From an uncultured Methanomassiliicoccales archaeon (lineage in GTDB: Archaea > Thermoplasmatota > Thermoplasmata > Methanomassiliicoccales > Methanomethylophilaceae), in NCBI GenBank assembly GCA_949292635.1, contig CASEZY010000008.1, positions 1 through 64,000 of the forward strand: a DNA stretch of 64,000 nucleotides, given 5' to 3'. How positions within the stretch are numbered: the stretch's first letter is position 1; the number at the start of each line of letters is the position of its first letter. This document shows, one piece after another, positions 1-64,000 of this stretch. The position numbers were made by a program, and so were the translations under genes. The notes under the pieces were generated by a model, which had not been told where the DNA came from, ran no database searches, and was given only the letters and a program-made list of their open reading frames with translations.

Positions 1-599
1 ACGCATATAAAAGTTCCTATTTATAAATAGTATATAAACTGGTTAAATACTGATGAAATCAAAATCTCGTGTAACCTACAAACCCCGAAGATTCAGGTTC
101 TAAAGCAAAATTACATTGAATTTGATCACCAGGTATATCTCTTGAAAATCTTCGGAAAATCGGCAAATGATGGATATTATTCATAAACTTGAATTAATAA
201 CGTTTGTGAAGTTATTTACTTTATTATTTATGACATATCAAATTAACATTGTTAATCAGAAACAAGCGGTGTAGGATCCATGCAGATGATCAGCAAGAAG
301 CTGCTCAACCTACATCACAATCGTCCGAGGTAGCAAACGTCGCTTATTGGCCCCGGGCAAGAGACCGGGTGTTCTTATGCACCGAATCCGGAGACTTGAA
401 CGAGGATATGCGGTCCGATCGCACTCAATGCAATCATATTTAATTAATCATGTATGTTAAGCTACTCACGTTATTAATTGCACATAATCCAAACTAAGCG
501 CATGACATTTCTAACTATCCGCGGGTGAGTGTGCATACGTTACATAGAAGAAGAAATCTAGTCTGTTTGTCGGGTAGAACACCCGTAGGAAATGATCAA
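1..599. other. AT-rich region with no supportable gene
   Basis: The first 250 bases are very AT-rich. Bases 250-430 are more balanced and contain a 64-codon open stretch with no recognisable protein pattern. I looked for tRNA, 5S and SRP-like signatures and saw none. The region ends in the promoter area of the flavodoxin gene that starts at 600. Confidence 0.5.
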
Positions 600-1027
600 A
601 TGAGCGGAAAAACACTCGTAGCATACTTCTCCGCAAGCGGTGTCACCGCCCGTGCGGCGAAGAAACTGGCAGACAGGGAGGGCGCAGACCTCTTCGAGAT
701 CAAGCCCGTACAGCCCTACACCGATGCCGACCTGAACTGGAATGACAAGAAGAGCCGTTCCACCGTGGAGATGAAGGATCCCGCCTGCAGGCCCGAGATC
801 GCCGAGAAGATCCAGAACCTGGTCGACTACGACAAGATCTATATCGGATTCCCCATCTGGTGGTACGTTGCCCCCGGGATCATCGAGACCTTCCTGGAGA
901 GCTACGACTTCTCCGGTAAGACCCTGTGCCCCTTCTTCACCTCCGGAGGAGCGGCGCCGGCAAGACCATGGACATCCTGGAGAAGCGCGTCTCCGGTGTC
1001 AAGTGGGAACAGCCCTTCAGGTTGTGA
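600..1027 (+). pseudogene. Flavodoxin, interrupted by a single-base deletion
   Basis: The protein begins [20 protein letters not shown], the FMN-phosphate loop of a short-chain flavodoxin, and continues with the [20 protein letters not shown] stretch typical of the family. Flavodoxins carry electrons on FMN in the cytoplasm. Near 945-955 the frame breaks. Restoring one base after the GGA GGA codons would give [17 protein letters not shown] and a natural stop at 1025-1027, for a normal product of about 143 residues. As written, the frame runs on into unrelated sequence until about 1160. The lesion is either a recent pseudogene mutation or a sequencing error. A G-rich hairpin at 1045-1063 follows the restored stop and supports that stop as the original gene end. 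Confidence 0.75.
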
Positions 1028-1044
1028 ATTAACAAAAAACATTC

Positions 1045-1070
1045 AGAGGGGGATGACCCCTCTATCTTCT
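1045..1070 (+). terminator. Hairpin terminator after the flavodoxin
   Basis: AGAGGGG (1045-1051) pairs with CCCCTCT (1057-1063) across a five-base loop. A pyrimidine-rich tail follows. It lies 18 bases after the restored flavodoxin stop. Confidence 0.5.
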
Positions 1071-1140
1071 TTCAAATCACGGGCCATATACCCGTTCTTC
1101 GAAGATTTCTCTCGATCCATTACGGGATCGATGAGAGCGA

Positions 1141-1482
1141 TCACCAGTCGTCCTCGATGACCTTGGGCTTCTGGCAGTTGAGGGAGTCCCTGCGCTTGTA
1201 GATCAGAGAATCCTGGAGCTTCTCCCTCTCCTCGGAGGACATGTCGGTGAGCATCACGAAGACGTCAACGCGGCCGAGGTACGCCTTCTCCTTCCACATG
1301 GGCACACGGTCGCTCTCCTCGATCTCCTTCCTGAGGTCGGCGGCCTCCTCGATGCTCATGATCTTGACTCCCTCGCCGGCCTCGGTGCATACCAACGCCA
1401 ATCCGGGTTCTGCGGGGATGGGGTCCTGTCCGAGAATGTAAGGTCCAACGAATATCTGTCCGTCGATCATCATGTTCTTCAT
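1141..1482 (-). CDS. Small acidic protein paired with a serine protease
   Basis: A 113-residue protein whose gene follows the trypsin-like protease gene directly. The ATG at 1482 sits 5 bases after a GGTGA-like ribosome site that overlaps the protease stop. A GTG at 1491 would overlap the protease gene. The N-terminal half has the cadence PGLALV...[14 protein letters not shown], faintly like the strand-strand-helix core of GIY-YIG domains, but the GIY and YIG signatures are not there, so I do not assign that family. No membrane segment or signal peptide is visible. The tight coupling suggests a substrate, inhibitor or partner of the protease, which is inference from position only. Confidence 0.7.
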
Positions 1483-1487
1483 CTTGA

Positions 1488-2327
1488 TCACCCGAGTATC
1501 CTGTACCCTTCATCGTCCTGTTCGGATTTGTACCTGATGCCCAGGTTGTCCAGGATCTGGGTGATGCTGCGCACGTGTGCGCCCAAACCAACGTTCAGGT
1601 ACTGTTTGGTCACCGTGCTGCCGTCGGCGGTGCGGACGGGGTCGAATCCCATGTCCATGTGTGCGGTGGTGGTCTGTATGCCGATGATGAAGCCCTTGCG
1701 GTCGAAGATAGGTCCGCCGGACTGCCCCCTTATTCCTGGGGATGAGGTCTCCGCGAACACTGCGTCGAAGTCCCTGCCCTCCTTCTTCGGGACGTTGAGG
1801 GTGCGGGTGTAGATGCCGTCGTTGGGGAAGAACGGTACAGGAAGAACGCCCTTGTTTATCATGAAGCGGCCGGTCTTCTCGTCGTATGTGGTCACCGCCT
1901 TCACGAAGGGGAAGCCGATCCTGCAGATACTGGTGCCGATGCGGATGCTGGATGGGTCCCTGAACACCGGATATTCCTGTATCATGTCGGGTTTGAAGCC
2001 AGCGAGCTTCACCACGGCCAGGTCTATCTCGGGATAAACGTGCATGGTCTGATGGGTCACCCCGTCCCAGGACCACCAGAACGACTGTGCGCGGAGAAGG
2101 TCGGGACTGGGCGTGCGGCCCTCCTCCTCCGCCTTCCTGCGCTCTTCCAGGTCGTTCTTCATCCTGCGTGCCGGATCCACGATGTGCGCGGCGGTGAGGG
2201 CCCAACCCTCCTGGTTGATGACGACGAAGGATCCGATGGATGATGTCAGCGTCCCGCCGATGGTGAGTGTGGACGTTATCACGGGGCGGGTGCACCTGGT
2301 CATCTTCTCGCAGGCATCTGCGAACAT
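1488..2327 (-). CDS. Trypsin-like serine protease (S1 fold, cytoplasmic)
   Basis: A 279-residue protease with a full catalytic triad: His48 in TAAHIVD, Asp102 in EIDLAVVKL and Ser203 in GQSGGPIF. The order and spacing fit the chymotrypsin/HtrA fold. It has no PDZ domain and no signal peptide, so it probably acts in the cytoplasm, unlike DegP. A charged insertion after the His (residues 54-78, rich in E, R and K) is unusual. A TATA-like box centred near 2353 places the start of transcription on the ATG at 2327. The small gene at 1141-1482 follows with almost no gap. The peptide substrate cannot be read from the sequence. Confidence 0.85.
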   Translation of the reverse strand: MFADACEKMTRCTRPVITSTLTIGGTLTSSIGSFVVINQEGWALTAAHIVDPARRMKNDLEERRKAEEEGRTPSPDLLRAQSFWWSWDGVTHQTMHVYPEIDLAVVKLAGFKPDMIQEYPVFRDPSSIRIGTSICRIGFPFVKAVTTYDEKTGRFMINKGVLPVPFFPNDGIYTRTLNVPKKEGRDFDAVFAETSSPGIRGQSGGPIFDRKGFIIGIQTTTAHMDMGFDPVRTADGSTVTKQYLNVGLGAHVRSITQILDNLGIRYKSEQDDEGYRILG

Positions 2328-2442
2328 GTCCCTGCGATTGGCTACTTGGTACTTAACAGCATGTCAGAACATTGATATTGACCGGATTACCCACGGATTG
2401 GTTATTGCGCCCTGTTAAAACCCGATCGGCAGATTACACCAT

Positions 2443-3014
2443 ATGACCGAGAAGAAGGACATCCGCCAAAGGGAATTGGAGGGGGGGCTCATCCCCACCG
2501 ACGACCCGACTATGGGATCATAATCGACACCATCTGGGAGACCATGAGGCTGGCCAGCGAGTTGAACACCACACCCATGGACCGCAAGAAGAGCCGTGAG
2601 ATCCTCGCCAAGATACTGGGATACGAGATGGATGCCAGCTCCGAGATCCAGCCGCCGTTCTATATGGATTACGGCAAGAACATCAAGATCGGTAAGAACG
2701 TGTGGATCCAGCGGGGATGCACCTTCATGGACCGCGGAGGTATCACCCTCGGAGACAACGTGTTCATCGCCCCCAAGGTCAACCTGGTGACGCTGAACCA
2801 CCCCCTGGATCCGGTCAAGAGGAGCGGTACCGTATGCAAGCCCATCGTCATCGAGGACGGCGTATGGATCGGGATCGACTCCACCGTCCTTCAAGGGGTT
2901 ATCATCGGGAAGAACTCCGTCGTTGCCGCCAATTCCCTGGTGAACCGCGACGTGCCGCCCAATGTGGTGGTGGCAGGGAATCCTGCGAAGATAGTCAAGA
3001 GGATCGACGCATAG
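2443..3014 (+). pseudogene. Sugar O-acetyltransferase (LacA/Maa/NodL type), single-base frameshift
   Basis: Starting at the ATG at 2443, the protein reads MTEKKDIRQRELEGGLIPTD and then hits a stop at 2521-2523. If one base is restored in the run near 2508 the reading continues as DYGIIIDTIWETM and runs through a complete left-handed beta-helix acyltransferase to 3014. The helix shows hexapeptide repeats such as IKIGKNVWIQ and ITLGDNVFIAP, a catalytic His in NLVTLNHPLD, and the C-terminal VWIGIDSTVLQGVIIG. The family moves acetyl from acetyl-CoA to sugar hydroxyls. The catalytic part (2544-3014) is intact and could still be made from an internal start. The 3' end overlaps the convergent YgiQ-like gene by 20 bases. 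Confidence 0.75.
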
Positions 3015-4782
3015 GTGCATTTCTGCCGCCATTCCGGGGCGGCCTCGCACCTTTCTGAACGTTCTTCCCCGCATCAGCCCTCTTCTCCCTGGCGTTCTTC
3101 TTGCCCAGGATCACGTCCTTCTGACGCTGCTTCATCTGCATGGAATGCTCAGCCCTCACATCCTTGGAATCTCCCCAATCCCTGCGGGTGTAGTAGGTCA
3201 TGGTGGAAGGCGAGGAGGGCGTTGGGGTGAAGATCTGCACCTGTTCCGGTATCGTCCTCAGATTATCGTGGCAGAAGTCCATCAGCTCCTTCATGTGGGA
3301 TTCGGTACAACCGGGGTGGGCCGCCATGAGGTAGTATGTTAGGAACATCCGCTTGCCCTCTTCCTGACAGATGCGGTCGAATGATTCCTTGAAAGTCAGC
3401 AACTGCTCCCTTCCGGGTTTGAACATGTGTTTGAGTACGTCATCGCTCACGTGTTCCGGCGCCACCTTCATCTGTCCGGAGACGTGGCCGTTACGGATGA
3501 GAGAGCGGAGGTAATCCTCTCCGTGTCTGCGGTCGGAGTTGATGAGATCGTATCTTATACCGGAGGCCACGAACACCTTCTTGACCTTGGGCACCTGCGA
3601 GATCCTTTCGAGAAGTACGATCTGCCGGCTGTGATCCACCGGGAGCGAGGGACAGATCCTCGGATACATGCACATCCTGTCCCTGCATGGTCCCTTTTTA
3701 CCCTTGGCTGGACACTCGAAGCCGTACATGTTGGCTGTCGGTCCGCCCACGTCGCGGATGATGCCGTCGAACTTGGGGGATGATGCCATGACCTCCACCT
3801 CCCGGATGATGGAATCCTCGCTGCGGGAGACGACGGTACGGCCCTGCATCACGGATATGGAACAGAAGCCGCAGCCGCCGTAGCAGCCGCGATGGGTGGT
3901 GACGGAATTGCGGATGGTGTCCATCGCCTTGACGAACCCCCGCTCGGCATAGTGAGGATGAACACGGTTCTCGAATCCGGTCTCGTAATAGGAATCCAGT
4001 TCCGCCGAGGTGGGAAGAGGCTGCGGGGGATTCTGGACCAGAAAACGATTGCCGTAGGGCTGAACGAGTCCCTTGGCGGTGACGGGATCGCTGTTGTCGT
4101 GGAACATCCGGTACATACGGATGAAGGCGTGCTTGTCCTCCACGCATTCCTCGTGGGAGGACATCCTCAGGTATCCTTCGGGGGCCTCCTTGCTCATTGT
4201 GCATATCCCGCGGACGTCCTTCCAATCCCTGCCGTCCCTCATCCTCTCTGCAAGCTCGAGATTGGATGCCTCGGCCATGCCGTAGGTTATGGCATCCGCC
4301 TTGGAATCCAGTAGGATGCTTCTTCTCAGGGAGTCTGACCAGCAGTCGTAGTGGGTCACACGTCTGAGACTGGCCTCCACGCCACCCAGCACTATGGGGA
4401 TGCCCTTGGAGTGCTTCTTGATGAGATTGGTATAAGCGATACAGGCCCTGTCGGGACGCCTGTCGTTCACTCCGCCGGGGGTGAAATCGTCGTCCTTGCG
4501 GAACTTCCCCGTGGGTGTGTAGTTGGCCACCATGGAGTCCACACAGCCTGCGGATACGCTCCAGAAGAGCTTCGGCTCTCCAAGCGAGAGTATGTCCTCG
4601 GGACCGTCCAAGGACGGCTGTGCGATCATGCCCACCCTGAACCCGTTGGCCATCAGCCAATGGCCGATCATGGCGGACCCGTTGTACGGACTGTCGATGT
4701 AGGTGTCCCCCGACACCAATATCACATCGAGTGACTCCCACCCCCTGGACCTGACCTCGGCGGGGGTGGCGGGGATGAGCAT
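2995..4782 (-). CDS. YgiQ-family radical SAM protein
   Basis: A 595-residue member of the YgiQ family (UPF0313). The CxxxCxxC cluster motif that binds the SAM-cleaving 4Fe-4S centre is in GCYGGCGFCS near residue 297. The N-terminal B12-binding-like region and the long C-terminal tail are typical. The tail is basic and ends in a Lys/Arg/Gly-rich stretch, which is low-complexity and possibly RNA-binding. Its reaction is not established. The ATG at 4782 shares a base with the stop of the upstream GNAT gene (TGATG), so the two are translationally coupled. It is the last gene of the operon pyridoxal kinase-GNAT-YgiQ. Confidence 0.9.
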   Translation of the reverse strand: MLIPATPAEVRSRGWESLDVILVSGDTYIDSPYNGSAMIGHWLMANGFRVGMIAQPSLDGPEDILSLGEPKLFWSVSAGCVDSMVANYTPTGKFRKDDDFTPGGVNDRRPDRACIAYTNLIKKHSKGIPIVLGGVEASLRRVTHYDCWSDSLRRSILLDSKADAITYGMAEASNLELAERMRDGRDWKDVRGICTMSKEAPEGYLRMSSHEECVEDKHAFIRMYRMFHDNSDPVTAKGLVQPYGNRFLVQNPPQPLPTSAELDSYYETGFENRVHPHYAERGFVKAMDTIRNSVTTHRGCYGGCGFCSISVMQGRTVVSRSEDSIIREVEVMASSPKFDGIIRDVGGPTANMYGFECPAKGKKGPCRDRMCMYPRICPSLPVDHSRQIVLLERISQVPKVKKVFVASGIRYDLINSDRRHGEDYLRSLIRNGHVSGQMKVAPEHVSDDVLKHMFKPGREQLLTFKESFDRICQEEGKRMFLTYYLMAAHPGCTESHMKELMDFCHDNLRTIPEQVQIFTPTPSSPSTMTYYTRRDWGDSKDVRAEHSMQMKQRQKDVILGKKNAREKRADAGKNVQKGARPPRNGGRNAPMRRSS

Positions 4783-5273
4783 CAGAGCACCTTCTCCATC
4801 ACGTAGTCGTCCATGACGAAGCCGTCGCCGATGTCGGTGCAGATACTGTGGATCACTTCCATGCCGTTGCGCCTGTAGGCGCTGATGGCCTTGTCGTTGT
4901 GCTTGTTGACCGTCAGGCACACCGATCTGAAGCCGTTCTCACGGGCGTATTGGAAGATCAGCTGCAGGGAGGCGGAACCCAATCCCTTCCCCCGGTTCTC
5001 CTTCATCAGGTACAGTTTGCTGAGGAACAGACGGTCTCCCCTGGGGCACACCGCCGTGTATCCGAGGATGTCGTCGCCTTCGGTGATGTACGCGTAGTGG
5101 TAGCCCTTCTCGTGGACCTGCTCCAACATGGCGTCGGAGGACTGGAACCTCTCCACCATGTAGTCGATCTGTTCGTACGAGAGGATTATGGGGAAGTACT
5201 CATGCCATATCCCGGATGCCAGTTCTGCGACGGAAGGGATCTCCTCCTCGGATACGAACCTCAGTTCCGGCAT
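4782..5273 (-). CDS. GNAT-family N-acetyltransferase
   Basis: A 163-residue single-domain GNAT. The acetyl-CoA pyrophosphate loop is RGKGLGSASLQ (motif A), preceded by the beta strand LFLSKLYLMKE. The C-terminal strand NGMEVIHSICTDIGDGFVMD matches the small-molecule acetyltransferase subgroup. The acceptor cannot be told from sequence. The gene overlaps the end of the pyridoxal kinase gene by 13 bases and the start of the YgiQ gene by one base, so it is co-translated with both. Confidence 0.85.
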   Translation of the reverse strand: MPELRFVSEEEIPSVAELASGIWHEYFPIILSYEQIDYMVERFQSSDAMLEQVHEKGYHYAYITEGDDILGYTAVCPRGDRLFLSKLYLMKENRGKGLGSASLQLIFQYARENGFRSVCLTVNKHNDKAISAYRRNGMEVIHSICTDIGDGFVMDDYVMEKVL

Positions 5274-6115
5274 GAGCGGATCTCCTTGGTCAGGTCGTAG
5301 AGGCCGGCCTCGAAGTTCACGCCGAACCTGATGTCGGTGCCCTCCGCACGGGTCCTGAGGATGCTGCCCACGGTGAAGTCCACGGCGATGGAAGCGGCGT
5401 CCTCCAGGGAGCGGCCGTTCATGATCGCCGCGGTAAGAGCGGACGCGTAGACGTCGCCGGTGCCGTGGTAGTAGCCGGGGATCACGTCGCGGAATGTGTA
5501 GGACGTCTTGGAGGTCTCGGAGTCGTAGGTGGCGGCGCCGAGCTTGCCCTCTTCGAAGTAAACGCCGGTAAGGACCACCTTCTTGGTGCCCTTCTCCGCC
5601 AGGGCCTTCATCAGGTCCAGGATGTACTCCGGGGTGTAGGGGCCCTCCTTGTATTCGCGGCCCAGCATGAAGCAGGCCTCGGTGATGTTGGGAACGATGA
5701 TATCCGCCTTTGCACACAGGGTGCCCATGTTCCTGGCGAACTCCATGTCGAAGAGGGGATACATCTTCCCGTTGTCCGCCATGGCCGGGTCCGCGATGAA
5801 CAGTGCCTTCTTCCCCAGGCGGTCCACAACATCCTTCACGATGTCGATCTGCCTGGCGGAGCCAAGGTATCCGGTGTAGATGGCGTCGAACCCGAGGCCG
5901 AGGGTCTCCCAGTGGTCCACGATGGGCTCGATGTCATCCGTCATGTCGCGGAACGTGAATCCGGTGAATCCGCCGGTGTGGGTGGAGAGCACCGCCGTGG
6001 GGATGACTGTGCATTCCACTCCCGTCGCCGAGATTATGGGGAGTGCGACTGTGAGCGAGCACCTGCCGAAGCAGGAGATATCGTGGATGGCGAGAACGCG
6101 CTTCTGACGGTCCAT
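5261..6115 (-). CDS. pdxY: Pyridoxal/pyridoxamine kinase
   Basis: A ribokinase-fold PLP salvage kinase of 284 residues. It phosphorylates pyridoxal or pyridoxamine at the 5' position using ATP. Visible family features are the N-terminal LAIHDISCFGRCSLTVALP, the substrate segment PTAVLSTHTGGFTGF, and the C-terminal anion-hole and base motif GYYHGTGDVYASALTAA, where Asp is the catalytic base. The closest pattern is the bacterial (Firmicutes-like) pyridoxamine kinase. The ATG at 6115 lies 26 bases from the centre of a TTTTATAA box, so the mRNA is probably leaderless. It is the first gene of a three-gene operon. Confidence 0.88.
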   Translation of the reverse strand: MDRQKRVLAIHDISCFGRCSLTVALPIISATGVECTVIPTAVLSTHTGGFTGFTFRDMTDDIEPIVDHWETLGLGFDAIYTGYLGSARQIDIVKDVVDRLGKKALFIADPAMADNGKMYPLFDMEFARNMGTLCAKADIIVPNITEACFMLGREYKEGPYTPEYILDLMKALAEKGTKKVVLTGVYFEEGKLGAATYDSETSKTSYTFRDVIPGYYHGTGDVYASALTAAIMNGRSLEDAASIAVDFTVGSILRTRAEGTDIRFGVNFEAGLYDLTKEIRSCRN

Positions 6116-6168
6116 AGGTCGTTCCAACTCCGTTGATTATAAAAGCCTGATGTACACCGATGTACAGA

Positions 6169-6522
6169 TCAGGGCCTTCCGGTCAGCCCCTTGCCGCACC
6201 AGGGGCAGAACGGGGGCATGCCCATGCCGATGAACTTTCCGCAATATGGGCAGACGCCGTTGGACACGCTGGCGCCGTTGGGGGCGTCGTACACGCTCTG
6301 GGCGCCCTGCTCCGGCGTGAGGGATATGTTATCCTCAGCCCTCCAGTAGAGGATCACGCAGATGACCACATAGAAGACGATGAAGGCGATGGGGAACACG
6401 TAGAACATCGTGCCCGGGGGATTGTCTTGACCCATGCCCACGATGAAGTACGGCAGGAACACCAGGAAAAGGATCATGAACAATCCGATGGCGCCGAACA
6501 TCAGGACGTTTGCCTTCCTCAT
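6169..6522 (-). CDS. Two-TM membrane protein with C-terminal zinc ribbon
   Basis: A 117-residue protein. Two hydrophobic segments (about residues 8-30 and 40-60) form a hairpin in the membrane. A cytoplasmic tail carries CPYCGK...CPWCGK, a four-Cys zinc ribbon. Such membrane zinc ribbons are common in archaea and have no assigned role. The start at 6522 is chosen because it lies 26 bases from the centre of the GGTATAAAA box. An in-frame ATG at 6537 would lie upstream of that transcription start. Confidence 0.75.
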   Translation of the reverse strand: MRKANVLMFGAIGLFMILFLVFLPYFIVGMGQDNPPGTMFYVFPIAFIVFYVVICVILYWRAEDNISLTPEQGAQSVYDAPNGASVSNGVCPYCGKFIGMGMPPFCPWCGKGLTGRP

Positions 6523-6588
6523 GATTCCATGATGCATTCGGCGGTATAAAATCCCAGCTTCAACCGACGGCTGAGGAAAATAACGGGG

Positions 6589-6629
6589 GGACGTTACGCC
6601 GTCGGTTTTTCGGCCATGGCGTAACGTCC
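6589..6629. promoter_or_regulatory. Perfect 12-bp inverted repeat upstream of a TATA box
   Basis: GGACGTTACGCC (6589-6600) and GGCGTAACGTCC (6618-6629) are perfect inverted copies separated by 17 bases. The right arm ends one base before the TATA-like TAATTAT (6631-6637) of the TPR gene starting at 6659. This is the position of an operator that would block or recruit TFB/TBP. A hairpin at the DNA or RNA level is the alternative. Confidence 0.55.
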
Positions 6630-6658
6630 TTAATTATCATGAGGTCCATCGGGTAGAC

Positions 6659-7564
6659 GTGATCTCCGATTCCCATCTGGAGCAGGCGCTGGCGCATTAC
6701 AACCAAAGGGTCTCCGACCTGGAGCTGAAGGGCCCGAGGGAGGACCTGCTGGAGGCGTACATCAACCGCGGTACCGTGCTGATGATGATGGAATCCTACG
6801 TCGCCGCCATGTCGGATTTCGACGAGGCCATCGACCTCATCCAAGAGATGGAGGCCGACGGCAACCCTCCCGACCTCGGTCTGTTCGTACGCGCCTACGA
6901 GAACCGTGGGCAGATGTACTGCGGGGACGACGACATGCTGATGGTCTCCGATTACGCACGTATAACGGAGAAGCTGCCCATACTTCGTCATGGGACCCGC
7001 TACTTCCAGACCAAGGACATAGTGCAGATGTGCATCAACTGCGCCGAGGACCTGTTGGACGAGGGCTTCTGGGAGAACGCCCTGCCGTTCCTGGAGAAGG
7101 GCAGGAGTTTGGTCGAGGATAAGTACGATCCGTGGTCCCAGAACCGTCTGGCCCAGATATCCGGGCTGTTCGGCGAGGCTTACGAGGGGATGGGATTGCA
7201 CAACAGCGCTGAACATCACCTCACAGACGCCATAATCATCGAATCCACCCTGAGGGACCGCAGGACCCTGGACGACAGGTTCCAGTTGATCCTGGACCTG
7301 GTGGCCAGAGGGGACATCAGGGAGTTCCTCAAGAACGAAGAGGGCTCCCTGGCGGACCATTCCGCCGCCGCGGACATGCTGGAGGAGATGCTCAAGTCCG
7401 GGGAGAGCGACGATGCGGAGCTCTTCGTGAACCTATGTCAGAGGGTGGGCTCCGGATACATCAAGAAGGGCATGATCCCGGAAGGGGAGCGCTACCTTGT
7501 GAAGGGGATGAAGCACAGGGTCCCCGGGGTCCGGGAGGCCATGCGCGACATGGGCCTGGAATGA
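6659..7564 (+). CDS. TPR-like helical repeat protein
   Basis: A 301-residue, mostly helical, acidic protein. Segments such as LEAYINRGTVLMMMESYVAAMSDFDEAIDL and ISGLFGEAYEGMGLHNSAEHHLTDAI have the small-large-small residue pattern of tetratricopeptide repeats. I can see four to five repeat-like units. There is no enzyme motif, signal peptide or membrane segment, so it is likely a cytoplasmic scaffold. The GTG at 6659 is the start because a TAATTAT box is centred 25-26 bases upstream. The strong inverted repeat at 6589-6629 abuts that box, so the gene is probably controlled by a dedicated repressor or activator. Confidence 0.75.
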   Translation: MISDSHLEQALAHYNQRVSDLELKGPREDLLEAYINRGTVLMMMESYVAAMSDFDEAIDLIQEMEADGNPPDLGLFVRAYENRGQMYCGDDDMLMVSDYARITEKLPILRHGTRYFQTKDIVQMCINCAEDLLDEGFWENALPFLEKGRSLVEDKYDPWSQNRLAQISGLFGEAYEGMGLHNSAEHHLTDAIIIESTLRDRRTLDDRFQLILDLVARGDIREFLKNEEGSLADHSAAADMLEEMLKSGESDDAELFVNLCQRVGSGYIKKGMIPEGERYLVKGMKHRVPGVREAMRDMGLE

Positions 7565-7852
7565 TCACTTCTTGCGCCTGAGGGCGATCTCCGCATCGAT
7601 CAATACGATGATCTCGTTGATGATATCACGAATCTCATCGTCGGATTTTCCGCGGAGGATGACCACGCAGAGGTGGGTGTTAGCCGAGAAGTTGCCGGCG
7701 ATGTAGCTGATGGCGAACTCCCTCTCGAACTCGTCCAGATAGTCCTCCATCTCCGCCTTGGCGAGACGGAGCTTCTCGGTAGTCATCTGGGAGATGAAGT
7801 CCTCGGAATCCAATGCGACGGACTTTGTGTCCGGTGTGGGGGGTGCTACCAT
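7565..7852 (-). CDS. Small conserved-looking protein, unknown function
   Basis: A 95-residue protein. It is helical and acidic in the middle (LAKAEMEDYLDEFEREFAI), and ends in an amphipathic helix and a basic tip (ALRRKK). No known motif is evident. It is convergent with the TPR gene, with adjoining stop codons. A TTTAA box centred 26 bases upstream of the ATG at 7852 supports it as a real gene with a leaderless mRNA. The promoter region is shared back-to-back with the helicase gene at 7927. Confidence 0.65.
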   Translation of the reverse strand: MVAPPTPDTKSVALDSEDFISQMTTEKLRLAKAEMEDYLDEFEREFAISYIAGNFSANTHLCVVILRGKSDDEIRDIINEIIVLIDAEIALRRKK

Positions 7853-7926
7853 GGCACGGGCGAAGCCTTGACCCGTTAAATCATTGCCGACGCATCGGTT
7901 TAAATCCTGACTGCGGATGGGGGCTT

Positions 7927-9975
7927 ATGGCCCCATTCTGCGAGAACTGCGGCACCCTGGTGCTCCCCGGCAAGGACAGATGTCCCGACTGCGGGACGTA
8001 CGTCTTCACCGGTGCATTGGCGGGGATGACGGAGATGACCCGTCCCGAACCCTCCGTTCCGAAGACGGTGGACGCATCGCAGATGAAGGCGCCCTATCTT
8101 CCTTACGAGCCCAGGCCCTCGCAGCTGGGCATCATCAACGACATACGCAACGCCTTCGACGCGGGGAAGCATATAGTGGTGGAGTCGGGGACCGGCACCG
8201 GGAAGACTATCGTTTCTCTTGCGGCTGCGTTGGAGCATTCCAAGCCCAGGGGCAAGAAGATCGTCTACCTCACCCGCACCATATCGCAGAGCGACCAGGT
8301 GATGAGGGAGCTGAAGGCCATATCCTCGCTGAAACCCGTCACCGGCATAGCTGTCACAGGCCGCGGGAAATCCTGTCTGCTGATGCGCACTATGCAGGGG
8401 TACGAGAACCTCCCGCCGCAGGTGCTCTCCAGTCTGTGCGAGGACAAGAAGAGCAAGCGTGCGTGTCCTTACTTCAACACCCTGAAGGACAGGATGGCGG
8501 ATGTTGAATCATACTGCCGCAGGGAGTTCCCCAAGTCGGATCAGTTGGACAGATACTGCGAGAGCATCGGCACCTGCCCCTACGAGATGAAGAAGCTGCT
8601 GATGAAGGGCGTGGATGTTGTAGTGGCGCCTTACGTGCACATACTCTCCGAGGACATAAGGACCAATCTGCTCAACAACCTGGACTCCGACGGGGAGAAC
8701 ATCACCCTGGTGATCGACGAGGCGCACAACATAGTCGACGCGGCCAGGGAGCAGGAGAGCTTCACCATCGACATGCGCACAGTGCAAGCGGCCTTGGACG
8801 AGTGCTCCACCCTGAAAGGAGGGGATGCTCCCCTCACCGAGGGCGTGAACCTGAAGCCCTTCCTCAACCACCTTCGCAACGCCATGCGCTCGCTGGCCAA
8901 CGAGAAACTGACCCTTAGGGATCGCGAGGCCCTGTTGGAACCGAAGGAACTGGAGATGTCCTTCTTCGACAGGTTCGTCATAGACCGCAAGAGACTGGAG
9001 ATCTGCATCGACAGGATGGAGGACATCGGCGAGACCCGTACGGAGATGCTGATGGAGCACGGCGAGAACCGTGTCTCCGAGCTGTTGGACATCGCCGTCC
9101 TTCTGAGGAGATGGATGATGACCCCGGACGACAGCTTCATCCGCGCCATAAAGGCGGATGATGAGGGGGAGAAGCTCCACGCCGCCTGCATAAGCCCCTC
9201 AGATGTGACATCGTTCCTCAGAAAGACCAAGGGAGTCCTGCACATGTCCGGGACGCTGCAGCCGTTGGAGCAGTACGTGAGGACCATGGGCCTTCCTTCC
9301 GACACCATCACGAAGATCTATCCGTCACCGTTCCCCAAGGACCATCTCAAGGTGGTATACATGGGCAACGTGACCACCAAGCAGGAGGAGATGAGGAACG
9401 ACCCCAGCATCTCCTCCAGGATCCACAGGTACATAGCGAAGATGTGCAACGCGGTGGACCGGAACACCCTGGTGTTCTTCCCGTCGTACAAGATGATGCG
9501 GGAGATGCGCCCGTTCCTGGAGGGCTACGTGAAGAAGAAGATGTACTGGGAGGAGCCCAGGCAGCTGAAGCGTACGTTACAATCACTGGATGCGTTCCGC
9601 AAGGGCCGCGACGGAGTGTTCTTCTCCGTGATGGGCGGATCCATCGCCGAGGGCATCGACTTCCCCGGGGACGAGCTGTGCTTCGCCATCATCGTCGGCA
9701 TCCCCTATCCCCCGCCCACACTGGAATCCAAGGCCATGTCCGCCCTCTACGACGAGAAGTTCGGTTCGGGGAAAGGGTGGGAGTACGTCAGCGCGGCACC
9801 CACGCTGAGGAAGATGAAGCAGGCCATCGGCCGTCTCATCAGGACCGAGGATGACAGGGGCATGGCGGTGATCATGGACAAACGGGCCGCCAGGTATCCG
9901 AAGGAGCTTGATGCGGTACTGACGAAGGATCCCGTGGGAGAGGTCGCCGCCTTCTTCAGCGATTGGGACAGGTGA
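7927..9975 (+). CDS. XPD/DinG-type DNA helicase with N-terminal zinc ribbon
   Basis: A 682-residue SF2 helicase. The N-terminus carries a four-Cys zinc ribbon (C5, C8, C19, C22) absent from classical XPD. Helicase motif I is ESGTGTGKT near residue 86 and the DEAH box is VIDEAHN near residue 262. Between them, about residues 149-225, lie Cys residues in SCLLM, SLCEDK, RACPYF and YC, which fit the 4Fe-4S domain of XPD/DinG/FancJ helicases. The C-terminal GSIAEGIDFPGDEL and GRLIRTEDDRG are motifs V and VI. The family unwinds DNA 5' to 3' in repair. The ATG at 7927 lies about 26 bases from a TTTAAAT box. Confidence 0.88.
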   Translation: MAPFCENCGTLVLPGKDRCPDCGTYVFTGALAGMTEMTRPEPSVPKTVDASQMKAPYLPYEPRPSQLGIINDIRNAFDAGKHIVVESGTGTGKTIVSLAAALEHSKPRGKKIVYLTRTISQSDQVMRELKAISSLKPVTGIAVTGRGKSCLLMRTMQGYENLPPQVLSSLCEDKKSKRACPYFNTLKDRMADVESYCRREFPKSDQLDRYCESIGTCPYEMKKLLMKGVDVVVAPYVHILSEDIRTNLLNNLDSDGENITLVIDEAHNIVDAAREQESFTIDMRTVQAALDECSTLKGGDAPLTEGVNLKPFLNHLRNAMRSLANEKLTLRDREALLEPKELEMSFFDRFVIDRKRLEICIDRMEDIGETRTEMLMEHGENRVSELLDIAVLLRRWMMTPDDSFIRAIKADDEGEKLHAACISPSDVTSFLRKTKGVLHMSGTLQPLEQYVRTMGLPSDTITKIYPSPFPKDHLKVVYMGNVTTKQEEMRNDPSISSRIHRYIAKMCNAVDRNTLVFFPSYKMMREMRPFLEGYVKKKMYWEEPRQLKRTLQSLDAFRKGRDGVFFSVMGGSIAEGIDFPGDELCFAIIVGIPYPPPTLESKAMSALYDEKFGSGKGWEYVSAAPTLRKMKQAIGRLIRTEDDRGMAVIMDKRAARYPKELDAVLTKDPVGEVAAFFSDWDR

Positions 9976-10013
9976 CCGCATCACAGGTTACACGAACGTA
10001 TACCTGGGTGTGC

Positions 10014-11426
10014 TCAGGCTCCGTACATCCGGGTTTTGGATGAACGTTCCTCGAATACCTTATCCGGATCCTGCCATCCTGTGCTCTCCAATCCGGCGCG
10101 GACATAGTCTCCGAGCCTCCACACCATGTACAGTGGCACGTGGGTCACACTCCCGATGACCGCCTCGGGATCCATGGAGACCTTCACCGAGACCCTGGGC
10201 TCATACCTGCCGCGATAGGACTTGAGACTCTTGGATGAGCGGGCCGAACCGGCCTTCACCTCGATGGGCACCGGCTCATAGAGGATGGGGACGATGAAAT
10301 CCACCTCCGCCTTGGCGTCCGAACGCCAGTAGTATGATTCCGTATCCAGGTGGGCCTTCAACTCCAACAGGACCAGATTCTCCGCCATGACCCCCTTGAA
10401 CTCCTTGTAATCCCCCGGTTGGGAATTCACGAAATCCGCAGGCACCCCGGATTTGTATGTCAGCAGACCGAGATCGCACATGTACAGCTTGTAGAACCTG
10501 GTGGTGTTCATGGAGAGCGGGATGGCGGGTTTCTCCACCATCCGGGTCATGTGCACCAGGCCCGCATCCTTCAGCCATTGTACTGAGGTCTCGAGATCGG
10601 CCGCTCTGGCGCCTTCAACGGACTGTCCGAACACGAATCTGGAATTGTCACGCAGCAGCTGTTCGGTAACACTCTCCCACACACGCTCCAACGTACCCTT
10701 CGCATCTACCGGATGCTTCTGCAAATCATCGGCGTAGGTGGAGAGGATGCGATCCTGCACCCTTCTGACGGCGGGAAGGCTGTGTGTTTTCACCCACGTA
10801 CCGACGGCCTCCGGCATACCGCCGACCACCTGATACTCCCTCAGACGGTCAATGAGCGTGGGGACCATGAACTCGGGGATCTGCTCATGAACATCCATGT
10901 CCCTTAGACAATCCCGCATACGAACGTCCCCGGAAGCCAGAAGAAATTCCTCGAAATCCATCGGATAGAGGTTCAGATACTGCACCTTGCCCACGGGGAA
11001 GGACTGCGAAGGTACATCATTGGATGAGATGTTCTTCTTCGTTGAACCGGGAGACAAAATCGATGAGCATGCACAAATAACGTGATACTCTGGAGCCTTC
11101 TCGGCGAAATACTTCAGACTGGTGAGGGCACGGGGACACGCCTGGATCTCATCGAAGAACAGGAGCGTTGAGTCAGGGTTGATCTCCACGCAACCTTGGA
11201 TGGATAGCAAAGGTATCAGACGCAAAGGGTCGATGCTTCCCTGGAAGAGTGCACAGAGCTCAGGCCGATCCTCGAAATTGAATACGGCCACATTCCGATA
11301 GTTATCATTACCGAATGTCTCGATCAGATGCGTCTTCCCGCAATGCCTGACACCTTTGACGATAAGAGGCAGACGGTCCGGAGAATCCTTCCATTCCCTT
11401 AAGCGCTCATAAGCCAACCTGTGCAC
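10014..11426 (-). CDS. AAA ATPase with DUF4143 domain
   Basis: A 470-residue ATPase. The N-terminal AAA_14 domain has Walker A GVRHCGKTHLIE (about residues 25-36) and Walker B TLLFFDEIQACP. The C-terminal DUF4143 half carries EVDFIVP...PIEVKAG, which looks like the core of a PD-(D/E)xK nuclease fold. These proteins are widespread in archaea and gut bacteria, often in many copies, and their function is unproven. The GTG at 11426 lies about 26 bases from an ATTAATACC box. A cluster of 33-bp direct repeats begins at that box. A second family member lies at 13139-14557. Confidence 0.88.
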   Translation of the reverse strand: MHRLAYERLREWKDSPDRLPLIVKGVRHCGKTHLIETFGNDNYRNVAVFNFEDRPELCALFQGSIDPLRLIPLLSIQGCVEINPDSTLLFFDEIQACPRALTSLKYFAEKAPEYHVICACSSILSPGSTKKNISSNDVPSQSFPVGKVQYLNLYPMDFEEFLLASGDVRMRDCLRDMDVHEQIPEFMVPTLIDRLREYQVVGGMPEAVGTWVKTHSLPAVRRVQDRILSTYADDLQKHPVDAKGTLERVWESVTEQLLRDNSRFVFGQSVEGARAADLETSVQWLKDAGLVHMTRMVEKPAIPLSMNTTRFYKLYMCDLGLLTYKSGVPADFVNSQPGDYKEFKGVMAENLVLLELKAHLDTESYYWRSDAKAEVDFIVPILYEPVPIEVKAGSARSSKSLKSYRGRYEPRVSVKVSMDPEAVIGSVTHVPLYMVWRLGDYVRAGLESTGWQDPDKVFEERSSKTRMYGA

Positions 11427-11450
11427 ATACAGTTATCCAGACATGGGTAT

Positions 11451-11568
11451 TAATGCATTTTACTACCGAGATTTTCACGAATCTGTGCATTTTCATACCC
11501 AGATTTTACTGTAATTGGTGCATTTTCATACCCAGATTTTACTGTAATTGGTGCATTTTCCTACCCAC
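11451..11568. repeat. Tandem 33-bp repeats upstream of a DUF4143 ATPase gene
   Basis: Two identical 33-bp units (11485-11517 and 11518-11550) each begin GTGCATTTTCATACCCAG. They are flanked by degenerate partial copies at 11451-11475 (TACTACCGAGATTTT) and 11551-11568 (GTGCATTTTCCTACCCAC). The block starts next to the TATA-like box of the divergent ATPase gene (minus strand, start 11426). This is the layout of iterated operator sites. Confidence 0.75.
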
Positions 11569-11624
11569 TCTACCAAGATGAATGCACCTGTCCGAAGAGT
11601 TACGACTGCGATGATGTCTGAGCA

Positions 11625-12626
11625 TCAGACATCGTATCCGCATTCTGCTAACATCCCACGAACCGAATCGTGATCGAATCTCCACTTGCCGACAGTGCTC
11701 CTGTCATGCACGGAATCCCGGGGGTTAGCACCGGTACCTATCGAAGTGCCGTTGGCGCCCCACATCATGGCCTGACGGTTCGGAGGCACCGAGGACACGT
11801 TGCCTGTGAATGCGAATCTGAGTACCGCGGCAATCTGCACTATACGCACGTCATCGGCGTCGGGGACCTCTCCCAAAGGCGTGCCCTTGGCACCCACGCG
11901 CTTCATCGCACAGATGGTGACCGGGCGGAACTCCCTCAATGTGCATATCAGGTCGGCGATCTCCTCCGAGGTGTGCTCCGACCCTATGGGATCGATTCCG
12001 CAGTTGAGCTTCAACTTCGACTCGGATATCGCCTTGAGCGTCCTAAGACGGGTCTCCGGCGGGAAGGGAGTGTCGATTCCTTCCCTCAGATGCAACGTGT
12101 GGTATGCGGATTGGAATCCCGCGTCGAAAAGCATGTCGCACTGCTCCCTGGACAGCTCGCCGGTGTTCACCGACAGGAAATACCTCCCGGGGATGGCAGC
12201 GTGGATGGCCCTGCCCATCTCCGCAAGGCGGTCGATGTCATAGAACTCCGTGGTACGCAGCGTGAAGCGGTCGCAGCCGGCAGAAAGCCTCTCGCGGATT
12301 ATGGATATTATAGAATCCAGCGGGATGTGCCAGTCATCGTTCATCAATCCCCACTTCTCACCCAGTGAGCAGTATCTGCAGCTCGCTTTACAGGGGACGT
12401 AGTCGATGCCGAACGCGGTACCGAGATTTGCCTTGTTGTTGCGTATGCGAGCCAACTCCCTGGCCTTGGAACCGATGTATGCGAACTCCTCCGAATGCGG
12501 GTCGATCTCCAGCATGCGGACGATGTCCTCTTTATCGATAACCCAGCCGTCCAACGCCTTCTCGTAGCAACTGTCAACGAATTCGATAACCTCGTCCGAG
12601 ATGGATGAACGTTGTTCGGAGGTCAT
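11625..12626 (-). CDS. BioB/PylB-like radical SAM protein
   Basis: A 333-residue radical SAM enzyme with the cluster motif CKASCRYC (CxxxCxxC) near residue 79 and a BioB-type full TIM barrel pattern: a GE-like motif (SVNTGELS) and a C-terminal TGNVSSVPPN segment. It resembles the biotin synthase/HydE/PylB/HmdB group. It does not match the residues I know for pyrrolysine-pathway PylB closely enough to assign it. The ATG at 12626 follows an A/T-rich promoter. The gene stands alone between the repeat block at 11451-11568 and tRNA-Ser. Substrate unknown. Confidence 0.8.
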   Translation of the reverse strand: MTSEQRSSISDEVIEFVDSCYEKALDGWVIDKEDIVRMLEIDPHSEEFAYIGSKARELARIRNNKANLGTAFGIDYVPCKASCRYCSLGEKWGLMNDDWHIPLDSIISIIRERLSAGCDRFTLRTTEFYDIDRLAEMGRAIHAAIPGRYFLSVNTGELSREQCDMLFDAGFQSAYHTLHLREGIDTPFPPETRLRTLKAISESKLKLNCGIDPIGSEHTSEEIADLICTLREFRPVTICAMKRVGAKGTPLGEVPDADDVRIVQIAAVLRFAFTGNVSSVPPNRQAMMWGANGTSIGTGANPRDSVHDRSTVGKWRFDHDSVRGMLAECGYDV

Positions 12627-12751
12627 GATCCGTAATTGTTTGATTTTATAATATATTATTACATTATAGAATGTGAATCGTAGACCGATGCATAAGAGAT
12701 TATACTGCCAGCATCGGCTTTTTTATACGATGTGGTGAATTGAACGGGCAA

Positions 12752-12840
12752 GCGGAGATAGCTAAGTTTGGCCCACGGCGCCGGTCTTGAAAACCGGTGG
12801 AGGTAACTCCCCGGGAGTTCGAATCTCCCTCTCCGCGCCA
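12752..12840 (+). tRNA. tRNA-Ser (TGA), CCA encoded
   Basis: The 7-bp acceptor stem GCGGAGA pairs with TCTCCGC. The anticodon loop reads CT-TGA-AA between CCGGT and ACCGG stems, giving anticodon TGA (12788-12790). A long variable arm (GGAGGTAACTCC) marks a class II serine tRNA. The T arm GGGAGTTCGAATCTCCC is intact and CCA is encoded at 12838-12840. A TTTTATAC box lies about 30 bases upstream. Confidence 0.95.
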
Positions 12841-12967
12841 TACACATCACCCGGATCCTGTAACGGCCCCGTGGTCGTCCGTCATTTGATCCCTATGAGG
12901 GCAGCACGATTCTGATTTTGCTTAAAAACCTGAACTGCACGGCATTCTGCCGATCGCACAAATGGTG

Positions 12968-13108
12968 ATCTCTTGAGAATCCATTCAAAACAATGTTGGT
13001 TTTTCTTGGTTTTTTACCGCAAATCATGTTGGAATTTCTTGAAATTCTATTCAAAACAATGTTGGTTTTTCTTGGTTTTTTACCGCAAATCATGTTGGAA
13101 TCTCTTGA
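12968..13108. repeat. Tandem 66-bp-period repeats upstream of a DUF4143 ATPase gene
   Basis: A 60-bp unit starting ATTCAAAACAATGTTGG occurs at 12983-13042 and again at 13049-13108 with one mismatch. A partial copy of its end precedes at 12968-12982. The junction contains the palindrome GAATTTCTTGAAATTC (13032-13047). The second copy ends at the base before the ATTAAATAC TATA-like box (13109-13117) of the plus-strand ATPase gene at 13139. The block fills most of the 298-base gap between the tRNA and that gene, where I see no other gene. Confidence 0.8.
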
Positions 13109-13138
13109 ATTAAATACTTCTGGCTCCATCCACTATGT

Positions 13139-14557
13139 ATGAGGAGGAAGATTACCGATAAGTTGCTCGCCTGGAAGGAGAACAAGAGGAAGACCTGCCT
13201 CCTGATCAGGGGGGCGAGACAGGTCGGGAAGACATACTCTGTGACGGAGTTCGTTTCCGAGAACTACGCCCACCACCTATGCATCGACCTCTCCAAGAAC
13301 GAGCGTGCCAGGGGCGCATTCGACGGGGACCCGTCGGTGGATGATATAATCATGCGCCTCTCTATCATATTCAGCGATTTCCGCTTCGTGCCCGGAGAGA
13401 CTGCGATATTCCTCGACGAGATACAGAGCTGCCCCAACGCCAGAACATCGCTGAAGAGCTTCGCCCAGGACGGTCGCTACGACGTCATAGCATCTGGGTC
13501 GCTCATAGGGATCAGGATGAGCGATGTCGGCGACTATCCGGTGGGATACGAGACCCGCCTGACGATGTACCCCATGGACTTCGAGGAGTTCCTGTGGGCC
13601 AACGGGATGTCCGAGAACGTTCTGGCTCATATCAGGGACTGCATCAGGACCCGCACACCGTTCGATACCGAGGTTCTGAAGAACATCAACCAGTGGATGA
13701 GATGGTACATGATCACCGGCGGGATGCCCCAAGCGGTCGGTACCTTCGTGAGGGAGAAAAAGTTCGACGGTGTGAGACAGGTCCATTCGGATATCATACA
13801 GGATTACATGGACGACATATCGAAGCACTGCGACGAGAATCAGCGCAATCGCGTCGAAAGGATGTTCGAATCGGTGAGCGCTCAGCTGGCGAAACAGAAG
13901 GTCCGCTTCGTATATTCGGAGGTTAGAAAGGAGATAGGATATGACGTCGGCTCCGAATACTACGGATACTCCAGGAACTGGCTGAAGCAGGCCGGACTGA
14001 CACTGGAATGTATCGCAGTCTCCGAACCGCACATGCCTCTCGCGGAGAGGATGGATGATACGAGGTTCAAACTGTACTTCAACGACACCGGCCTGCTGAC
14101 GTCGATGTATGAGTCGGAGGTGCAGTACGAGATACTTACCGGGAACACGGAGGTGAACCGCGGCGCCGTCATGGAGAATCTGGTCGCGCAGATGCTGGCG
14201 TCCCAGGGTAGGAGCCTGCTTTATTACTATCGTCCGAAGAGCCTGGAAGTGTCGGAGGACAACGATGTCGTAACCGTGAATCCGATCGAGCTGGACTTCG
14301 TCACGGTCGTGGAAGGGCACGTCGCCGCCATAGAGGTGAAATCCGGAAGGAAGAGCAGAGGAAGATCCCTGCTCAGGGCGATGGAGGATTTCGGGGTCCG
14401 GGGCATCAATCTCGGGAACTGGAATATCCAGATTGATGAGAACGGGGTACTGCATCTCCCGATATTCGCCGCCGCGTTCATGGACAGTATAGATCCGCCG
14501 CGCGACATGTCTGTGGATGCGTCATCCGTGGACAGACTGAACACCATGTTCGGTTGA
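13139..14557 (+). CDS. AAA ATPase with DUF4143 domain
   Basis: A 472-residue paralogue of the ATPase at 10014-11426. Walker A is GARQVGKTYSVTEF and Walker B is AIFLDEIQSCP. The shared YPMDFEEFL and GGMP.AVG segments follow. The C-terminal DUF4143 half has ELDFVTV...AIEVKSG, a PD-(D/E)xK-like core. No transport or transposition gene accompanies it. The ATG at 13139 lies exactly 26 bases after the centre of an ATTAAATAC box, which itself touches the 66-bp repeats. The gene may be autoregulated through those repeats, since its relative has a comparable arrangement. Confidence 0.88.
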   Translation: MRRKITDKLLAWKENKRKTCLLIRGARQVGKTYSVTEFVSENYAHHLCIDLSKNERARGAFDGDPSVDDIIMRLSIIFSDFRFVPGETAIFLDEIQSCPNARTSLKSFAQDGRYDVIASGSLIGIRMSDVGDYPVGYETRLTMYPMDFEEFLWANGMSENVLAHIRDCIRTRTPFDTEVLKNINQWMRWYMITGGMPQAVGTFVREKKFDGVRQVHSDIIQDYMDDISKHCDENQRNRVERMFESVSAQLAKQKVRFVYSEVRKEIGYDVGSEYYGYSRNWLKQAGLTLECIAVSEPHMPLAERMDDTRFKLYFNDTGLLTSMYESEVQYEILTGNTEVNRGAVMENLVAQMLASQGRSLLYYYRPKSLEVSEDNDVVTVNPIELDFVTVVEGHVAAIEVKSGRKSRGRSLLRAMEDFGVRGINLGNWNIQIDENGVLHLPIFAAAFMDSIDPPRDMSVDASSVDRLNTMFG

Positions 14558-14658
14558 CGGTAAGGCCTCGGGTCGTTACGCACGTTGGCCAAATGGCTGA
14601 TCCTCTGCAACGAGGATGTCTATCCTGAATATAGGAAGCGAATGGGAGCCGTATCCGC

Positions 14659-15645
14659 TCACTGCTGGCTGTCGGGCATCGGACAGGCGCACTGAGGCTC
14701 GTATTCATGCCTGAACTCACCGATGGGGATCAGCTTGCAGACCACTGTGTCGGCATAGACCAGCGGGTCGGCGTGCCTGAAGAACACCACACCGTCGCAG
14801 GATGCGCGGATCTCCTCGCGGACGTTGCCTTCGTAGGGGTCTATGATCCTGGCGATCACGTCGCCCTCAGCAACCTGTGCCTCCACCTCGGTGGCGGGTT
14901 CGAATATTCCAGAAGAACCGGTCTGAATGCTCACCAAGTGGCTCTCCTCGATTACGTCGGACATGAATCCGGCACGCTCGTGGTACGATACAGCGCCGAT
15001 GCGGTTCAGGAACCTGGTGACCGCGTTGACCACCCTCATGGCGCTGAACCTGTCGATCCTGGAGGTCTCCGGGGTGTACAGCGAGAAGGCCCTGGTCTCC
15101 CAGATCTGCCAGTTGTAGTTCAGGGTACCGGAATCGAAGGGGACCGGATCCACCAATACCACATAGGGCAGGCCGAAGGTCTTGGCGTCCTCCACGCTCT
15201 CGAACCCTGTGCGCATCATCCTCACATGAGGCGAGAATCTCCCGGGGGTGTGGTAGCTGGCGAACTGGACGCCGTACTTATACTCGGAGATCTTCTTGAA
15301 CAGGCCGTCGGCGATCCTCTGCGTGGTCTCACCCAGGTCGTAACCGGGGAACATGCGGTTGATGTCCGAGTTGTCGGTGGGCCAGAACCTCTTGCCGATG
15401 TTCATCGAGTAAGGATTGGCGCTGGGGATGACGGTGATGGAGCAGCAGTCGGCGATCCTTCCCTTTGCCTCCAGCGACTTCAGACGTGAGACCAGCTGAG
15501 AGCAACAGTAGAGTTGCTGCACCTCGTTCCCCCTGAGGGAGCCGACGATGCACATGGTCTTCTCCCCCTGGCCGAACTTGAATCCAGTGATCCTGAAGGA
15601 GTCGCGGTACAGTGAATCCATTTCGTAGACGGTGATGCGCTCCAT
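14659..15645 (-). CDS. M14/AstE-like protein lacking a zinc-ligand histidine
   Basis: A 328-residue relative of succinylglutamate desuccinylase/aspartoacylase (M14 fold). In active members the first zinc motif is HGxE. Here it reads LRGNE, with Arg38 where the His should be, while Glu41 and the later His132 (ASYHTPGR) remain. The substrate-Arg region (DINRMFPG) is kept. The C-terminal part has a beta-barrel-like domain (about residues 230-310), as in the AstE group. It is probably a non-catalytic or altered partner of its neighbour, which has an intact site. It is the last gene of a five-gene operon, 4 bases downstream of the previous stop. Confidence 0.8.
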   Translation of the reverse strand: MERITVYEMDSLYRDSFRITGFKFGQGEKTMCIVGSLRGNEVQQLYCCSQLVSRLKSLEAKGRIADCCSITVIPSANPYSMNIGKRFWPTDNSDINRMFPGYDLGETTQRIADGLFKKISEYKYGVQFASYHTPGRFSPHVRMMRTGFESVEDAKTFGLPYVVLVDPVPFDSGTLNYNWQIWETRAFSLYTPETSRIDRFSAMRVVNAVTRFLNRIGAVSYHERAGFMSDVIEESHLVSIQTGSSGIFEPATEVEAQVAEGDVIARIIDPYEGNVREEIRASCDGVVFFRHADPLVYADTVVCKLIPIGEFRHEYEPQCACPMPDSQQ

Positions 15646-15649
15646 GATA

Positions 15650-16579
15650 TCACATCCTCAATATCCTGGCTATCAGAGAGCCTTCGTCCACCACGGGATA
15701 CTCCCTGAGGGTGAATACCAGTCCGTCGCATGGGGACATCATCTCCACCAATATCTCACCGGTGAGAGGGCTTACTATATCCCCCAGATGCTCTCCCTTG
15801 CGGACGTCGATCCAATGCTCTATGTGGGGAACGAACAGACCGCCCTTGGCGGCGTTGATGTACTCCACCTTGCGATCCGCGGAGACGATCGGTACGCGGA
15901 CCTCCGGGACGGGACCGTCCCACATGCCCAGGTGGGCCATCAATGAGATGATGCCCTTGCTCAACTGGTCGCCGTACTCGTGGGTCAGGCGCATGCCCAC
16001 GCCCATCTCGGCGACAAGGGTCTTGGTGCCCACCATGTTGAGGGAATATGCAAGTGTGGACTCTAAAACGGTGGCCGCGGAATGCACCCAGATGAAGTCT
16101 ACGTTCATGTGCTGTGCCAGCGGTACCAGATCGTCGGCGGTGAGCTCATTGATCCTGATCTGGGGGATCTCCCTGAGGAAGATGTTGCTTGCGTGGATGT
16201 CCACGCACACGTCCGCGCCGCGGATGTCGTCGAAGATCTCCGCCGCGATGTACTCGGGCATGGAGCCCTTGCGGTCTCCGGGGAAGGTGCGGTTCATGTC
16301 CAGGTCGAAGCCGGGGACACCGCGGGTGATGGAATCGATACCCAGTGGATTCAAGGCGGGATAGATGTCCACGATGCCCTTCAGGTGCTCCTTGTGATGT
16401 GAGATGAAACGGTTGAGCTCGAAGCAGACCAGCTGTCCCTCCAGCTCATCGCCGTGGGTACCTGTGACGATGCAGATGCGCTTGAGACCCTCCAGGGGCC
16501 CGTCGGGAACGATCCTGTTCTTCACGACCTGCAGCTCCTCGTCTACGGGGAGGCTGATGGAGACCACTTTCTCTATCAT
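15650..16579 (-). CDS. M14/AstE-family zinc amidohydrolase or carboxypeptidase-like deacylase
   Basis: A 309-residue protein with a complete M14/AstE active site: zinc ligands His42 and Glu45 (THGDE) and His129 (VDIHAS), substrate Arg in DLDMNRTFPG, and the catalytic Glu191 in LVAEMGVG. Family members hydrolyse N-acyl amino acids or cut C-terminal amide bonds. The C-terminal barrel domain follows. The start overlaps the stop of the transglutaminase gene by 4 bases (ATGA), so the two are coupled. It is the fourth gene of the ATP-grasp operon and may remove or trim what the ATP-grasp enzyme adds, which is inference. Confidence 0.85.
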   Translation of the reverse strand: MIEKVVSISLPVDEELQVVKNRIVPDGPLEGLKRICIVTGTHGDELEGQLVCFELNRFISHHKEHLKGIVDIYPALNPLGIDSITRGVPGFDLDMNRTFPGDRKGSMPEYIAAEIFDDIRGADVCVDIHASNIFLREIPQIRINELTADDLVPLAQHMNVDFIWVHSAATVLESTLAYSLNMVGTKTLVAEMGVGMRLTHEYGDQLSKGIISLMAHLGMWDGPVPEVRVPIVSADRKVEYINAAKGGLFVPHIEHWIDVRKGEHLGDIVSPLTGEILVEMMSPCDGLVFTLREYPVVDEGSLIARILRM

Positions 16580-17373
16580 GGGACGACATCCTCCGTCACC
16601 GTCACGGCGACGTTCTGTTCGGAAGTGAGGGCGCCGTAGTACACGCCCCGGTTTATGCGGCAGTCATCGAAGTCGCGTCCGTGAGACACCTTTATGTGCC
16701 TCCCGCCCACCGGCTTGTCGGCGGTGGGGTCCAGACCATACCATCTGCCGTCCACCAGCGCCTCGGTCCAGGCGTGGCTCTCTCCCTCGCCGATGGTGTA
16801 TCCCACCACGTATCTGGCGGGGATCCCGGCGGTCCTGAGCACGGAGACCAACGCGTGAGCGTAGTCCTGGCAGACCCCTTTGCCCAAGGCAAGGGCGTCC
16901 TCGGCCGTTGTTCCCGGTCCGGTGACCCCCTTCTCGTACTGCAGGGATTCATGGACCAGATGCATTGCCGCTTCGGCCCGGGCGATGCCCTCATCATATG
17001 ATAACGTCTCGCCCGCCAACCTCCTCACCGTGATCCCGGGGGCGGTCTTGCGGGTGGGCTGACGGTACATCATGGCGTCTCCTTCGACAGCGTCGGTCTC
17101 GGGAACGAACGAGATGCCGTCGCCCAAGGTCTCCACGATGCCTTCCGTCGTCACGGAGAACCTGGAATGCTCATCGTTGGCATTCCCGCCGAACACGATG
17201 TTACCGCCTGCGTCCCGGGTATACATGATCGGCACCCGGGGCTCAACGGAGACCCCGGATTCCGCCACCTTCTGACGCAGGGTGTCGCAGGGCAACGCCT
17301 TCAACGAGAAGGAATGCCTGGTCACCGGTCCGTCAAACAGGATGGTCATGGTGTATGCGAAGCGGAGACGCAT
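16576..17373 (-). CDS. Transglutaminase-like cysteine protease with N-terminal beta domain
   Basis: A 265-residue protein. The N-terminal 110 residues resemble the bacterial transglutaminase N-terminal domain. The catalytic triad is Cys168 (GVCQDYAH), His200 (ESHAW) and Asp215 (GLDPT). This family is repeatedly found beside the alpha-E and circularly permuted ATP-grasp proteins, where it is predicted to act as a peptidase or amide-transfer enzyme. The start is 5 bases after the alpha-E gene. No signal peptide is seen, so it acts in the cytoplasm. Confidence 0.9.
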   Translation of the reverse strand: MRLRFAYTMTILFDGPVTRHSFSLKALPCDTLRQKVAESGVSVEPRVPIMYTRDAGGNIVFGGNANDEHSRFSVTTEGIVETLGDGISFVPETDAVEGDAMMYRQPTRKTAPGITVRRLAGETLSYDEGIARAEAAMHLVHESLQYEKGVTGPGTTAEDALALGKGVCQDYAHALVSVLRTAGIPARYVVGYTIGEGESHAWTEALVDGRWYGLDPTADKPVGGRHIKVSHGRDFDDCRINRGVYYGALTSEQNVAVTVTEDVVP

Positions 17374-17378
17374 GATTC

Positions 17379-18041
17379 TCAGACATCTATGAACGATTCT
17401 ATCAAGATAACGGCACCGCGGCGATCGCCGGCGGAGACCATCTCGCGAATCTTACCGATGGCGGACACGTCATACTTGAGCCCGGTGAGACGGATCCTGG
17501 TCTCCAGACGGTTCAGCTCGTGCTGTATGCGGTCCTCGGGGATGCCGAATCTGAGGTAGAGGTCGACGCGCTCCACCCTGCGTCCGGTCTTGACGATACT
17601 CCTCTCGCTCTGGCTTGCCATGGAATCGTCCAGACAGCCCCAGAATGCGTAAAGGTCGTCGATAACCTTCAGCAAACCAACCAGAGGGGCCTTACCGATG
17701 GCGGCCTTGCGCATGTCGTAGACTGCCATCTGCACGTATGCCAACGTGTCCGAACCGATGTCGTCCCTCAGCACCACGGCATTGTCGTAAGCGCGGATGA
17801 GGTTACTGATGATGGAGTCCGGTATGGAATCGTCGAAGGGATATCTGCTGAGGAAATCGTCCTTGTCCGCGTAGACATCGGGAATGTTGACCCTGCGGCA
17901 ATATTCCTGGTGAGAATCGGAGGATTCGTCGATCATCCTGTCGAATCCGGAGGAGAATTCGTTTACAGTGGTGTAAACCCTCTCTGCGTACCTTCCAAGC
18001 CAAAACAGCTCGTTGGCCCTCTCGGTAGTGATATGGCTCAT
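17379..18041 (-). CDS. Alpha-E domain protein (DUF403)
   Basis: A 220-residue all-helical protein. It opens with the family hallmark ANELFWLGRYAERVYTT, which is how alpha-E proteins begin. The family is known only by its constant pairing with circularly permuted ATP-grasp and transglutaminase-like enzymes, and is predicted to be a partner subunit or an amide-bond-forming component. It starts 4 bases after the ATP-grasp gene. No catalytic residues are established. Confidence 0.9.
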   Translation of the reverse strand: MSHITTERANELFWLGRYAERVYTTVNEFSSGFDRMIDESSDSHQEYCRRVNIPDVYADKDDFLSRYPFDDSIPDSIISNLIRAYDNAVVLRDDIGSDTLAYVQMAVYDMRKAAIGKAPLVGLLKVIDDLYAFWGCLDDSMASQSERSIVKTGRRVERVDLYLRFGIPEDRIQHELNRLETRIRLTGLKYDVSAIGKIREMVSAGDRRGAVILIESFIDV

Positions 18042-18045
18042 CTTG

Positions 18046-19359
18046 TCACCTCGAAAGCACCCATGTGTCCTTGAATCCCCCGCCCTGGGAGGAGTTCACG
18101 ATGAACGAATCGGGATTCCTGGAGAACCTGGTCAGTCCGCTCTTCCATACCATGGTCTTCGAACCGGTGAGAACGAACGCACGAAGGTCCGCCTTGCGGA
18201 AGACGCGACCCTCCTTCTCCAGGATGTCCAGATCCTTGAAGTCGATGACCTCCTGAGCGATGAACCTCCTGGGCTCGTTCTTGATCAGCTCAATGAGGGA
18301 CCCCTTCTGCTCCGGGGAGAGCTTGCTGCCGAAGACAACACCGTATCCTCCGGCCTCGGCCACGTCCTTGATCACGAGACGGTCAAAGTTCTCCAGCACG
18401 AACTTACGGTCCTCCTCATAGAAGGGTAGGTAGGTGGGGGCGTTGTTGAGGATGGGTTCCTCGTTCAGGTAGTAGCGGATCATCTTGGGCACGAAGTAGT
18501 AGATACCCTTGTCGTCGGCGATACCGTTCCCGGGAGCGTTGATCAATGCCACGTTGCCGGCGCGATAGGCGGCCATGATGTGTGGGACTCCGATAAGAGA
18601 TTCCTCGACGAACTCCAACGGGTCCATGTACTCGTCGGAGATCCTGCGGTAGACCACGCCCACCTTCAGCTTGTTGCCCTTGTAGTCTATGTAGTAGACC
18701 ACGTTGTCCTCCACGGTGAGGTTCTGGCCGGTGACCAGCACGGAACCGGTCTTCTCCGCCAGGTAGGAGTGTTCGAAGTAGGCGGCGTTGTACCTTCCGG
18801 GTGTGAGTACCACGTTGATGCCGCCGGTGTTCACGTTGTCCATGGTCTGCTTCAGCAGATCGGCGTAATCGCGGTTGTCCTCCACGTGGTTGTGACGGAA
18901 TGTGTCGGGACTGGACTTGCGGGTGAGATCCCTGGCTATCAGGGGGTAGGAGGCACCCGAAGGGACGCGGAGGTTGTCCTCCAGTACGTACCATGTGCCA
19001 TCCTTGGCCTGGACCAGGTCGATGCCTGAGATGTGGCTGTGGATCCCCTTGGGAGGGACGATGCCTTCGCATTCGCGCAGATATCCCGAGGATGAGAATA
19101 CGAACTCCTCGGGGATCACCCCGTCCTTGATGATGCGCTTCTCGCCGTATACATCCGCAAGGAAATGATTGAGGGCGTCCACCCTCTGTGCGAGTCCCCT
19201 CTCCAGGTACTCGAACTCCTTCTTGGTGATCACTCTGGGGATGGGGTCGAAGGGGAACAGCTGCTCCTTGAAGACCCCGTCCTTGTAGATGCCAAACTTG
19301 ACTCCGTACCTTGCGAGAAGGCCGTTGACGGTCTCTGTCTGCTTGAATAGGTCGTCCAT
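18046..19359 (-). CDS. Circularly permuted ATP-grasp amidoligase
   Basis: A 437-residue member of the circularly permuted ATP-grasp type 2 family (DUF404/DUF407). Family landmarks are the N-terminal VFKEQLFPFDPIPRVI, the middle VLEDNLRVPSGASY and ALINAPGNGIADDKGIYYFVP, and the ATP-binding VIKDVAEAGGYGVVFG. The family is predicted to make peptide-like amide bonds using ATP. It is the first gene of the operon. A CTTTATATT box near 19411 would give a leader of about 26 bases with a GTGTGAG ribosome site. The gene is close to the usual length, so it should be active. Confidence 0.9.
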   Translation of the reverse strand: MDDLFKQTETVNGLLARYGVKFGIYKDGVFKEQLFPFDPIPRVITKKEFEYLERGLAQRVDALNHFLADVYGEKRIIKDGVIPEEFVFSSSGYLRECEGIVPPKGIHSHISGIDLVQAKDGTWYVLEDNLRVPSGASYPLIARDLTRKSSPDTFRHNHVEDNRDYADLLKQTMDNVNTGGINVVLTPGRYNAAYFEHSYLAEKTGSVLVTGQNLTVEDNVVYYIDYKGNKLKVGVVYRRISDEYMDPLEFVEESLIGVPHIMAAYRAGNVALINAPGNGIADDKGIYYFVPKMIRYYLNEEPILNNAPTYLPFYEEDRKFVLENFDRLVIKDVAEAGGYGVVFGSKLSPEQKGSLIELIKNEPRRFIAQEVIDFKDLDILEKEGRVFRKADLRAFVLTGSKTMVWKSGLTRFSRNPDSFIVNSSQGGGFKDTWVLSR

Positions 19360-19644
19360 GTCTCACACGCGCCCTGACTGGGTGTTCACGGTTCCGATTA
19401 CATACCCCTTTATATTGTTATGCGTCGAAAACCACCTTGGTGTCGGTACAAAATGATGTTGATATTTGTAATTTTTAGATATCTGTCTATTACTTAATTG
19501 AATCAATAGACATACATCCAAACAATTCCCGTATGTACGACGGAAGTCCGACTATGTGCGATCTCGGAAGTAACCGTGTGTATGGAGAATGAAGAGAGAT
19601 GAAAGAAGTTAGGGGCGGCGGCAGAAGCCGCACGCCCTCTGGTT

Positions 19645-21549
19645 TCAGAACAGGCTCAGGACCAGATCCGAGTAGGCCACGGGATCGTCCAGAGGCAGAC
19701 CGGAGATGATCTTGGCCTGGTCGAACATTATCTCGACCATGGTCTTCGCCTTGTCCTTGTCCTCGGCAAAAGCCTTCTTCAACGATTCGAAGGCCGGGTG
19801 GGAGTCGTTGACCTCCAGAACGTACGAGGCCTTCATCGAACCGTCATAGTCCGGCAGGGTGCGGAAGTACTTCTCCATCTCGATGGTGATGCCACCCTCT
19901 GATGACAACACCACGGCGTGCTTCTTCAGCTTGGAGGACACCTTCACCGACGATACCTTATCGCCCAGGGCCTCCTTCATAAAGTCCAGCAGCTCCTTGT
20001 TCTCCTCCTGCTTGGCCTCGGAGTCCTTCTTGTCCTCCTCGCTGTCGATGCCAAGGTCGTCGTTGGAGATGTCGCAGAGGATCATCTCCTTGTAATCGCG
20101 GAGTGACCTCATAACGAATCCGTCCACATCCTCGGCGAGGCAGAGGAAGTCGTACCCCTTGTCCTTCACGGGCTCGGTCTGCGGCAGAGCCGCAGCCTGG
20201 GAGAAGGTGTCGCCGGAGACGTAGTAGATGCGGTCCTGACCCTCCTTCTTGTTCTCCACGTACTGGTCCAAGGTGATCAATTCGTTCTTCTCGTAGGAAT
20301 GGAACATCAGCAGGTCTGCCAGAAGATCCTTCTTCGCTCCGTAGTCGTCCACCACGCCGTACTTCAGCTGGCGACCGAAGCCTGCGTAGAACTGCTTGTA
20401 CTTCTCGGGCTCGTCCTTCAGCATCTTCAGCAGCTCTGCCTTGATCTTCTTGGTCAGGTTGGCGGAGACGGTCTTCAACTGGCGGTCGTGCTGCAGCACC
20501 TCCCTGGAGATGTTGAGAGAGAAGTCGGGGGAGTCCACCACGCCTCTGACGAAGCGGAAGCAGAAGGGCAGCAGGTCCTCGCACCTGTCCATGATCAGGA
20601 CTCCGTTGGAATACAGCTGTAGCCCGGGCTCGAACTCCCTTGTGTAATAGTCGTAGGGAGGCTTGGCGGGGATGAATAGCATGGCGCGGTAAGTGACGGC
20701 ACCCTCGGCGTTCACGCGGATGATGGACAGCGGGTCCTCGAAGTCCCTGTACTTGGTCTTGTAGAACTCGTTGCACTCCTTGTCCACCTCCTCGGACTTC
20801 TTCTTCATCCACACCGGGACCATGCTGTTGATGACCTTGTCCTCGGTGGCGGTGACGTACTCCTCCTTGGGCTTGCCGTCCTCGTCAACCTCGCCGGTCT
20901 CCTTCCACGCGCCGGACTCAACCATCATGTGGATGGGCCAGCGGATGTAGTCGGAATACTGCTTGATGAGGCTCTGAAGCTTGTACGAATGGAGGAACTC
21001 ACCGTATTCCTCGGTGTCGGTGTCCTCCTTGATGTGCATGATGACGTCGGTACCCACTGAGCCCCTCTGGCACTCCGTGATGGAGTAGCCGTCGACGCCG
21101 TCGCTGACCCACTTGTGGGCAACGTCGGAACCTGCAGCCCTGGAGATGACGGTGACCTTGTCGGCGACCATGAACGCTGAATAGAAACCAACACCGAACT
21201 GCCCGATGATGTTGCTCTCGGTACCCTCGTCCAAGGCCTTCTTGAACTCGAGGGTGCCGCTATGTGCGATCACACCGAGATTCGCGTCCATGTCCTCCTT
21301 GGACATGCCGATACCGTTGTCGGAGACAGTGATGGTACGTGCACCCTCGTCCACGGAGACGTCGATGCGGAAGTCGTCCCTGGTGATACCCAGGTCGGGA
21401 TTCTCGATCGCCTTGTAGTTCATCTTGTCGATGGCGTCCGAGGCGTTTGAGATGAGTTCCCTCAGGAAGATCTCCTTGTGGGTGTAGATGGAGTTGATCA
21501 TTATGTCCAATAGGCGCTTGGATTCTGCTTTGAACTGCTTCTTTGCCAT
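19645..21549 (-). CDS. htpG: HtpG, Hsp90-family molecular chaperone
   Basis: A 634-residue bacterial-type Hsp90. The N-terminal GHKL ATP pocket is intact: ELISNASDAIDK holds the catalytic Glu and Asn, DNGIGM holds the adenine-binding Asp, and GQFGVGFYSAFM forms the lid glycines. The middle domain keeps the NISREVLQ segment with its arginine. It folds client proteins in the cytosol. Hsp90 is missing from most archaea, so this copy is probably acquired from bacteria. The ATG at 21549 is chosen for a GTGAGGAA ribosome site just upstream, unlike the leaderless neighbours. It stands alone, with no dnaK-type genes in the window. Confidence 0.93.
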   Translation of the reverse strand: MAKKQFKAESKRLLDIMINSIYTHKEIFLRELISNASDAIDKMNYKAIENPDLGITRDDFRIDVSVDEGARTITVSDNGIGMSKEDMDANLGVIAHSGTLEFKKALDEGTESNIIGQFGVGFYSAFMVADKVTVISRAAGSDVAHKWVSDGVDGYSITECQRGSVGTDVIMHIKEDTDTEEYGEFLHSYKLQSLIKQYSDYIRWPIHMMVESGAWKETGEVDEDGKPKEEYVTATEDKVINSMVPVWMKKKSEEVDKECNEFYKTKYRDFEDPLSIIRVNAEGAVTYRAMLFIPAKPPYDYYTREFEPGLQLYSNGVLIMDRCEDLLPFCFRFVRGVVDSPDFSLNISREVLQHDRQLKTVSANLTKKIKAELLKMLKDEPEKYKQFYAGFGRQLKYGVVDDYGAKKDLLADLLMFHSYEKNELITLDQYVENKKEGQDRIYYVSGDTFSQAAALPQTEPVKDKGYDFLCLAEDVDGFVMRSLRDYKEMILCDISNDDLGIDSEEDKKDSEAKQEENKELLDFMKEALGDKVSSVKVSSKLKKHAVVLSSEGGITIEMEKYFRTLPDYDGSMKASYVLEVNDSHPAFESLKKAFAEDKDKAKTMVEIMFDQAKIISGLPLDDPVAYSDLVLSLF

Positions 21550-21648
21550 TTCCTCACTTCCCAGCAGACATCGTCTGTTGCAATAACACACGCAGTGTTT
21601 GTTCTTCTATATGAAACTATCGTGAAATGCCGCATGGTGCGGAGAAGA

Positions 21649-22968
21649 TCACTTGCGCTGGCGGAGACGGTTCATCCAGGCCTTCATGCCCTTCTCGTAG
21701 CCGTTGTCGGACATCTCGTAGAATTGCCTTCCCACCAGTTCGTCGGGCAGGTACTGCTGATTCACGTAGTTGCCCGGGTAATCATGAGGATACTTGTATG
21801 AGAGACCGCGGCCCAGGTCCTTGGCGCCGCTGTAGTGTGCGTCCTTGAGGTACGGAGGTATACCTCCGGTGGGCTCGTTCTTCACCGCATCCATGGCCTT
21901 GAACACAGCGTTGCAGGCGGCGTTGCTCTTGGGTGCGCATGCGATATATGTGACGGCCTGGGACAGTATGATCTGGGCCTCCGGCAAGCCTATGCGCTCC
22001 ACCGCTTGCGCTGCAGAGACCGCGACGGTCAGCGCATCCGGATCGGCGTTGCCCACGTCCTCCGAAGCGCAGATGATTATCCTCCTGGCGATGAAACGGA
22101 TGTCCTCCCCGGCATACAGCATCCTGGCAAGGTAGTATACCGCGGCATCCGGGTCCGAGCCGCGCATGCTCTTGATGAAGGCGGAGATGGTATCGTAGTG
22201 GTTGTCCCCGTCCCGGTCGTAGCCGAGAACGCGCTTCTGTATGCACTCGGAAGCCACGTCGATGGTTATGTGAATGACACCATCCTCGGAGGGCATGGTG
22301 GTCAGCGCTCCCAGTTCCAATGCGTTGAGAGCGGTACGGGCGTCACCGTTGGCGATGTCCGCCAGGAACTCTATGGCATCGTCGTCGGCGGAGACGGACA
22401 TGTTCCCCAGGCCTCTCGGATCCGTCAGCGAACGGCGAAGCAGCTGCGAAACATCCTCCTTGCTCAATGGCTTAAGTTCGAAGATCCTAGACCTGGAGAC
22501 CAACGCACGGTTCACTTCGAAATAAGGATTCTCGGTGGTGGCACCGATGAGGGTGACGGTACCGTCCTCCACGAAGGGCAGCAGATAATCCTGCTGTGCC
22601 TTGTTGAAACGGTGGATCTCGTCCACGAACAGGATGGTCTTGCGGCTCTCGGTGCCCAAGGCGGTGCGAGCTTTGGAGACAGCCTCCTCCATGTCCTTCT
22701 TGCCGGCGGTGGTGGCGTTTATCTGTACGAAACGGGAGCCGGTGGTGTTGGCGATGACCTGGGCGATGGTGGTCTTCCCCGTACCTGGAGGTCCGTAAAG
22801 GATCAAAGAGCCGACACGGTCGGCGAGGATCGCACGCGACAGCAGCCTACCGGGGCCGATTATGTGATCCTGTCCTACCACCTCGTCCAGGGTGTGGGGG
22901 CGCATCCTGCTTGCCAGAGGTGCCTCCTTCTCCAACATGTCCCGGCGGGCGTACTCGAACAGGTCCAT
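21649..22968 (-). CDS. rarA: RarA/MgsA replication-associated recombination ATPase
   Basis: A 439-residue AAA+ ATPase of the RarA/Mgs1/WRNIP1 family that acts at stalled replication forks. Walker A is LYGPPGTGKTT and Walker B is TILFVDEIHRFN. Sensor 1 lies in LIGATTENP and the C-terminal tetramerisation part has YLARMLYAGEDIRFIARR and AHYSGAKDLGRGLSYKYPHD. The ATG at 22968 lies about 24-26 bases from an AGTATTACC box, so a leaderless start fits. It starts just after a minor GAGGAG. The family is mostly bacterial and eukaryotic, and less common in archaea. Confidence 0.93.
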   Translation of the reverse strand: MDLFEYARRDMLEKEAPLASRMRPHTLDEVVGQDHIIGPGRLLSRAILADRVGSLILYGPPGTGKTTIAQVIANTTGSRFVQINATTAGKKDMEEAVSKARTALGTESRKTILFVDEIHRFNKAQQDYLLPFVEDGTVTLIGATTENPYFEVNRALVSRSRIFELKPLSKEDVSQLLRRSLTDPRGLGNMSVSADDDAIEFLADIANGDARTALNALELGALTTMPSEDGVIHITIDVASECIQKRVLGYDRDGDNHYDTISAFIKSMRGSDPDAAVYYLARMLYAGEDIRFIARRIIICASEDVGNADPDALTVAVSAAQAVERIGLPEAQIILSQAVTYIACAPKSNAACNAVFKAMDAVKNEPTGGIPPYLKDAHYSGAKDLGRGLSYKYPHDYPGNYVNQQYLPDELVGRQFYEMSDNGYEKGMKAWMNRLRQRK

Positions 22969-23089
22969 GCTCCTCAATCCCGCCGTCGGTAATACTACTT
23001 TTGCAGTTTTATTGTTGTAGTAATACTAATTACAAAATTAATAACAATAATTTAATACTTATAGTAAAATGCGTAACACCAATGATAAG

Positions 23090-23847
23090 ATGATACTCAC
23101 AGTATGCGGAAAGGGCGGAAGCGGCAAGGGCACCGTGACCTCCCTGCTGGCAAAGACCTTCGCCGCCAAGGGCAAGAAGGTGCTGGTCCTGAACTGCGAC
23201 GAATCCAACTACGGTCTCCACCGCCAGTAGGGGATGGAACTGCCCGAGTCCCTGGTGGAGATGTTCGGCGGCAAGGATGCCGTCTTCGGCATGCTGGCCA
23301 ACGGACCTCAGAGCATGAAGCCCCTATTTAAGAAAGGGATGGTACTGGAGGAGATCCCCGCTGAGACAGGACAGTCAAGGACGGCATCACCCTCATGAGC
23401 CCCGGCATGATCGAGGAGGCCAACGAGGCCTGCGCCTGCCCGTTCAACGTGATCGTGGCGCAGCTCATACCTTTTCTCAACCTCACGTCGGACGATGTGG
23501 TGTTCATGGACATGGTTGCCGGCGTCGAACACTTCGGCCGCGGTACCGACAACGACCGCGATGCCATCCTGATGATAGTGGATCCCTCCTACGAGTCCAT
23601 GAAGCTCTCCGGCAAGGTGACCGAGATAGGCAAGCAGCTTGGAGTCCCGGTCTACTACGTGCTGAACAAGGTGAGCAAGGAATCCGAGGATATCATGAGG
23701 GCCTCCGTACCTGAGAGCTCGAACATCGTAGGGGTATTCAGCAACGACGCCGACATCCTCAAGGCGGGCATGCTGGGGGACGAGTTCCCCTCGGACAACC
23801 CGGTGGCCGTCTCCACCGCGGACAGGCTTTCGGCCCTTTGCAACTGA
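23090..23847 (+). pseudogene. CooC/MinD-like P-loop ATPase, broken by amber codon and frameshift
   Basis: The protein starts MILTVCGKGGSGKGTVTSLL, a deviant Walker A (KGGSGKG) of the CooC/MinD/NifH group. These proteins bind ATP and insert metals such as nickel or FeS. The frame meets TAG at 23228-23230 after YGLHRQ, continues as GMELPESLVEMF, and breaks near 23356, where one base is missing. The remainder (23395-23847 and just upstream) is intact: VFMDMVAGVEHFGRG and YYVLNKVSKESEDIM are the switch and base-recognition regions. In a lineage that reads TAG as pyrrolysine the amber could be read through, but not the frameshift. An alternative ATG lies at 23069. The gene next to it encodes a NifX-like protein. 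Confidence 0.75.
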
Positions 23848-23880
23848 GGTCCGGGTTCAACCCCGGACCTATTTCCTAAT
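23847..23880 (+). terminator. Hairpin terminator after the CooC-like gene
   Basis: AGGTCCGGGTT and ACCCCGGACCT form a nearly perfect stem at 23847-23870, starting at the gene's stop codon. A T-rich run follows. Confidence 0.6.
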
Positions 23881-23924
23881 TTTTGTAGGAAAATCTTATA
23901 AACGGCGTTTATACTCGCGGAAGC

Positions 23925-24269
23925 ATGAAATTCGCCGTCACATACGACAACGGACAGGTCTTCCAGCACTTCGGACAGACCAGACAGTTCAAGGTCTACG
24001 ACTCCGACGGATCCACCTCGATCCTCGATTCCGGCAGCTACTCCCACGGCAGCCTTGCGGAGCTCCTGAGCATGAACGGTATCTCCGCCATCATCTGCGG
24101 AGGCATCGGCGACGGCGCCAGGAACATGCTGATCAACCGCGGCATCAAGGTGTATCCGGGCATGTCCGGCGATGCGGATGCTGCCGCTAAGGCGTTCATG
24201 GACGGGAAGCTCTCCGACGGGATGAAGAGCACCTGCGACCACGACCACGACTGCCACTGCCACGACTGA
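23925..24269 (+). CDS. NifX/NifB-C-like iron-molybdenum cofactor-binding domain protein
   Basis: A 114-residue protein of the dinitrogenase iron-molybdenum cofactor family. The start MKFAVTYDNGQVFQHFGQT and the central ISAIICGGIGDGARNMLINRGIKVY are family signatures. The C-terminus adds a histidine/cysteine tail (CDHDHDCHCHD), a likely metal-binding site. No nitrogenase genes are in the window, so it probably handles another FeS or metal cofactor. It follows the CooC-like gene, which suggests a shared metallocofactor role. The ATG is 26 bases after a CTTATAAA box. Confidence 0.85.
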   Translation: MKFAVTYDNGQVFQHFGQTRQFKVYDSDGSTSILDSGSYSHGSLAELLSMNGISAIICGGIGDGARNMLINRGIKVYPGMSGDADAAAKAFMDGKLSDGMKSTCDHDHDCHCHD

Positions 24270-24359
24270 GACCAAGGCGGGCGCCGCCCGCCCCTTCATC
24301 ATTCTTGTTAGACTCGGGATCGTTGCCCGATATGTATAAAAAATGAGGAATGGAAGGCC

Positions 24360-24760
24360 TTATCCCTCCGTTTTGCTCAGTGCGACCTGCGGAATGATCA
24401 TCGCCAAGGCAGCCAGGACGATGACTCCCGTTGCGGTACCGCCGATCTGCAGCCAGTTGTCCCTCCCGAGGGGTTGGAACCGGTGCCGTCGAAGGGTGTG
24501 CTCACGACCTCGCCGGGTACGAACACGTTCGGGGGAGGGAGTCCTCAAGAGACGGGGCCATCTTCAACAGGGTCTCTCAGTGTCGAATAATTATCTGCTA
24601 TGTCGATCTCGTAGATCAAGATGCCGTAACTGCCGGTGGCGTCGACCGCCTCCGCAGTTGCTGCGGAATCGGTGGCATCGGAGACCGATTACAGCGGTAC
24701 TGCAAGCATCGCGGTGGCCATGAAGGCTGCGATGAGTATGGACAGTACCTTACTGTTCAT
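24360..24760 (-). pseudogene. Decayed secreted surface-protein gene
   Basis: Read on the minus strand from the ATG at 24760, the sequence starts MNSKVLSILIAAFMATAMLA, a clear signal peptide, then meets TAA at once after VPL. The same frame continues with SVSDATDSAATAEAV up to another stop, and a different frame ends in a membrane anchor GGTATGVIVLAALAMIIPQV with a short charged tail at 24360. Two or more frameshifts separate these parts. The layout, signal peptide plus short ectodomain plus C-terminal anchor, is that of a cell-surface protein. It is now a remnant. The rest of 24270-25048 is AT-rich and holds nothing else I can name. Confidence 0.75.
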
Positions 24761-25048
24761 TCTATCACCGTGTCACCATTGTCATCGAATATTAAAAGAA
24801 GATAGCCGACGAACGTACAAACCACCGCCTGACTATAGCATAATTTTTGAATATGCCAGCAATATAAATTATACTTCGACGATTGACGTAAATTCAGTGT
24901 ATATTTCAGAGCATCTTATGCACCCTGTTTAATATATGTGACTTTTAATTCCTACTGAACTTATATTAAACTGTTTTAGCCTTGTATTCCAATCATTCCC
25001 CAGAGCGGTTACAACACCGTTAAGTACCCTTTGGGCCGTCCTAACGTC

Positions 25049-26107
25049 ATGGACCTGAACGGCTTCTTCCGCGACAACTGGCAGGGCATCCTGCTGAGCG
25101 TTATCATCGCCGTACCCGCTTGGATACTCGTCAAGAGCATCGACGGGCTCGAGGTGGTGGGCGCACCGATCATCGCGATCATCGCGGGCATGGTGATATC
25201 CATGCTTTGGAAGAGGCACGACGTCATCAAGAAGGGGACCTCGTTCACCTCCAAGTACGTCCTGCAGTTCTCCGTGGTCCTGCTGGGATTCGGATTGAAC
25301 CTGTCCATGATCGGTCGCGTCGGTCTCGACTCGCTGCCGATCATCATCTCCACCATCTCCACTTCGTTGATCGTGGCGTACGTCCTGTACCGTCTGCTGC
25401 ACACACCGGCCAAGACCACCACTTTGGTGGGCGTCGGTTCATCCATCTGCGGAGGGTCGGCGATCGCCGCCACCGCACCGGTGATCAAGGCGAACAACGA
25501 CGAGATCGCCCAGTCCATCGCGGTGATATTCTTCTTCAACGTGGTCGCCGCGATCATCTTCCCCACGCTGGGCCAATTGCTGGGGATGAGCAACGAGGGC
25601 TTCGCCCTGTTCGCAGGGACCGCCATCAACGACACCTCTTCCGTTACAGCGGCGGCCTCCACCTGGGATGCCATCCACGGCACCGGAAGCGCGGTCCTGG
25701 ATTACGCCACCATCGTGAAGCTCACAAGAACGCTGTTCATCATCCCCATAGTGCTGGTTCTTTCCTACATCATGATGAAGAGGGAGCCTTCCGACGAGGG
25801 TCACGGGAAGAACATCAAGCGTGCCTTCCCCATGTTCATACTCTTCTTCATCCTGGCATCGGTGATCACCACTGTGGCCACCTCCGTCCTCACCAGGGAC
25901 GCGTTGACCATGGCCAACGACACCTTCGCCTTCCTGAAGCAGGTGAGTGCGTTCCTGATCGTGGTGGCCATGGCCGCCATCGGACTGAACACCAATCTGA
26001 TCGAACTGATCAAGACCGGCGGGAAGCCCCTCACCATCGGGTTCTTCTGCTGGATCGCCATCACGGCGGTGAGCCTGCTGATGCAACACCTGATGGGATT
26101 CTGGTGA
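25049..26107 (+). CDS. YeiH-family putative sulfate/anion exporter
   Basis: A 352-residue membrane protein with about ten hydrophobic segments, of the UPF0324/YeiH family. Conserved family stretches are GVGSSICGGSAIAATAPVI, where the GSAIAA pattern sits in a re-entrant loop, and NDTSSVTAAASTW. Members are predicted to export sulfonates or sulfate. The start at 25049 is chosen because it lies 26 bases after a TTAAGTACC box. An upstream TTG in frame at 25031 would precede the transcript. It is convergent with the SDR gene, with no gap between stop codons. Confidence 0.88.
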   Translation: MDLNGFFRDNWQGILLSVIIAVPAWILVKSIDGLEVVGAPIIAIIAGMVISMLWKRHDVIKKGTSFTSKYVLQFSVVLLGFGLNLSMIGRVGLDSLPIIISTISTSLIVAYVLYRLLHTPAKTTTLVGVGSSICGGSAIAATAPVIKANNDEIAQSIAVIFFFNVVAAIIFPTLGQLLGMSNEGFALFAGTAINDTSSVTAAASTWDAIHGTGSAVLDYATIVKLTRTLFIIPIVLVLSYIMMKREPSDEGHGKNIKRAFPMFILFFILASVITTVATSVLTRDALTMANDTFAFLKQVSAFLIVVAMAAIGLNTNLIELIKTGGKPLTIGFFCWIAITAVSLLMQHLMGFW

Positions 26108-26851
26108 TCAGGGGTACCTGCGGTCGAGCTTGTTGGCGTAGTATCTGCGGTACGTCCACTTCACCGGCGGGAGCACTTTGAAAAGAACGGAAGCGAAGCT
26201 GTAGAGTCTGGAGGGAGATACCGAAGCCTTACCCTTGATGGCGGCAGCGACTATGCGCTTGGCCACATGCTCCGGGGTCTGCACCGGGAAGGGCTTGTCC
26301 ATGCCTATGGTGCTGCGATGGAGGAAGAATCCCGTGTCCGTGGATACTGGATATGCGAAGGTGATGGTCACATTCTCCGGCTTCTCGTACCTGAGGGCGT
26401 CACGGAATCCGTCCAACGCACGTTTGCTTGCGGAATACAGCGCGAAACCGGGCATGGCGGTACGCCCCATTGCGGAACAGGTGACCACGAATCCCCCATG
26501 ACTGCCTTCGAGATGCTTGAGATACCTCTCATAAGAGTATATCGGCGATACGGTGTTGATGTTGAAGATGCAGGCGATGTGCTCCCAATCCGGCTCCCTG
26601 AGCTTCTCGTAATAGGGGAACCCTGCGTTGGCGAAGAACAGGTCGATGTGTTCGAACTCCTTCTCTGCGAATGCGAACAGGGAGTCCACGCCCTCCATTG
26701 ATGACAGGTCGCATTGGAAGGGTATGGAACCCTCGGGAGCGCCTTCGGTATGCAGGTCGGCGGCAATCACCCCGAAACCCTTCTCCAGGAGCAGGGATGC
26801 GATGCATCTGCCGATGCCGCTACCGGCCCCCGTGACCACTGCCGTTGCCAT
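26108..26851 (-). CDS. Short-chain dehydrogenase/reductase
   Basis: A 247-residue classical SDR. The NAD(P)-binding motif is VVTGAGSGIGRCIA, the NAG-equivalent is FANAG, and the catalytic Ser, Tyr and Lys appear in VTCSAMG...ALYSASKRALDGFRD (YxxxK). It ends with a basic region, TYRRYYANKLDRR, which could be a membrane association patch. Substrate unknown. The ATG at 26851 is preferred over a TTG one codon upstream. Confidence 0.88.
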   Translation of the reverse strand: MATAVVTGAGSGIGRCIASLLLEKGFGVIAADLHTEGAPEGSIPFQCDLSSMEGVDSLFAFAEKEFEHIDLFFANAGFPYYEKLREPDWEHIACIFNINTVSPIYSYERYLKHLEGSHGGFVVTCSAMGRTAMPGFALYSASKRALDGFRDALRYEKPENVTITFAYPVSTDTGFFLHRSTIGMDKPFPVQTPEHVAKRIVAAAIKGKASVSPSRLYSFASVLFKVLPPVKWTYRRYYANKLDRRYP

Positions 26852-26890
26852 CAAGGGGTCAAACGCTGGCCGTTATTTGAACGTGGCGCG

Positions 26891-27439
26891 TCAATAGAGG
26901 ATCAGACCGTACAATCTGCCCGGGCCCTCGTCCCTGGCCTTCAGTCCCATGGATTCCACATAGTCCAGGATCGGTACGCCGTATCCCGATGCGGATGGTA
27001 TCTTCTCCTCGGGGCGTCTGCAAGGTTCCGGGTAAGCGCATTCGGCGCAGGTGCGGCAAGGTCCTCCCGCAAGTGCCAGAGCTTCGATCTTCGCAGAGTT
27101 CATCGCACGCAGGAGAGCAAGACAGATCTCATGCAACCTCCCGTCGGCTTCCCTGTAGGACTGCTCTCCGGAACCGACGATCTCCACCGGGACCAGGGCG
27201 CACCTTTGGAATCTGCCGTAGCGCGAGAGGACCTCATCCTTCGATCCGACGTTGGGAGGACAGCTCCAGTTGGCGTCGTAGTTCCCACAGAGATTCTTGG
27301 AGCAGCCGTCGACCCCCCTCTGATAGGATTGTTCCGTGATAACCGGAGGGTCCAGATCGAAGATTATCGATGTCCCCTCCACAGCCGCCTTCTCGAAGGC
27401 TTCGGTCAAAACATCCACGGCGATAGAAGTCCCGTTCAT
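26891..27439 (-). CDS. DUF2284 cysteine-rich metal-binding protein
   Basis: A 182-residue protein with two Cys clusters typical of DUF2284: CSKNLCGNYDANWSCPP (about residues 46-62) and GPCRTCAECAYPEPCRRP (about 124-142). The spacing would bind an FeS cluster. Members are common in methanogens and anaerobes, and their role is unknown. The ATG at 27439 is 26 bases from the centre of a GATATAAC box. A 10-bp inverted repeat (27470-27507) lies directly upstream of that box. Confidence 0.85.
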   Translation of the reverse strand: MNGTSIAVDVLTEAFEKAAVEGTSIIFDLDPPVITEQSYQRGVDGCSKNLCGNYDANWSCPPNVGSKDEVLSRYGRFQRCALVPVEIVGSGEQSYREADGRLHEICLALLRAMNSAKIEALALAGGPCRTCAECAYPEPCRRPEEKIPSASGYGVPILDYVESMGLKARDEGPGRLYGLILY

Positions 27440-27469
27440 GGGACGAAATCAGAATAGTGGGATATAACC

Positions 27470-27507
27470 CTCCGCCGACGGGTTACGAAGTCACGGTGTC
27501 GGCGGAG
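27470..27507. promoter_or_regulatory. Perfect 10-bp inverted repeat at the DUF2284 gene promoter
   Basis: CTCCGCCGAC (27470-27479) and GTCGGCGGAG (27498-27507) are exact inverted copies with an 18-base spacer. The near arm is within two bases of the TATA box (27461-27468) of the DUF2284 gene. This suggests an operator. Confidence 0.5.
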
Positions 27508-27602
27508 GCGGAGACGTCCCCGCAAGGGACGGGGTGACGGGGGTTTTTTTGAGGTATAGAGCGGAATCCCGGCGCACGTCTCCGAAAGCGGTTTAAGGAG
27601 AG

Positions 27603-27625
27603 AAGGCCGGGTTGAACCCGGCCGG
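27603..27625 (-). terminator. Hairpin terminator after mtaB
   Basis: On the minus strand a 9-bp stem, GGCCGGGTT with AACCCGGCC, lies at 27605-27623 just past the mtaB stop. A pyrimidine-rich tail follows. Confidence 0.5.
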
Positions 27626-27632
27626 TTTAGTC

Positions 27633-29030
27633 TCAGAAGCCGTACGACTTGGGGTTGAAGTGCGGGACGTCGTCCTTGTACTTCTTGACGCAGTAGTCGT
27701 AGAACTTGTCCTCGTCGTCGGGCAGGGCGGACAGCTCCTTGATGATGGCATCCAGGACGTCCAGCTGCTTCTTGGTGAGGATGAGCTCCTTCTTGTCGTA
27801 GCCCTCGCGGATGATCTTGGCACCGGTCAGACCGGCGGCCTTGGCCCTGAGGTAGTAGTTGTCACCGTTCTCGACGATGGCCTTTCCGACCTTCCAGGCG
27901 TTGTCGTAGGCGAGGACGTATCCCTCGGGTCCCCTGGTCCTGTCGGAGGCCATGTACAGGTCCCTCAGGGTCTTGGCGTTGCCGGTTGCGATGGCGGTGT
28001 TCATCAAGGAGCACTCGTATCCCAGCGGGCCCAGCCAGCAGGCGACGGAGGCACCGCCGAACTCGGGGTGGTACTCGACGGACTCGTTGGACCACAGGTC
28101 GCAGCACTGAGCCATCAGGTTACCCTGGATATCGGCGTGGGCGCACTGGCAGTTCTTACCCTCCTGAGCGGCGGGCATACCGGTGATGGACTTGACGATG
28201 ACACCCTCGTATCCGCAGTCCTTATCGGGACCGGTGGCGCCAACCTCCTCGGCGACCATGGTCCTGGCCGCGGAGATGCACCTGGTCACAGCGGAGAAGG
28301 TCTTCTGGACATCGTTGTCGAGCATACCGCCGGCCATGAACATGGACACGTTCGCACCGGAGCAGTTGGTGTCTCCACCGGCGATGACCTTGTTCTTCTT
28401 GGCGATGTCGACCATCTGGGTCCAGATGTGCTCCATGTCGATGGATCCGAGGTAACCGACACCGAACAGGAAGGCGGTGATGTCTCCGTGGGTGACGGCG
28501 TAGTCTGCGAACTCCTTTCCACCGACGGACTCGACGGACAGGACGTCCGCACCGTTCTCGCAGGCGATCTCGCAGGCCTCGATGAACTTCTCGGGGTATC
28601 CGAACTTGGAGTCCATGCCGACCCTCAGACCCTCCTCGGCCTCACGCTGGTCGGGGATGGTGTGCCTGACCGCCAGGTTGATGCCGTACTCGTCGTGCAT
28701 CTTCTCGGTGATCGCCTTCTGGCCGGCGACCACGGATGCGCCCATGCCGGGGACGGTTGCCATCTGAGCGACCCACTCGGTCTCCAGCTGGAGGTCGGGG
28801 AATCCCAGGGTGATGGCCCTGTTGATAGCGTCCTTGGAGATGTAGTCGACGTACTCCTTGGTGATCCTCTCCACAGACTTCTCGGTTCCGGGCCTGGGAG
28901 CGTAGTTAATCTCGGGGATTACCCTGCCGGCACCGACCTTGATGCCGAGTCCGTACGAAACGGGCTTCTTAGCGTGTCCGAAGAGCATGTCATCTGCGTT
29001 GTCATATGCCATCTTGGTGAACTTAGCCAT
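27633..29030 (-). CDS. mtaB: Methanol:corrinoid methyltransferase MtaB
   Basis: A 465-residue MtaB that splits methanol and moves its methyl to the corrinoid of MtaC. The protein opens MAKFTKMAYDNADDMLFG and contains VSYGLGIKVGAGRVIPEINY and the Cys-rich stretch NCQCAHADIQGNLMAQCCDL, which supplies the zinc ligands in this family. It has no amber codon, as expected for methanol rather than methylamine enzymes. The ATG at 29030 is preferred because a strong GGAGGTG site lies 5 bases upstream, inside the end of mtaC. A GTG at 29039 would sit inside mtaC. mtaC and mtaB are transcribed together. Confidence 0.95.
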   Translation of the reverse strand: MAKFTKMAYDNADDMLFGHAKKPVSYGLGIKVGAGRVIPEINYAPRPGTEKSVERITKEYVDYISKDAINRAITLGFPDLQLETEWVAQMATVPGMGASVVAGQKAITEKMHDEYGINLAVRHTIPDQREAEEGLRVGMDSKFGYPEKFIEACEIACENGADVLSVESVGGKEFADYAVTHGDITAFLFGVGYLGSIDMEHIWTQMVDIAKKNKVIAGGDTNCSGANVSMFMAGGMLDNDVQKTFSAVTRCISAARTMVAEEVGATGPDKDCGYEGVIVKSITGMPAAQEGKNCQCAHADIQGNLMAQCCDLWSNESVEYHPEFGGASVACWLGPLGYECSLMNTAIATGNAKTLRDLYMASDRTRGPEGYVLAYDNAWKVGKAIVENGDNYYLRAKAAGLTGAKIIREGYDKKELILTKKQLDVLDAIIKELSALPDDEDKFYDYCVKKYKDDVPHFNPKSYGF

Positions 29031-29031
29031 T

Positions 29032-29814
29032 TCACGCACCTCCTACGATGTCGTCCCACTCCTCTCTGATCTTCTTCCAGTCGTAACCGGCCAGGATCTT
29101 GTCGGCGATGGGGGGTGTCTGGGGAGCCTTCTCGGAGTAGATTCCGAGGTCGAAGGACTCGGCGAAGTCCCTGTTCACGGCGCCTCCGGCGGCCATGTAG
29201 GGGATCTGGATGCCGGCGTCCTGCAGCTTCTTGGCTCCGGCGGGGAAAGCGGTCATGGTGGTGGTCATCAGAGCGGTTCCGGTGACCAGGAAGGGCTTGT
29301 TCTCCTTGACGGAGGCAACGACCTCGTCAACGGCGACGTCCTTACCCAGGTCGACGACGGTGAATCCGGCGGACCTCATCATGACAGCGGCGATGTTCTT
29401 TCCGATGTCGTGGGGGTCTCCCTCGGCAGCGTGCATGACGACGGTTCCCTTGGTGGTCCTTCCGCCGGGGATCTGCTTCTCGGCGATGGAGATACCGACC
29501 TCCATGACCTTGGCAGCCATCATGATCTCGGGCAGGTAGTACACGTGGGCTGCGTACAGGTGGCTCACGATCTCCATTCCGGCGACCAGACCATTGTTGA
29601 TGATGTCCAGAGGCTCCTTGGACTCAAGGGCCTTCTTGACGACGGGTCCGATCTCCTTGAACTTCATGTAGAGAACGGCGCTTGCGACCTCGCTGAGGAC
29701 GGGGTCGGAGGGCAGCATCTTGGCAGCGACAGCCTCGGGGCTGTCCATGTTCTCAGCCTCGGCGTCATAGCGCCTGAGGATGGTGCTGTAGTCGATCTTT
29801 GAGATGTCAATCAT
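29032..29814 (-). CDS. mtaC: Methanol corrinoid protein MtaC
   Basis: A 260-residue corrinoid protein that carries the methyl group from MtaB to the CoM methyltransferase. It has the N-terminal helical cap (about residues 1-120) and the cobalamin-binding domain with DPHDIGKN, where His135 is the lower axial ligand, followed by the TGTALMTTTM and GGAVN loops. The ATG at 29814 is chosen over a TTG at 29820 because of an upstream AGGTGATT site. A TTATATA box at 29884-29890 gives a leader of about 47 bases, unlike most genes here. Its stop overlaps the mtaB ribosome site region. Confidence 0.95.
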   Translation of the reverse strand: MIDISKIDYSTILRRYDAEAENMDSPEAVAAKMLPSDPVLSEVASAVLYMKFKEIGPVVKKALESKEPLDIINNGLVAGMEIVSHLYAAHVYYLPEIMMAAKVMEVGISIAEKQIPGGRTTKGTVVMHAAEGDPHDIGKNIAAVMMRSAGFTVVDLGKDVAVDEVVASVKENKPFLVTGTALMTTTMTAFPAGAKKLQDAGIQIPYMAAGGAVNRDFAESFDLGIYSEKAPQTPPIADKILAGYDWKKIREEWDDIVGGA

Positions 29815-29895
29815 CTTCAATCACCTATGCCTCCGGGCTCGGGGCCCGTCTTGGCTGATTGAGACATCCCGTTGGTTCCGATATATAACCTCACG
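29815..29895 (-). promoter_or_regulatory. mtaCB promoter and leader
   Basis: On the minus strand GAGGTTATATATC (TATA at 29884-29890) lies about 73 bases before the mtaC ATG. The leader holds a CGGGC/GCCCG hairpin and an AGGTGATT ribosome site. Upstream, to the transposase gene at 30133, the sequence is AT-rich and holds two palindromes, described separately. Confidence 0.55.
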
Positions 29896-30080
29896 ATTTC
29901 CGAGAATGGATTTCGGCTTGATAGTATATTTAAATATTTCTATTATCAAGTATTCTGAGTTGGTACAAATCTGCCCATTTCGAACATCTTTGATCGGTGT
30001 CCGACGGTTCATTATTATGTTCTTTATTATAAGATACGAACGGTTGTTCGCAGTAACCTCTCTTAGTGTGTCAAAAGGCG

Positions 30081-30156
30081 TATGTTGGATGGATTAGTCA
30101 TCCAACATAACTATGTATAATCGGATATTTATTTGTATAATAAATCATTATACAAA
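30081..30156. repeat. Two perfect palindromes at the start of the transposase gene
   Basis: TATGTTGGATG (30081-30091) and CATCCAACATA (30099-30109) form 11-bp arms around 7 bases. TTTGTATAAT (30132-30141) and ATTATACAAA (30147-30156) form 10-bp arms around 5 bases and enclose the TTG start at 30133. They may be terminal-type ends, operator sites, or an RNA hairpin hiding the start codon. Confidence 0.6.
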
Positions 30157-31677
30157 TCAGTGACATCCATAGTCTACCTGCGCAACAAGGACTCTGGAAC
30201 GGTATACGTGTACACCAACACCAGGGAGACCGACCCCCGGACAGGTAAGACCAGAAACGTCAGGAAATGCATCGGCCACCTGGATCCCGAGACCGGAGAG
30301 ATAGTCCAGAACAGGGGAAGGAACGCTTCCAGAGGATATCGCACCATATCCGTAGGGCCGCAGATGCTGTTGATGAACGCGGCCGATGAGTCGGGAATCA
30401 GGTCGGTGCTTCAGATCTGCTTCTCGGAGAGGTGGATGTCCATACTGAGGGCCGCGGGACACATAATACACGACCGCGACCCCCTGTCCCTGATGACCGA
30501 TCCGGAGGATCCCGGTCCCGCTTCCCCGGCGGTATCGCTGGTGTCGATGATCGACCCCGATGGGATCGACGCCTTCTACAGGATATGGAGGAAGAGGTTC
30601 GATTGCTCCAAGGTCCGCTATCTCATGATGTCGTCCCTCCACAGCTACGACGCCCGGGAATGGCTCCTGAACCCCGGCAGGGACGAGCGTTCCTTCCAGA
30701 GCATGAGCCTGGGGATGTGCATAGACGCGGCCAGCGACACCCCCGTGTTCCTGGAGAGGATGCCCCTGCGCCCGGAGAGGGACTCCGACCTGGCGACAGC
30801 GGATCAGAGGATGTCATGGATCGGCTACAGGGACATCACCTTCGTCACCGAGGCTGGCCTTTCGGAAGAGGCGACGCTCAACGACATGCTCTCCAACGGA
30901 AGGGATTTCATCGTGAGACTTCCCCGGGACCACCCTCTGCACTCCGAGGCGGTGGCGGAGACCAGGGAAATGCTGATGGATTACCGCAACTACGATCGGG
31001 GAAGGGAACAGCACTTCTCCAAGACCATCTCCAGAACCTACGGCGGGAGGAGGGTTTACCTCCATGTTTACTATAGCACCGAAGCGGCCGAGAGGGAGAT
31101 GGGCTCTTTCCTGGAACTGATGGACACCTGCCGCGAGGAGTTGCTTCACGACAGGTGGGTAGATTCCCACCGCTGGCTGTACGAGAGGTACTTCATCGTC
31201 ACCGAGGAGGACGGGGTGCCCAAGGTGGAGCATAACAGCGGAGCGATCATGCACCAGAACGAGGGGGCGGGGTTCATCGTACTGGCGTCCCACGGTGTGA
31301 AGGATGCTACGGAGGCCACGGACGTCTACCGCAAGCTCAAATGGGCGGAGGAGAGGTTCGACAACCTGAAGAACATCACCGACCAGATGGAACTGAAGCT
31401 GTATCTGTCGCACAGGCTGAACGCCAGGCTGCTGCTGCAGTTCGTTGCGATGGTCCTGGTGAATCACATCCACTCCCGTCTTCAGAGTTCCGGATTGTCC
31501 AAGGACATGACAGCCGAGGAGGCGATACGTAGCATGGAGGGCTTGGAGGCGATCATACAGCCCAACGGTTCCGTATCATTCACCGATCCCGGACCGCAGG
31601 CCACCAAGGTGATCCAAGCCTTCGGCATCGATGTGAGGTCGGAGGCCAAGAAGGTCATGGGAAAACGTATCATCTGA
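30133..31677 (+). CDS. IS1634/IS4-type DDE transposase
   Basis: A 514-residue transposase. The N-terminal zone (residues 1-60) shows the YVYTNTRETDPRTGKTRNVRK pattern of IS1634-like proteins, and the C-terminal DDE domain has the IS4-type Y-R-E-K helix in VYRKLKWAEERFDNLK, which holds the catalytic Glu. The TTG at 30133 is the only plausible start in frame near the N-terminus. I find no matching terminal inverted repeat at the right side: the next gene starts 17 bases after the stop. The element is therefore likely a one-ended or domesticated copy. Confidence 0.85.
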   Translation: MYNKSLYKSVTSIVYLRNKDSGTVYVYTNTRETDPRTGKTRNVRKCIGHLDPETGEIVQNRGRNASRGYRTISVGPQMLLMNAADESGIRSVLQICFSERWMSILRAAGHIIHDRDPLSLMTDPEDPGPASPAVSLVSMIDPDGIDAFYRIWRKRFDCSKVRYLMMSSLHSYDAREWLLNPGRDERSFQSMSLGMCIDAASDTPVFLERMPLRPERDSDLATADQRMSWIGYRDITFVTEAGLSEEATLNDMLSNGRDFIVRLPRDHPLHSEAVAETREMLMDYRNYDRGREQHFSKTISRTYGGRRVYLHVYYSTEAAEREMGSFLELMDTCREELLHDRWVDSHRWLYERYFIVTEEDGVPKVEHNSGAIMHQNEGAGFIVLASHGVKDATEATDVYRKLKWAEERFDNLKNITDQMELKLYLSHRLNARLLLQFVAMVLVNHIHSRLQSSGLSKDMTAEEAIRSMEGLEAIIQPNGSVSFTDPGPQATKVIQAFGIDVRSEAKKVMGKRII

Positions 31678-31694
31678 CAAGCGATGGGGGCATC

Positions 31695-32741
31695 ATGACA
31701 TCTCGTGTGACGGTGGTCGGTTCCGGTCCTGCGGGGCTTTCCGCTTCCCTGTACCTCTCGGCGAAGGGTGCGGAGGTCACCGTCATCGACAGACTGTCGG
31801 AAGCGGGATACGAGAGATACCATAGCGTTTGCGGCGCGGGTATCTCGAAACGCACCTTCCGGGAATTGGAGCTCATCGAAGAGTCCCATGTGATCAACCC
31901 TGTGAAGGACGCCCTGCTCAGATTCCCCGGCGGTACTGACATAAGGATGAGGATCGATGGGGCGGTCATCGACAGGGTTGGATTCCTCAAGGATCTCAGA
32001 GAACGCTGTTCCGAACAGGGATGCAGATTCGTCCACGGGAGGGCGGTGAAGGCAGAGAGGACCGATGACGGATTCAAGGTCACCCTTGCCGACGGAAGCG
32101 TGATCGAAAGCGATCATCTGGTAGGATGCGACGGGGCGTTCTCCGTGGTTCGCAGGGACATCTTCGGCACGAGACCCAGGTACGAACTCAGTGCAAGGGA
32201 GTTCGTCACCTCCGATAAGGTGGACGATACCTTCGAGATGATCCTCGGCGGGGATTACGTGGGAGCGTACCGCTGGGTGTTCCCCTCCGGTGACGGATGC
32301 AACACCGGTTCAGTATCCGGCAGATACGAGCCTGAGGAATACATCCAATCCGGCGGGAGGGTGATCCCTGCGGGCGGTGTGCCCAAGATCGAGGACTCCG
32401 GAGCCTACCTCTGCGGCGATGCGGCAGGCATGCCGAACCCCGTGAGCTTCGGAGGGTTGAGGGCGGCGCTGCTGTCCGGACAGGAATGTGCCAGATCCAT
32501 ACTCACCGGCAAGACCGGGAGCTACGAGAGATGGTGGCGCGGGAACATCATGTCATCCGAGAGGTTCTGCAGATTCCACGACGCCTTCGTGGAGATGAGC
32601 GATGAGCAATTGGCCAAGATGGCCAAGCCCGTAGGCAGATTCCGCAGCATTTGGATGTCGGGGATATTGGCTTCGCTGAGACACCCAAAGTATATCCCGC
32701 TGTACATAGGATGCCTGGTCACTTTCAGGAACGGATGGTAA
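31695..32741 (+). CDS. Geranylgeranyl reductase-family FAD oxidoreductase
   Basis: A 348-residue flavoprotein. The dinucleotide motif is VVGSGPAGLSASLYL at the N-terminus, and the second FAD motif is GAYLCGDAAGMPNPVSFGG near residues 234-252. These are typical of the geranylgeranyl reductase family, which saturates isoprenoid chains of archaeal lipids or related polyprenyls. A VCGAGIS segment near residue 47 holds a conserved Cys. The gene starts 17 bases after the transposase stop, and the coiled-coil gene starts 1 base after its own stop, so the latter two are cotranscribed. Which polyprenyl it reduces is not clear. Confidence 0.85.
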   Translation: MTSRVTVVGSGPAGLSASLYLSAKGAEVTVIDRLSEAGYERYHSVCGAGISKRTFRELELIEESHVINPVKDALLRFPGGTDIRMRIDGAVIDRVGFLKDLRERCSEQGCRFVHGRAVKAERTDDGFKVTLADGSVIESDHLVGCDGAFSVVRRDIFGTRPRYELSAREFVTSDKVDDTFEMILGGDYVGAYRWVFPSGDGCNTGSVSGRYEPEEYIQSGGRVIPAGGVPKIEDSGAYLCGDAAGMPNPVSFGGLRAALLSGQECARSILTGKTGSYERWWRGNIMSSERFCRFHDAFVEMSDEQLAKMAKPVGRFRSIWMSGILASLRHPKYIPLYIGCLVTFRNGW

Positions 32742-32742
32742 C

Positions 32743-33273
32743 ATGACGGTGGATGACGAGCTGTTGACTCTGAACGCCCTTGTCAAAGAGAAACAGGACG
32801 AACTCAACAACATAAAACGTCAGAGGGACAAGTTCCAGTCGGAGGCCAGGGCCTGTCAGGCCCGCCGCGATAACCTCCGTCAGGCGTCCAGGGACCTGAT
32901 GGCCAAGGTCAACGAGGCCAAAAAGGAGCGGGACAAGTACAACGCCATCGTCCGCGAGGCCAAGGAGAGGCGCAACGCCATCTCCGACAGGATCGCCGAG
33001 GCCAGGGAGAAGGGTGCGGGGGATCTGTCGGACCTCAAACGCGAGAGGGACAGCTGCCACGCCAAGGTGGTGGAGAACCACGCCAAATCCCAAGAATATC
33101 AGGCGATCATCGAGAAGACCCGTGCGGAGATCGATGCCGCCAAGGAACTGGCGGACCAGGAGCACCAGCGCTCCGTGGAACTGAGGGAGGCTGCGGATGC
33201 GGAGCATCAGCGCTTCGTCAAGGTCCTCAAGGAATTGGAGGAGCTCAGGAACGAGCTTCCGGACACCCTCTAA
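32743..33273 (+). CDS. Archaeal coiled-coil protein
   Basis: A 176-residue protein that is almost wholly a long charged coiled coil (residues 5-170, rich in K, E, R, A). There is no catalytic motif. Similar coiled-coil proteins are found in many euryarchaea without a defined role. The ATG is one base after the GGR-family gene stop. Its 3' end overlaps the convergent Fe-S protein gene by 4 bases. Confidence 0.75.
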   Translation: MTVDDELLTLNALVKEKQDELNNIKRQRDKFQSEARACQARRDNLRQASRDLMAKVNEAKKERDKYNAIVREAKERRNAISDRIAEAREKGAGDLSDLKRERDSCHAKVVENHAKSQEYQAIIEKTRAEIDAAKELADQEHQRSVELREAADAEHQRFVKVLKELEELRNELPDTL

Positions 33274-34028
33274 GGCTTCCTCAATTCACGGATCTGACTC
33301 TTCGCCTCTTCGGTGGGCGGGGAGGTGCGGTCCCTTCCGATGGGACACACCAGTATGCATCTGCCGCAGGGATACGTCTTGTGAGAAACGAGCTCGGCGG
33401 AACGGGCCCCGCAGGCATCCTTGTCTATCCGGGATACGGGATAGCGGCGGTCTCCGATGGCGGATGCGGGACAGTGCTTCCTGCACAGTCCGCATTCGGT
33501 GCAGAGCTCCTCGCCCATGGGTCCGCCGGAATCCGGCAGGGGTGCTTCAGTCAATACGGAGACGAACCTCATCCTAGGACCGTAGTCTTTCGTCAGTATG
33601 GTGGAGTTGACGCCGAAGGTGCCCAACCCCGCAAGATACGCCGCATGCTTGTGGGAGAAGAAGGAACGCATCTCCACACCGTGGCTCACGCCCAGGTACC
33701 CGTCCCTGGGGACGAACACCGAACGGTATTCGGGCTCCAACTCCATCGCCACCCTCTGGGACATCTGGTCCAACATGATGTTCAGGGTGTCGTAATGCGA
33801 ACGATAGTAGATGGACGGCGCCGTCTCCAGGACGGTGCGGCTGACCGGGACACCGAAGACTATGACCGATCTCGCATCAGGCATGATCGCCCGGGGCCTG
33901 CGCTCCGGCGGCACCGTGGCCGACACCAACGGATCGGAATCCCAGCGCCCGGGATCGACGAACCCGTAGTGTCTGATACCGTACCGCTCGAACAGAGAGC
34001 GCAGTTTCTCTTCCGGTTCCATGCACAT
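33270..34028 (-). CDS. QueG-like ferredoxin-type 4Fe-4S protein
   Basis: A 252-residue protein. The N-terminal part resembles the cobalamin-binding half of epoxyqueuosine reductase (PDARSVIVFGVPVSRTVLE). The C-terminal part holds two cluster motifs, CTECGLCRKHCP and a second CGRCILVCP. Classical QueG is longer and has C-terminal repeats, so this is a shorter archaeal relative that may have another substrate. The ATG at 34028 is used, and an ATG at 34022 is possible. It is convergent with the coiled-coil gene. Confidence 0.8.
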   Translation of the reverse strand: MCMEPEEKLRSLFERYGIRHYGFVDPGRWDSDPLVSATVPPERRPRAIMPDARSVIVFGVPVSRTVLETAPSIYYRSHYDTLNIMLDQMSQRVAMELEPEYRSVFVPRDGYLGVSHGVEMRSFFSHKHAAYLAGLGTFGVNSTILTKDYGPRMRFVSVLTEAPLPDSGGPMGEELCTECGLCRKHCPASAIGDRRYPVSRIDKDACGARSAELVSHKTYPCGRCILVCPIGRDRTSPPTEEAKSQIRELRKP

Positions 34029-34124
34029 TCATCGCAGTCTCGGTTTAATGTGTTTGCACCGGACCGGCGGAATCCAGGCATATTATAAATGTGCCTCAAT
34101 CCCATACGGTGCCTAGGTGTGAAC

Positions 34125-35048
34125 ATGGTGTTCGGTCTTTTCAAGGACGGCGACGAGCTGTACGATGAAGCCAAGGAGCAGATCAAACTGAAGGAATACG
34201 ACAAGGCCATCAAGACACTTCAGAAGAGTATCGAGAAGGACCAGTCCAACGCCGACGAGGCGAATCTGATGATATCCTTCATCAACCTCGGCAGGAACCT
34301 GGACAGCCCGCCCAACTACATCGACATGGCCAATAGGCTGAGGGCCAAGGGACCTGGGACCTTCGAGTTCGGACTGAGCACCTTCGACACCATGAAGCTG
34401 GCGGCCGAATGCGAATGCATGGCCGATTGCATCTACGTCCGCACCATGCAGACCAACAACAACCGTTCGCAGATCGACAAGGGACAGAACCTCATCGTCG
34501 CCGCACAGAAGCTGCAGGCAGCGGTGGGGAACGAGATGCTCCAGGTGAACTACTACTTCAACAACACCTCGATCACCGGAGTGAAGATGGCCCTTACCCT
34601 GATGGCCGAGGGCAACGAGATGATCTCCGCCGCCTGGTTCTGGGAGGATCCGAAGAAAGCTGCGGAATTCCAGCAGATGGCCTACAACTTCAGGAGGCAG
34701 CTGGGAGAGACCGGCGAGGCCAACCAGGTGAGGATCCAGCAGTACACCCGCTCCTGCAGATGCTGGATCTGCGGCAGGGAGACCATGGGTGAGGGACTCC
34801 ACTTCTACAGGATGAGCAGCGACATCAGCCCCCAGCAGAGGAAGGAGAGTCAGCAGTCCATGTCGGACGACCAGAGTTCCGTGTACGTCTGCAGAGCCTG
34901 CTACTCCGCCATCTCCCGCAGGTCCGACGAGATCTCCAAGGGATACTACGATGCGGCGTTGCAGGAGCTGAGGAACGTGGAGGCCAGGCTCAACCAGCAG
35001 ATCGCGTATCTGGAAGCCAGACTGAACAGTGTTGCCATGAGGCGCTGA
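34125..35048 (+). CDS. TPR and treble-Cys zinc-finger protein
   Basis: A 307-residue protein. Residues 5-60 form a TPR-like helix pair (DELYDEAKEQIKLKEYDKAI). The middle is helical. The C-terminus has C211-x-C213-x-x-C216 and C256-x-x-C259, spaced as a single zinc site, followed by a helical coil to the end. A TATAAAT box centred near 34087 gives a leader of about 12 bases. The next gene starts 2 bases after its stop, so the two form one transcript. I do not recognise the family. The role could be RNA or DNA contact through the finger. Confidence 0.7.
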   Translation: MVFGLFKDGDELYDEAKEQIKLKEYDKAIKTLQKSIEKDQSNADEANLMISFINLGRNLDSPPNYIDMANRLRAKGPGTFEFGLSTFDTMKLAAECECMADCIYVRTMQTNNNRSQIDKGQNLIVAAQKLQAAVGNEMLQVNYYFNNTSITGVKMALTLMAEGNEMISAAWFWEDPKKAAEFQQMAYNFRRQLGETGEANQVRIQQYTRSCRCWICGRETMGEGLHFYRMSSDISPQQRKESQQSMSDDQSSVYVCRACYSAISRRSDEISKGYYDAALQELRNVEARLNQQIAYLEARLNSVAMRR

Positions 35049-35050
35049 AC

Positions 35051-36592
35051 ATGGACGACCTGGTAGAGCTCAGATGCAAGTCCTGCGGTGCACCGATCGA
35101 CGTCACCGGATTGGACCCGAACTCCCCTTACGTCACATGCCAGTATTGCGGCACATCCCAGCAGAGGATGGACGCCAAGAAGTACATGGATGACATGATG
35201 ATCCAGATCAAGACTTGGCTGTCCAACGCCATGCCCGTGGGAATGGGCGTGGAGGCCGGGGAGAACGTGGACCCGGTGGCCAGGCACAGCATCTTCATCA
35301 ATGACGTCAAACCCAGGATAGAGTCCGAGCTGGAATCGTACAGATTCAGCAACCTGTCCCTCCTCGGGAACACCCTGCTCACGGTGCCCTTCAACAGCAC
35401 CACGGTCTGTGCCACGCAGCACAGCCCCAACACCGTCTTCGAACTGAACGCCAAAGCGAGGTCGGTGGCTCCCCTGGCGGTTACGCCGGAGGACAAGGAG
35501 CTGATCACCACGACATCGGTGATCACCCAGTCGTATGCGCTCACCCTCAACAACGTCAAACTGCTGTCCGAGGTTAAGGACGGCAGGTGGTCGATCCTGG
35601 CCACCAACTTCCGGGAGGGCGCCAAGGCCATGGCAGACCTTCCAAGCTACAGCCTCGCCTGCGAGAGGTTCGAGGCCTTAGGAGATGTGTCGGAGGGATT
35701 CGCCTACTTCATGGAAGGTAACATCGGCGACGCCACCGCCAGCATCACCGCCGGCAGGGACAAGCTGTTGTCCGTGAAGGACAGGGTGTTCTCCGATCCC
35801 CAGATGAGCATCATGTACATGGGCATCGAACAGGAGGTCAACATCGCCAATATCGTCCTGGACATCGCGGGATTCGTGTACACCATGGGCGGCGATCCCC
35901 TGCAGACCATGAACATCGTGAAGGATGTGATCAACGCCAAACCGGCTCAGAATCCGAGATGGAACTTCCTCACCTGCAATCAGAACCGGTTCAACGAGAT
36001 CTTCGGCGAGATATCCAAGGTCATCCATGCAAAGAATGGAGGGGAGATCCCCGTCGCCGACGGTCAGGGGGACATCCTGGTGCCGTTCTGGGAGGTGGAT
36101 CTAAGATACACCTTCGTCACCGGGAAGCTTTGGTCCAAGAAGAGCGTGGAGGTGAAGGACGACATCCTCATCTGCGCCGATTTCGTGATGGACCCCGCTT
36201 GTCTTGACAATCCTGCGTCCGCAATGACGGACATCTTCCGCTACCGCCCGGAGAGCAGCATCATAGAATCCTTCTGTGGCGACGAGACCCGCATCAGCAG
36301 CGGCACCGGCATCGGAAAGATACAGGATTCGGTGAAGATGCGCTCGGCGTCGGGGAGGAAGATCGTACTGCCGCTTTCCACCAAGGCGGAGGCGGAGAAG
36401 GCCTGCGTGGACTATCTGGCACAGACCTCTAAGTCATACAGCAAGTTCAAGCTCAGCCAGCCGGTTGTGCAGAGGATCGTCTACATTCCGTGCACGTCTT
36501 CCAACGGACGCCTGGTGCTTCCCAGCGACTTCGACAACATGGTGCCGGACCACATCGCACGCATGAGCCAGAACAGCATATTCATAGTGTGA
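35051..36592 (+). CDS. Large protein with N-terminal zinc ribbon
   Basis: A 513-residue protein. The first 33 residues form a four-Cys zinc ribbon (C9, C12, C30, C33) followed by a helix. The rest has no motif that I recognise, is mixed alpha/beta, and lacks a signal peptide. A Cys-containing core (VTPEDKELITTTSVITQSY) and a beta-rich C-terminus (RLVLPSDFDNMVPDHIARM) are visible. Gene order and spacing tie it to the TPR/zinc protein at 34125-35048, and sfsA follows 2 bases after its stop. It is likely a cytoplasmic complex partner. Confidence 0.7.
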   Translation: MDDLVELRCKSCGAPIDVTGLDPNSPYVTCQYCGTSQQRMDAKKYMDDMMIQIKTWLSNAMPVGMGVEAGENVDPVARHSIFINDVKPRIESELESYRFSNLSLLGNTLLTVPFNSTTVCATQHSPNTVFELNAKARSVAPLAVTPEDKELITTTSVITQSYALTLNNVKLLSEVKDGRWSILATNFREGAKAMADLPSYSLACERFEALGDVSEGFAYFMEGNIGDATASITAGRDKLLSVKDRVFSDPQMSIMYMGIEQEVNIANIVLDIAGFVYTMGGDPLQTMNIVKDVINAKPAQNPRWNFLTCNQNRFNEIFGEISKVIHAKNGGEIPVADGQGDILVPFWEVDLRYTFVTGKLWSKKSVEVKDDILICADFVMDPACLDNPASAMTDIFRYRPESSIIESFCGDETRISSGTGIGKIQDSVKMRSASGRKIVLPLSTKAEAEKACVDYLAQTSKSYSKFKLSQPVVQRIVYIPCTSSNGRLVLPSDFDNMVPDHIARMSQNSIFIV

Positions 36593-36594
36593 TC

Positions 36595-37278
36595 ATGCGA
36601 CTGTACGATAAGGTCGCGGAGGGGAGGTTCGTCTCCCGTCCCAACAGGTTCGTTGCTTACGTGGAGATAGACGGCGTCGTCAGCAAATGCCACGTGAAGA
36701 ACACCGGCAGGTGCAAGGAGCTGCTCGTGCCGGGGGCGACGGTGTTCCTCTCAAAATCGGACAATCCCGCCAGATCCACACGGTATGACGTTGTCGCCGT
36801 GATGAAGGGGGACCTCCTCATCAACATGGACAGTCAGGCACCCAATCCGGTGGCTGTCGAGGGGCTGAGACGCATCCCGCAGTTCCGTGATGTAACGGAG
36901 ATCAGGCAAGAGTTCGTGTACGGGGACTCGCGCATAGACATCATGGCCACCTCTCATAACGAGAGGTTCCTCATCGAGGTGAAGGGTGTCACGTTGGAGC
37001 ACGACGGTGTCGCAAGATTCCCGGACGCCCCCACCGAGAGAGGGCGCAAGCACCTCAGGGAGTTGATGCATGCCGTCGAAGATGGATGGCAAGCATACGT
37101 GCTCTTCGTCGTGCAGATGGAGGGCATGAAGGTCTTCGAGCCCAACGAGGCAACCGACCCGGAGTTCGCCTCCGTCCTGAGGGAGGCTTACCGGGCGGGC
37201 GTCGGAGTGCTGGCACATGGCTGCAAGGTGACGAAGGACTCCATGGCATTGGATCATGAGATACCGATCCGCCTGTGA
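36595..37278 (+). CDS. sfsA: SfsA-family protein
   Basis: A 227-residue member of the SfsA family (sugar fermentation stimulation protein). Conserved segments are RPNRFVAYVEIDG, VKNTGRCKELL, DSRIDIMA and FLIEVKGVTLE, the last two giving a PD-(D/E)xK-like nuclease core. The name is historical and the true activity is unknown. The ATG at 36595 starts 2 bases after the previous stop, so it is likely in one transcript with the TPR/zinc-ribbon genes. An upstream in-frame ATG lies inside the previous gene and is not used. Confidence 0.88.
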   Translation: MRLYDKVAEGRFVSRPNRFVAYVEIDGVVSKCHVKNTGRCKELLVPGATVFLSKSDNPARSTRYDVVAVMKGDLLINMDSQAPNPVAVEGLRRIPQFRDVTEIRQEFVYGDSRIDIMATSHNERFLIEVKGVTLEHDGVARFPDAPTERGRKHLRELMHAVEDGWQAYVLFVVQMEGMKVFEPNEATDPEFASVLREAYRAGVGVLAHGCKVTKDSMALDHEIPIRL

Positions 37279-38520
37279 TTATGCGGCGGCCTCCGCACCA
37301 TCAGTCAACGACGTAGGTACGGGTATGCGGGATCCCACGAGAGCCGCTATGAACATGGGTATCGCGGAGATCAGCGGGAAGCAGAGGAACAGCAGGAGCA
37401 CCACCATCAGCGGCTTGCGCATCACCGCTCCCAAAAGTGCGGCGGTAACCACGCAGAGGGAGAACACCGGGTCGATGCCGGCGATGGCGGCCATCCCGTA
37501 TCCTATGGAGATGCCTGCGAAGATGATGGGGAAGAAGTGACCTCCCCTCCACCCCATGTTGACGCACATGGCGGTGACCAGGACCTTCACCACACCGATG
37601 GTTATGAGCATGGCGGCGGACATGGTGGTCCACATACCGTCCAGTTCCGAGGATTGGGATTCGCCGGAGAACATGGTCAGCGGCAGGACAACGCCGCAGA
37701 TCCCCAATAACAGACCGGCGACGACGGGCTTCCACATCTTGTTGCCGAGCTTGTCGGAGAACCTTGCCAGGATGATATCGGATATGAGGAACAGCATCCC
37801 GACGGTAGCACCGACGATTACCAACGGTATGAGCCAGATCACCTCATCCGTGCTGATGGCGGTCCATTCGTAATGGGGCAGGGGCAGGCCCCCTCCGATG
37901 AAATGAGTGAGCAACAGGAACGACCCCAATGCGCCGATGACGGCGAAAGCGTAGATCAGGGCCTTCTTCCAACCGGTGAATGACGGGGCATCATTGCGTT
38001 CCCTGCTCCCATCCAATCCCACGGCAAAGCCGTACAGGGGAGCGGTGAAGAGTGCGGACAAGGTCGCCGTGACCCCGGCCTCGGTGAGCTCGCGGAAGTC
38101 CTCACCGAAGCGGCGTAGCCTCTCCCCCACCCATGAGCACAGCCCCGCGATCACGCCTGTCAATCCCGCCTCCGGTCCGACGGAACCGCCGAAGACCAGT
38201 GGCAGCAATGCGGCTACGGACATGACGCCAAGCTTGTCATGGGGATAGCTGCCGTCCCGCTTGACCTTGGCCAAGACAGTGCGCAGATCCTCCGGGTAAT
38301 TGCCGTACCTGCGTGCGAACAGCGCGATGACCACACCGCCGATGACGCACATCAATATGGGATAATAGCGTCCGAACCAGGATGCCACCCCGTCCCAGAT
38401 GAACTCCAGGCCGAGGTCCATGGCATAGAGCACCAGCCATACGAACGCGCCGGCGATGGCGCCGGTTAGCATCACCGACAGCAGGAAGAACGCCAGGTTA
38501 ACCGGCTTCGCAGTCTCCAT
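37279..38520 (-). CDS. ClC-family chloride channel/transporter
   Basis: A 413-residue membrane protein of the ClC family. The signature loop GGSVGPEAGLTG (GxxGPE-type) forms the ion pathway, and the helix-terminal GGHFFPI is the third conserved stretch. About ten membrane segments are visible. There are no C-terminal CBS domains. Whether it is a channel or a proton exchanger cannot be decided from the sequence I see. It is convergent with sfsA, with adjoining stops. Confidence 0.88.
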   Translation of the reverse strand: METAKPVNLAFFLLSVMLTGAIAGAFVWLVLYAMDLGLEFIWDGVASWFGRYYPILMCVIGGVVIALFARRYGNYPEDLRTVLAKVKRDGSYPHDKLGVMSVAALLPLVFGGSVGPEAGLTGVIAGLCSWVGERLRRFGEDFRELTEAGVTATLSALFTAPLYGFAVGLDGSRERNDAPSFTGWKKALIYAFAVIGALGSFLLLTHFIGGGLPLPHYEWTAISTDEVIWLIPLVIVGATVGMLFLISDIILARFSDKLGNKMWKPVVAGLLLGICGVVLPLTMFSGESQSSELDGMWTTMSAAMLITIGVVKVLVTAMCVNMGWRGGHFFPIIFAGISIGYGMAAIAGIDPVFSLCVVTAALLGAVMRKPLMVVLLLFLCFPLISAIPMFIAALVGSRIPVPTSLTDGAEAAA

Positions 38521-38828
38521 AAGCTGGTCTCCAAGTCCGAGATACGTTACCGCATAATAATACAGCCTAATACGGAGATGATGACAGTAATAATGGCTAT
38601 GGCATCATGACCATCGATAGCATCTTCAGATTCCGATCGATGACGTCCAGGTAGCCCGTTTTTGTACACTGCCGAAGAGCAGGGGTGCTATCCGCAGAAG
38701 GGATTTCAGGGTCATCTCCACGTTCGAGAACCGTGATCTTCAGATTCGAATCGTCACGAAACAGACCCCATGTGCCGTATTAGCACGTATCTCGCAAGGT
38801 TTATCGAGTGAACGTTCATGATTCATTC
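38521..38828. other. Intergenic region with possible gene remnant
   Basis: A divergent promoter area. Bases 38594-38788 on the minus strand stay open for about 60 codons and end in a stop, with no start, giving a peptide-like stretch that includes LFRDDSNLKITVLERG. It may be a decayed gene fragment. The TTTATC box at 38800-38805 belongs to the MtaA-like gene at 38829. Confidence 0.35.
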
Positions 38829-39893
38829 ATGATGGAGGATAAAGGCCACAGGGCGGCCATCGAGGCCGCACTGAACTTCGAACCGGGCAGCAGGGTGCCG
38901 GTGAACAACTTCGCCAACATCGCCGCCGTCCGCAGCGCTGGACATGTGATCAAGGACGCCAGGTTCGACTCGAGGCTGTCGTCCTCATGTACCATCCGGT
39001 ACGCCAAGATGACAGGGTCCGATTTCATCAAACCCTGTCTGGACACCAACGTGGAGTTCATGGACATCACGGTGCCCGGAAAGGTGGAGATGGTGGTCCC
39101 GGACGACAACTACACCCGCATCTCCGGACACGTCATATCGGATCCTGAGGACGCCGATAAGCTGGAGTTCTACGACCCCTTCGTGCCGAAGGAATGCCCT
39201 CAGTTCACCAAGGGATTCGTGGAGAACATAGAGGCGCTTGCCGAGTCCATGGATGAAGACTGGCACATCTGCGGATTCTGCTGGGCTCCGTTCTCCTTCG
39301 CAGGGTTCCTGATGGGTGCGGAGAACATGATGATGGACATCATGATGGACGGCGACCTGCTCAGGGCGGTGCTGAATAAGACCGAGCGCATGAGCGCGGA
39401 CCTGCAGAGGAGATGCATCGACGCAGGCGCCACCGTCATGTGGATGGCCGACCCCACAGCGGGAGAGGACCTGATCAGCTCTGACACGTACAAGGAATAC
39501 GAGTTCGATCATCTGAAGCACGTCGTGGATTCCGTCAAGGCCTTCCGCCCGGATGCTCCCATACTATACCACATGTGCGGGTACACCGCCAACACCATGC
39601 GTCTGCTGCCTGATGCCGGCGTTCAATGCTTCAGCTGCGACACCAAGACCGATCTTGCCGAGGCGAGAGCGTCCGCGGGAAGGAAGCTGGCGATCATGGG
39701 CAACGTGGATCCGGTGGGAACGCTGCTGATGGGCACACCGGAGAAGGTGATCGCGGAGGTGACCGCCGATATAGCCAAGGCCTACGAGGACGGCGGCTAC
39801 ATCGTCGCGCCCGGGTGCGAGGTGCCCAGGGACGCTCCCGACGAGAACGTCATCGCCATGTACACTGCCGCGAGCAGGTTCCTTCAGAGCTGA
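38829..39893 (+). CDS. MtaA/UroD-family methylcobamide:CoM methyltransferase-like protein
   Basis: A 354-residue protein of the uroporphyrinogen decarboxylase/MtaA family. The zinc ligands of the CoM methyltransferases are present: His248 and Cys250 in LYHMCG, and Cys330 in APGCEVP. The conserved GNVDPV lies between them. MtaA takes the methyl from methylated MtaC and gives it to coenzyme M. No other methyltransferase gene is adjacent, so the corrinoid partner is uncertain. The ATG at 38829 is chosen because it lies 26 bases from the TTTATC box. A GTG at 38808 is less likely. The end overlaps the convergent larC gene by 10 bases. Confidence 0.85.
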   Translation: MMEDKGHRAAIEAALNFEPGSRVPVNNFANIAAVRSAGHVIKDARFDSRLSSSCTIRYAKMTGSDFIKPCLDTNVEFMDITVPGKVEMVVPDDNYTRISGHVISDPEDADKLEFYDPFVPKECPQFTKGFVENIEALAESMDEDWHICGFCWAPFSFAGFLMGAENMMMDIMMDGDLLRAVLNKTERMSADLQRRCIDAGATVMWMADPTAGEDLISSDTYKEYEFDHLKHVVDSVKAFRPDAPILYHMCGYTANTMRLLPDAGVQCFSCDTKTDLAEARASAGRKLAIMGNVDPVGTLLMGTPEKVIAEVTADIAKAYEDGGYIVAPGCEVPRDAPDENVIAMYTAASRFLQS

Positions 39894-41095
39894 CGGTTGA
39901 TCTCCTCGCTCGCCAAACGATATGCATCGGCGAATGGTAGACCCTGAGTAGCCGAAGCCACACTTTCGTATTCGGGGTATGCCCGCTCGCCCTCGGCCGT
40001 GCGGCATACCTTCGCCTTTATCGGACCGAAAGATGTGTCGAAGGTCTCGATCCTACGGTCGAGTATGGTGCGGTGGACGTAGCTTCTGCGGACACCGATG
40101 GTGGTGGTCTCGGCGAACAGCATGTCCGAGAACATGCCGGCGTCCTCCGGGGAGCACATCACCTCGATACGATAACCCGGACGGCCCTTCTTCATGTAGA
40201 TCGGCGAGAATACCACATCCTTGGCCCCGGCCTCCATGATGCGTGATGCGGCGTCTGCCATCATCTCGCCGGTGCAGTCGTCGATGTTCGCCTGGAGGCA
40301 ACATACCGTGTCCTCCCCGGCACCGTCCTCGATGATCATCGCCCTCAGGACCCCCGGTGCCTCGTAGTCGCGCTTGCCCGCTCCGATCCCGACGGATATC
40401 ACGCGGAACGAGGTGGGAAGCTCTCCCTCGGTACGGATGGCGGCGGCGATGGCGGCGCCGGTGGGGGTGACAAGCTCTCCGAACACGTCGGATATGGTGA
40501 GCGGTAACTCGTGCTCGCAGATGATCTCCAGAACTGCGGGTACCGGCACGGGAATCACACCATGTGCGCAGCGGACGGTGCCCCTGCCGTCGGTGAGTCC
40601 GGTGACTATCACCGAATCTATGCCCAGCGAACGGAAGCAGACGGCGAAGGATAGGATATCGATTATCGAATCGAGAGCGCCGACCTCATGGAAATGCACC
40701 TCCTCCTTGGTCTTGCCGTGTACGCGGCCCTCGGCCTCTGCGACGATATCGAAGATCCTCATCGCAAGCTCTTTGGCATCATCCGATGCTGATGATGCAT
40801 CGATTATCCGCTCCACATCATGCAGACCTGTGTGACCATGGGGAACATGAGCGACCGAGCCCCCGTGAAGATACTCCATGTCGTGGTCGTGGTTGTCTAT
40901 GAGAAGGTTGACATCGAAGTCGCAGGCCTCGATCCCGGATTTGAGTACCTTGGACACCGAGACAACGAATTCCTCTGTGTCCAGGGAATCCAGCACGTCG
41001 GTGAGTTCCTGGGGGTCCGCACCGAGGTCGATCATGGCCGCCACGGCCATGTCCCCGCTGATTCCCGATGAGCAATCGAGATATAGATGTCTCAT
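39884..41095 (-). CDS. larC: LarC, nickel insertion protein
   Basis: A 403-residue LarC. It inserts nickel into pyridinium-3,5-bisthiocarboxylic acid mononucleotide to finish the nickel-pincer cofactor of lactate racemase-type enzymes. Family marks are the start MRHLYLDCSSGISGDM, a His-rich stretch NHDHDMEYLHGGS...HVPHGH, EVHFHEVGALDSIIDI, and the C-terminal CLQANIDDCTGEMM. The ATG at 41095 overlaps the stop of the upstream HprK-like gene by 4 bases, so the two are coupled. LarB and LarE are not in the window. No frameshift between the two LarC parts is needed here. Confidence 0.92.
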   Translation of the reverse strand: MRHLYLDCSSGISGDMAVAAMIDLGADPQELTDVLDSLDTEEFVVSVSKVLKSGIEACDFDVNLLIDNHDHDMEYLHGGSVAHVPHGHTGLHDVERIIDASSASDDAKELAMRIFDIVAEAEGRVHGKTKEEVHFHEVGALDSIIDILSFAVCFRSLGIDSVIVTGLTDGRGTVRCAHGVIPVPVPAVLEIICEHELPLTISDVFGELVTPTGAAIAAAIRTEGELPTSFRVISVGIGAGKRDYEAPGVLRAMIIEDGAGEDTVCCLQANIDDCTGEMMADAASRIMEAGAKDVVFSPIYMKKGRPGYRIEVMCSPEDAGMFSDMLFAETTTIGVRRSYVHRTILDRRIETFDTSFGPIKAKVCRTAEGERAYPEYESVASATQGLPFADAYRLASEEINRQL

Positions 41096-42036
41096 TGGCA
41101 CACCCCCAAGGCCTTGCGGATGATCCCCTGGGTCTCCTCCGGGGGATTGACGGTGTTGATCATATGCACCCTGCACCCGGAGAGGAACTCCCGGAAGAAC
41201 CTGCGTCTCAGTTCGGTCTTGCGGGGGTCGCGGACCATCTGATGTGGGTTGCACAGGTCGTTCGCACAAAGGTATTCCAACGCCTCGTCGGCGGTGAGCG
41301 TCCTCACGGCCTCCGGATCCGAAGCATCCCTCTTCAGTAGGATCACATCGCTGATGGACGTCTGGTCTATCACCGAATCCGGGCCCATCACCCACCTTAT
41401 GTTGGCGATCCCCCTGCCCTTGTTGTCGAAATGGGTGGTGGATACCAAGGGGCGGTACTCCTCCCACACGTCGCCGATGTCGGCGTCGATGTAGCAGTTC
41501 TTCTCGGAGCCCGAGGCGCGGGGACGGCCGCCGGTGAGGCGGACGAAGAACCAATCATCTGTGATCAGAGAAGAGCCGGGCGTGCGCAGGAGTCCCCAGG
41601 ATTGGGTGGTCTTGCCGGTCTTGGAGGGAGCGATTATGGCCACCCCCCTGCCGTCAAGGTCCAATGCTGCACCATGGACGGCGAATATCCCGTGGGAATC
41701 CTCCAGGATGTCGGTGACAACCGCAAGCGCTATGCTCTTGACCCACCCGTAGTAGTCGAAGTTGTACAGGACAGCGATGGATGTGACAGGATCGTAGTCC
41801 ACGCCCATCTCCCTGTCCGGATCGTTGAGGCAGATGACCATGGCGTGGGACCTGACTGAATCGCTCATGGCGCGGAAGTTGTCCGTCCACATCTCCAGGT
41901 CCCTCTTGGATTCTGTCACCAATTTAACGCAGACGCCGAAGATGTCCGCCTTCGATGTGTAGAACCTGCCGCTGCGGCATCTCTCGTATACGCCGGCGGC
42001 CTCCGAGGTGGGGACCGTCCTTACGGTGTAGGCCAT
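41092..42036 (-). CDS. HPr kinase/phosphorylase-like P-loop protein
   Basis: A 314-residue protein whose core is like the C-terminal half of HprK: FAVHGAAL near His121, the P-loop APSKTGKTT (136-144), LITDDWFFV with the DD pair, and FREFLSGCRVHMINT near the end. It has no PTS partner here, so it is unlikely to phosphorylate HPr. A kinase acting on another small substrate or protein is more plausible. It is coupled by a 4-base overlap to larC downstream, which suggests a role with the nickel-pincer cofactor or its user enzyme. Confidence 0.75.
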   Translation of the reverse strand: MAYTVRTVPTSEAAGVYERCRSGRFYTSKADIFGVCVKLVTESKRDLEMWTDNFRAMSDSVRSHAMVICLNDPDREMGVDYDPVTSIAVLYNFDYYGWVKSIALAVVTDILEDSHGIFAVHGAALDLDGRGVAIIAPSKTGKTTQSWGLLRTPGSSLITDDWFFVRLTGGRPRASGSEKNCYIDADIGDVWEEYRPLVSTTHFDNKGRGIANIRWVMGPDSVIDQTSISDVILLKRDASDPEAVRTLTADEALEYLCANDLCNPHQMVRDPRKTELRRRFFREFLSGCRVHMINTVNPPEETQGIIRKALGVCQ

Positions 42037-42067
42037 GCACCCGAATCATCGATTGGTTGAATAGACT

Positions 42068-42460
42068 TTACGCGCCGGTGGGGGTCTGCTCGCCGGCGTT
42101 GGAGTCGTGGAGGGCGGAGATGTCCACCACGTTGTTGAACATGTTCTCCATGCCCCACTTCGCCAGATCCACCAAGATGGGCATGAGGGACATGGCCCTG
42201 GGGGTGAGGGAGTACTCAACCCTGGGCGGGACCTCGGGGAACACCTCCCTGTCGATGAGACGGTCCGCCTCCATCTCCCTGAGCTGACGGACCAGCATCC
42301 TGGAGGATATGCCCTCTATGCCTTCCATCAGGTCCTTGAACCTGAGGGGCCCGCCCTCGTTGGCGAGACGGCAGAGGATGACGGTCTTCCACCGCCCCTC
42401 GATGATGGACATGGCCGCATCCAAGGGGCAATCCATCCTTACCTTGGGGTCGAAATGCAT
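42068..42460 (-). CDS. HxlR-family winged-helix regulator
   Basis: A 130-residue HxlR-type regulator. It opens MHFDPKVRMDCPLDAAMSII, with an N-terminal Cys typical of redox- or electrophile-sensing members. The winged-helix follows: GRWKTVILCRLANEGGPLRF, ISSRMLVRQLREMEADRL and the wing EVFPEVPPRVEYSLTP. The ATG at 42460 lies 26 bases from the TATTATACT box. It is divergent from an FMN reductase gene, with a palindrome between, so it very likely regulates that gene and itself. Confidence 0.88.
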   Translation of the reverse strand: MHFDPKVRMDCPLDAAMSIIEGRWKTVILCRLANEGGPLRFKDLMEGIEGISSRMLVRQLREMEADRLIDREVFPEVPPRVEYSLTPRAMSLMPILVDLAKWGMENMFNNVVDISALHDSNAGEQTPTGA

Positions 42461-42490
42461 GTTTGGGCAACCGAGATGTGAGTATAATAA

Positions 42491-42547
42491 TGTTATCAAA
42501 GTAACATGATTTCTACTCAGTTACACAATGTTACCAAGGTATAAATA
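42491..42547. promoter_or_regulatory. Divergent promoter with HxlR-type operator
   Basis: TGTTA-TCAAAG-TAACA (42491-42506) is a palindrome that touches the minus-strand TATA box (42483-42490) of the regulator gene. GTTAC direct half-sites follow near 42520 and 42530, and the plus-strand box TATAAATA lies at 42540-42547. This layout suits control of both genes by the HxlR protein. Confidence 0.6.
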
Positions 42548-42576
42548 CGACCTTTCGGATGGAGTGTACGATAGAC

Positions 42577-43125
42577 ATGGCAAAGATCGCTGTCGTATTG
42601 GGATCTCCCCGCAAGGGGAACTCTGAGACCATCGCCATGAAGGTCGCAGAGGCTGCAAAGGCTAACGGGAACGAGATCGAGGTCTTCCGCATCAACGACC
42701 TCAAGAACGCCAAGGGTTGCCAGGCCTGCATGGGTTGCAAGAAGGCCGGCAAGTGCGTCATCAAGGATGACATGCTGCCCGTCCTGGACGCGGTCAGGAG
42801 CGCCGACGGTGTTATTGTTGCGGCTGCTGACTACTTCGGACAGCCCTGCTCTCAGTACAGGATGTTCGAGGACAGGATGTACAGCTTCATCGACGGAAGC
42901 TTCGTGCCCAACATCACCCCCAAGAAGGTGGCCGTCGTGGTCACCTGCGGAATGGGTCTGGACGGCGCCAAGGCGATGGCGGACAACATGGAGGGGGTCT
43001 TCGTGAACTTCTTCAAGTGCCAGTCCGTGGGCAAGATCGTCCTGGGCGGAGGTCTCGCACCCAACGTGGCCGCCGAGAACGCCGACATCCTCGCACAGGC
43101 CGAGGAGCTCGGTAAGAAGTTCTGA
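42577..43125 (+). CDS. Flavodoxin-fold NAD(P)H-dependent FMN reductase
   Basis: A 182-residue protein. The FMN phosphate loop is GSPRKGNSETIAM, and the Cys-rich GCQACMGCKKAGKCVIKDDM is typical of iron-sulfur flavoprotein-related reductases. It probably passes electrons from NAD(P)H or ferredoxin to small acceptors. The ATG at 42577 is preferred to one at 42559, since the TATAAATA box places the transcript start near 42570. It is divergent from the HxlR regulator, so expression is likely induced by stress. Confidence 0.88.
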   Translation: MAKIAVVLGSPRKGNSETIAMKVAEAAKANGNEIEVFRINDLKNAKGCQACMGCKKAGKCVIKDDMLPVLDAVRSADGVIVAAADYFGQPCSQYRMFEDRMYSFIDGSFVPNITPKKVAVVVTCGMGLDGAKAMADNMEGVFVNFFKCQSVGKIVLGGGLAPNVAAENADILAQAEELGKKF

Positions 43126-43155
43126 ACCTCATCACCCCGAAACCTTTTAACAAAA

Positions 43156-43190
43156 CCCCGCCCTGGAATTAGGGCGGGGACATCCCTTCC
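43156..43190 (+). terminator. Hairpin terminator after the FMN reductase
   Basis: CCCCGCCCT and AGGGCGGGG pair perfectly at 43156-43164 and 43171-43179 around a 6-base loop. Confidence 0.6.
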
Positions 43191-43271
43191 AAAGATCCCG
43201 TTCAAAAGTATCCTTCGGATACTCGATGGTGTTTACTCCCCGGGAGGACCTCGGGATTATCCCATTTTCGT

Positions 43272-44213
43272 TCACTCGAGACCGTATAATTTCATGACGT
43301 TGGTCTCGGTACCCTCTTGACCCAGCAACACCACCTTGCTGTCCTCCTTCTGCTTGAGGACGGTCATGCCGATGCGGTCCCCAAGGTCCCGAGAGAACTC
43401 CATGATCTCGTTGAAACGGGGCATTGAATCGATAGACAAACGCATACGGGAGCTCCCCACGAACACATATCCCTTGGGTTCCACAAGATCCGGGTCTGCA
43501 CGCTTGTCCAGAGCCGCATACTCCGGCACGTATCCGAAGTTCAGTCCCTTCACCAGCGTGTGACGGATAACCGTACGGGTCTCCAACGAAGGCAGCAGAT
43601 CCAGGGTCTCCATCAATCTGTTCCAGCAGCCCGGTTCCTTGGGTCTGCAGGTCTCGTTGTAAATAACTTCATTGGGCGCCGCCACAGTCACGTACAGCTG
43701 CCTCGGCAGCGTGTCCAATTCCGCCATCTGCTTGGGATAGGTGCCGTTGGTGACCAGGAAGGTCATCATCCCCCGGTTGTGGCACTCCTTGATGAAATCG
43801 GAGAGGTACGGGTAGGTTATCGGCTCCCCCGCAAGGGAAATGGCAACCTGATTGGGATGCCTGGCCTCCTCGTACATCTGCTTTGATACACGATCATCGC
43901 CGTTGAACCCGGTGATCAGCTTGCGCTGCATCTCGATCAGGTTGTCCAGCATGTCCTTGGGCTCCGCCCAGTCCTTGACCTCGAAGTCCCGGTCCAATAT
44001 GCGCCAGCAGAACTGGCACATCTGGGAGCACTCGTTCAGTGCGGGGGTCATCTGCAGGCATCTGTGCGAGCTTATGCCGTAGAAGTCCTGCTTGTAGCAG
44101 GTGCGTCCCCGCATGAGGGATTCCTTCATCCAGTGGCAGAGCTTTACCGCCGCATGGTCCTTGTAGACACGGTACTGCTGTTTGATCAACAAGTCACGGT
44201 ACTCCTGGTCCAT
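43272..44213 (-). CDS. taw1: 4-demethylwyosine synthase Taw1/TYW1
   Basis: A 313-residue radical SAM enzyme that makes the tricyclic ring of wyosine at guanosine 37 of tRNA-Phe. The radical SAM motif is CSQMCQFCWR and a second cluster site lies upstream (SSHRCLQM). Further marks are AISLAGEPITYPYLSDFI and the C-terminal VGSSRMRL. It carries no flavodoxin domain, as in other archaea. It is followed upstream by rfcL with a 9-base gap, so the two are cotranscribed in the order rfcL-taw1. Confidence 0.93.
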   Translation of the reverse strand: MDQEYRDLLIKQQYRVYKDHAAVKLCHWMKESLMRGRTCYKQDFYGISSHRCLQMTPALNECSQMCQFCWRILDRDFEVKDWAEPKDMLDNLIEMQRKLITGFNGDDRVSKQMYEEARHPNQVAISLAGEPITYPYLSDFIKECHNRGMMTFLVTNGTYPKQMAELDTLPRQLYVTVAAPNEVIYNETCRPKEPGCWNRLMETLDLLPSLETRTVIRHTLVKGLNFGYVPEYAALDKRADPDLVEPKGYVFVGSSRMRLSIDSMPRFNEIMEFSRDLGDRIGMTVLKQKEDSKVVLLGQEGTETNVMKLYGLE

Positions 44214-44222
44214 CGCTTCACC

Positions 44223-45725
44223 TCAGAAATCGAACAGGCTCCTCTGCCCCGATTTTAACGTGGTCTTGGGCTTCTCCTCTTCCGTCTGGCTCTTCTCGGG
44301 TTCAGGAACCTTCGGCTCCTTCTTCGGCACAGGCGGGGGCTCGAATCTGATGGGTTCCAAAGGTTCAGGGTCGACCTTCACAGAAGGAATCTCCGCCGCT
44401 GCGGACATCGTATCTTTGATGATCTTGGAATCGGCCTTCACGCCCATGATGAACGCCAGATCCTCCGCTTCCAGCTTGGCGTCCTTCACCAGGTGCGCCC
44501 TCAGCTCCGGGTCGGAGTTCAGCATCTCCTTCAGCATAGGTAGCACGTCGGATGCGACCCTCTTGGTTGATGTGTGCAGATGATCCGCCAGCCGTCCGCA
44601 TACCTGAGCCTTCGACGCTCTCACGCCCTTGGAGCGGGAGAGCTTGGTCATGTAGCCGGGGAATCTGAACCTCTCCCGGTTGACGTAGCTGCCCGTCCTG
44701 GCTGAGGCCACGCCGGCGGTCATCATCTCCCCGGCATAGGACCAGAAGCCGTAGTACTGTCTGCGGTGCACCCTTCCAAGGAAGATGTCGGCGCGGCAGA
44801 GCCTCTCGTATCCCCTCACCAGGTCGCCGACGGTGCGGTATTCGTACGGTAGATTCTCGTCCACCCACAGGAGAACGTAGCTGGGCTCCTCGTCCACGTC
44901 CATGTACATCCGCTTCGCCTCCATGGGGGCGGACTTGCGGAACACCGCGAACATCAGGTCGTAGATGCTCTTGCGTACCACGCGGTTGGATAGTTGGGAG
45001 GTGTCGCCGAAGGTAATGCTTTCTCTGCCAAGGGCCACGGACTGCAGGTCCCTGACAGCGGCGCGGATGTCCCCGTTGGAGTTGTCGGCTATCGCTCTGA
45101 GAGCGTCATCGGTGACGGTGAACCCTTCGGATTTGGCCACATTCTTCAGGGCCTTGGCGATGGATGCGGCCTGGGGACGCTGGAATGTGATCTGTAATGT
45201 GGATGTCTTCACGGTGGAGGACTTCCTGCTCAGTTCGTAGAAGTCGTTGACGATCAGCAGCACCGGCTGTCTCGTCTCCTTTATCAGCTCGTTGATGGCG
45301 GGCATGGCACCCCGGTCGGCGTTGCCGAAGAGGCTGTCCGCTTCGTCGAGAACAATCAGTTTGCGCTTGCCCTGTTCCGACGAGAGGAACGATCCGTCGT
45401 CCCCGAAGGTTTGAGCGTAAGCCCCTCTCAGGGCAACCGAGCGTATCACGTCCCCGGTGCGCTGGTCCGAGGCGTTCATCTCCACGATGCCCCAGCCCAT
45501 GTCGTTGGCAAGGGCTTCCGCGGATGTGGTCTTGCCAACCCCCGGAGGGCCCAGGAGCACGGCGGCCTTGAATTTGGGTATGCCGGCGGTCCAGGACTCC
45601 GCCCAACGCTTCAGTTCACCCACAGCCTTCGGGTTACCGATGACGTCGTCAAGGCTCTTCGGCCGATACTTCTCAGTCCAATCCTCGGACACGCCACACC
45701 CAACGTCGGCGGAGATGATAATCAT
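44223..45725 (-). CDS. rfcL: Replication factor C large subunit
   Basis: A 500-residue RFC large subunit that loads the PCNA clamp. Walker A is GPPGVGKTT (59-67) and Walker B is VLDEADS. The C-terminus ends QRSLFDF, a canonical PCNA-interacting peptide. A proline/glutamate-rich linker precedes it. The ATG at 45725 is used. A GTG at 45692 gives a more typical start, SEDWTEKYRPK, so the exact start is open. It heads the rfcL-taw1 transcript. The small RFC subunit is not in the window. Confidence 0.93.
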   Translation of the reverse strand: MIIISADVGCGVSEDWTEKYRPKSLDDVIGNPKAVGELKRWAESWTAGIPKFKAAVLLGPPGVGKTTSAEALANDMGWGIVEMNASDQRTGDVIRSVALRGAYAQTFGDDGSFLSSEQGKRKLIVLDEADSLFGNADRGAMPAINELIKETRQPVLLIVNDFYELSRKSSTVKTSTLQITFQRPQAASIAKALKNVAKSEGFTVTDDALRAIADNSNGDIRAAVRDLQSVALGRESITFGDTSQLSNRVVRKSIYDLMFAVFRKSAPMEAKRMYMDVDEEPSYVLLWVDENLPYEYRTVGDLVRGYERLCRADIFLGRVHRRQYYGFWSYAGEMMTAGVASARTGSYVNRERFRFPGYMTKLSRSKGVRASKAQVCGRLADHLHTSTKRVASDVLPMLKEMLNSDPELRAHLVKDAKLEAEDLAFIMGVKADSKIIKDTMSAAAEIPSVKVDPEPLEPIRFEPPPVPKKEPKVPEPEKSQTEEEKPKTTLKSGQRSLFDF

Positions 45726-45764
45726 TCCCTTCCTTGTATCGATGGGAGAGAAGAACCATGGAAT

Positions 45765-46175
45765 CTAGGAGAAGTTCATCTCCTTGATCTTGCGGTTTAC
45801 GATGAGGTAAACGTCCAACGCGTGGATGATGAAGATGCCTATGGAGATATACGCCATGTACTCGTTCACGAACGGGATGTCCTGAACGTACTTGGCATAG
45901 AGTAGCACGGCGGTGCAGGCCAAGAACACACCCGCTCTGACGTATCTCCTGAGCACCAGATGTCCGAGACCATAGATATCGAACAGTCCGGGAAGCAGAG
46001 CGAGCATGGTGGCGAACATCACCCTGCCCATCTCCGCCTGTACCTCCGGTGACATAACACCGGGCACGGTCTCGGATTCCATGAAGTATCCTTCGGTGGA
46101 ACCGCAGTACGGGCAGAAGCCCAGGTCGCCGTCGCATGAACGCCCGCATTCGCAGCATACGAAGTATTTGGTCAT
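45765..46175 (-). CDS. Zinc-ribbon membrane protein
   Basis: A 136-residue protein with a four-Cys zinc ribbon at the N-terminus (CCECGR...CPYCG), followed by three to four hydrophobic segments (LLPGLFDIYGLGHLVL, AGVFLACTAVLLYAKYV, YISIGIFIIHALDVYLI). It starts 1 base after the ABC ATPase gene, so it may be the membrane partner of that ATPase. Its topology, with few segments, is small for a permease, so this is inference. Confidence 0.75.
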   Translation of the reverse strand: MTKYFVCCECGRSCDGDLGFCPYCGSTEGYFMESETVPGVMSPEVQAEMGRVMFATMLALLPGLFDIYGLGHLVLRRYVRAGVFLACTAVLLYAKYVQDIPFVNEYMAYISIGIFIIHALDVYLIVNRKIKEMNFS

Positions 46176-46176
46176 G

Positions 46177-46971
46177 TCACTCCAGAAGCTCCATGCGGTA
46201 GACCCCGTCATGGCAGGTCACACCGATATCCGCGTCGAACAACCTGGACAGGTTCTCGGAGGTAAGGACCTCCTCCTTGGGACCATCCATCATCTTGCGG
46301 CCGTCCTTGATCATCACCACCCTCCTCACGGAAGTGGGAATGTCCTCCAGCTCGTGGGTGATCATCACTATGCTCACACCAGAGGAGACGAGAATATCGA
46401 ACATCTTCCTGAAGGCGCCCTTCATCACGATGTCCAACCCTGTCATGGGCTCGTCAAGTATCAGTAATTCCGGTTCCGACACCAACGCCCTGGCGATCAA
46501 CACCCTGCGCATCTCACCCAGGGATAGATTCCCGATCCTGCGGTCCAGCTTCTCCTGCAGCCCCATCCTGGTAGCGGCGTTGTTCACCGCCCTGAGCATG
46601 TCCTCGGTGACCTCGTGGTTCCTGAACACGTCAAGACTGCCGAAGTACCCGGAGAGGATCACCTCCGACACAAGAGTGTCATCGGCGAAGCGGTTCTGGA
46701 GGTCCATGGACACAATTCCCAAACGGTTGCGCAGTTCGAATATCCCCCAGCGCTCCTGGCCGAACAGTCTGATGGAGGAGGAGCCGTCCTCCTCGTAATA
46801 TGGTAATATATCGCCGGAGAACAGCTTGACCAGAGTGGTCTTTCCGGATCCGTTGGCCCCGATGACGGCGATGTTCTCCCCGCTATCGATGTCCAGATCG
46901 ACACGGTCGAGGATGCGGTTGCCCTCACGGACCACCGATACCCCTCTCAGTTCCACCGTCCTCTCGGCCAT
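46177..46971 (-). CDS. ABC transporter ATP-binding protein
   Basis: A 264-residue ABC ATPase. Walker A is [10 protein letters not shown], the ABC signature is LSLGEMRR and Walker B is [12 protein letters not shown]. The switch His is in MITHELED. It is like the YlmA/molybdate or zinc-type subgroup. No classical permease is adjacent. The small membrane protein downstream is in the same transcript. A GTTAAAC box near 47000 lies about 26 bases upstream of the ATG. Confidence 0.85.
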
Positions 46972-47080
46972 ATCGCCGATGAAGTATCCGGGGGATGTTA
47001 AACTATCGCTTCAAGCAAATGTACCAAATAGTTCATTGATGCACATTACGATTAAATACGTAACCCGAATGGGAAACTCC

Positions 47081-48409
47081 ATGGCAATACCCAAGGATGC
47101 CGTGATCCGCCTTGACCCCGAGGGGATCCCGAAGCGCTGGTACAACATCGCGGCCGACCTGGCCAATCTCGAACCCATGCTCAACCCCCAGACCAAGGAG
47201 CCCGTCAAGCCCGAGGAGCTGGAGGCCATCTTCTGCAAGGAGATCATCAGGCAGGAGCTCTCCAAGGAGAGGTACATCGACATCCCCGAGGAGGTCAGGG
47301 ACAACTACGTCTCCCTGAACCGCCCCTCCCCCCTGCAGAGGGCTTACAGGCTGGAGAAGTACCTGAAGACCCCCGCCAAGATCTACTTCAAGAGGGAGGA
47401 CATGAGCCCTCTGGGAAGCCACAAGGGCAACACCGCCCTGGCCCAGGCATACTTCAACGCCAAGGCCGGCATCCAGACCCTGACCACCGAGACCGGCGCC
47501 GGCCAGTGGGGTACCGCCCTGGCCATGGTGTCCAACCTCTTCGACATCAAGTCCACCGTGTTCATGGTCCGCGGAAGCTACGACCAGAAGCCCTTCCGCA
47601 AGACGATCATGCACCTGTACGGTTCTGAGGTGTACGCCTCCCCGTCCGCCCAGACCGAGTACGGGCGCAAGATCCTGAAGGAGCACCCCGAGACCTCCGG
47701 TTCCCTGGGGATCGCAATCTCCGAGGCTTGCGAGCTGGCCGCCATGTCCGGTGGCACCACCAAGTACGCCCTGGGCAGCGTGATGAACCACGTGATGCTG
47801 CACCAGACCGTCATCGGTCTGGAGGCCATGGAGCAGATGAAGATGGCCGAGATCGAGCCCGACTACATGGTTGCCTGCGTCGGTGGAGGTTCTAACTTCG
47901 CCGGATTCACCTTCCCCATGATCGGCGAGAAGATCAAGGGCAAGACCGACTGCGAGTTCATCGCCGTGGAGCCCGAGGCCGCCCCGTCCATGACCAAGGG
48001 CGAGTTCAAGTACGACTTCGGCGACACCGCCGGGATGACCCCACTGATCCTCATGTACACCCTGGGATCCCAGTTCATCCCCAGCCCCATCCACGCCGGC
48101 GGTCTGAGGTACCACGGTATGTCCCCGCTGGTGTCCGAGGCCTGCAAGGAGGGCTACGTGAAGCCCGTGTCCTACGACCAGACCTCCACCTTCGAGGCCG
48201 GCACCCTGATGGCCAGGACCGAGGGCATCGTTCCCGCTCCCGAGTCCTGCCACGCCATCAGGGCCGCCATCGACCTTGCGCTGGAGGCTAAGAAGACCGG
48301 CGAGGAGAAGACCATCGTCTTCTGCCTGTCCGGACACGGCATGCTGGACCTGGGTGGCTACGAGAACTACCTCAACGGCACCCTCCAGTCCTCCGCTCTG
48401 AAGGAATAA
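47081..48409 (+). CDS. trpB: TrpB2-type tryptophan synthase beta chain
   Basis: A 442-residue TrpB2-type enzyme that joins indole and serine to give tryptophan. The PLP lysine lies in [13 protein letters not shown], the glycine-rich phosphate loop is CVGGGSNF, and the ETGAGQWG loop holds the catalytic Glu. The long N-terminal extension is characteristic of TrpB2, which works without TrpA. No other trp genes are in the window. The ATG at 47081 lies 26 bases from the ATTAAATAC box. The ATG at 47069 would be upstream of the transcript start. Confidence 0.93.
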
Positions 48410-48415
48410 AAACAA

Positions 48416-49159
48416 TCACCGGCGCAGTACGGGGTTCTCGTACCTGCGCCGGCCTTCCGTCCTTTTTCCGTATTGTATCGCTTCCGAAGGGCAGCGGTTT
48501 ATGCAGGCCATACAGTGCCAGCACTTGTCCTTGGTCCATACGGGACCGTCGTCCTTGACCTCGATGGCATTAACGGGACAGATCTCCTCGCACAATCCGC
48601 AGGATGTGCATCTCCCGTCGGTACGGAATTTGCGGGTGTTGCGGATGATGTCGTAGACGGGGCGACCGCATACGGTCAGCAGTCTTGCGAAGGGGGCGGA
48701 ACGAGGTAACAGAACATCCTGAAGCATCAGCTCCTCGCGGATCTCGTCAACGTAGCCGTCCACCTCGGAAAGCATGATCTGGCACTCCTCCTCCGAGGGT
48801 GCTTTGAACAACGGGATGTAGTTCTCCGGCATGCGGTAGGTCATCACGAAGCGGGGCGAGCCGCCGGTGTCCTCCAACAGCCTCCTCATACGAATGGCGC
48901 AGGCGGCGGGGGTGGTGCCGCAGGTGATAGCCGCCCAGACCTGCTGGTCCTCACGCAATCTGATCCTGGATAATGCGTCGACCACCGGCGGCGGGACGTT
49001 GTAGAACCACACCGGGCATACAATCCCCAAAGTGTCCCCGCCTACGTCTATGTCGCCCTCGGGCAGGGACATGATGTCCACCGCCGCGGTGCCAAGACGC
49101 TCCGCCGCCCGCAGTGCCAACTGCATACTGTTGCCGGTGGCGGAGTAGTAGAGGATCAT
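48416..49159 (-). CDS. EFR1-type flavodoxin-ferredoxin fusion protein
   Basis: A 247-residue protein in two parts. The N-terminal flavodoxin-like domain starts MILYYSATGNSMQLALRAAE, and the C-terminal ferredoxin domain has CTSCGLCEEICP and CWHCMACINRCP, two 4Fe-4S motifs. This is the EFR1 arrangement found in many anaerobes and thought to move electrons between a flavin and clusters. The ATG overlaps the stop of the UbiD gene by 4 bases, so they are coupled and it may supply electrons to UbiD cofactor chemistry. Confidence 0.85.
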   Translation of the reverse strand: MILYYSATGNSMQLALRAAERLGTAAVDIMSLPEGDIDVGGDTLGIVCPVWFYNVPPPVVDALSRIRLREDQQVWAAITCGTTPAACAIRMRRLLEDTGGSPRFVMTYRMPENYIPLFKAPSEEECQIMLSEVDGYVDEIREELMLQDVLLPRSAPFARLLTVCGRPVYDIIRNTRKFRTDGRCTSCGLCEEICPVNAIEVKDDGPVWTKDKCWHCMACINRCPSEAIQYGKRTEGRRRYENPVLRR

Positions 49160-50418
49160 TCCAGCTTGGCCTTCTCGAAGAGCTTGCGGTCCATGCTCAG
49201 GGGAACGGTGGCGTCGATGCCCATCTTCCATGTGGAGCCCTCGGCGCTGGGATCCAGGGAGGAACCTGCCGCCCCGGGGATGGTGACGATCCTTCCGGCC
49301 TGGAATCTGGTGGCCACGGCCCACTCCACCTGACGGTCGTCGAAGATGTCCACGTCCTCGTCCACCACGATGACATGCTTCATTGAGGGATGACCGGAGA
49401 ATGCGGCCATGATGGCGTTGACCCCGTCGCCCTCCTTGTTCTTGGTGATGGACACCACACCGTGCAGCCAGCAGCATCCGCCCTCGGTGAGCCTGACGGC
49501 GTGGGTGCGGGGAACGGTCTGCTGCACCGTCTTGAAGATGACAGGCTCCCTGGGGAGTCCCATGAACAGGTAGTGCTCGTTGCCTCCGGGGAGCAGGAGC
49601 TGCATCACCGGGTCCTTGCATGCCCAGATCTTCTCGATCTTGATGACGGGCTGCTCTCTGACGTAATCGTAGGTGCCGGTGATGTCCACGAAGGGTCCTT
49701 CGGAGGCTGTCTCGAAGGATATGCGGCCCTCGAACACGTAATCCGTCTCGGAAGGGACGAAGAGCCCGTTGTCGCACTGACCGACCTTCAGAGGATTACC
49801 GGAGGCCTCCATCACCAGCGAGGAAGCGATCCTCATCTCGTCCGCGTCGTAGGCGGTGGATGTTGCGGCAGCAAGCAAGACCTCCGGCCTGGCGCCGATG
49901 CAGATGGAGACCTTCAGCTCAACGCCGTCCTTCTTGGCGTTGTTGTACATGGTGTAAAGATGCCTGGGGACCAGTCTGACAGCGATCCTGTCCGGGCCCA
50001 TGATCATCATCCTGTGGAAGGACACGTTCTTCTTGCCGCCGTATTCGGCCACGATCACTCCGGAGGAGATGTAGCGTCCGCCGTCCTCGGGGAAGTATCT
50101 GCAGATCGGCAGTGCGGTGAGATCCAAGGGGAGCTCGCTGTACCTGAACTCCGGGTCCTGCACGGTCTCGGTGTCAACGGGGTTGTCGATGGCATGGATC
50201 ATGCGCTTGACGATGTCTCCCCTGCCGATGCCCATTGCCTTGGCGATCTTCTCCCTGGTGGAGAACAGGTTGCCTACGGCAACACCGCCGTTGAGGTCCT
50301 CGAAGACCACGGTGCGGTCCTGGTCCTCGGTCATGAGCTTGGTGGCGGTCAGGGAGTCCGGGTCCACCTTCTCCTTCACGGCGAACTCCGAACCCGTCAG
50401 GTACTTCCTTACGGACAT
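49156..50418 (-). CDS. UbiD-family decarboxylase
   Basis: A 420-residue UbiD-family enzyme using prenylated FMN. Markers are MIMGPDRIAVRLVPRHLYT, the ICIGARPEVLLAAATS strand, the catalytic E-D-E type region, and the VPRTHAVRLTEGG stretch. In archaea the nearest characterised relatives decarboxylate trans-anhydromevalonate 5-phosphate in the modified mevalonate pathway, which is the most likely role here. The ATG at 50418 lies 26 bases from the centre of an ATTAAATA box. An ATG at 50430 is possible. UbiX is not in the window. It overlaps the downstream EFR1 gene by 4 bases. Confidence 0.88.
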   Translation of the reverse strand: MSVRKYLTGSEFAVKEKVDPDSLTATKLMTEDQDRTVVFEDLNGGVAVGNLFSTREKIAKAMGIGRGDIVKRMIHAIDNPVDTETVQDPEFRYSELPLDLTALPICRYFPEDGGRYISSGVIVAEYGGKKNVSFHRMMIMGPDRIAVRLVPRHLYTMYNNAKKDGVELKVSICIGARPEVLLAAATSTAYDADEMRIASSLVMEASGNPLKVGQCDNGLFVPSETDYVFEGRISFETASEGPFVDITGTYDYVREQPVIKIEKIWACKDPVMQLLLPGGNEHYLFMGLPREPVIFKTVQQTVPRTHAVRLTEGGCCWLHGVVSITKNKEGDGVNAIMAAFSGHPSMKHVIVVDEDVDIFDDRQVEWAVATRFQAGRIVTIPGAAGSSLDPSAEGSTWKMGIDATVPLSMDRKLFEKAKLE

Positions 50419-50498
50419 GAGCCTCCCCATGATGCCTGCCTATTTAATTGCGTGCGCGTCGGACATGATAATATAGGGGAACGAAATGCCAGGACATC

Positions 50499-52175
50499 AT
50501 GTCCGGCAACATCGAAGAGACCGCAAGGAACTACGCGCTCCAGAACGCAGTACAGTTCAAGGGAAAGGCCAACCCCAAGGCCGTGGTGGGCAAGATCCTG
50601 GCGGAGATGCCGGAATGGAGGGCCAAGTCCGCAGAGGCCAAGGAGATCGTGGACGCCATCGTCGCCGATGTGAACGCCATGTCTCCGGAGGCTCAGGTCA
50701 AGGCGTTGCAGGAATCCGACCCCTCGCTGCTGGCGAAGAAGGAGAAGAAGGAGCGCACCTACGAGCTCCCCGCCCTGGAAGGTGCGGAGAACGGCGTGGT
50801 CATGAGGATCGCTCCCGGACCCTCCGGGCCGTTGCACATCGGACACACCAGGGTGTCCGTTCTCAATGACGAATATGTGAAGCGCTACGGCGGGAAGCTG
50901 ATCTGCAGGTTCGAGGACACCAACCCCGAGAAGATCGACCCGGACGCTTACGACATGATCCCCGAGGACCTGGAGTGGCTGGGGGTCAAGATCACTGACA
51001 AGTACATCCAATCGGACAGGTTCGAGCTGTACTACGACGTTGTCAAGAAGATAATCGAGCAGGGCAACGCTTACGTGTGCCTCTGCAACGCCGACGACTG
51101 GAGGCAGAAGAAGGAGAAGATGCAGGCCTGCCCCTGCAGGGACCTTCCCGTGGAGGAACAGCTGGAGAGGTACGACCGCTTCATGGCCGGGGAATACGAG
51201 GATGGTAAGGCCGTCGTCGTCGTGAAGACGGCCATCGACCACCCGAACCCCGCTGTGAGGGACTTCGTTGCCTTGAGATTGGTCAGGCACCCCCACCCCC
51301 GCGTGGGAACGAAGTACATAGCATACCCCATGATGAACCTGTCAGTGGCTGTTGATGATCATCTGATGGGCATGACCCACGTCATCCGCGGGAAGGACCA
51401 TCTGAACAACACCTTCCGCCAGGAGTACATCTACGACTACATGGGCTGGTCCAAGCCCAGATTCTATCACTACGGTCTGGTGAACATCCCCGACACCGAG
51501 CTAAAGACTTCGCTGATCAGGGCGAAGATCGGCGAGGGCGTCTACTCCGGATGGGACGACGTCCGCACAGGAACGGTGAGGGCGATGAAGAGGCGCGGCA
51601 TCCGCCCGGAGGCCATCCGCAGGTATTGGGTGGAGGCCGGCATGAAAGCTGTCGATATCCAATTCTCCTGGGAGAACCTGTACGGCATGAACCGCGACAT
51701 CATCGACGCCAACGCCAACAGGTACTTCTTCGTCAGGGACCCGGTCAGATACGACATCGAGGGTGTAGATGTTATCGAGGGCAAGGCTCCTCTACACCCG
51801 GACCACCCGGAGAGGGGCGACCGCGTCTACCATATCGACGGTCCCAAGACCATCTTCATCAGCGAGACCGACAGCCGCATGTTCTCGGAGACCGGGAAGG
51901 TCAGGCTGAAGGACCTGTGCAACATCGAGTATGGCATGCCCGCCAAGTACGCCGGCAACGACGTCTCGGTGCTGAGGCAGGGTGTGAAGGCCGTTCAGTG
52001 GGTGGGCAGGGACAACGTTCCCGCCAGGATCCTGATGCCCGACGGCACCGTTGCCGAAGGCTACTGCGAGAAGGCCGTCCTAGATTGCGGGACCGAGGTC
52101 CAGTTCGAGAGGGTAGGCTTCGTGAGGATCGAGTCCAAGGAGAACGGCATCACCGGCGTGTTCTCCCACCGCTGA
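50499..52175 (+). CDS. gltX: Glutamyl-tRNA synthetase (archaeal type)
   Basis: A 558-residue class I synthetase that charges tRNA-Glu. The HIGH motif is in GPSGPLHIGHTR and the KMSKS-equivalent is ELKTSLIRAKIGEG. The catalytic FEDTNPEK follows the HIGH motif. The C-terminal beta-barrel anticodon-binding domain is like that of archaeal GluRS and eukaryotic GlnRS. The ATG at 50499 is about 28 bases from an ATAATATA box. It is convergent with feoB and next to the divergent UbiD gene. Confidence 0.95.
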   Translation: MSGNIEETARNYALQNAVQFKGKANPKAVVGKILAEMPEWRAKSAEAKEIVDAIVADVNAMSPEAQVKALQESDPSLLAKKEKKERTYELPALEGAENGVVMRIAPGPSGPLHIGHTRVSVLNDEYVKRYGGKLICRFEDTNPEKIDPDAYDMIPEDLEWLGVKITDKYIQSDRFELYYDVVKKIIEQGNAYVCLCNADDWRQKKEKMQACPCRDLPVEEQLERYDRFMAGEYEDGKAVVVVKTAIDHPNPAVRDFVALRLVRHPHPRVGTKYIAYPMMNLSVAVDDHLMGMTHVIRGKDHLNNTFRQEYIYDYMGWSKPRFYHYGLVNIPDTELKTSLIRAKIGEGVYSGWDDVRTGTVRAMKRRGIRPEAIRRYWVEAGMKAVDIQFSWENLYGMNRDIIDANANRYFFVRDPVRYDIEGVDVIEGKAPLHPDHPERGDRVYHIDGPKTIFISETDSRMFSETGKVRLKDLCNIEYGMPAKYAGNDVSVLRQGVKAVQWVGRDNVPARILMPDGTVAEGYCEKAVLDCGTEVQFERVGFVRIESKENGITGVFSHR

Positions 52176-54098
52176 TCAGAAGGCCGACAGCACCAGGTTG
52201 AAGATACTGCCGACGACAATAGCCAGCAGTATGGAGCTGAGGGACACCACGGCGGTGTCCTTCCAACCGATCTCCCTGCCAATGGCGGCCATCGTGGCGA
52301 GACAGGGCATGTAGACCGCCATCACCATGCCGAAGACCACGAACTGGTCCGGGGTGAGGGTGGCTCCGCCCAGAAGGACCAGCAGTATGGCATAGGCCAT
52401 CTCCTTCCTGATGATGCCCATGAGCAGTGCGATGATGGTCACTGCGGGAAGACCCAGCATCCCCTCGGTGATGAAGGACAGAGGCTGTACTATCGGGTCC
52501 AACAGATCGTAGGCCATCAGCAGTTCGATTGCTATCCCACCGACCAGAAGCAGCGGCACTGCGATGGAGAAGAAATCCTTGGTGCGGCTCCACATCTTGA
52601 ACAGGACGTTCCTTGCCTGCGGCATCGTGAGGTCGGGGATCTCCATGGCAAGGCTGCTGGGCTCCTGGGGGAGCCTCCCGTTCAGCAGAACACCTGAGGC
52701 AATGCCTATCAGCAGAAGAACGAACATTATCAGTAGCGCATAGCCCATGCCTGCGTTTGCTCCGGTGGCACCGAAGATTATGGCTATCTGCGCGGAGCAT
52801 GGGACTGCCATGACTATCATGCAGCAGGCGATGATCCTCTCCCTACGGGACGATAAAGAACGAGTCGCAAGCACCGCTGGCACATTGCATCCCAGACCCA
52901 CGATCAGAGGTATGAATCCCCCTCCGTGGAGACCGAAGTGATGCATCACCCTGTCAAGGAGAACGACCACCCTCGGCAGATATCCGGAATCCTCCAGGAT
53001 GCCCAGGATGATGTAGAACACCATGATGTACGGGATCACCAACGTCAGGATGCCAAGAAGGCTGTCGTCGATTCCTTTCATGATCGCTTCCCAAGCGGTA
53101 CCGCCCAGGGCGCGGCCGATGTCCTCGAAGAAGGTTCCCACCACGGCGGTGTACGCCGTCTCCACCAATTCGGAGATCCAACTACCGCCGTAGATTATTA
53201 TGGCAAGGATGCCCAAGATCATAAGTGCCAGTATCGGCAATCCTGTGCTGGGCGTGATGGTGTAATCCGAGATGATCTCAGCCTTGGTCCTCTTCCTGGC
53301 GCTCTTCTTGACGTTCCTATCCACGATGGCGGAAGCGGAAACGAAACGGTCCTTTGCTATGTGGATATCCACGGTGTCCCCGTGGAGCCTGAGGAACTCG
53401 TCCCTCAGCCCTTCCACGATGATTAGATCCTCCGCAGATATCAGTTCGGAGAACCTGCCCGCGCCTTCCAACAGCTTGATGCTCAGACCGCGGGAGTTCA
53501 CCCTCTGGCTACCCAGCATCGACTCTATGCTCTCAGCATAGCGGATTATGTGATCGTCATACTCCGGGCGGTAGTCCGATACCTTGGGCCCGCCTTCAAC
53601 AACGAGACAGTCCAGAAGTTCCTCGATACCTTGCCCGGTCCTGGCGGATACGGGGACCACAGGGACCCCAAGTTCCGATGAGATGCCTTCGACGTCGATC
53701 TCGCGGTACTTGACCGCAAGGTCGATCCTGTTCAGAGCCACAGCCACCGGCACGCCCAGCTCCATGACCTCCATGCAAAGTGCCAGACCCGGCTCCATGT
53801 TCATGGAATCGACGACCAGGATCACAGCGTCGTTCTCGCTGTCCAGGAGCATGTCGATGACCACCTCCTCGTCAGCGGAGTTGGTGGAGAGGGAATACGT
53901 TCCGGGAAGGTCGTGGATGTGCAGACGCTTCCCGTTGCGGATGACGGTGGCCTCCTCGAACTCCACGGTCGTACCCGGATAGTTCGATGAGATGACGCCC
54001 ACACCGGTGAGTCTGGTGAACAAAGATGACTTGCCAACGTTGGGCTGACCAATGAGGGCGACCTGGAGACCCTTGTCGTCGGAATCCGCCCCCTTCAA
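52176..54098 (-). CDS. feoB: Ferrous iron transporter FeoB
   Basis: A 640-residue FeoB. The N-terminal G protein has GQPNVGKSS (P-loop), the switch DLPGTYSL, and an NxxD-type specificity motif in NRID. A helical GDI region follows, and the C-terminal half holds two Gate motifs and about eight membrane segments (LVIPYIMVFYIILGIL, FIPLIVGLGCNVPAVLATRS). It brings Fe(II) into the cell. The start is a TTG at 54098, chosen because a GGTGG site lies just upstream and codons before it have no match. It follows the DtxR-FeoA gene by 13 bases, so the pair is one operon. Confidence 0.93.
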   Translation of the reverse strand: MKGADSDDKGLQVALIGQPNVGKSSLFTRLTGVGVISSNYPGTTVEFEEATVIRNGKRLHIHDLPGTYSLSTNSADEEVVIDMLLDSENDAVILVVDSMNMEPGLALCMEVMELGVPVAVALNRIDLAVKYREIDVEGISSELGVPVVPVSARTGQGIEELLDCLVVEGGPKVSDYRPEYDDHIIRYAESIESMLGSQRVNSRGLSIKLLEGAGRFSELISAEDLIIVEGLRDEFLRLHGDTVDIHIAKDRFVSASAIVDRNVKKSARKRTKAEIISDYTITPSTGLPILALMILGILAIIIYGGSWISELVETAYTAVVGTFFEDIGRALGGTAWEAIMKGIDDSLLGILTLVIPYIMVFYIILGILEDSGYLPRVVVLLDRVMHHFGLHGGGFIPLIVGLGCNVPAVLATRSLSSRRERIIACCMIVMAVPCSAQIAIIFGATGANAGMGYALLIMFVLLLIGIASGVLLNGRLPQEPSSLAMEIPDLTMPQARNVLFKMWSRTKDFFSIAVPLLLVGGIAIELLMAYDLLDPIVQPLSFITEGMLGLPAVTIIALLMGIIRKEMAYAILLVLLGGATLTPDQFVVFGMVMAVYMPCLATMAAIGREIGWKDTAVVSLSSILLAIVVGSIFNLVLSAF

Positions 54099-54111
54099 TT
54101 TACCACCCGGA

Positions 54112-54759
54112 TCAAGCGTCGCATTCGAGGAACACGGCTGAAGCAAGCTCGGAATCGATGGCGATGGTCGCCTCTCCGAGAGAGAGCACGCATGGCCCGT
54201 TGTTGATCCTGCTGACCACCGAGACCTCCCTTCCGGGGATGAATCCCATGGACAGGAGCTTCTTGACGTTGCCCGCGGAGGTGCCGCGAAGATGGGATAT
54301 CTTCGCCTTCGCTCCGGGCTGAAGGTCCTCGAGGGTGGTGCAGTCGCAGTCATCATGGCAGGGGTCGGTACATGTGGAGCAGTCGTGATCCTGCCTGGTG
54401 CCGATGATCCTGCAGAACTTGGATGCGGTGTCGTCGGAGAGGGAGTGCTCGATCTTGCAAGCCTCCTCGTGCGCCTCCTGGTGACTCACCTCCAACACAT
54501 CGGTGAGGAAGCGCTCCACGATGTGGTGCTTGCGCCTGAGGTTCATGGCGTACTCCTTCCCCTCCGGGGTGAGGCTGACACCCTTGTACTTCTGATAATC
54601 CACGAGACCGGCCTCGCTGAGGGAGCGGACCATCTCGGTGACGCTGGCCGGCGCGACCTCCATGTATGCGGCGAGCTCGGAGGTCCTCACCACACCGCCC
54701 TTGGATTCGGTCAGCCTGAGGATGTTAATCAGGTAATCCTCTCTATTGCCAGTAGTCAT
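54112..54759 (-). CDS. DtxR/MntR-type regulator fused to FeoA domain
   Basis: A 215-residue fusion. Residues 1-60 form the winged helix (ELAAYMEVAPASVTEMVRSL), followed by the dimerisation/metal domain with HHIVERFLTDVL and HEEACKIEH. A Cys-rich linker (HDCSTCTDPCHDDCDC) leads into a FeoA/SH3-like domain (AKISHLRGTSAGNVKKLLSM). It should sense ferrous iron or manganese and repress the feoB operon. The ATG at 54759 lies 26 bases from the TATATAAT box, so the mRNA is leaderless. feoB follows at once. Confidence 0.9.
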   Translation of the reverse strand: MTTGNREDYLINILRLTESKGGVVRTSELAAYMEVAPASVTEMVRSLSEAGLVDYQKYKGVSLTPEGKEYAMNLRRKHHIVERFLTDVLEVSHQEAHEEACKIEHSLSDDTASKFCRIIGTRQDHDCSTCTDPCHDDCDCTTLEDLQPGAKAKISHLRGTSAGNVKKLLSMGFIPGREVSVVSRINNGPCVLSLGEATIAIDSELASAVFLECDA

Positions 54760-54808
54760 GCTATTACATACTGAATCGGCGGTATATAATATCTGAGGTA
54801 TCCCTAAA

Positions 54809-55345
54809 TCACTGGTCTTTGCGTCCTTCCAGCTCCTGGCGGCGGCGCTCCAGCTCCTCGCGCTCCCTCTCCAGCTTCTCCAGCTCGGCACGCTCGCGCT
54901 CCTGGCGCCTCTCCTCGGCGATGCGCTCCTTCTCCTTGCGCTTCTCCTCCGCCAGACGCTCCTTCTCCTTGCGCTTCTCCTCGGCCTGCTGCTTGCGCTG
55001 GTTGCTGCGCTCCAGGGTCATGTTGTCGATGTCGTTGCGCTCCTGGATTCCGTCGATCTTGCGCTCGTCGATCTGTCTTGCCAAGAGGCTCACGTTCACC
55101 ACGTGGCCGTCGATGGCCTCGAAATACTGACGGTCCTCGTCGCCGGGGACGTACCTCTTCTCGGTGTACATCTTCCAGAAATGCTGGCCGATCAGGAACA
55201 GCTGCTCCTTGATGGCCTCGTTCTCCACTTCTATCTTGTTGCGAATGTCGGCCACCTCGGCAACCTCGGCCCGGCGGCTGCTGAAATGCTTCAGCTTGTT
55301 GTCGATCTTGTCTATGAGACGCATCCCTTCATCCCGACACTCCAT
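54809..55345 (-). CDS. Coiled-coil protein rich in Arg, Glu and Lys
   Basis: A 178-residue protein. The first 100 residues are helical (RLIDKIDNKLKHFS, EAIKEQLFLIGQHFWKMYTEK). The last 75 are a very highly charged coil with EEKRKEKERLAEEKRKEKER-type repeats. There is no catalytic motif, signal peptide or membrane segment. It lies just upstream of the regulator gene on the same strand, but a separate promoter for the regulator suggests it is transcribed apart. Confidence 0.75.
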   Translation of the reverse strand: MECRDEGMRLIDKIDNKLKHFSSRRAEVAEVADIRNKIEVENEAIKEQLFLIGQHFWKMYTEKRYVPGDEDRQYFEAIDGHVVNVSLLARQIDERKIDGIQERNDIDNMTLERSNQRKQQAEEKRKEKERLAEEKRKEKERIAEERRQERERAELEKLEREREELERRRQELEGRKDQ

Positions 55346-55383
55346 GATGAAGTGCCGATATAAGCTTAGCTGTTCGGTAGAAA

Positions 55384-55411
55384 ACAAAAGAGCCAGGCCC
55401 GAAGGCCCGGC
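55384..55411 (-). terminator. Hairpin terminator after glyA
   Basis: On the minus strand the stem GCCGGGCC/GGGCCTGGC (55392-55411) is followed by CTCTTTTGTTTTC, a T-rich tail. It ends the glyA transcript. Confidence 0.7.
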
Positions 55412-55419
55412 GTTTGTGC

Positions 55420-56697
55420 TCACTCCACCAGCTTGTGGTACTGGTAGGCGGGCTCGCCTGCGTTGAAGCAGTACTGGATGGTGGCGAAGTCCTTCTTGAA
55501 GGCCTTCACGTCCTCCTTCACCTTGGCGGGGTCCTCGCCCTTGCAGACGCGGGCGATGAAGGATGCCACCTCCTTCATCTCGCTCTCCTTCATGCCGAGG
55601 CGGGTCATCTCCTGGGAACCGAGCCTCAGACCGGAGGGGCGCACGGCGCTCTCGTCCCAAGGCAGCATGTTCTTGTTGCAGATGATGTTGGCGTCCTCCA
55701 GCTTCTGGGCTATCTCCTTGCCTCCGCCGAACTGGGAGACGTCCACGGCGATGGCGTGGGACCTGGTGAAACCGAGGTCGGGGCAGAGCACGGGGATCCC
55801 AAGCTCGTACAGCGCTTGTCCCAGAGCGCGGGAGTTCTTCACCGCCTGTGCGGCGTAGTCCTGCGCGAAGACCTTCATCTCCGCCAGGGTGATGGCCAAT
55901 GCGGCCATGGCGTGCAGGTGGTGGCTGCTGGTGACCCCGGGGAACACCGCCTTCTGGATGGCCTTCTCCTGCTCGTCGGTGAGGTTGGCACCGAGGATCA
56001 TACCGTGGTTGGGGCCGGGGAAGGTCTTGTGGGTGGAAGACGAGACAACGTTGACACCCTCTCTGAGGGGGTCGTGGAACTGTCCGCCGGCGATGAGACC
56101 CAACACATGGGCGCAGTCCTCCCAGACCAGGCATCCGATCTCGTTGAAGGTGTCCTGCAGCTCCTTGAGGGGCGGCGGGAAGAGGAACACGGAGAGGCCG
56201 AACTGTGCGACCTTGGGCTTCACCTCCTTCAGCATCTTGATGGTCCCGTCGACATCGAGGTTCATGTCCTCCACATTGAAGGGATACTGCACGGATTCGA
56301 CGCCCCTCTGTCCGAAGGCACCGAACTTCTGTGTGGAGATGTGAGCGCCCTGGGCCAGTGCGCAGGTTGTGATGACATCGCCGGGCTTGGCGAAGGCGAA
56401 GAGCACCGCCATGTTGGCCACGGTACCGGAGATGGGGCGCACATCGGCGAAGTCCGCCTTGAACAGGTCCTTGGCGAGCTCGGTGGCTTTGATTTCCACC
56501 TTGTCCACGTAGATGTTGCCCTGGTAGTAGCGCTTGCCGGGGAGACCCTCGGCGTATCTGTCTGCGAAGTCCGAGATCAGGAGCTCCTTGGCCAACGGGC
56601 TCATGAGGTTCTCGGATGCGATCATGGGGATGCACTCCTCGAACCACTTGTTGTGGGCCATGACGTTCTCTCTGATGTAGCGAGCGTCGTCGTTCAT
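55420..56697 (-). CDS. glyA: Serine hydroxymethyltransferase-family enzyme
   Basis: A 425-residue PLP enzyme. The PLP lysine is in SSSTHKTFPGPNHG, the IASENLMSP start matches SHMT, and the GKRYYQGN stretch binds the substrate carboxylate. The PLP-ring Asp is in WEDCAHVLGL, where most SHMTs read VDxAH. SHMT exchanges serine and glycine with a pterin one-carbon carrier. The variant around the Asp points to a divergent subgroup, so the substrate is likely but not certain. A terminator follows its stop. The ATG at 56697 is 23-26 bases from an A/T-rich box. Confidence 0.88.
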   Translation of the reverse strand: MNDDARYIRENVMAHNKWFEECIPMIASENLMSPLAKELLISDFADRYAEGLPGKRYYQGNIYVDKVEIKATELAKDLFKADFADVRPISGTVANMAVLFAFAKPGDVITTCALAQGAHISTQKFGAFGQRGVESVQYPFNVEDMNLDVDGTIKMLKEVKPKVAQFGLSVFLFPPPLKELQDTFNEIGCLVWEDCAHVLGLIAGGQFHDPLREGVNVVSSSTHKTFPGPNHGMILGANLTDEQEKAIQKAVFPGVTSSHHLHAMAALAITLAEMKVFAQDYAAQAVKNSRALGQALYELGIPVLCPDLGFTRSHAIAVDVSQFGGGKEIAQKLEDANIICNKNMLPWDESAVRPSGLRLGSQEMTRLGMKESEMKEVASFIARVCKGEDPAKVKEDVKAFKKDFATIQYCFNAGEPAYQYHKLVE

Positions 56698-56729
56698 GCT
56701 GCCGTCATGGCGTTCTCATAAAAAAAGGG

Positions 56730-57818
56730 TCATTTGGAAAGACGGGAGCGGCGGGGCTTCTTCTCCCCCTCCGTCTTGGTCTTCGCGGCCTTGGGCTTAG
56801 ACTCCCTCTTGGGCTTGGCGTCCTTCTTGGGCTTGGCCTCCTCCGCCGACCTGCGGTCGGCGTTCAGGACATCGAGATACAGGGAGACGAATCCGCCGGT
56901 GACGATGGCCTTGAGGGTCTTCTCCAACAGGTTCACGCCGGTGACGTGGTACTCCTCGACCGGGATCCCTTTCTTGCGGATCATGTCCATGGGGGTCTCG
57001 GCCATGTATGTGAGGAGGCTGGATGCTCCGTCATCCATGAGGATGATGGGATAGAAGCTCTCCCCGATCTTCAGGTCGGAGGTCCATCCCACGAGTTCGT
57101 TGTGATTGAACTCCGGAAGGGTGCCGCAGAACGCCAGGACCTTCGAATTCTCGTTGATCTGGGACTTCCAGCTCAGTGATGCGGAGAGCATGTTGAAGTA
57201 GCTGTAGATTACAGGCGCTTTCGTGCCGATGTTCCGGGCGATCCTGACGGCGTCGTTGTCCTCGTCGCCTTGCAGGGAGCGGATGTGCTCCTCCAGCATC
57301 GGGAGTATGGAAGTGAGGTCGTCGGTGGACCTGATGAATCCCGCCTGCTTCAGCACGGCTAAGATGGAACCCACCATGTATCCCAGGGCTCCCCTGGAAA
57401 CGAATCCTCCCGGCAGGGGGATGAGGACGCCTCCGTCCTGACCGCACATCTCGCCCAGGTCGCCGCCTGATGTTATGCACACCACCTGCGCACCCTTCTG
57501 CACCGCGTTGCGGTAGCTCTGTAGGGTCTCCACCGTCCTTCCGGAGTAGGAGATCACGATGACGGTGGTGTCGCTATCCACCCATGCGGGCATGTCGATG
57601 CCCTTGAGAACGGGGACGGGGCGGGAGCCGCAGTTGTCCATGTACTCCGAGACGATGCGGCCGGCGATGGCGCAGGTCCCCATGCCGCAGATGGCGGCGC
57701 GGCCGGTCTCCCTGATGTCCATGACGCCCTTGTCCACGGCGGAGCGGATCTGGTCCGGGAGACCCGCTATCTGGGCGTACATGGGATTCTGTGAGATCAT
57801 CTCGTTGAGACCGGGCAT
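56730..57818 (-). CDS. Bifunctional phosphoglucose/phosphomannose isomerase-family SIS protein
   Basis: A 362-residue SIS-domain protein. Residues 20-150 form the first SIS domain with CGMGTCAIAGRIVSEY and VISYSGRTVET. The second ends in LKIGESFYPIILMDDG and a conserved helix. The family interconverts hexose 6-phosphates. A C-terminal tail of about 40 residues rich in Lys, Arg and Ala (KPKKDAKPKRESKPKAAKTK) is unusual for this family and may bind nucleic acid or the membrane. A T-rich run follows the stop. Confidence 0.85.
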   Translation of the reverse strand: MPGLNEMISQNPMYAQIAGLPDQIRSAVDKGVMDIRETGRAAICGMGTCAIAGRIVSEYMDNCGSRPVPVLKGIDMPAWVDSDTTVIVISYSGRTVETLQSYRNAVQKGAQVVCITSGGDLGEMCGQDGGVLIPLPGGFVSRGALGYMVGSILAVLKQAGFIRSTDDLTSILPMLEEHIRSLQGDEDNDAVRIARNIGTKAPVIYSYFNMLSASLSWKSQINENSKVLAFCGTLPEFNHNELVGWTSDLKIGESFYPIILMDDGASSLLTYMAETPMDMIRKKGIPVEEYHVTGVNLLEKTLKAIVTGGFVSLYLDVLNADRRSAEEAKPKKDAKPKRESKPKAAKTKTEGEKKPRRSRLSK

Positions 57819-57988
57819 ACCCGCTTAAATCCCGCGCCCATATAAGAATATTAGGAAGGCCGGTGCCACCCGTTCCGAAGATATGACGGCGTCAGGAATC
57901 ATGAGAGATGTGACCGCGAATCGGTTGCTACCAGTTTGGGGGTAAATGAACATCCGTTTATTACCGACCCTCCCATTACACAGCAGAT

Positions 57989-58679
57989 ATGACGGCGATT
58001 GAGAAGATTCTGGAGGACATCCGCAACGGAAGGCCGGTTCTGGTCTACGACTTCGACGACCGCGAACGGGAATCCGACATGACCGTTGCCTCCCAGTTCG
58101 TGACGCCCGAGACGGTCAGGGACATGAGGAACATCGCCGGCGGGCTCCTGTGCACCACCACCCCGTTCCAGGTCGCTGAGGAGTTGGGCCTCCCGTTCCT
58201 GTCCGACGTTTTCTGGACGGCGGCGGAGCGCTATCCGATCCTGAAGGACATGGCGCCCACGGACATCCCCTACGACCGCACGAAATCCTCCTTCGCACTG
58301 ACGATCAACGCCAGGGACACCTACACCGGCATCACCGATGACGATAGAGCACACACCATCAAGCTGTACGCCGAGACCGTGTTCTCGGACGCTCCCGCGG
58401 AGGAGAGGAAGAGGCTGATGGGGGAGAGGTTCAGGGCCCCGGGGCATGTGCACCTCCTCAACACCTCGGAGAGTATCCTGGAGTCCAGGAAGGGTCACAC
58501 GGAACTGTGCACCGCACTGATGATCATGGCCGGTGTGAAGCCTTCGGCAACCATTTGCGAGATGCTGGGGGACGACGGCCACGCCAGGAGCAAGGAAGAG
58601 GTGCTGGCACTTGCCGAGAGGAAGGGATATTCCTTCGTCACCGGCGACCAGGTCATAGAGGCTTGGAAGAATCGCAGAG

Positions 58680-58687
<8 letters not shown>
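57989..58687 (+). CDS. ribB: 3,4-dihydroxy-2-butanone 4-phosphate synthase
   Basis: A 232-residue RibB that turns ribulose 5-phosphate into the four-carbon unit of riboflavin. Conserved features are the acidic loop YDFDDRERESDM, GGLLCTTT, FRAPGHVHLL and RKGHTELCTALM, which hold the metal and substrate residues. It starts the flavin operon ribB-ribL-ribC-ribH. The ATG at 57989 is about 26-28 bases from a TTTATTAC box. The last 8 bases overlap the start of ribL. A GTP cyclohydrolase is not in the window. Confidence 0.92.
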
Positions 58688-59586
<899 letters not shown>

Positions 59587-59587
<1 letters not shown>

Positions 59588-60006
59588 TGGATATGAAGCA
59601 GTACAAGCTTGGAATGGTAGCGGCCGAGTTCAACTACGAGGTCACATCCCTGATGATCGAGAGGGCCAAGGCAGAGGCGGAGTTCCTCGGTGTGGAGATC
59701 TCCAGGACCATCATGGTCCCCGGAGTGTTCGAGATGCCCCTGGCGATCAAGACCTTACTCGAGGACCCGGAGATCGATGCGGTGATCACCCTCGGTGCTG
59801 TGATCCAGGGCGAGACCAAGCACGACGAGGTGGTCGTGGCTCAGGCCTCCAGGAGGATCATGGACATGTCCACCGAATACGACAAGCCCGTGACCTTCGG
59901 AGTCACCGGCCCCGGCATGACCGAGCTCCAGGCCCTCGACAGGATCGAGAAGGGCAGGGACGTGGTGGACGCCGCGGTCAAGATGCTCAAGCGCCTCGGC
60001 AAGTGA
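59587..60006 (+). CDS. ribH: 6,7-dimethyl-8-ribityllumazine synthase
   Basis: A 139-residue RibH that joins the pyrimidine and four-carbon precursors. Typical features are MVAAEFNYEV at the start, VPGVFEMP, LGAVIQGETKHDEVV and the catalytic His in it, and GVTGPGMTE. The A of the ATG at 59587 is the last base of the ribC stop. The length is that of the family, so the operon is complete from ribB to ribH. Confidence 0.93.
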
Positions 60007-60072
60007 GCATCCATGCAGGGCTGACGGCCCTGCTACTCAAACCTAATATGCCCGTTGTTCTGTTGTCCCCCC

Positions 60073-63000
60073 ATGGAACCCGACGGCGCGTTGTTGAGAG
60101 AATTGGAAGAGCTCAGGGACAAGCTCAAGGAAGAGGGCAAGGCCAGGACCGGCCGTGCGCCCACCGTCTGCTCGGACGATGCTCTGCTTCGTATAGCGGA
60201 GATGCGTCCCAAGACCGCCTCCGACTTCGGCGCCATCCCCGGGATAGGGTCGACATTCATCGACAACTACGCCCAGGATTTTCTGATTGTCCTTGACAAG
60301 CACAGGCCTGTCTCGGAATGCTCAGTGGCCATGGACGGTAGCGTCACCAAGGTGATGAAGGAGCTGGAGAAGAAGCTGGTCTCTCTGAACCGCCGCAACC
60401 GCATGCTCTATCTGCCCAAGATCGTGGAGCGCTACGCCTTCGACATCTCCTACGCGGAGGGCGTCCGGGACCTCCTCATCCATGGCAAGGCGCTCAAGCT
60501 CTGCGACCCCCGCACCGAGGGTCAGATCGGGGAGTCCAGGTACAGACGCGCCACCAAGGTCATCAGGGATGCGGAGAAGGACCTGAGGGACAAGGGTCAG
60601 AACGACCTCTACGTTGCGTATCCATTCGTGAAGGGGAGACTCTCGGGCGAGGCCTTCGACGTACGTGCACCGCTGGCACTTTTCCCGGTGAAGGCGAACA
60701 GGGGTGCCGATATCACACTCACATTGGACGATTCCAGGGACCCGGTGTTCAACAGCATCTTGATCCTGGCGCAGCAGAAGTTCTCCGGGATATCCAGGCC
60801 ACTGCCGGACTGCACCATCGAACCGGAATCCTTCGACTCCTTCGAGCAGATGATGGCGGCGTTCTATCATGCCAACGGGTTGGACCTCATCTTGGATGAG
60901 GGTACGGAGACAATCCCCTTCGAGAGCTACCTGGCCGACCAGTTCCCCAAGTACCAGATGGGAGAACTGCATGTGGAGAGGTCCGCCGTTCTCGGCAAGT
61001 TCCCAAGCTACACCAGCGCCGTCCAGAGGGACTTTGAGACTCTTCTTGACGAGGGAAGGATCAACACCCTGCTGAGGGACCTTCTGTCCAATGCGGAGGA
61101 CATCGACTATAAGGCGGACACCTTCGCGGAGGAAAGGCAGGAGGAGGAGCCCAAGGAGCAGGACCTGTTCTACATCAACCGCTTGGACGCTTCTCAGGAA
61201 GGTGTTCTCACCGCCATCGGGGAGACGGACAGCCTTGTGGTCCAGGGACCTCCCGGCACCGGTAAGTCGCAAGTGATCACCAGCCTGATCACCGAATACG
61301 CCAGTCAGGGAAAGACGGTGATCCTGGTCTCCGAGAAGAAGACCGCTCTCGATGTTGTCCACTCCAGATTGGGGGAGCTGTCCAAGTACACCATGCTGAT
61401 GGACGATGTGGCCAACAAGGACCTGTTCTACGGTCAGCTGAAAGGCATATTGGACGCAGGTTCCCGGGGAGTGCAGCAAGAGGACATAACCGCCATATCC
61501 CAGAGGATCGACGACCGCCTGGATCGTCTGAGAGCGATATCCAAGGTGCTGTACACCCCGGATTCCTTCGGGATAGAACCGTACAAGCTGTACCGCATCG
61601 ACACCGGCATCAGCCTCGGGGACAGGGCTGCCTACGACTACTACAGATCCATCGGCGGCGCGGTGGGCGCCGGGTTGTCGGCGGCAGACTTCTCCACATT
61701 GGAGGCTTGCAGGGACCGTTTCTCATCCGATGACACCGTGAGCACCCTGAAGTGGTTCATGGACGCCCAGCGCATCTACCCCTGGCTGAGGAGGGTCAAG
61801 GGAAATCTCAGTCAACCGGACCTGTTCGCCTTGGAGGATGCCGTCAGGGGCATGGAGTCCTCGGTGGCCGAGTGGAAGGGCAAGAACTTCCTGGCAAAGA
61901 TCTTCACCAAAGGAAAGTTGAAGAAGCAGGCTGCGCAGCTGCAGAGGACGTACTTCTCATCCGTGGACCCCAAGGACGCGGAGATGCTGATCAGCAACCC
62001 CGAGAACATGGAGTCCGGACTTCCCAGCTACGACAGGTTCAACCGGGTCCGCCTTACTTATGACACCTTGAACGACCAAGAGAAGGAGTATCTGCTGGCG
62101 GTGACGAAACTCTCTGCGGAGAAGGGGTGCACGGCGGCCAGTACCATGGTCTTCAACACGCTCGTATACGACCGCATAACCCGCTTCGAAGCCGCCAACA
62201 GGGACGTGCTGTCCTATATGGAGGACTTCGACTCCATCGTGGACGAGATAGGCGAGGCGGTGGACGCCAAACGCGGCATCGCCCGCAGGGGATTGGATGC
62301 GGTTCTGGCTGAAGAAGCAGCCAAGATCAACAGCGGCAAGCGCGGTCAGGAGATCAGAAGGGTCGTGGAAAGCAAGCGCAGGTGGAGCGTGAGCAGGTTC
62401 ATCACCCGCTTCAGACCTGAGATTCTGTCACACATCCGCATCTGGCTGATGACTCCTGAGGTGGTGTCTGAGATAATGCCCCTGGAAGCAGGCATCGTCG
62501 ATCTCGTGATCTTCGACGAGGCCTCCCAGATGTACGTCGAGAAGGGACTGCCGGCCATCATGAGGGGAAAAAAGGTGGTCGTGGCCGGGGACCACAAGCA
62601 GCTGCGCCCCAGTAGCCTCGGTGCCGGAAGGATCGATGCGGACATGGTCGACGGCGATGAATCCGATACCGCTGCACTGGAGGAGGAGAGCCTCTTGGAT
62701 CTGGCCCGCTTCAGATACCGGGACGTGATGCTAAACTACCACTACCGCTCCAGGTACGAGGAGCTGATAGCCTTCTCCAACTACGCCTTCTACCACGGCA
62801 GGCTGTTCGTGTCACCGAACCCCGCTCCCCCGGAGCGTCCTCCGATAGAGGTGCACATGATGGATGACGCCATGTGGCAGAACCGCTCCAACATCAAGGA
62901 GGCGAAGTACATCGTAAGCCTGCTGAAGAAGATCCTGAAGGAAAGGAAGAACTCCGAGACCATCGGGATCATCACGTTCAACATCACGCAGCGCGACCTC

Positions 63001-63759
63001 ATCGACGATCTGATCGACGAGGAATGCCAGGAGGACCCCTGGTTCGCATCGGTGGTGGAGGCGGAGAGCAAGCGCACCGAGAACGGTGAGGATGTCGGAT
63101 TGTTCGTGAAGAACATCGAGACCGTCCAGGGCGACGAGAGGGACATCATCATCTTCTCCGTGGGATACGCCAAGAACGAGAACGGCAGGCTGGTCAAGAA
63201 CTTCGGCTGGTTGGGACAGGACGGCGGAGAGAACCGTCTGAACGTGGCCATCAGCAGATCCAAGCGGAAGGTCCATGTGGTCATGTCCTTCGACCCGGAA
63301 GAGCTGGATGTCAGCGGATCGAAGAACGAGGGACCGAAGCTGCTGAAGAAATACCTCGAATTCTCCTGCGCCGTCAGCAACGGCGATAACGAGAGGGCGG
63401 AAGGCATCCTGAAGTCGTTCGGAGACACCGGGGCCGCCAAGGACCTGTGGTTCGACAGCGAGTTCGAGAACCAGGTGTTCGACGCCCTGACACAAAGGGG
63501 ATACCTGGTGGACACCCAGGTGGGTGTGGGCGGATACCGCATCGACCTGGCGGTGAAGAAGGACGGGAGGTACGTCCTCGGCATAGAATGCGACGGGAAG
63601 CTGTACCACAGCTCCGCATCCGCCAGGGAGAGGGACTTCCACCGCCAGAACTACCTGGAGTCCAGGGGATGGAGGATCCACAGGGTCTGGAGCCCCAGCT
63701 GGTGGAAGGACCCCGTGGCGGAGACGGACAGGATCTGCACACTGGTTGATTCGCTGTAG
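60073..63759 (+). CDS. HRDC-SF1 helicase-nuclease (MTES_1575-type C-terminus)
   Basis: A 1,228-residue protein. Residues 1-85 form an HRDC-like domain (DALLRIAEMRPKTASDFGAI, then PGIGSTFIDNY). A large helicase follows: Walker A VQGPPGTGKSQVI near residue 392, Walker B LVIFDEASQM near 814, then VAGDHKQLRP and motif VI LNVAISRSKRKVHV. The C-terminus (about residues 1125-1215) is a PD-(D/E)xK endonuclease like MTES_1575/DUF559, with GYRIDLAVKK and LGIECDGKLYH. Such fusions are candidates for DNA repair or phage defence. The ATG at 60073 is 26 bases from a TAATAT box. It stands alone after the flavin operon. Confidence 0.88.
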   Translation: MEPDGALLRELEELRDKLKEEGKARTGRAPTVCSDDALLRIAEMRPKTASDFGAIPGIGSTFIDNYAQDFLIVLDKHRPVSECSVAMDGSVTKVMKELEKKLVSLNRRNRMLYLPKIVERYAFDISYAEGVRDLLIHGKALKLCDPRTEGQIGESRYRRATKVIRDAEKDLRDKGQNDLYVAYPFVKGRLSGEAFDVRAPLALFPVKANRGADITLTLDDSRDPVFNSILILAQQKFSGISRPLPDCTIEPESFDSFEQMMAAFYHANGLDLILDEGTETIPFESYLADQFPKYQMGELHVERSAVLGKFPSYTSAVQRDFETLLDEGRINTLLRDLLSNAEDIDYKADTFAEERQEEEPKEQDLFYINRLDASQEGVLTAIGETDSLVVQGPPGTGKSQVITSLITEYASQGKTVILVSEKKTALDVVHSRLGELSKYTMLMDDVANKDLFYGQLKGILDAGSRGVQQEDITAISQRIDDRLDRLRAISKVLYTPDSFGIEPYKLYRIDTGISLGDRAAYDYYRSIGGAVGAGLSAADFSTLEACRDRFSSDDTVSTLKWFMDAQRIYPWLRRVKGNLSQPDLFALEDAVRGMESSVAEWKGKNFLAKIFTKGKLKKQAAQLQRTYFSSVDPKDAEMLISNPENMESGLPSYDRFNRVRLTYDTLNDQEKEYLLAVTKLSAEKGCTAASTMVFNTLVYDRITRFEAANRDVLSYMEDFDSIVDEIGEAVDAKRGIARRGLDAVLAEEAAKINSGKRGQEIRRVVESKRRWSVSRFITRFRPEILSHIRIWLMTPEVVSEIMPLEAGIVDLVIFDEASQMYVEKGLPAIMRGKKVVVAGDHKQLRPSSLGAGRIDADMVDGDESDTAALEEESLLDLARFRYRDVMLNYHYRSRYEELIAFSNYAFYHGRLFVSPNPAPPERPPIEVHMMDDAMWQNRSNIKEAKYIVSLLKKILKERKNSETIGIITFNITQRDLIDDLIDEECQEDPWFASVVEAESKRTENGEDVGLFVKNIETVQGDERDIIIFSVGYAKNENGRLVKNFGWLGQDGGENRLNVAISRSKRKVHVVMSFDPEELDVSGSKNEGPKLLKKYLEFSCAVSNGDNERAEGILKSFGDTGAAKDLWFDSEFENQVFDALTQRGYLVDTQVGVGGYRIDLAVKKDGRYVLGIECDGKLYHSSASARERDFHRQNYLESRGWRIHRVWSPSWWKDPVAETDRICTLVDSL

Positions 63760-63760
63760 G

Positions 63761-63786
63761 TATCCAAAAAAAGAAGGGTTTGGATA
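63761..63786 (+). terminator. Hairpin terminator after the helicase-nuclease
   Basis: TATCCAAA (63761-63768) and TTTGGATA (63779-63786) are perfect inverted copies. The stem starts right after the helicase stop and also lies past the stop of the convergent small gene. Confidence 0.6.
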
Positions 63787-63802
63787 AGGGGTTTGAAGAC
63801 CC

Positions 63803-63943
63803 TCAGAACCTTCTGAAGGTGAACAGTACCAGTATCACCGCTGCGAACACGGCGACGATTCCCACGCCGGTGTACTCGAAGACCACGTCGGGCTGTCCCG
63901 CGGGCTGGTATCTCAGCACCAGCACCGCATCCTCGTCGGGCAT
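63803..63943 (-). CDS. 46-residue single-TM protein
   Basis: A short gene read from ATG at 63943 to TGA at 63803. Residues 21-42 form one membrane segment (VGIVAVFAAVILVLFTF), followed by a basic tip (RRF). The N-terminal half is acidic (MPDEDAV). A TATATAAT box lies about 35 bases upstream. In the same frame a TAG sits six codons before the ATG. The small size makes the call tentative, but the segment pattern and the promoter support it. Confidence 0.5.
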   Translation of the reverse strand: MPDEDAVLVLRYQPAGQPDVVFEYTGVGIVAVFAAVILVLFTFRRF

Positions 63944-64000
63944 GACGAATATCTCGCTGTCCTAAATCTGCGGATTATATAGGTTACATCATCCCAGGAC

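Follow-up and report, generated by a model that had tools for sequence, protein, structure and literature searches.

The window analysed here, a stretch of 64,000 nucleotides from the 1.48 Mb genome of an uncultured Methanomassiliicoccales archaeon, contains a five-gene operon on the reverse strand. Its first gene (18046-19359) encodes a circularly permuted ATP-grasp ligase of 437 amino acids (PF14403, 463 bits; PF04174, 425 bits). It is followed by genes for an Alpha-E domain protein of 220 amino acids (17379-18041; PF04168, 67.8 bits), a transglutaminase-like protein of 265 amino acids in which the Cys-His-Asp motifs are present (16576-17373; PF01841, 77 bits), an intact AstE/AspA-type deacylase of 309 amino acids (15650-16579), denoted M14-A, and finally a degenerate AstE/AspA-type protein of 328 amino acids (14659-15645), denoted M14-B. 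The four genes upstream of M14-B share its strand, and neighbouring genes overlap or are separated by no more than 5 bases; the transglutaminase-like gene and M14-A share a 4-base start/stop overlap, and 4 bases separate the M14-A stop from the M14-B start. Lachnospiraceae share this operon. Promoter and terminator scans gave a signal no higher than in shuffles. A gene named HtpG from its sequence lies upstream of the operon, and an ATPase-like gene on the opposite strand lies downstream of M14-B. Two similar-looking ATPase genes, probably paralogues, are located close to the operon at 10014-11426 (reverse strand) and 13139-14557 (forward strand), with P-loops GVRHCGKTHLIETF and GARQVGKTYSVTEF.

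The last two gene products belong to one family and are 22% identical to each other. M14-A scores 76.2 bits against PF24827 (AstE_AspA_cat) and M14-B 42.7 bits, the curated cut-off being 25, so the M14-like nature assigned to M14-B in the original prediction holds. Its reading frame, strand and coordinates were confirmed. Fold and Pfam family are also those of the N-acetyl-diaminobutyrate deacetylase DoeB/EutE (PDB 6twm, 3na6) and other AstE/AspA relatives. DoeB (6twm) is the best structural match of M14-A, which keeps all ligands and the base, whereas M14-B, which matches 6twm as well, is without two ligands and the base. By E-value, M14-B is structurally closest to the cyanophycin dipeptide hydrolase CphZ (PDB 8ein, 8eip; 8eip for the fold given here), an enzyme that cleaves an isopeptide-type amide and is about 16% identical to M14-B. 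Against the DoeB model TIGR02994 the pair gives 43.9 and 51.5 bits, far below the equivalog cut-off of 402.7. Because the best structural matches, DoeB for M14-A and CphZ for M14-B, are both amide-cleaving members of the family, M14-A is probably a zinc deacylase that cuts amide bonds. We know of no dead partner of DoeB or CphZ, nor of an operon joining CphZ to ATP-grasp and Alpha-E genes.

The former active site of M14-B

A scan of bacterial and archaeal genomes found at least 551 relatives. The best 80 of these were retained; they come mostly from Lachnospiraceae and other Clostridia, with identities of 54-62%. Conservation was assessed in 79 core orthologues, and in 99 sequences from archaea and Bacillota once a second, more divergent subfamily had been added.

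The zinc-ligand set of the family, His-x-x-Glu plus a distal His, is complete in M14-A (His42, Glu45 and His129, together with the general base Glu191), as had been proposed for the neighbour, and all four residues are present in 77 of 77 core-family A proteins. M14-B has Arg38, Glu41 and Ala129 in the ligand positions. Arg38 (codon 15532-15534, reverse strand, as for all codons below) occupies the place of the first zinc-binding His in the motif LRGNE, opposite His42 in THGDE of M14-A, which bears out the substitution first noticed. All orthologues have Arg here (79/79 in the core family, 99/99 in total), and RGNE occurs in all five archaeal ones. A His at this position in orthologues had been named as the sign of a private mutation or a sequencing error; not one of the 99 sequences has it. 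Such a reading, for which no support was found, is practically excluded by this conservation across archaea and Bacillota.

Glu41 (15523-15525), the sole zinc-ligand position kept, is invariant in the 99 sequences, and the substrate-pocket motif Asp94-Ile-Asn-Arg97 (15355-15366) is kept too, with Asp94 and Asn96 at 100% and Arg97 at 98%. These two elements were listed correctly as retained. The third one listed, His132 (15250-15252), was taken for a remaining ligand in error: it is in no ligand position, faces the non-ligand Asn132 of M14-A, and is Tyr in 74 of the 79 core orthologues. The third ligand position, His in M14-A and in the B proteins of intermediate form described below, is held by Ala129 (15259-15261) and varies among Ala, Thr and Ser across the family. 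At the position of the general-base Glu stands Tyr190 (15076-15078), with Tyr in 78/79 core orthologues, Phe in the remaining one, and Tyr in 98/99 overall. Loss of the first His was thus recognised from the outset, and the wider damage was overlooked: two of the three zinc ligands and the base are gone.

The assignment of Ala129 deserves comment. Between residues 122 and 142 the alignment of M14-A with M14-B is gapless, and in the two models the strands terminate at almost identical residues, so zinc-binding His129 of M14-A faces Ala129 of M14-B; profile comparison with the intermediate B proteins also gives Ala129. Profile comparison with M14-A alone shifts the third-ligand spot by two residues, and the third-ligand region of M14-B was shifted in a first multiple alignment of seven sequences. 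We rely on the larger alignment, because every group falls into place there.

Loss of the zinc site did not leave a random remnant. Arg38, Glu41, Asp94, Asn96 and Arg142 are 100% conserved in the 99 B proteins, and Arg97, Gln127 and Tyr190 about 98-99%; Gln127 stands where M14-A proteins have a constant Asp. Conserved columns of M14-B are over-represented near the pocket (odds ratio 5.2, p 9e-6), also within the catalytic domain alone (odds ratio 3.4, p 0.001). Since the strongly conserved columns cluster at the former active site, the pocket is evidently under selection and not decaying.

Pairing of M14-A and M14-B across genomes

Next, we surveyed 299 genomes of a single bacterial family, Lachnospiraceae, where closely related genomes are not independent observations. 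M14-B was found in 65 of them and M14-A in 62, and all 62 genomes with A also carry B. The arrangement of active and inactive paralogues in one operon, first noticed in the archaeon, recurs here with great regularity: of the 74 B genes, 71 come immediately after an A gene in the same orientation, the median gap being 13 bases, and none of the 72 A matches is without an adjoining B. The three exceptional B genes comprise one at a contig end, one in a joined or deleted operon fragment, and a lone B (L166 in genome G367), the only clear exception among the 74. Among the loci of the best 80 relatives, every one on a sufficiently long contig shows ATP-grasp, Alpha-E, transglutaminase, A and B in this order; a few of these loci have internal frame breaks. 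Beyond the five genes, no conserved flanking genes were found across the loci examined.

In the second subfamily, 19 divergent loci keep A beside B without the other three genes and in varying neighbourhoods. As the pair persists in the absence of ligase genes and amid changing neighbours, we regard it as an inherited unit. M14-A is not always canonical in this subfamily: three of 20 A proteins (L120, L124, L136) have Tyr at the first His and keep Glu45, His129 and Glu191, and others in the subfamily have lost Arg97. The "active" partner may thus be drifting here as well. The ligase-free pair is often found near a LysR-type regulator gene (L131, L126, L129, L138), and several loci of this group have AzlC/AzlD-type amino-acid exporter genes nearby. 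At one locus (L147:5672-7240, reverse strand), the M14-B reading frame continues into a C-terminal methyltransferase domain (PF08241, 79 bits).

Once the other operon genes are accounted for, A and B distances are modestly correlated (partial r 0.34, with 0 of 999 permutations as high), and M14-B distances correlate with those of transglutaminase at least as well as with those of M14-A. A search of viral contigs found no relative, and among the plasmid matches listed by tblastn with M14-B there were only distant DoeB-like sequences with less than 28% identity.

Likely intermediate B proteins and possible descent of the operon

Six genomes from another class of Bacillota carry another form of the A+B pair. 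Their B protein has HGDE together with DVH or DIH, that is, all three zinc ligands, and Met at the position of the base Glu. In the four of these loci covered by longer sequence, all five operon genes are present. Intermediate forms were recorded at loci L145, L146, L150-L155, L169 and L170; the Alpha-E protein of the intermediate operon is longer, with a full 294-position match in L145 versus a partial match in the window.

In profile comparison the intermediate B is nearer to M14-B (E 2.5e-38) than M14-A is (1.2e-24), and the two share motifs (DINRMFPGYDxGETTQRIADG). A tree separates all A from all B proteins, with long branches that make the grouping of B with intermediate B uncertain. A protein that has retained the ligands and lost the base suggests stepwise loss, and judging from these sequences the likely order in the B lineage is base first, ligands afterwards.

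In both the A and the B part of the tree, the archaeal sequences group with one and the same clostridial locus, L036, a placement suggestive of transfer of the whole operon from Clostridia to these archaea. Among the best 80 of at least 551 relatives, L036 is the bacterial locus nearest to the archaeal operon. Its genome, G297, is a candidate for the donor lineage; it also bears a second copy of M14-B (E 4.8e-133).

Possible function of the pair

Amidoligase systems of this kind were reportedly defined in a 2009 paper by Iyer. In Anbu operons, genes for ATP-grasp, Alpha-E and transglutaminase proteins are accompanied by Anbu, the presumed hydrolase (PMC6376114, PMC5666114). The operon described here opens with these three genes in unchanged order and ends with a hydrolase, with the difference that the M14 pair sits where proteasome-like Anbu stands. 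No Anbu gene is present at the operon locus, which is flanked by HtpG and an ATPase. At other, plasmid-borne loci, a Peptidase_Mx zinc protein is encoded near ATP-grasp, Alpha-E and transglutaminase genes.

We consider it rather probable that M14-B is a conserved pseudoenzyme and the obligate non-catalytic partner of M14-A, and that the pair is the hydrolase of an amide-bond-making system. The near-obligate pairing speaks for a working unit of two subunits, one of them non-catalytic, and so lends partial support to the heteromer of the original prediction; it is also compatible with two proteins that act in one pathway and make no contact. In the proposed scheme, the circularly permuted ATP-grasp protein probably forms the amide bond, and A and B would combine into one complex. 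Arg38 would fill the metal position and probably pair with Glu41; it would hold the M14-B site together or bind an acidic group of the substrate. The pocket of M14-B would thereby bind an anion or the substrate, and regulate M14-A or supply it. The substrate would be an amide-linked amino-acid compound, at which amino-acid transporters and a C26 gamma-glutamyl hydrolase encoded nearby weakly hint. Amino-acid ABC transporter, C26 hydrolase, AzlC and LysR genes recur in subsets of loci only, so neighbouring genes are a weak guide to the substrate.

Dead members of enzyme families are not without precedent. The M14 pseudopeptidases AEBP1, CPXM2 and CPD-III have lost ligands, and their base Glu is replaced by Tyr (PMC11266112). 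They are of animal carboxypeptidase type, whereas M14-B is of prokaryotic AstE/AspA type and, unlike them, has an invariant Arg at the first ligand position and a fixed genomic partner. In Helicobacter pylori, Csd1 and Csd2 form a heterodimer of zinc-bearing and zinc-less metallopeptidase homologues (PMC5053510); these are cell-wall enzymes of the M23 family with no sequence relation to A and B. With enzyme-pseudoenzyme heteromers in general, M14-B shares the genetic tie of a dead paralogue to an active one, a tie known here from the genes.

Three other readings were weighed. M14-B could be a stand-alone sensor or carrier of an amide-linked compound, influencing expression or transport while forming no stable complex with M14-A. 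Retention of the pocket residues Asn96, Arg97 and Arg142 after loss of the zinc site agrees with this, as does the location of some Lachnospiraceae operons near genes for polar amino-acid ABC transporters and C26 gamma-glutamyl hydrolase, and of second-subfamily loci near AzlC and LysR genes. However, B nearly always lies directly after A even where all other neighbours change, and M14-B has no added DNA-binding or membrane domain, the methyltransferase of one copy being the sole C-terminal addition, so we find this role rather unlikely.

It is also unlikely that M14-B is a catalyst with a rebuilt site, metal-free or differently liganded (Arg38, Glu41, Gln127, Ser130, Tyr190), performing a second reaction on the same substrate, although the new residues show the invariance of a catalytic set. 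A further point in favour is H. pylori Csd4, an active M14 enzyme with Gln46 at the position of the His ligand. According to PDB entry titles, the structure of a Gln46His variant of Csd4 has been solved. Against a rebuilt site, two ligands and the base are lost together in M14-B, and the likely intermediates, which still have the ligands, already carry Met in place of the base. To our knowledge, there is no metal-free working M14 relative. Moreover, Glu-to-Tyr is the very change seen in known M14 pseudopeptidases (PMC11266112).

That M14-B is just a scaffold on which M14-A depends for folding or stability, its own pocket binding no ligand, we hold to be very unlikely: near-obligate pairing agrees with it, and so does the poor prediction of the most conserved motif, segment 93-100, in a single-chain model of M14-B (pLDDT under 50), but few parts of the protein are as conserved as the old pocket, and a pure scaffold would not need such conservation.

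The pseudoenzyme partnership favoured above may be taken one step further, tentatively. The pair may represent an undescribed two-subunit deacylase in which Arg replaces zinc in one subunit, whose former active site, now a fixed anion or substrate site, selects amide-linked compounds for the active subunit or presents them to it, and in which the hydrolase is an exchangeable part in the place of Anbu. No description of the A+B pair was found in the papers searched, a set outside which many subscription papers lie, the 2009 amidoligase study among them, and the pair appears to be previously undescribed.

Systems with ATP-grasp, Alpha-E and transglutaminase proteins are known mainly from Anbu operons. 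Here the hydrolase would come from a family of established chemistry, which takes acyl groups or isopeptide-linked groups off amino acids, and this offers a direct handle on the product of the ligase. The A+B pair moreover appears to preserve the steps leading from an enzyme subunit to a pseudoenzyme. With M14-B in 65 of 299 sampled genomes, the system is common in gut Lachnospiraceae and thus bears on amino-acid metabolism in the gut.
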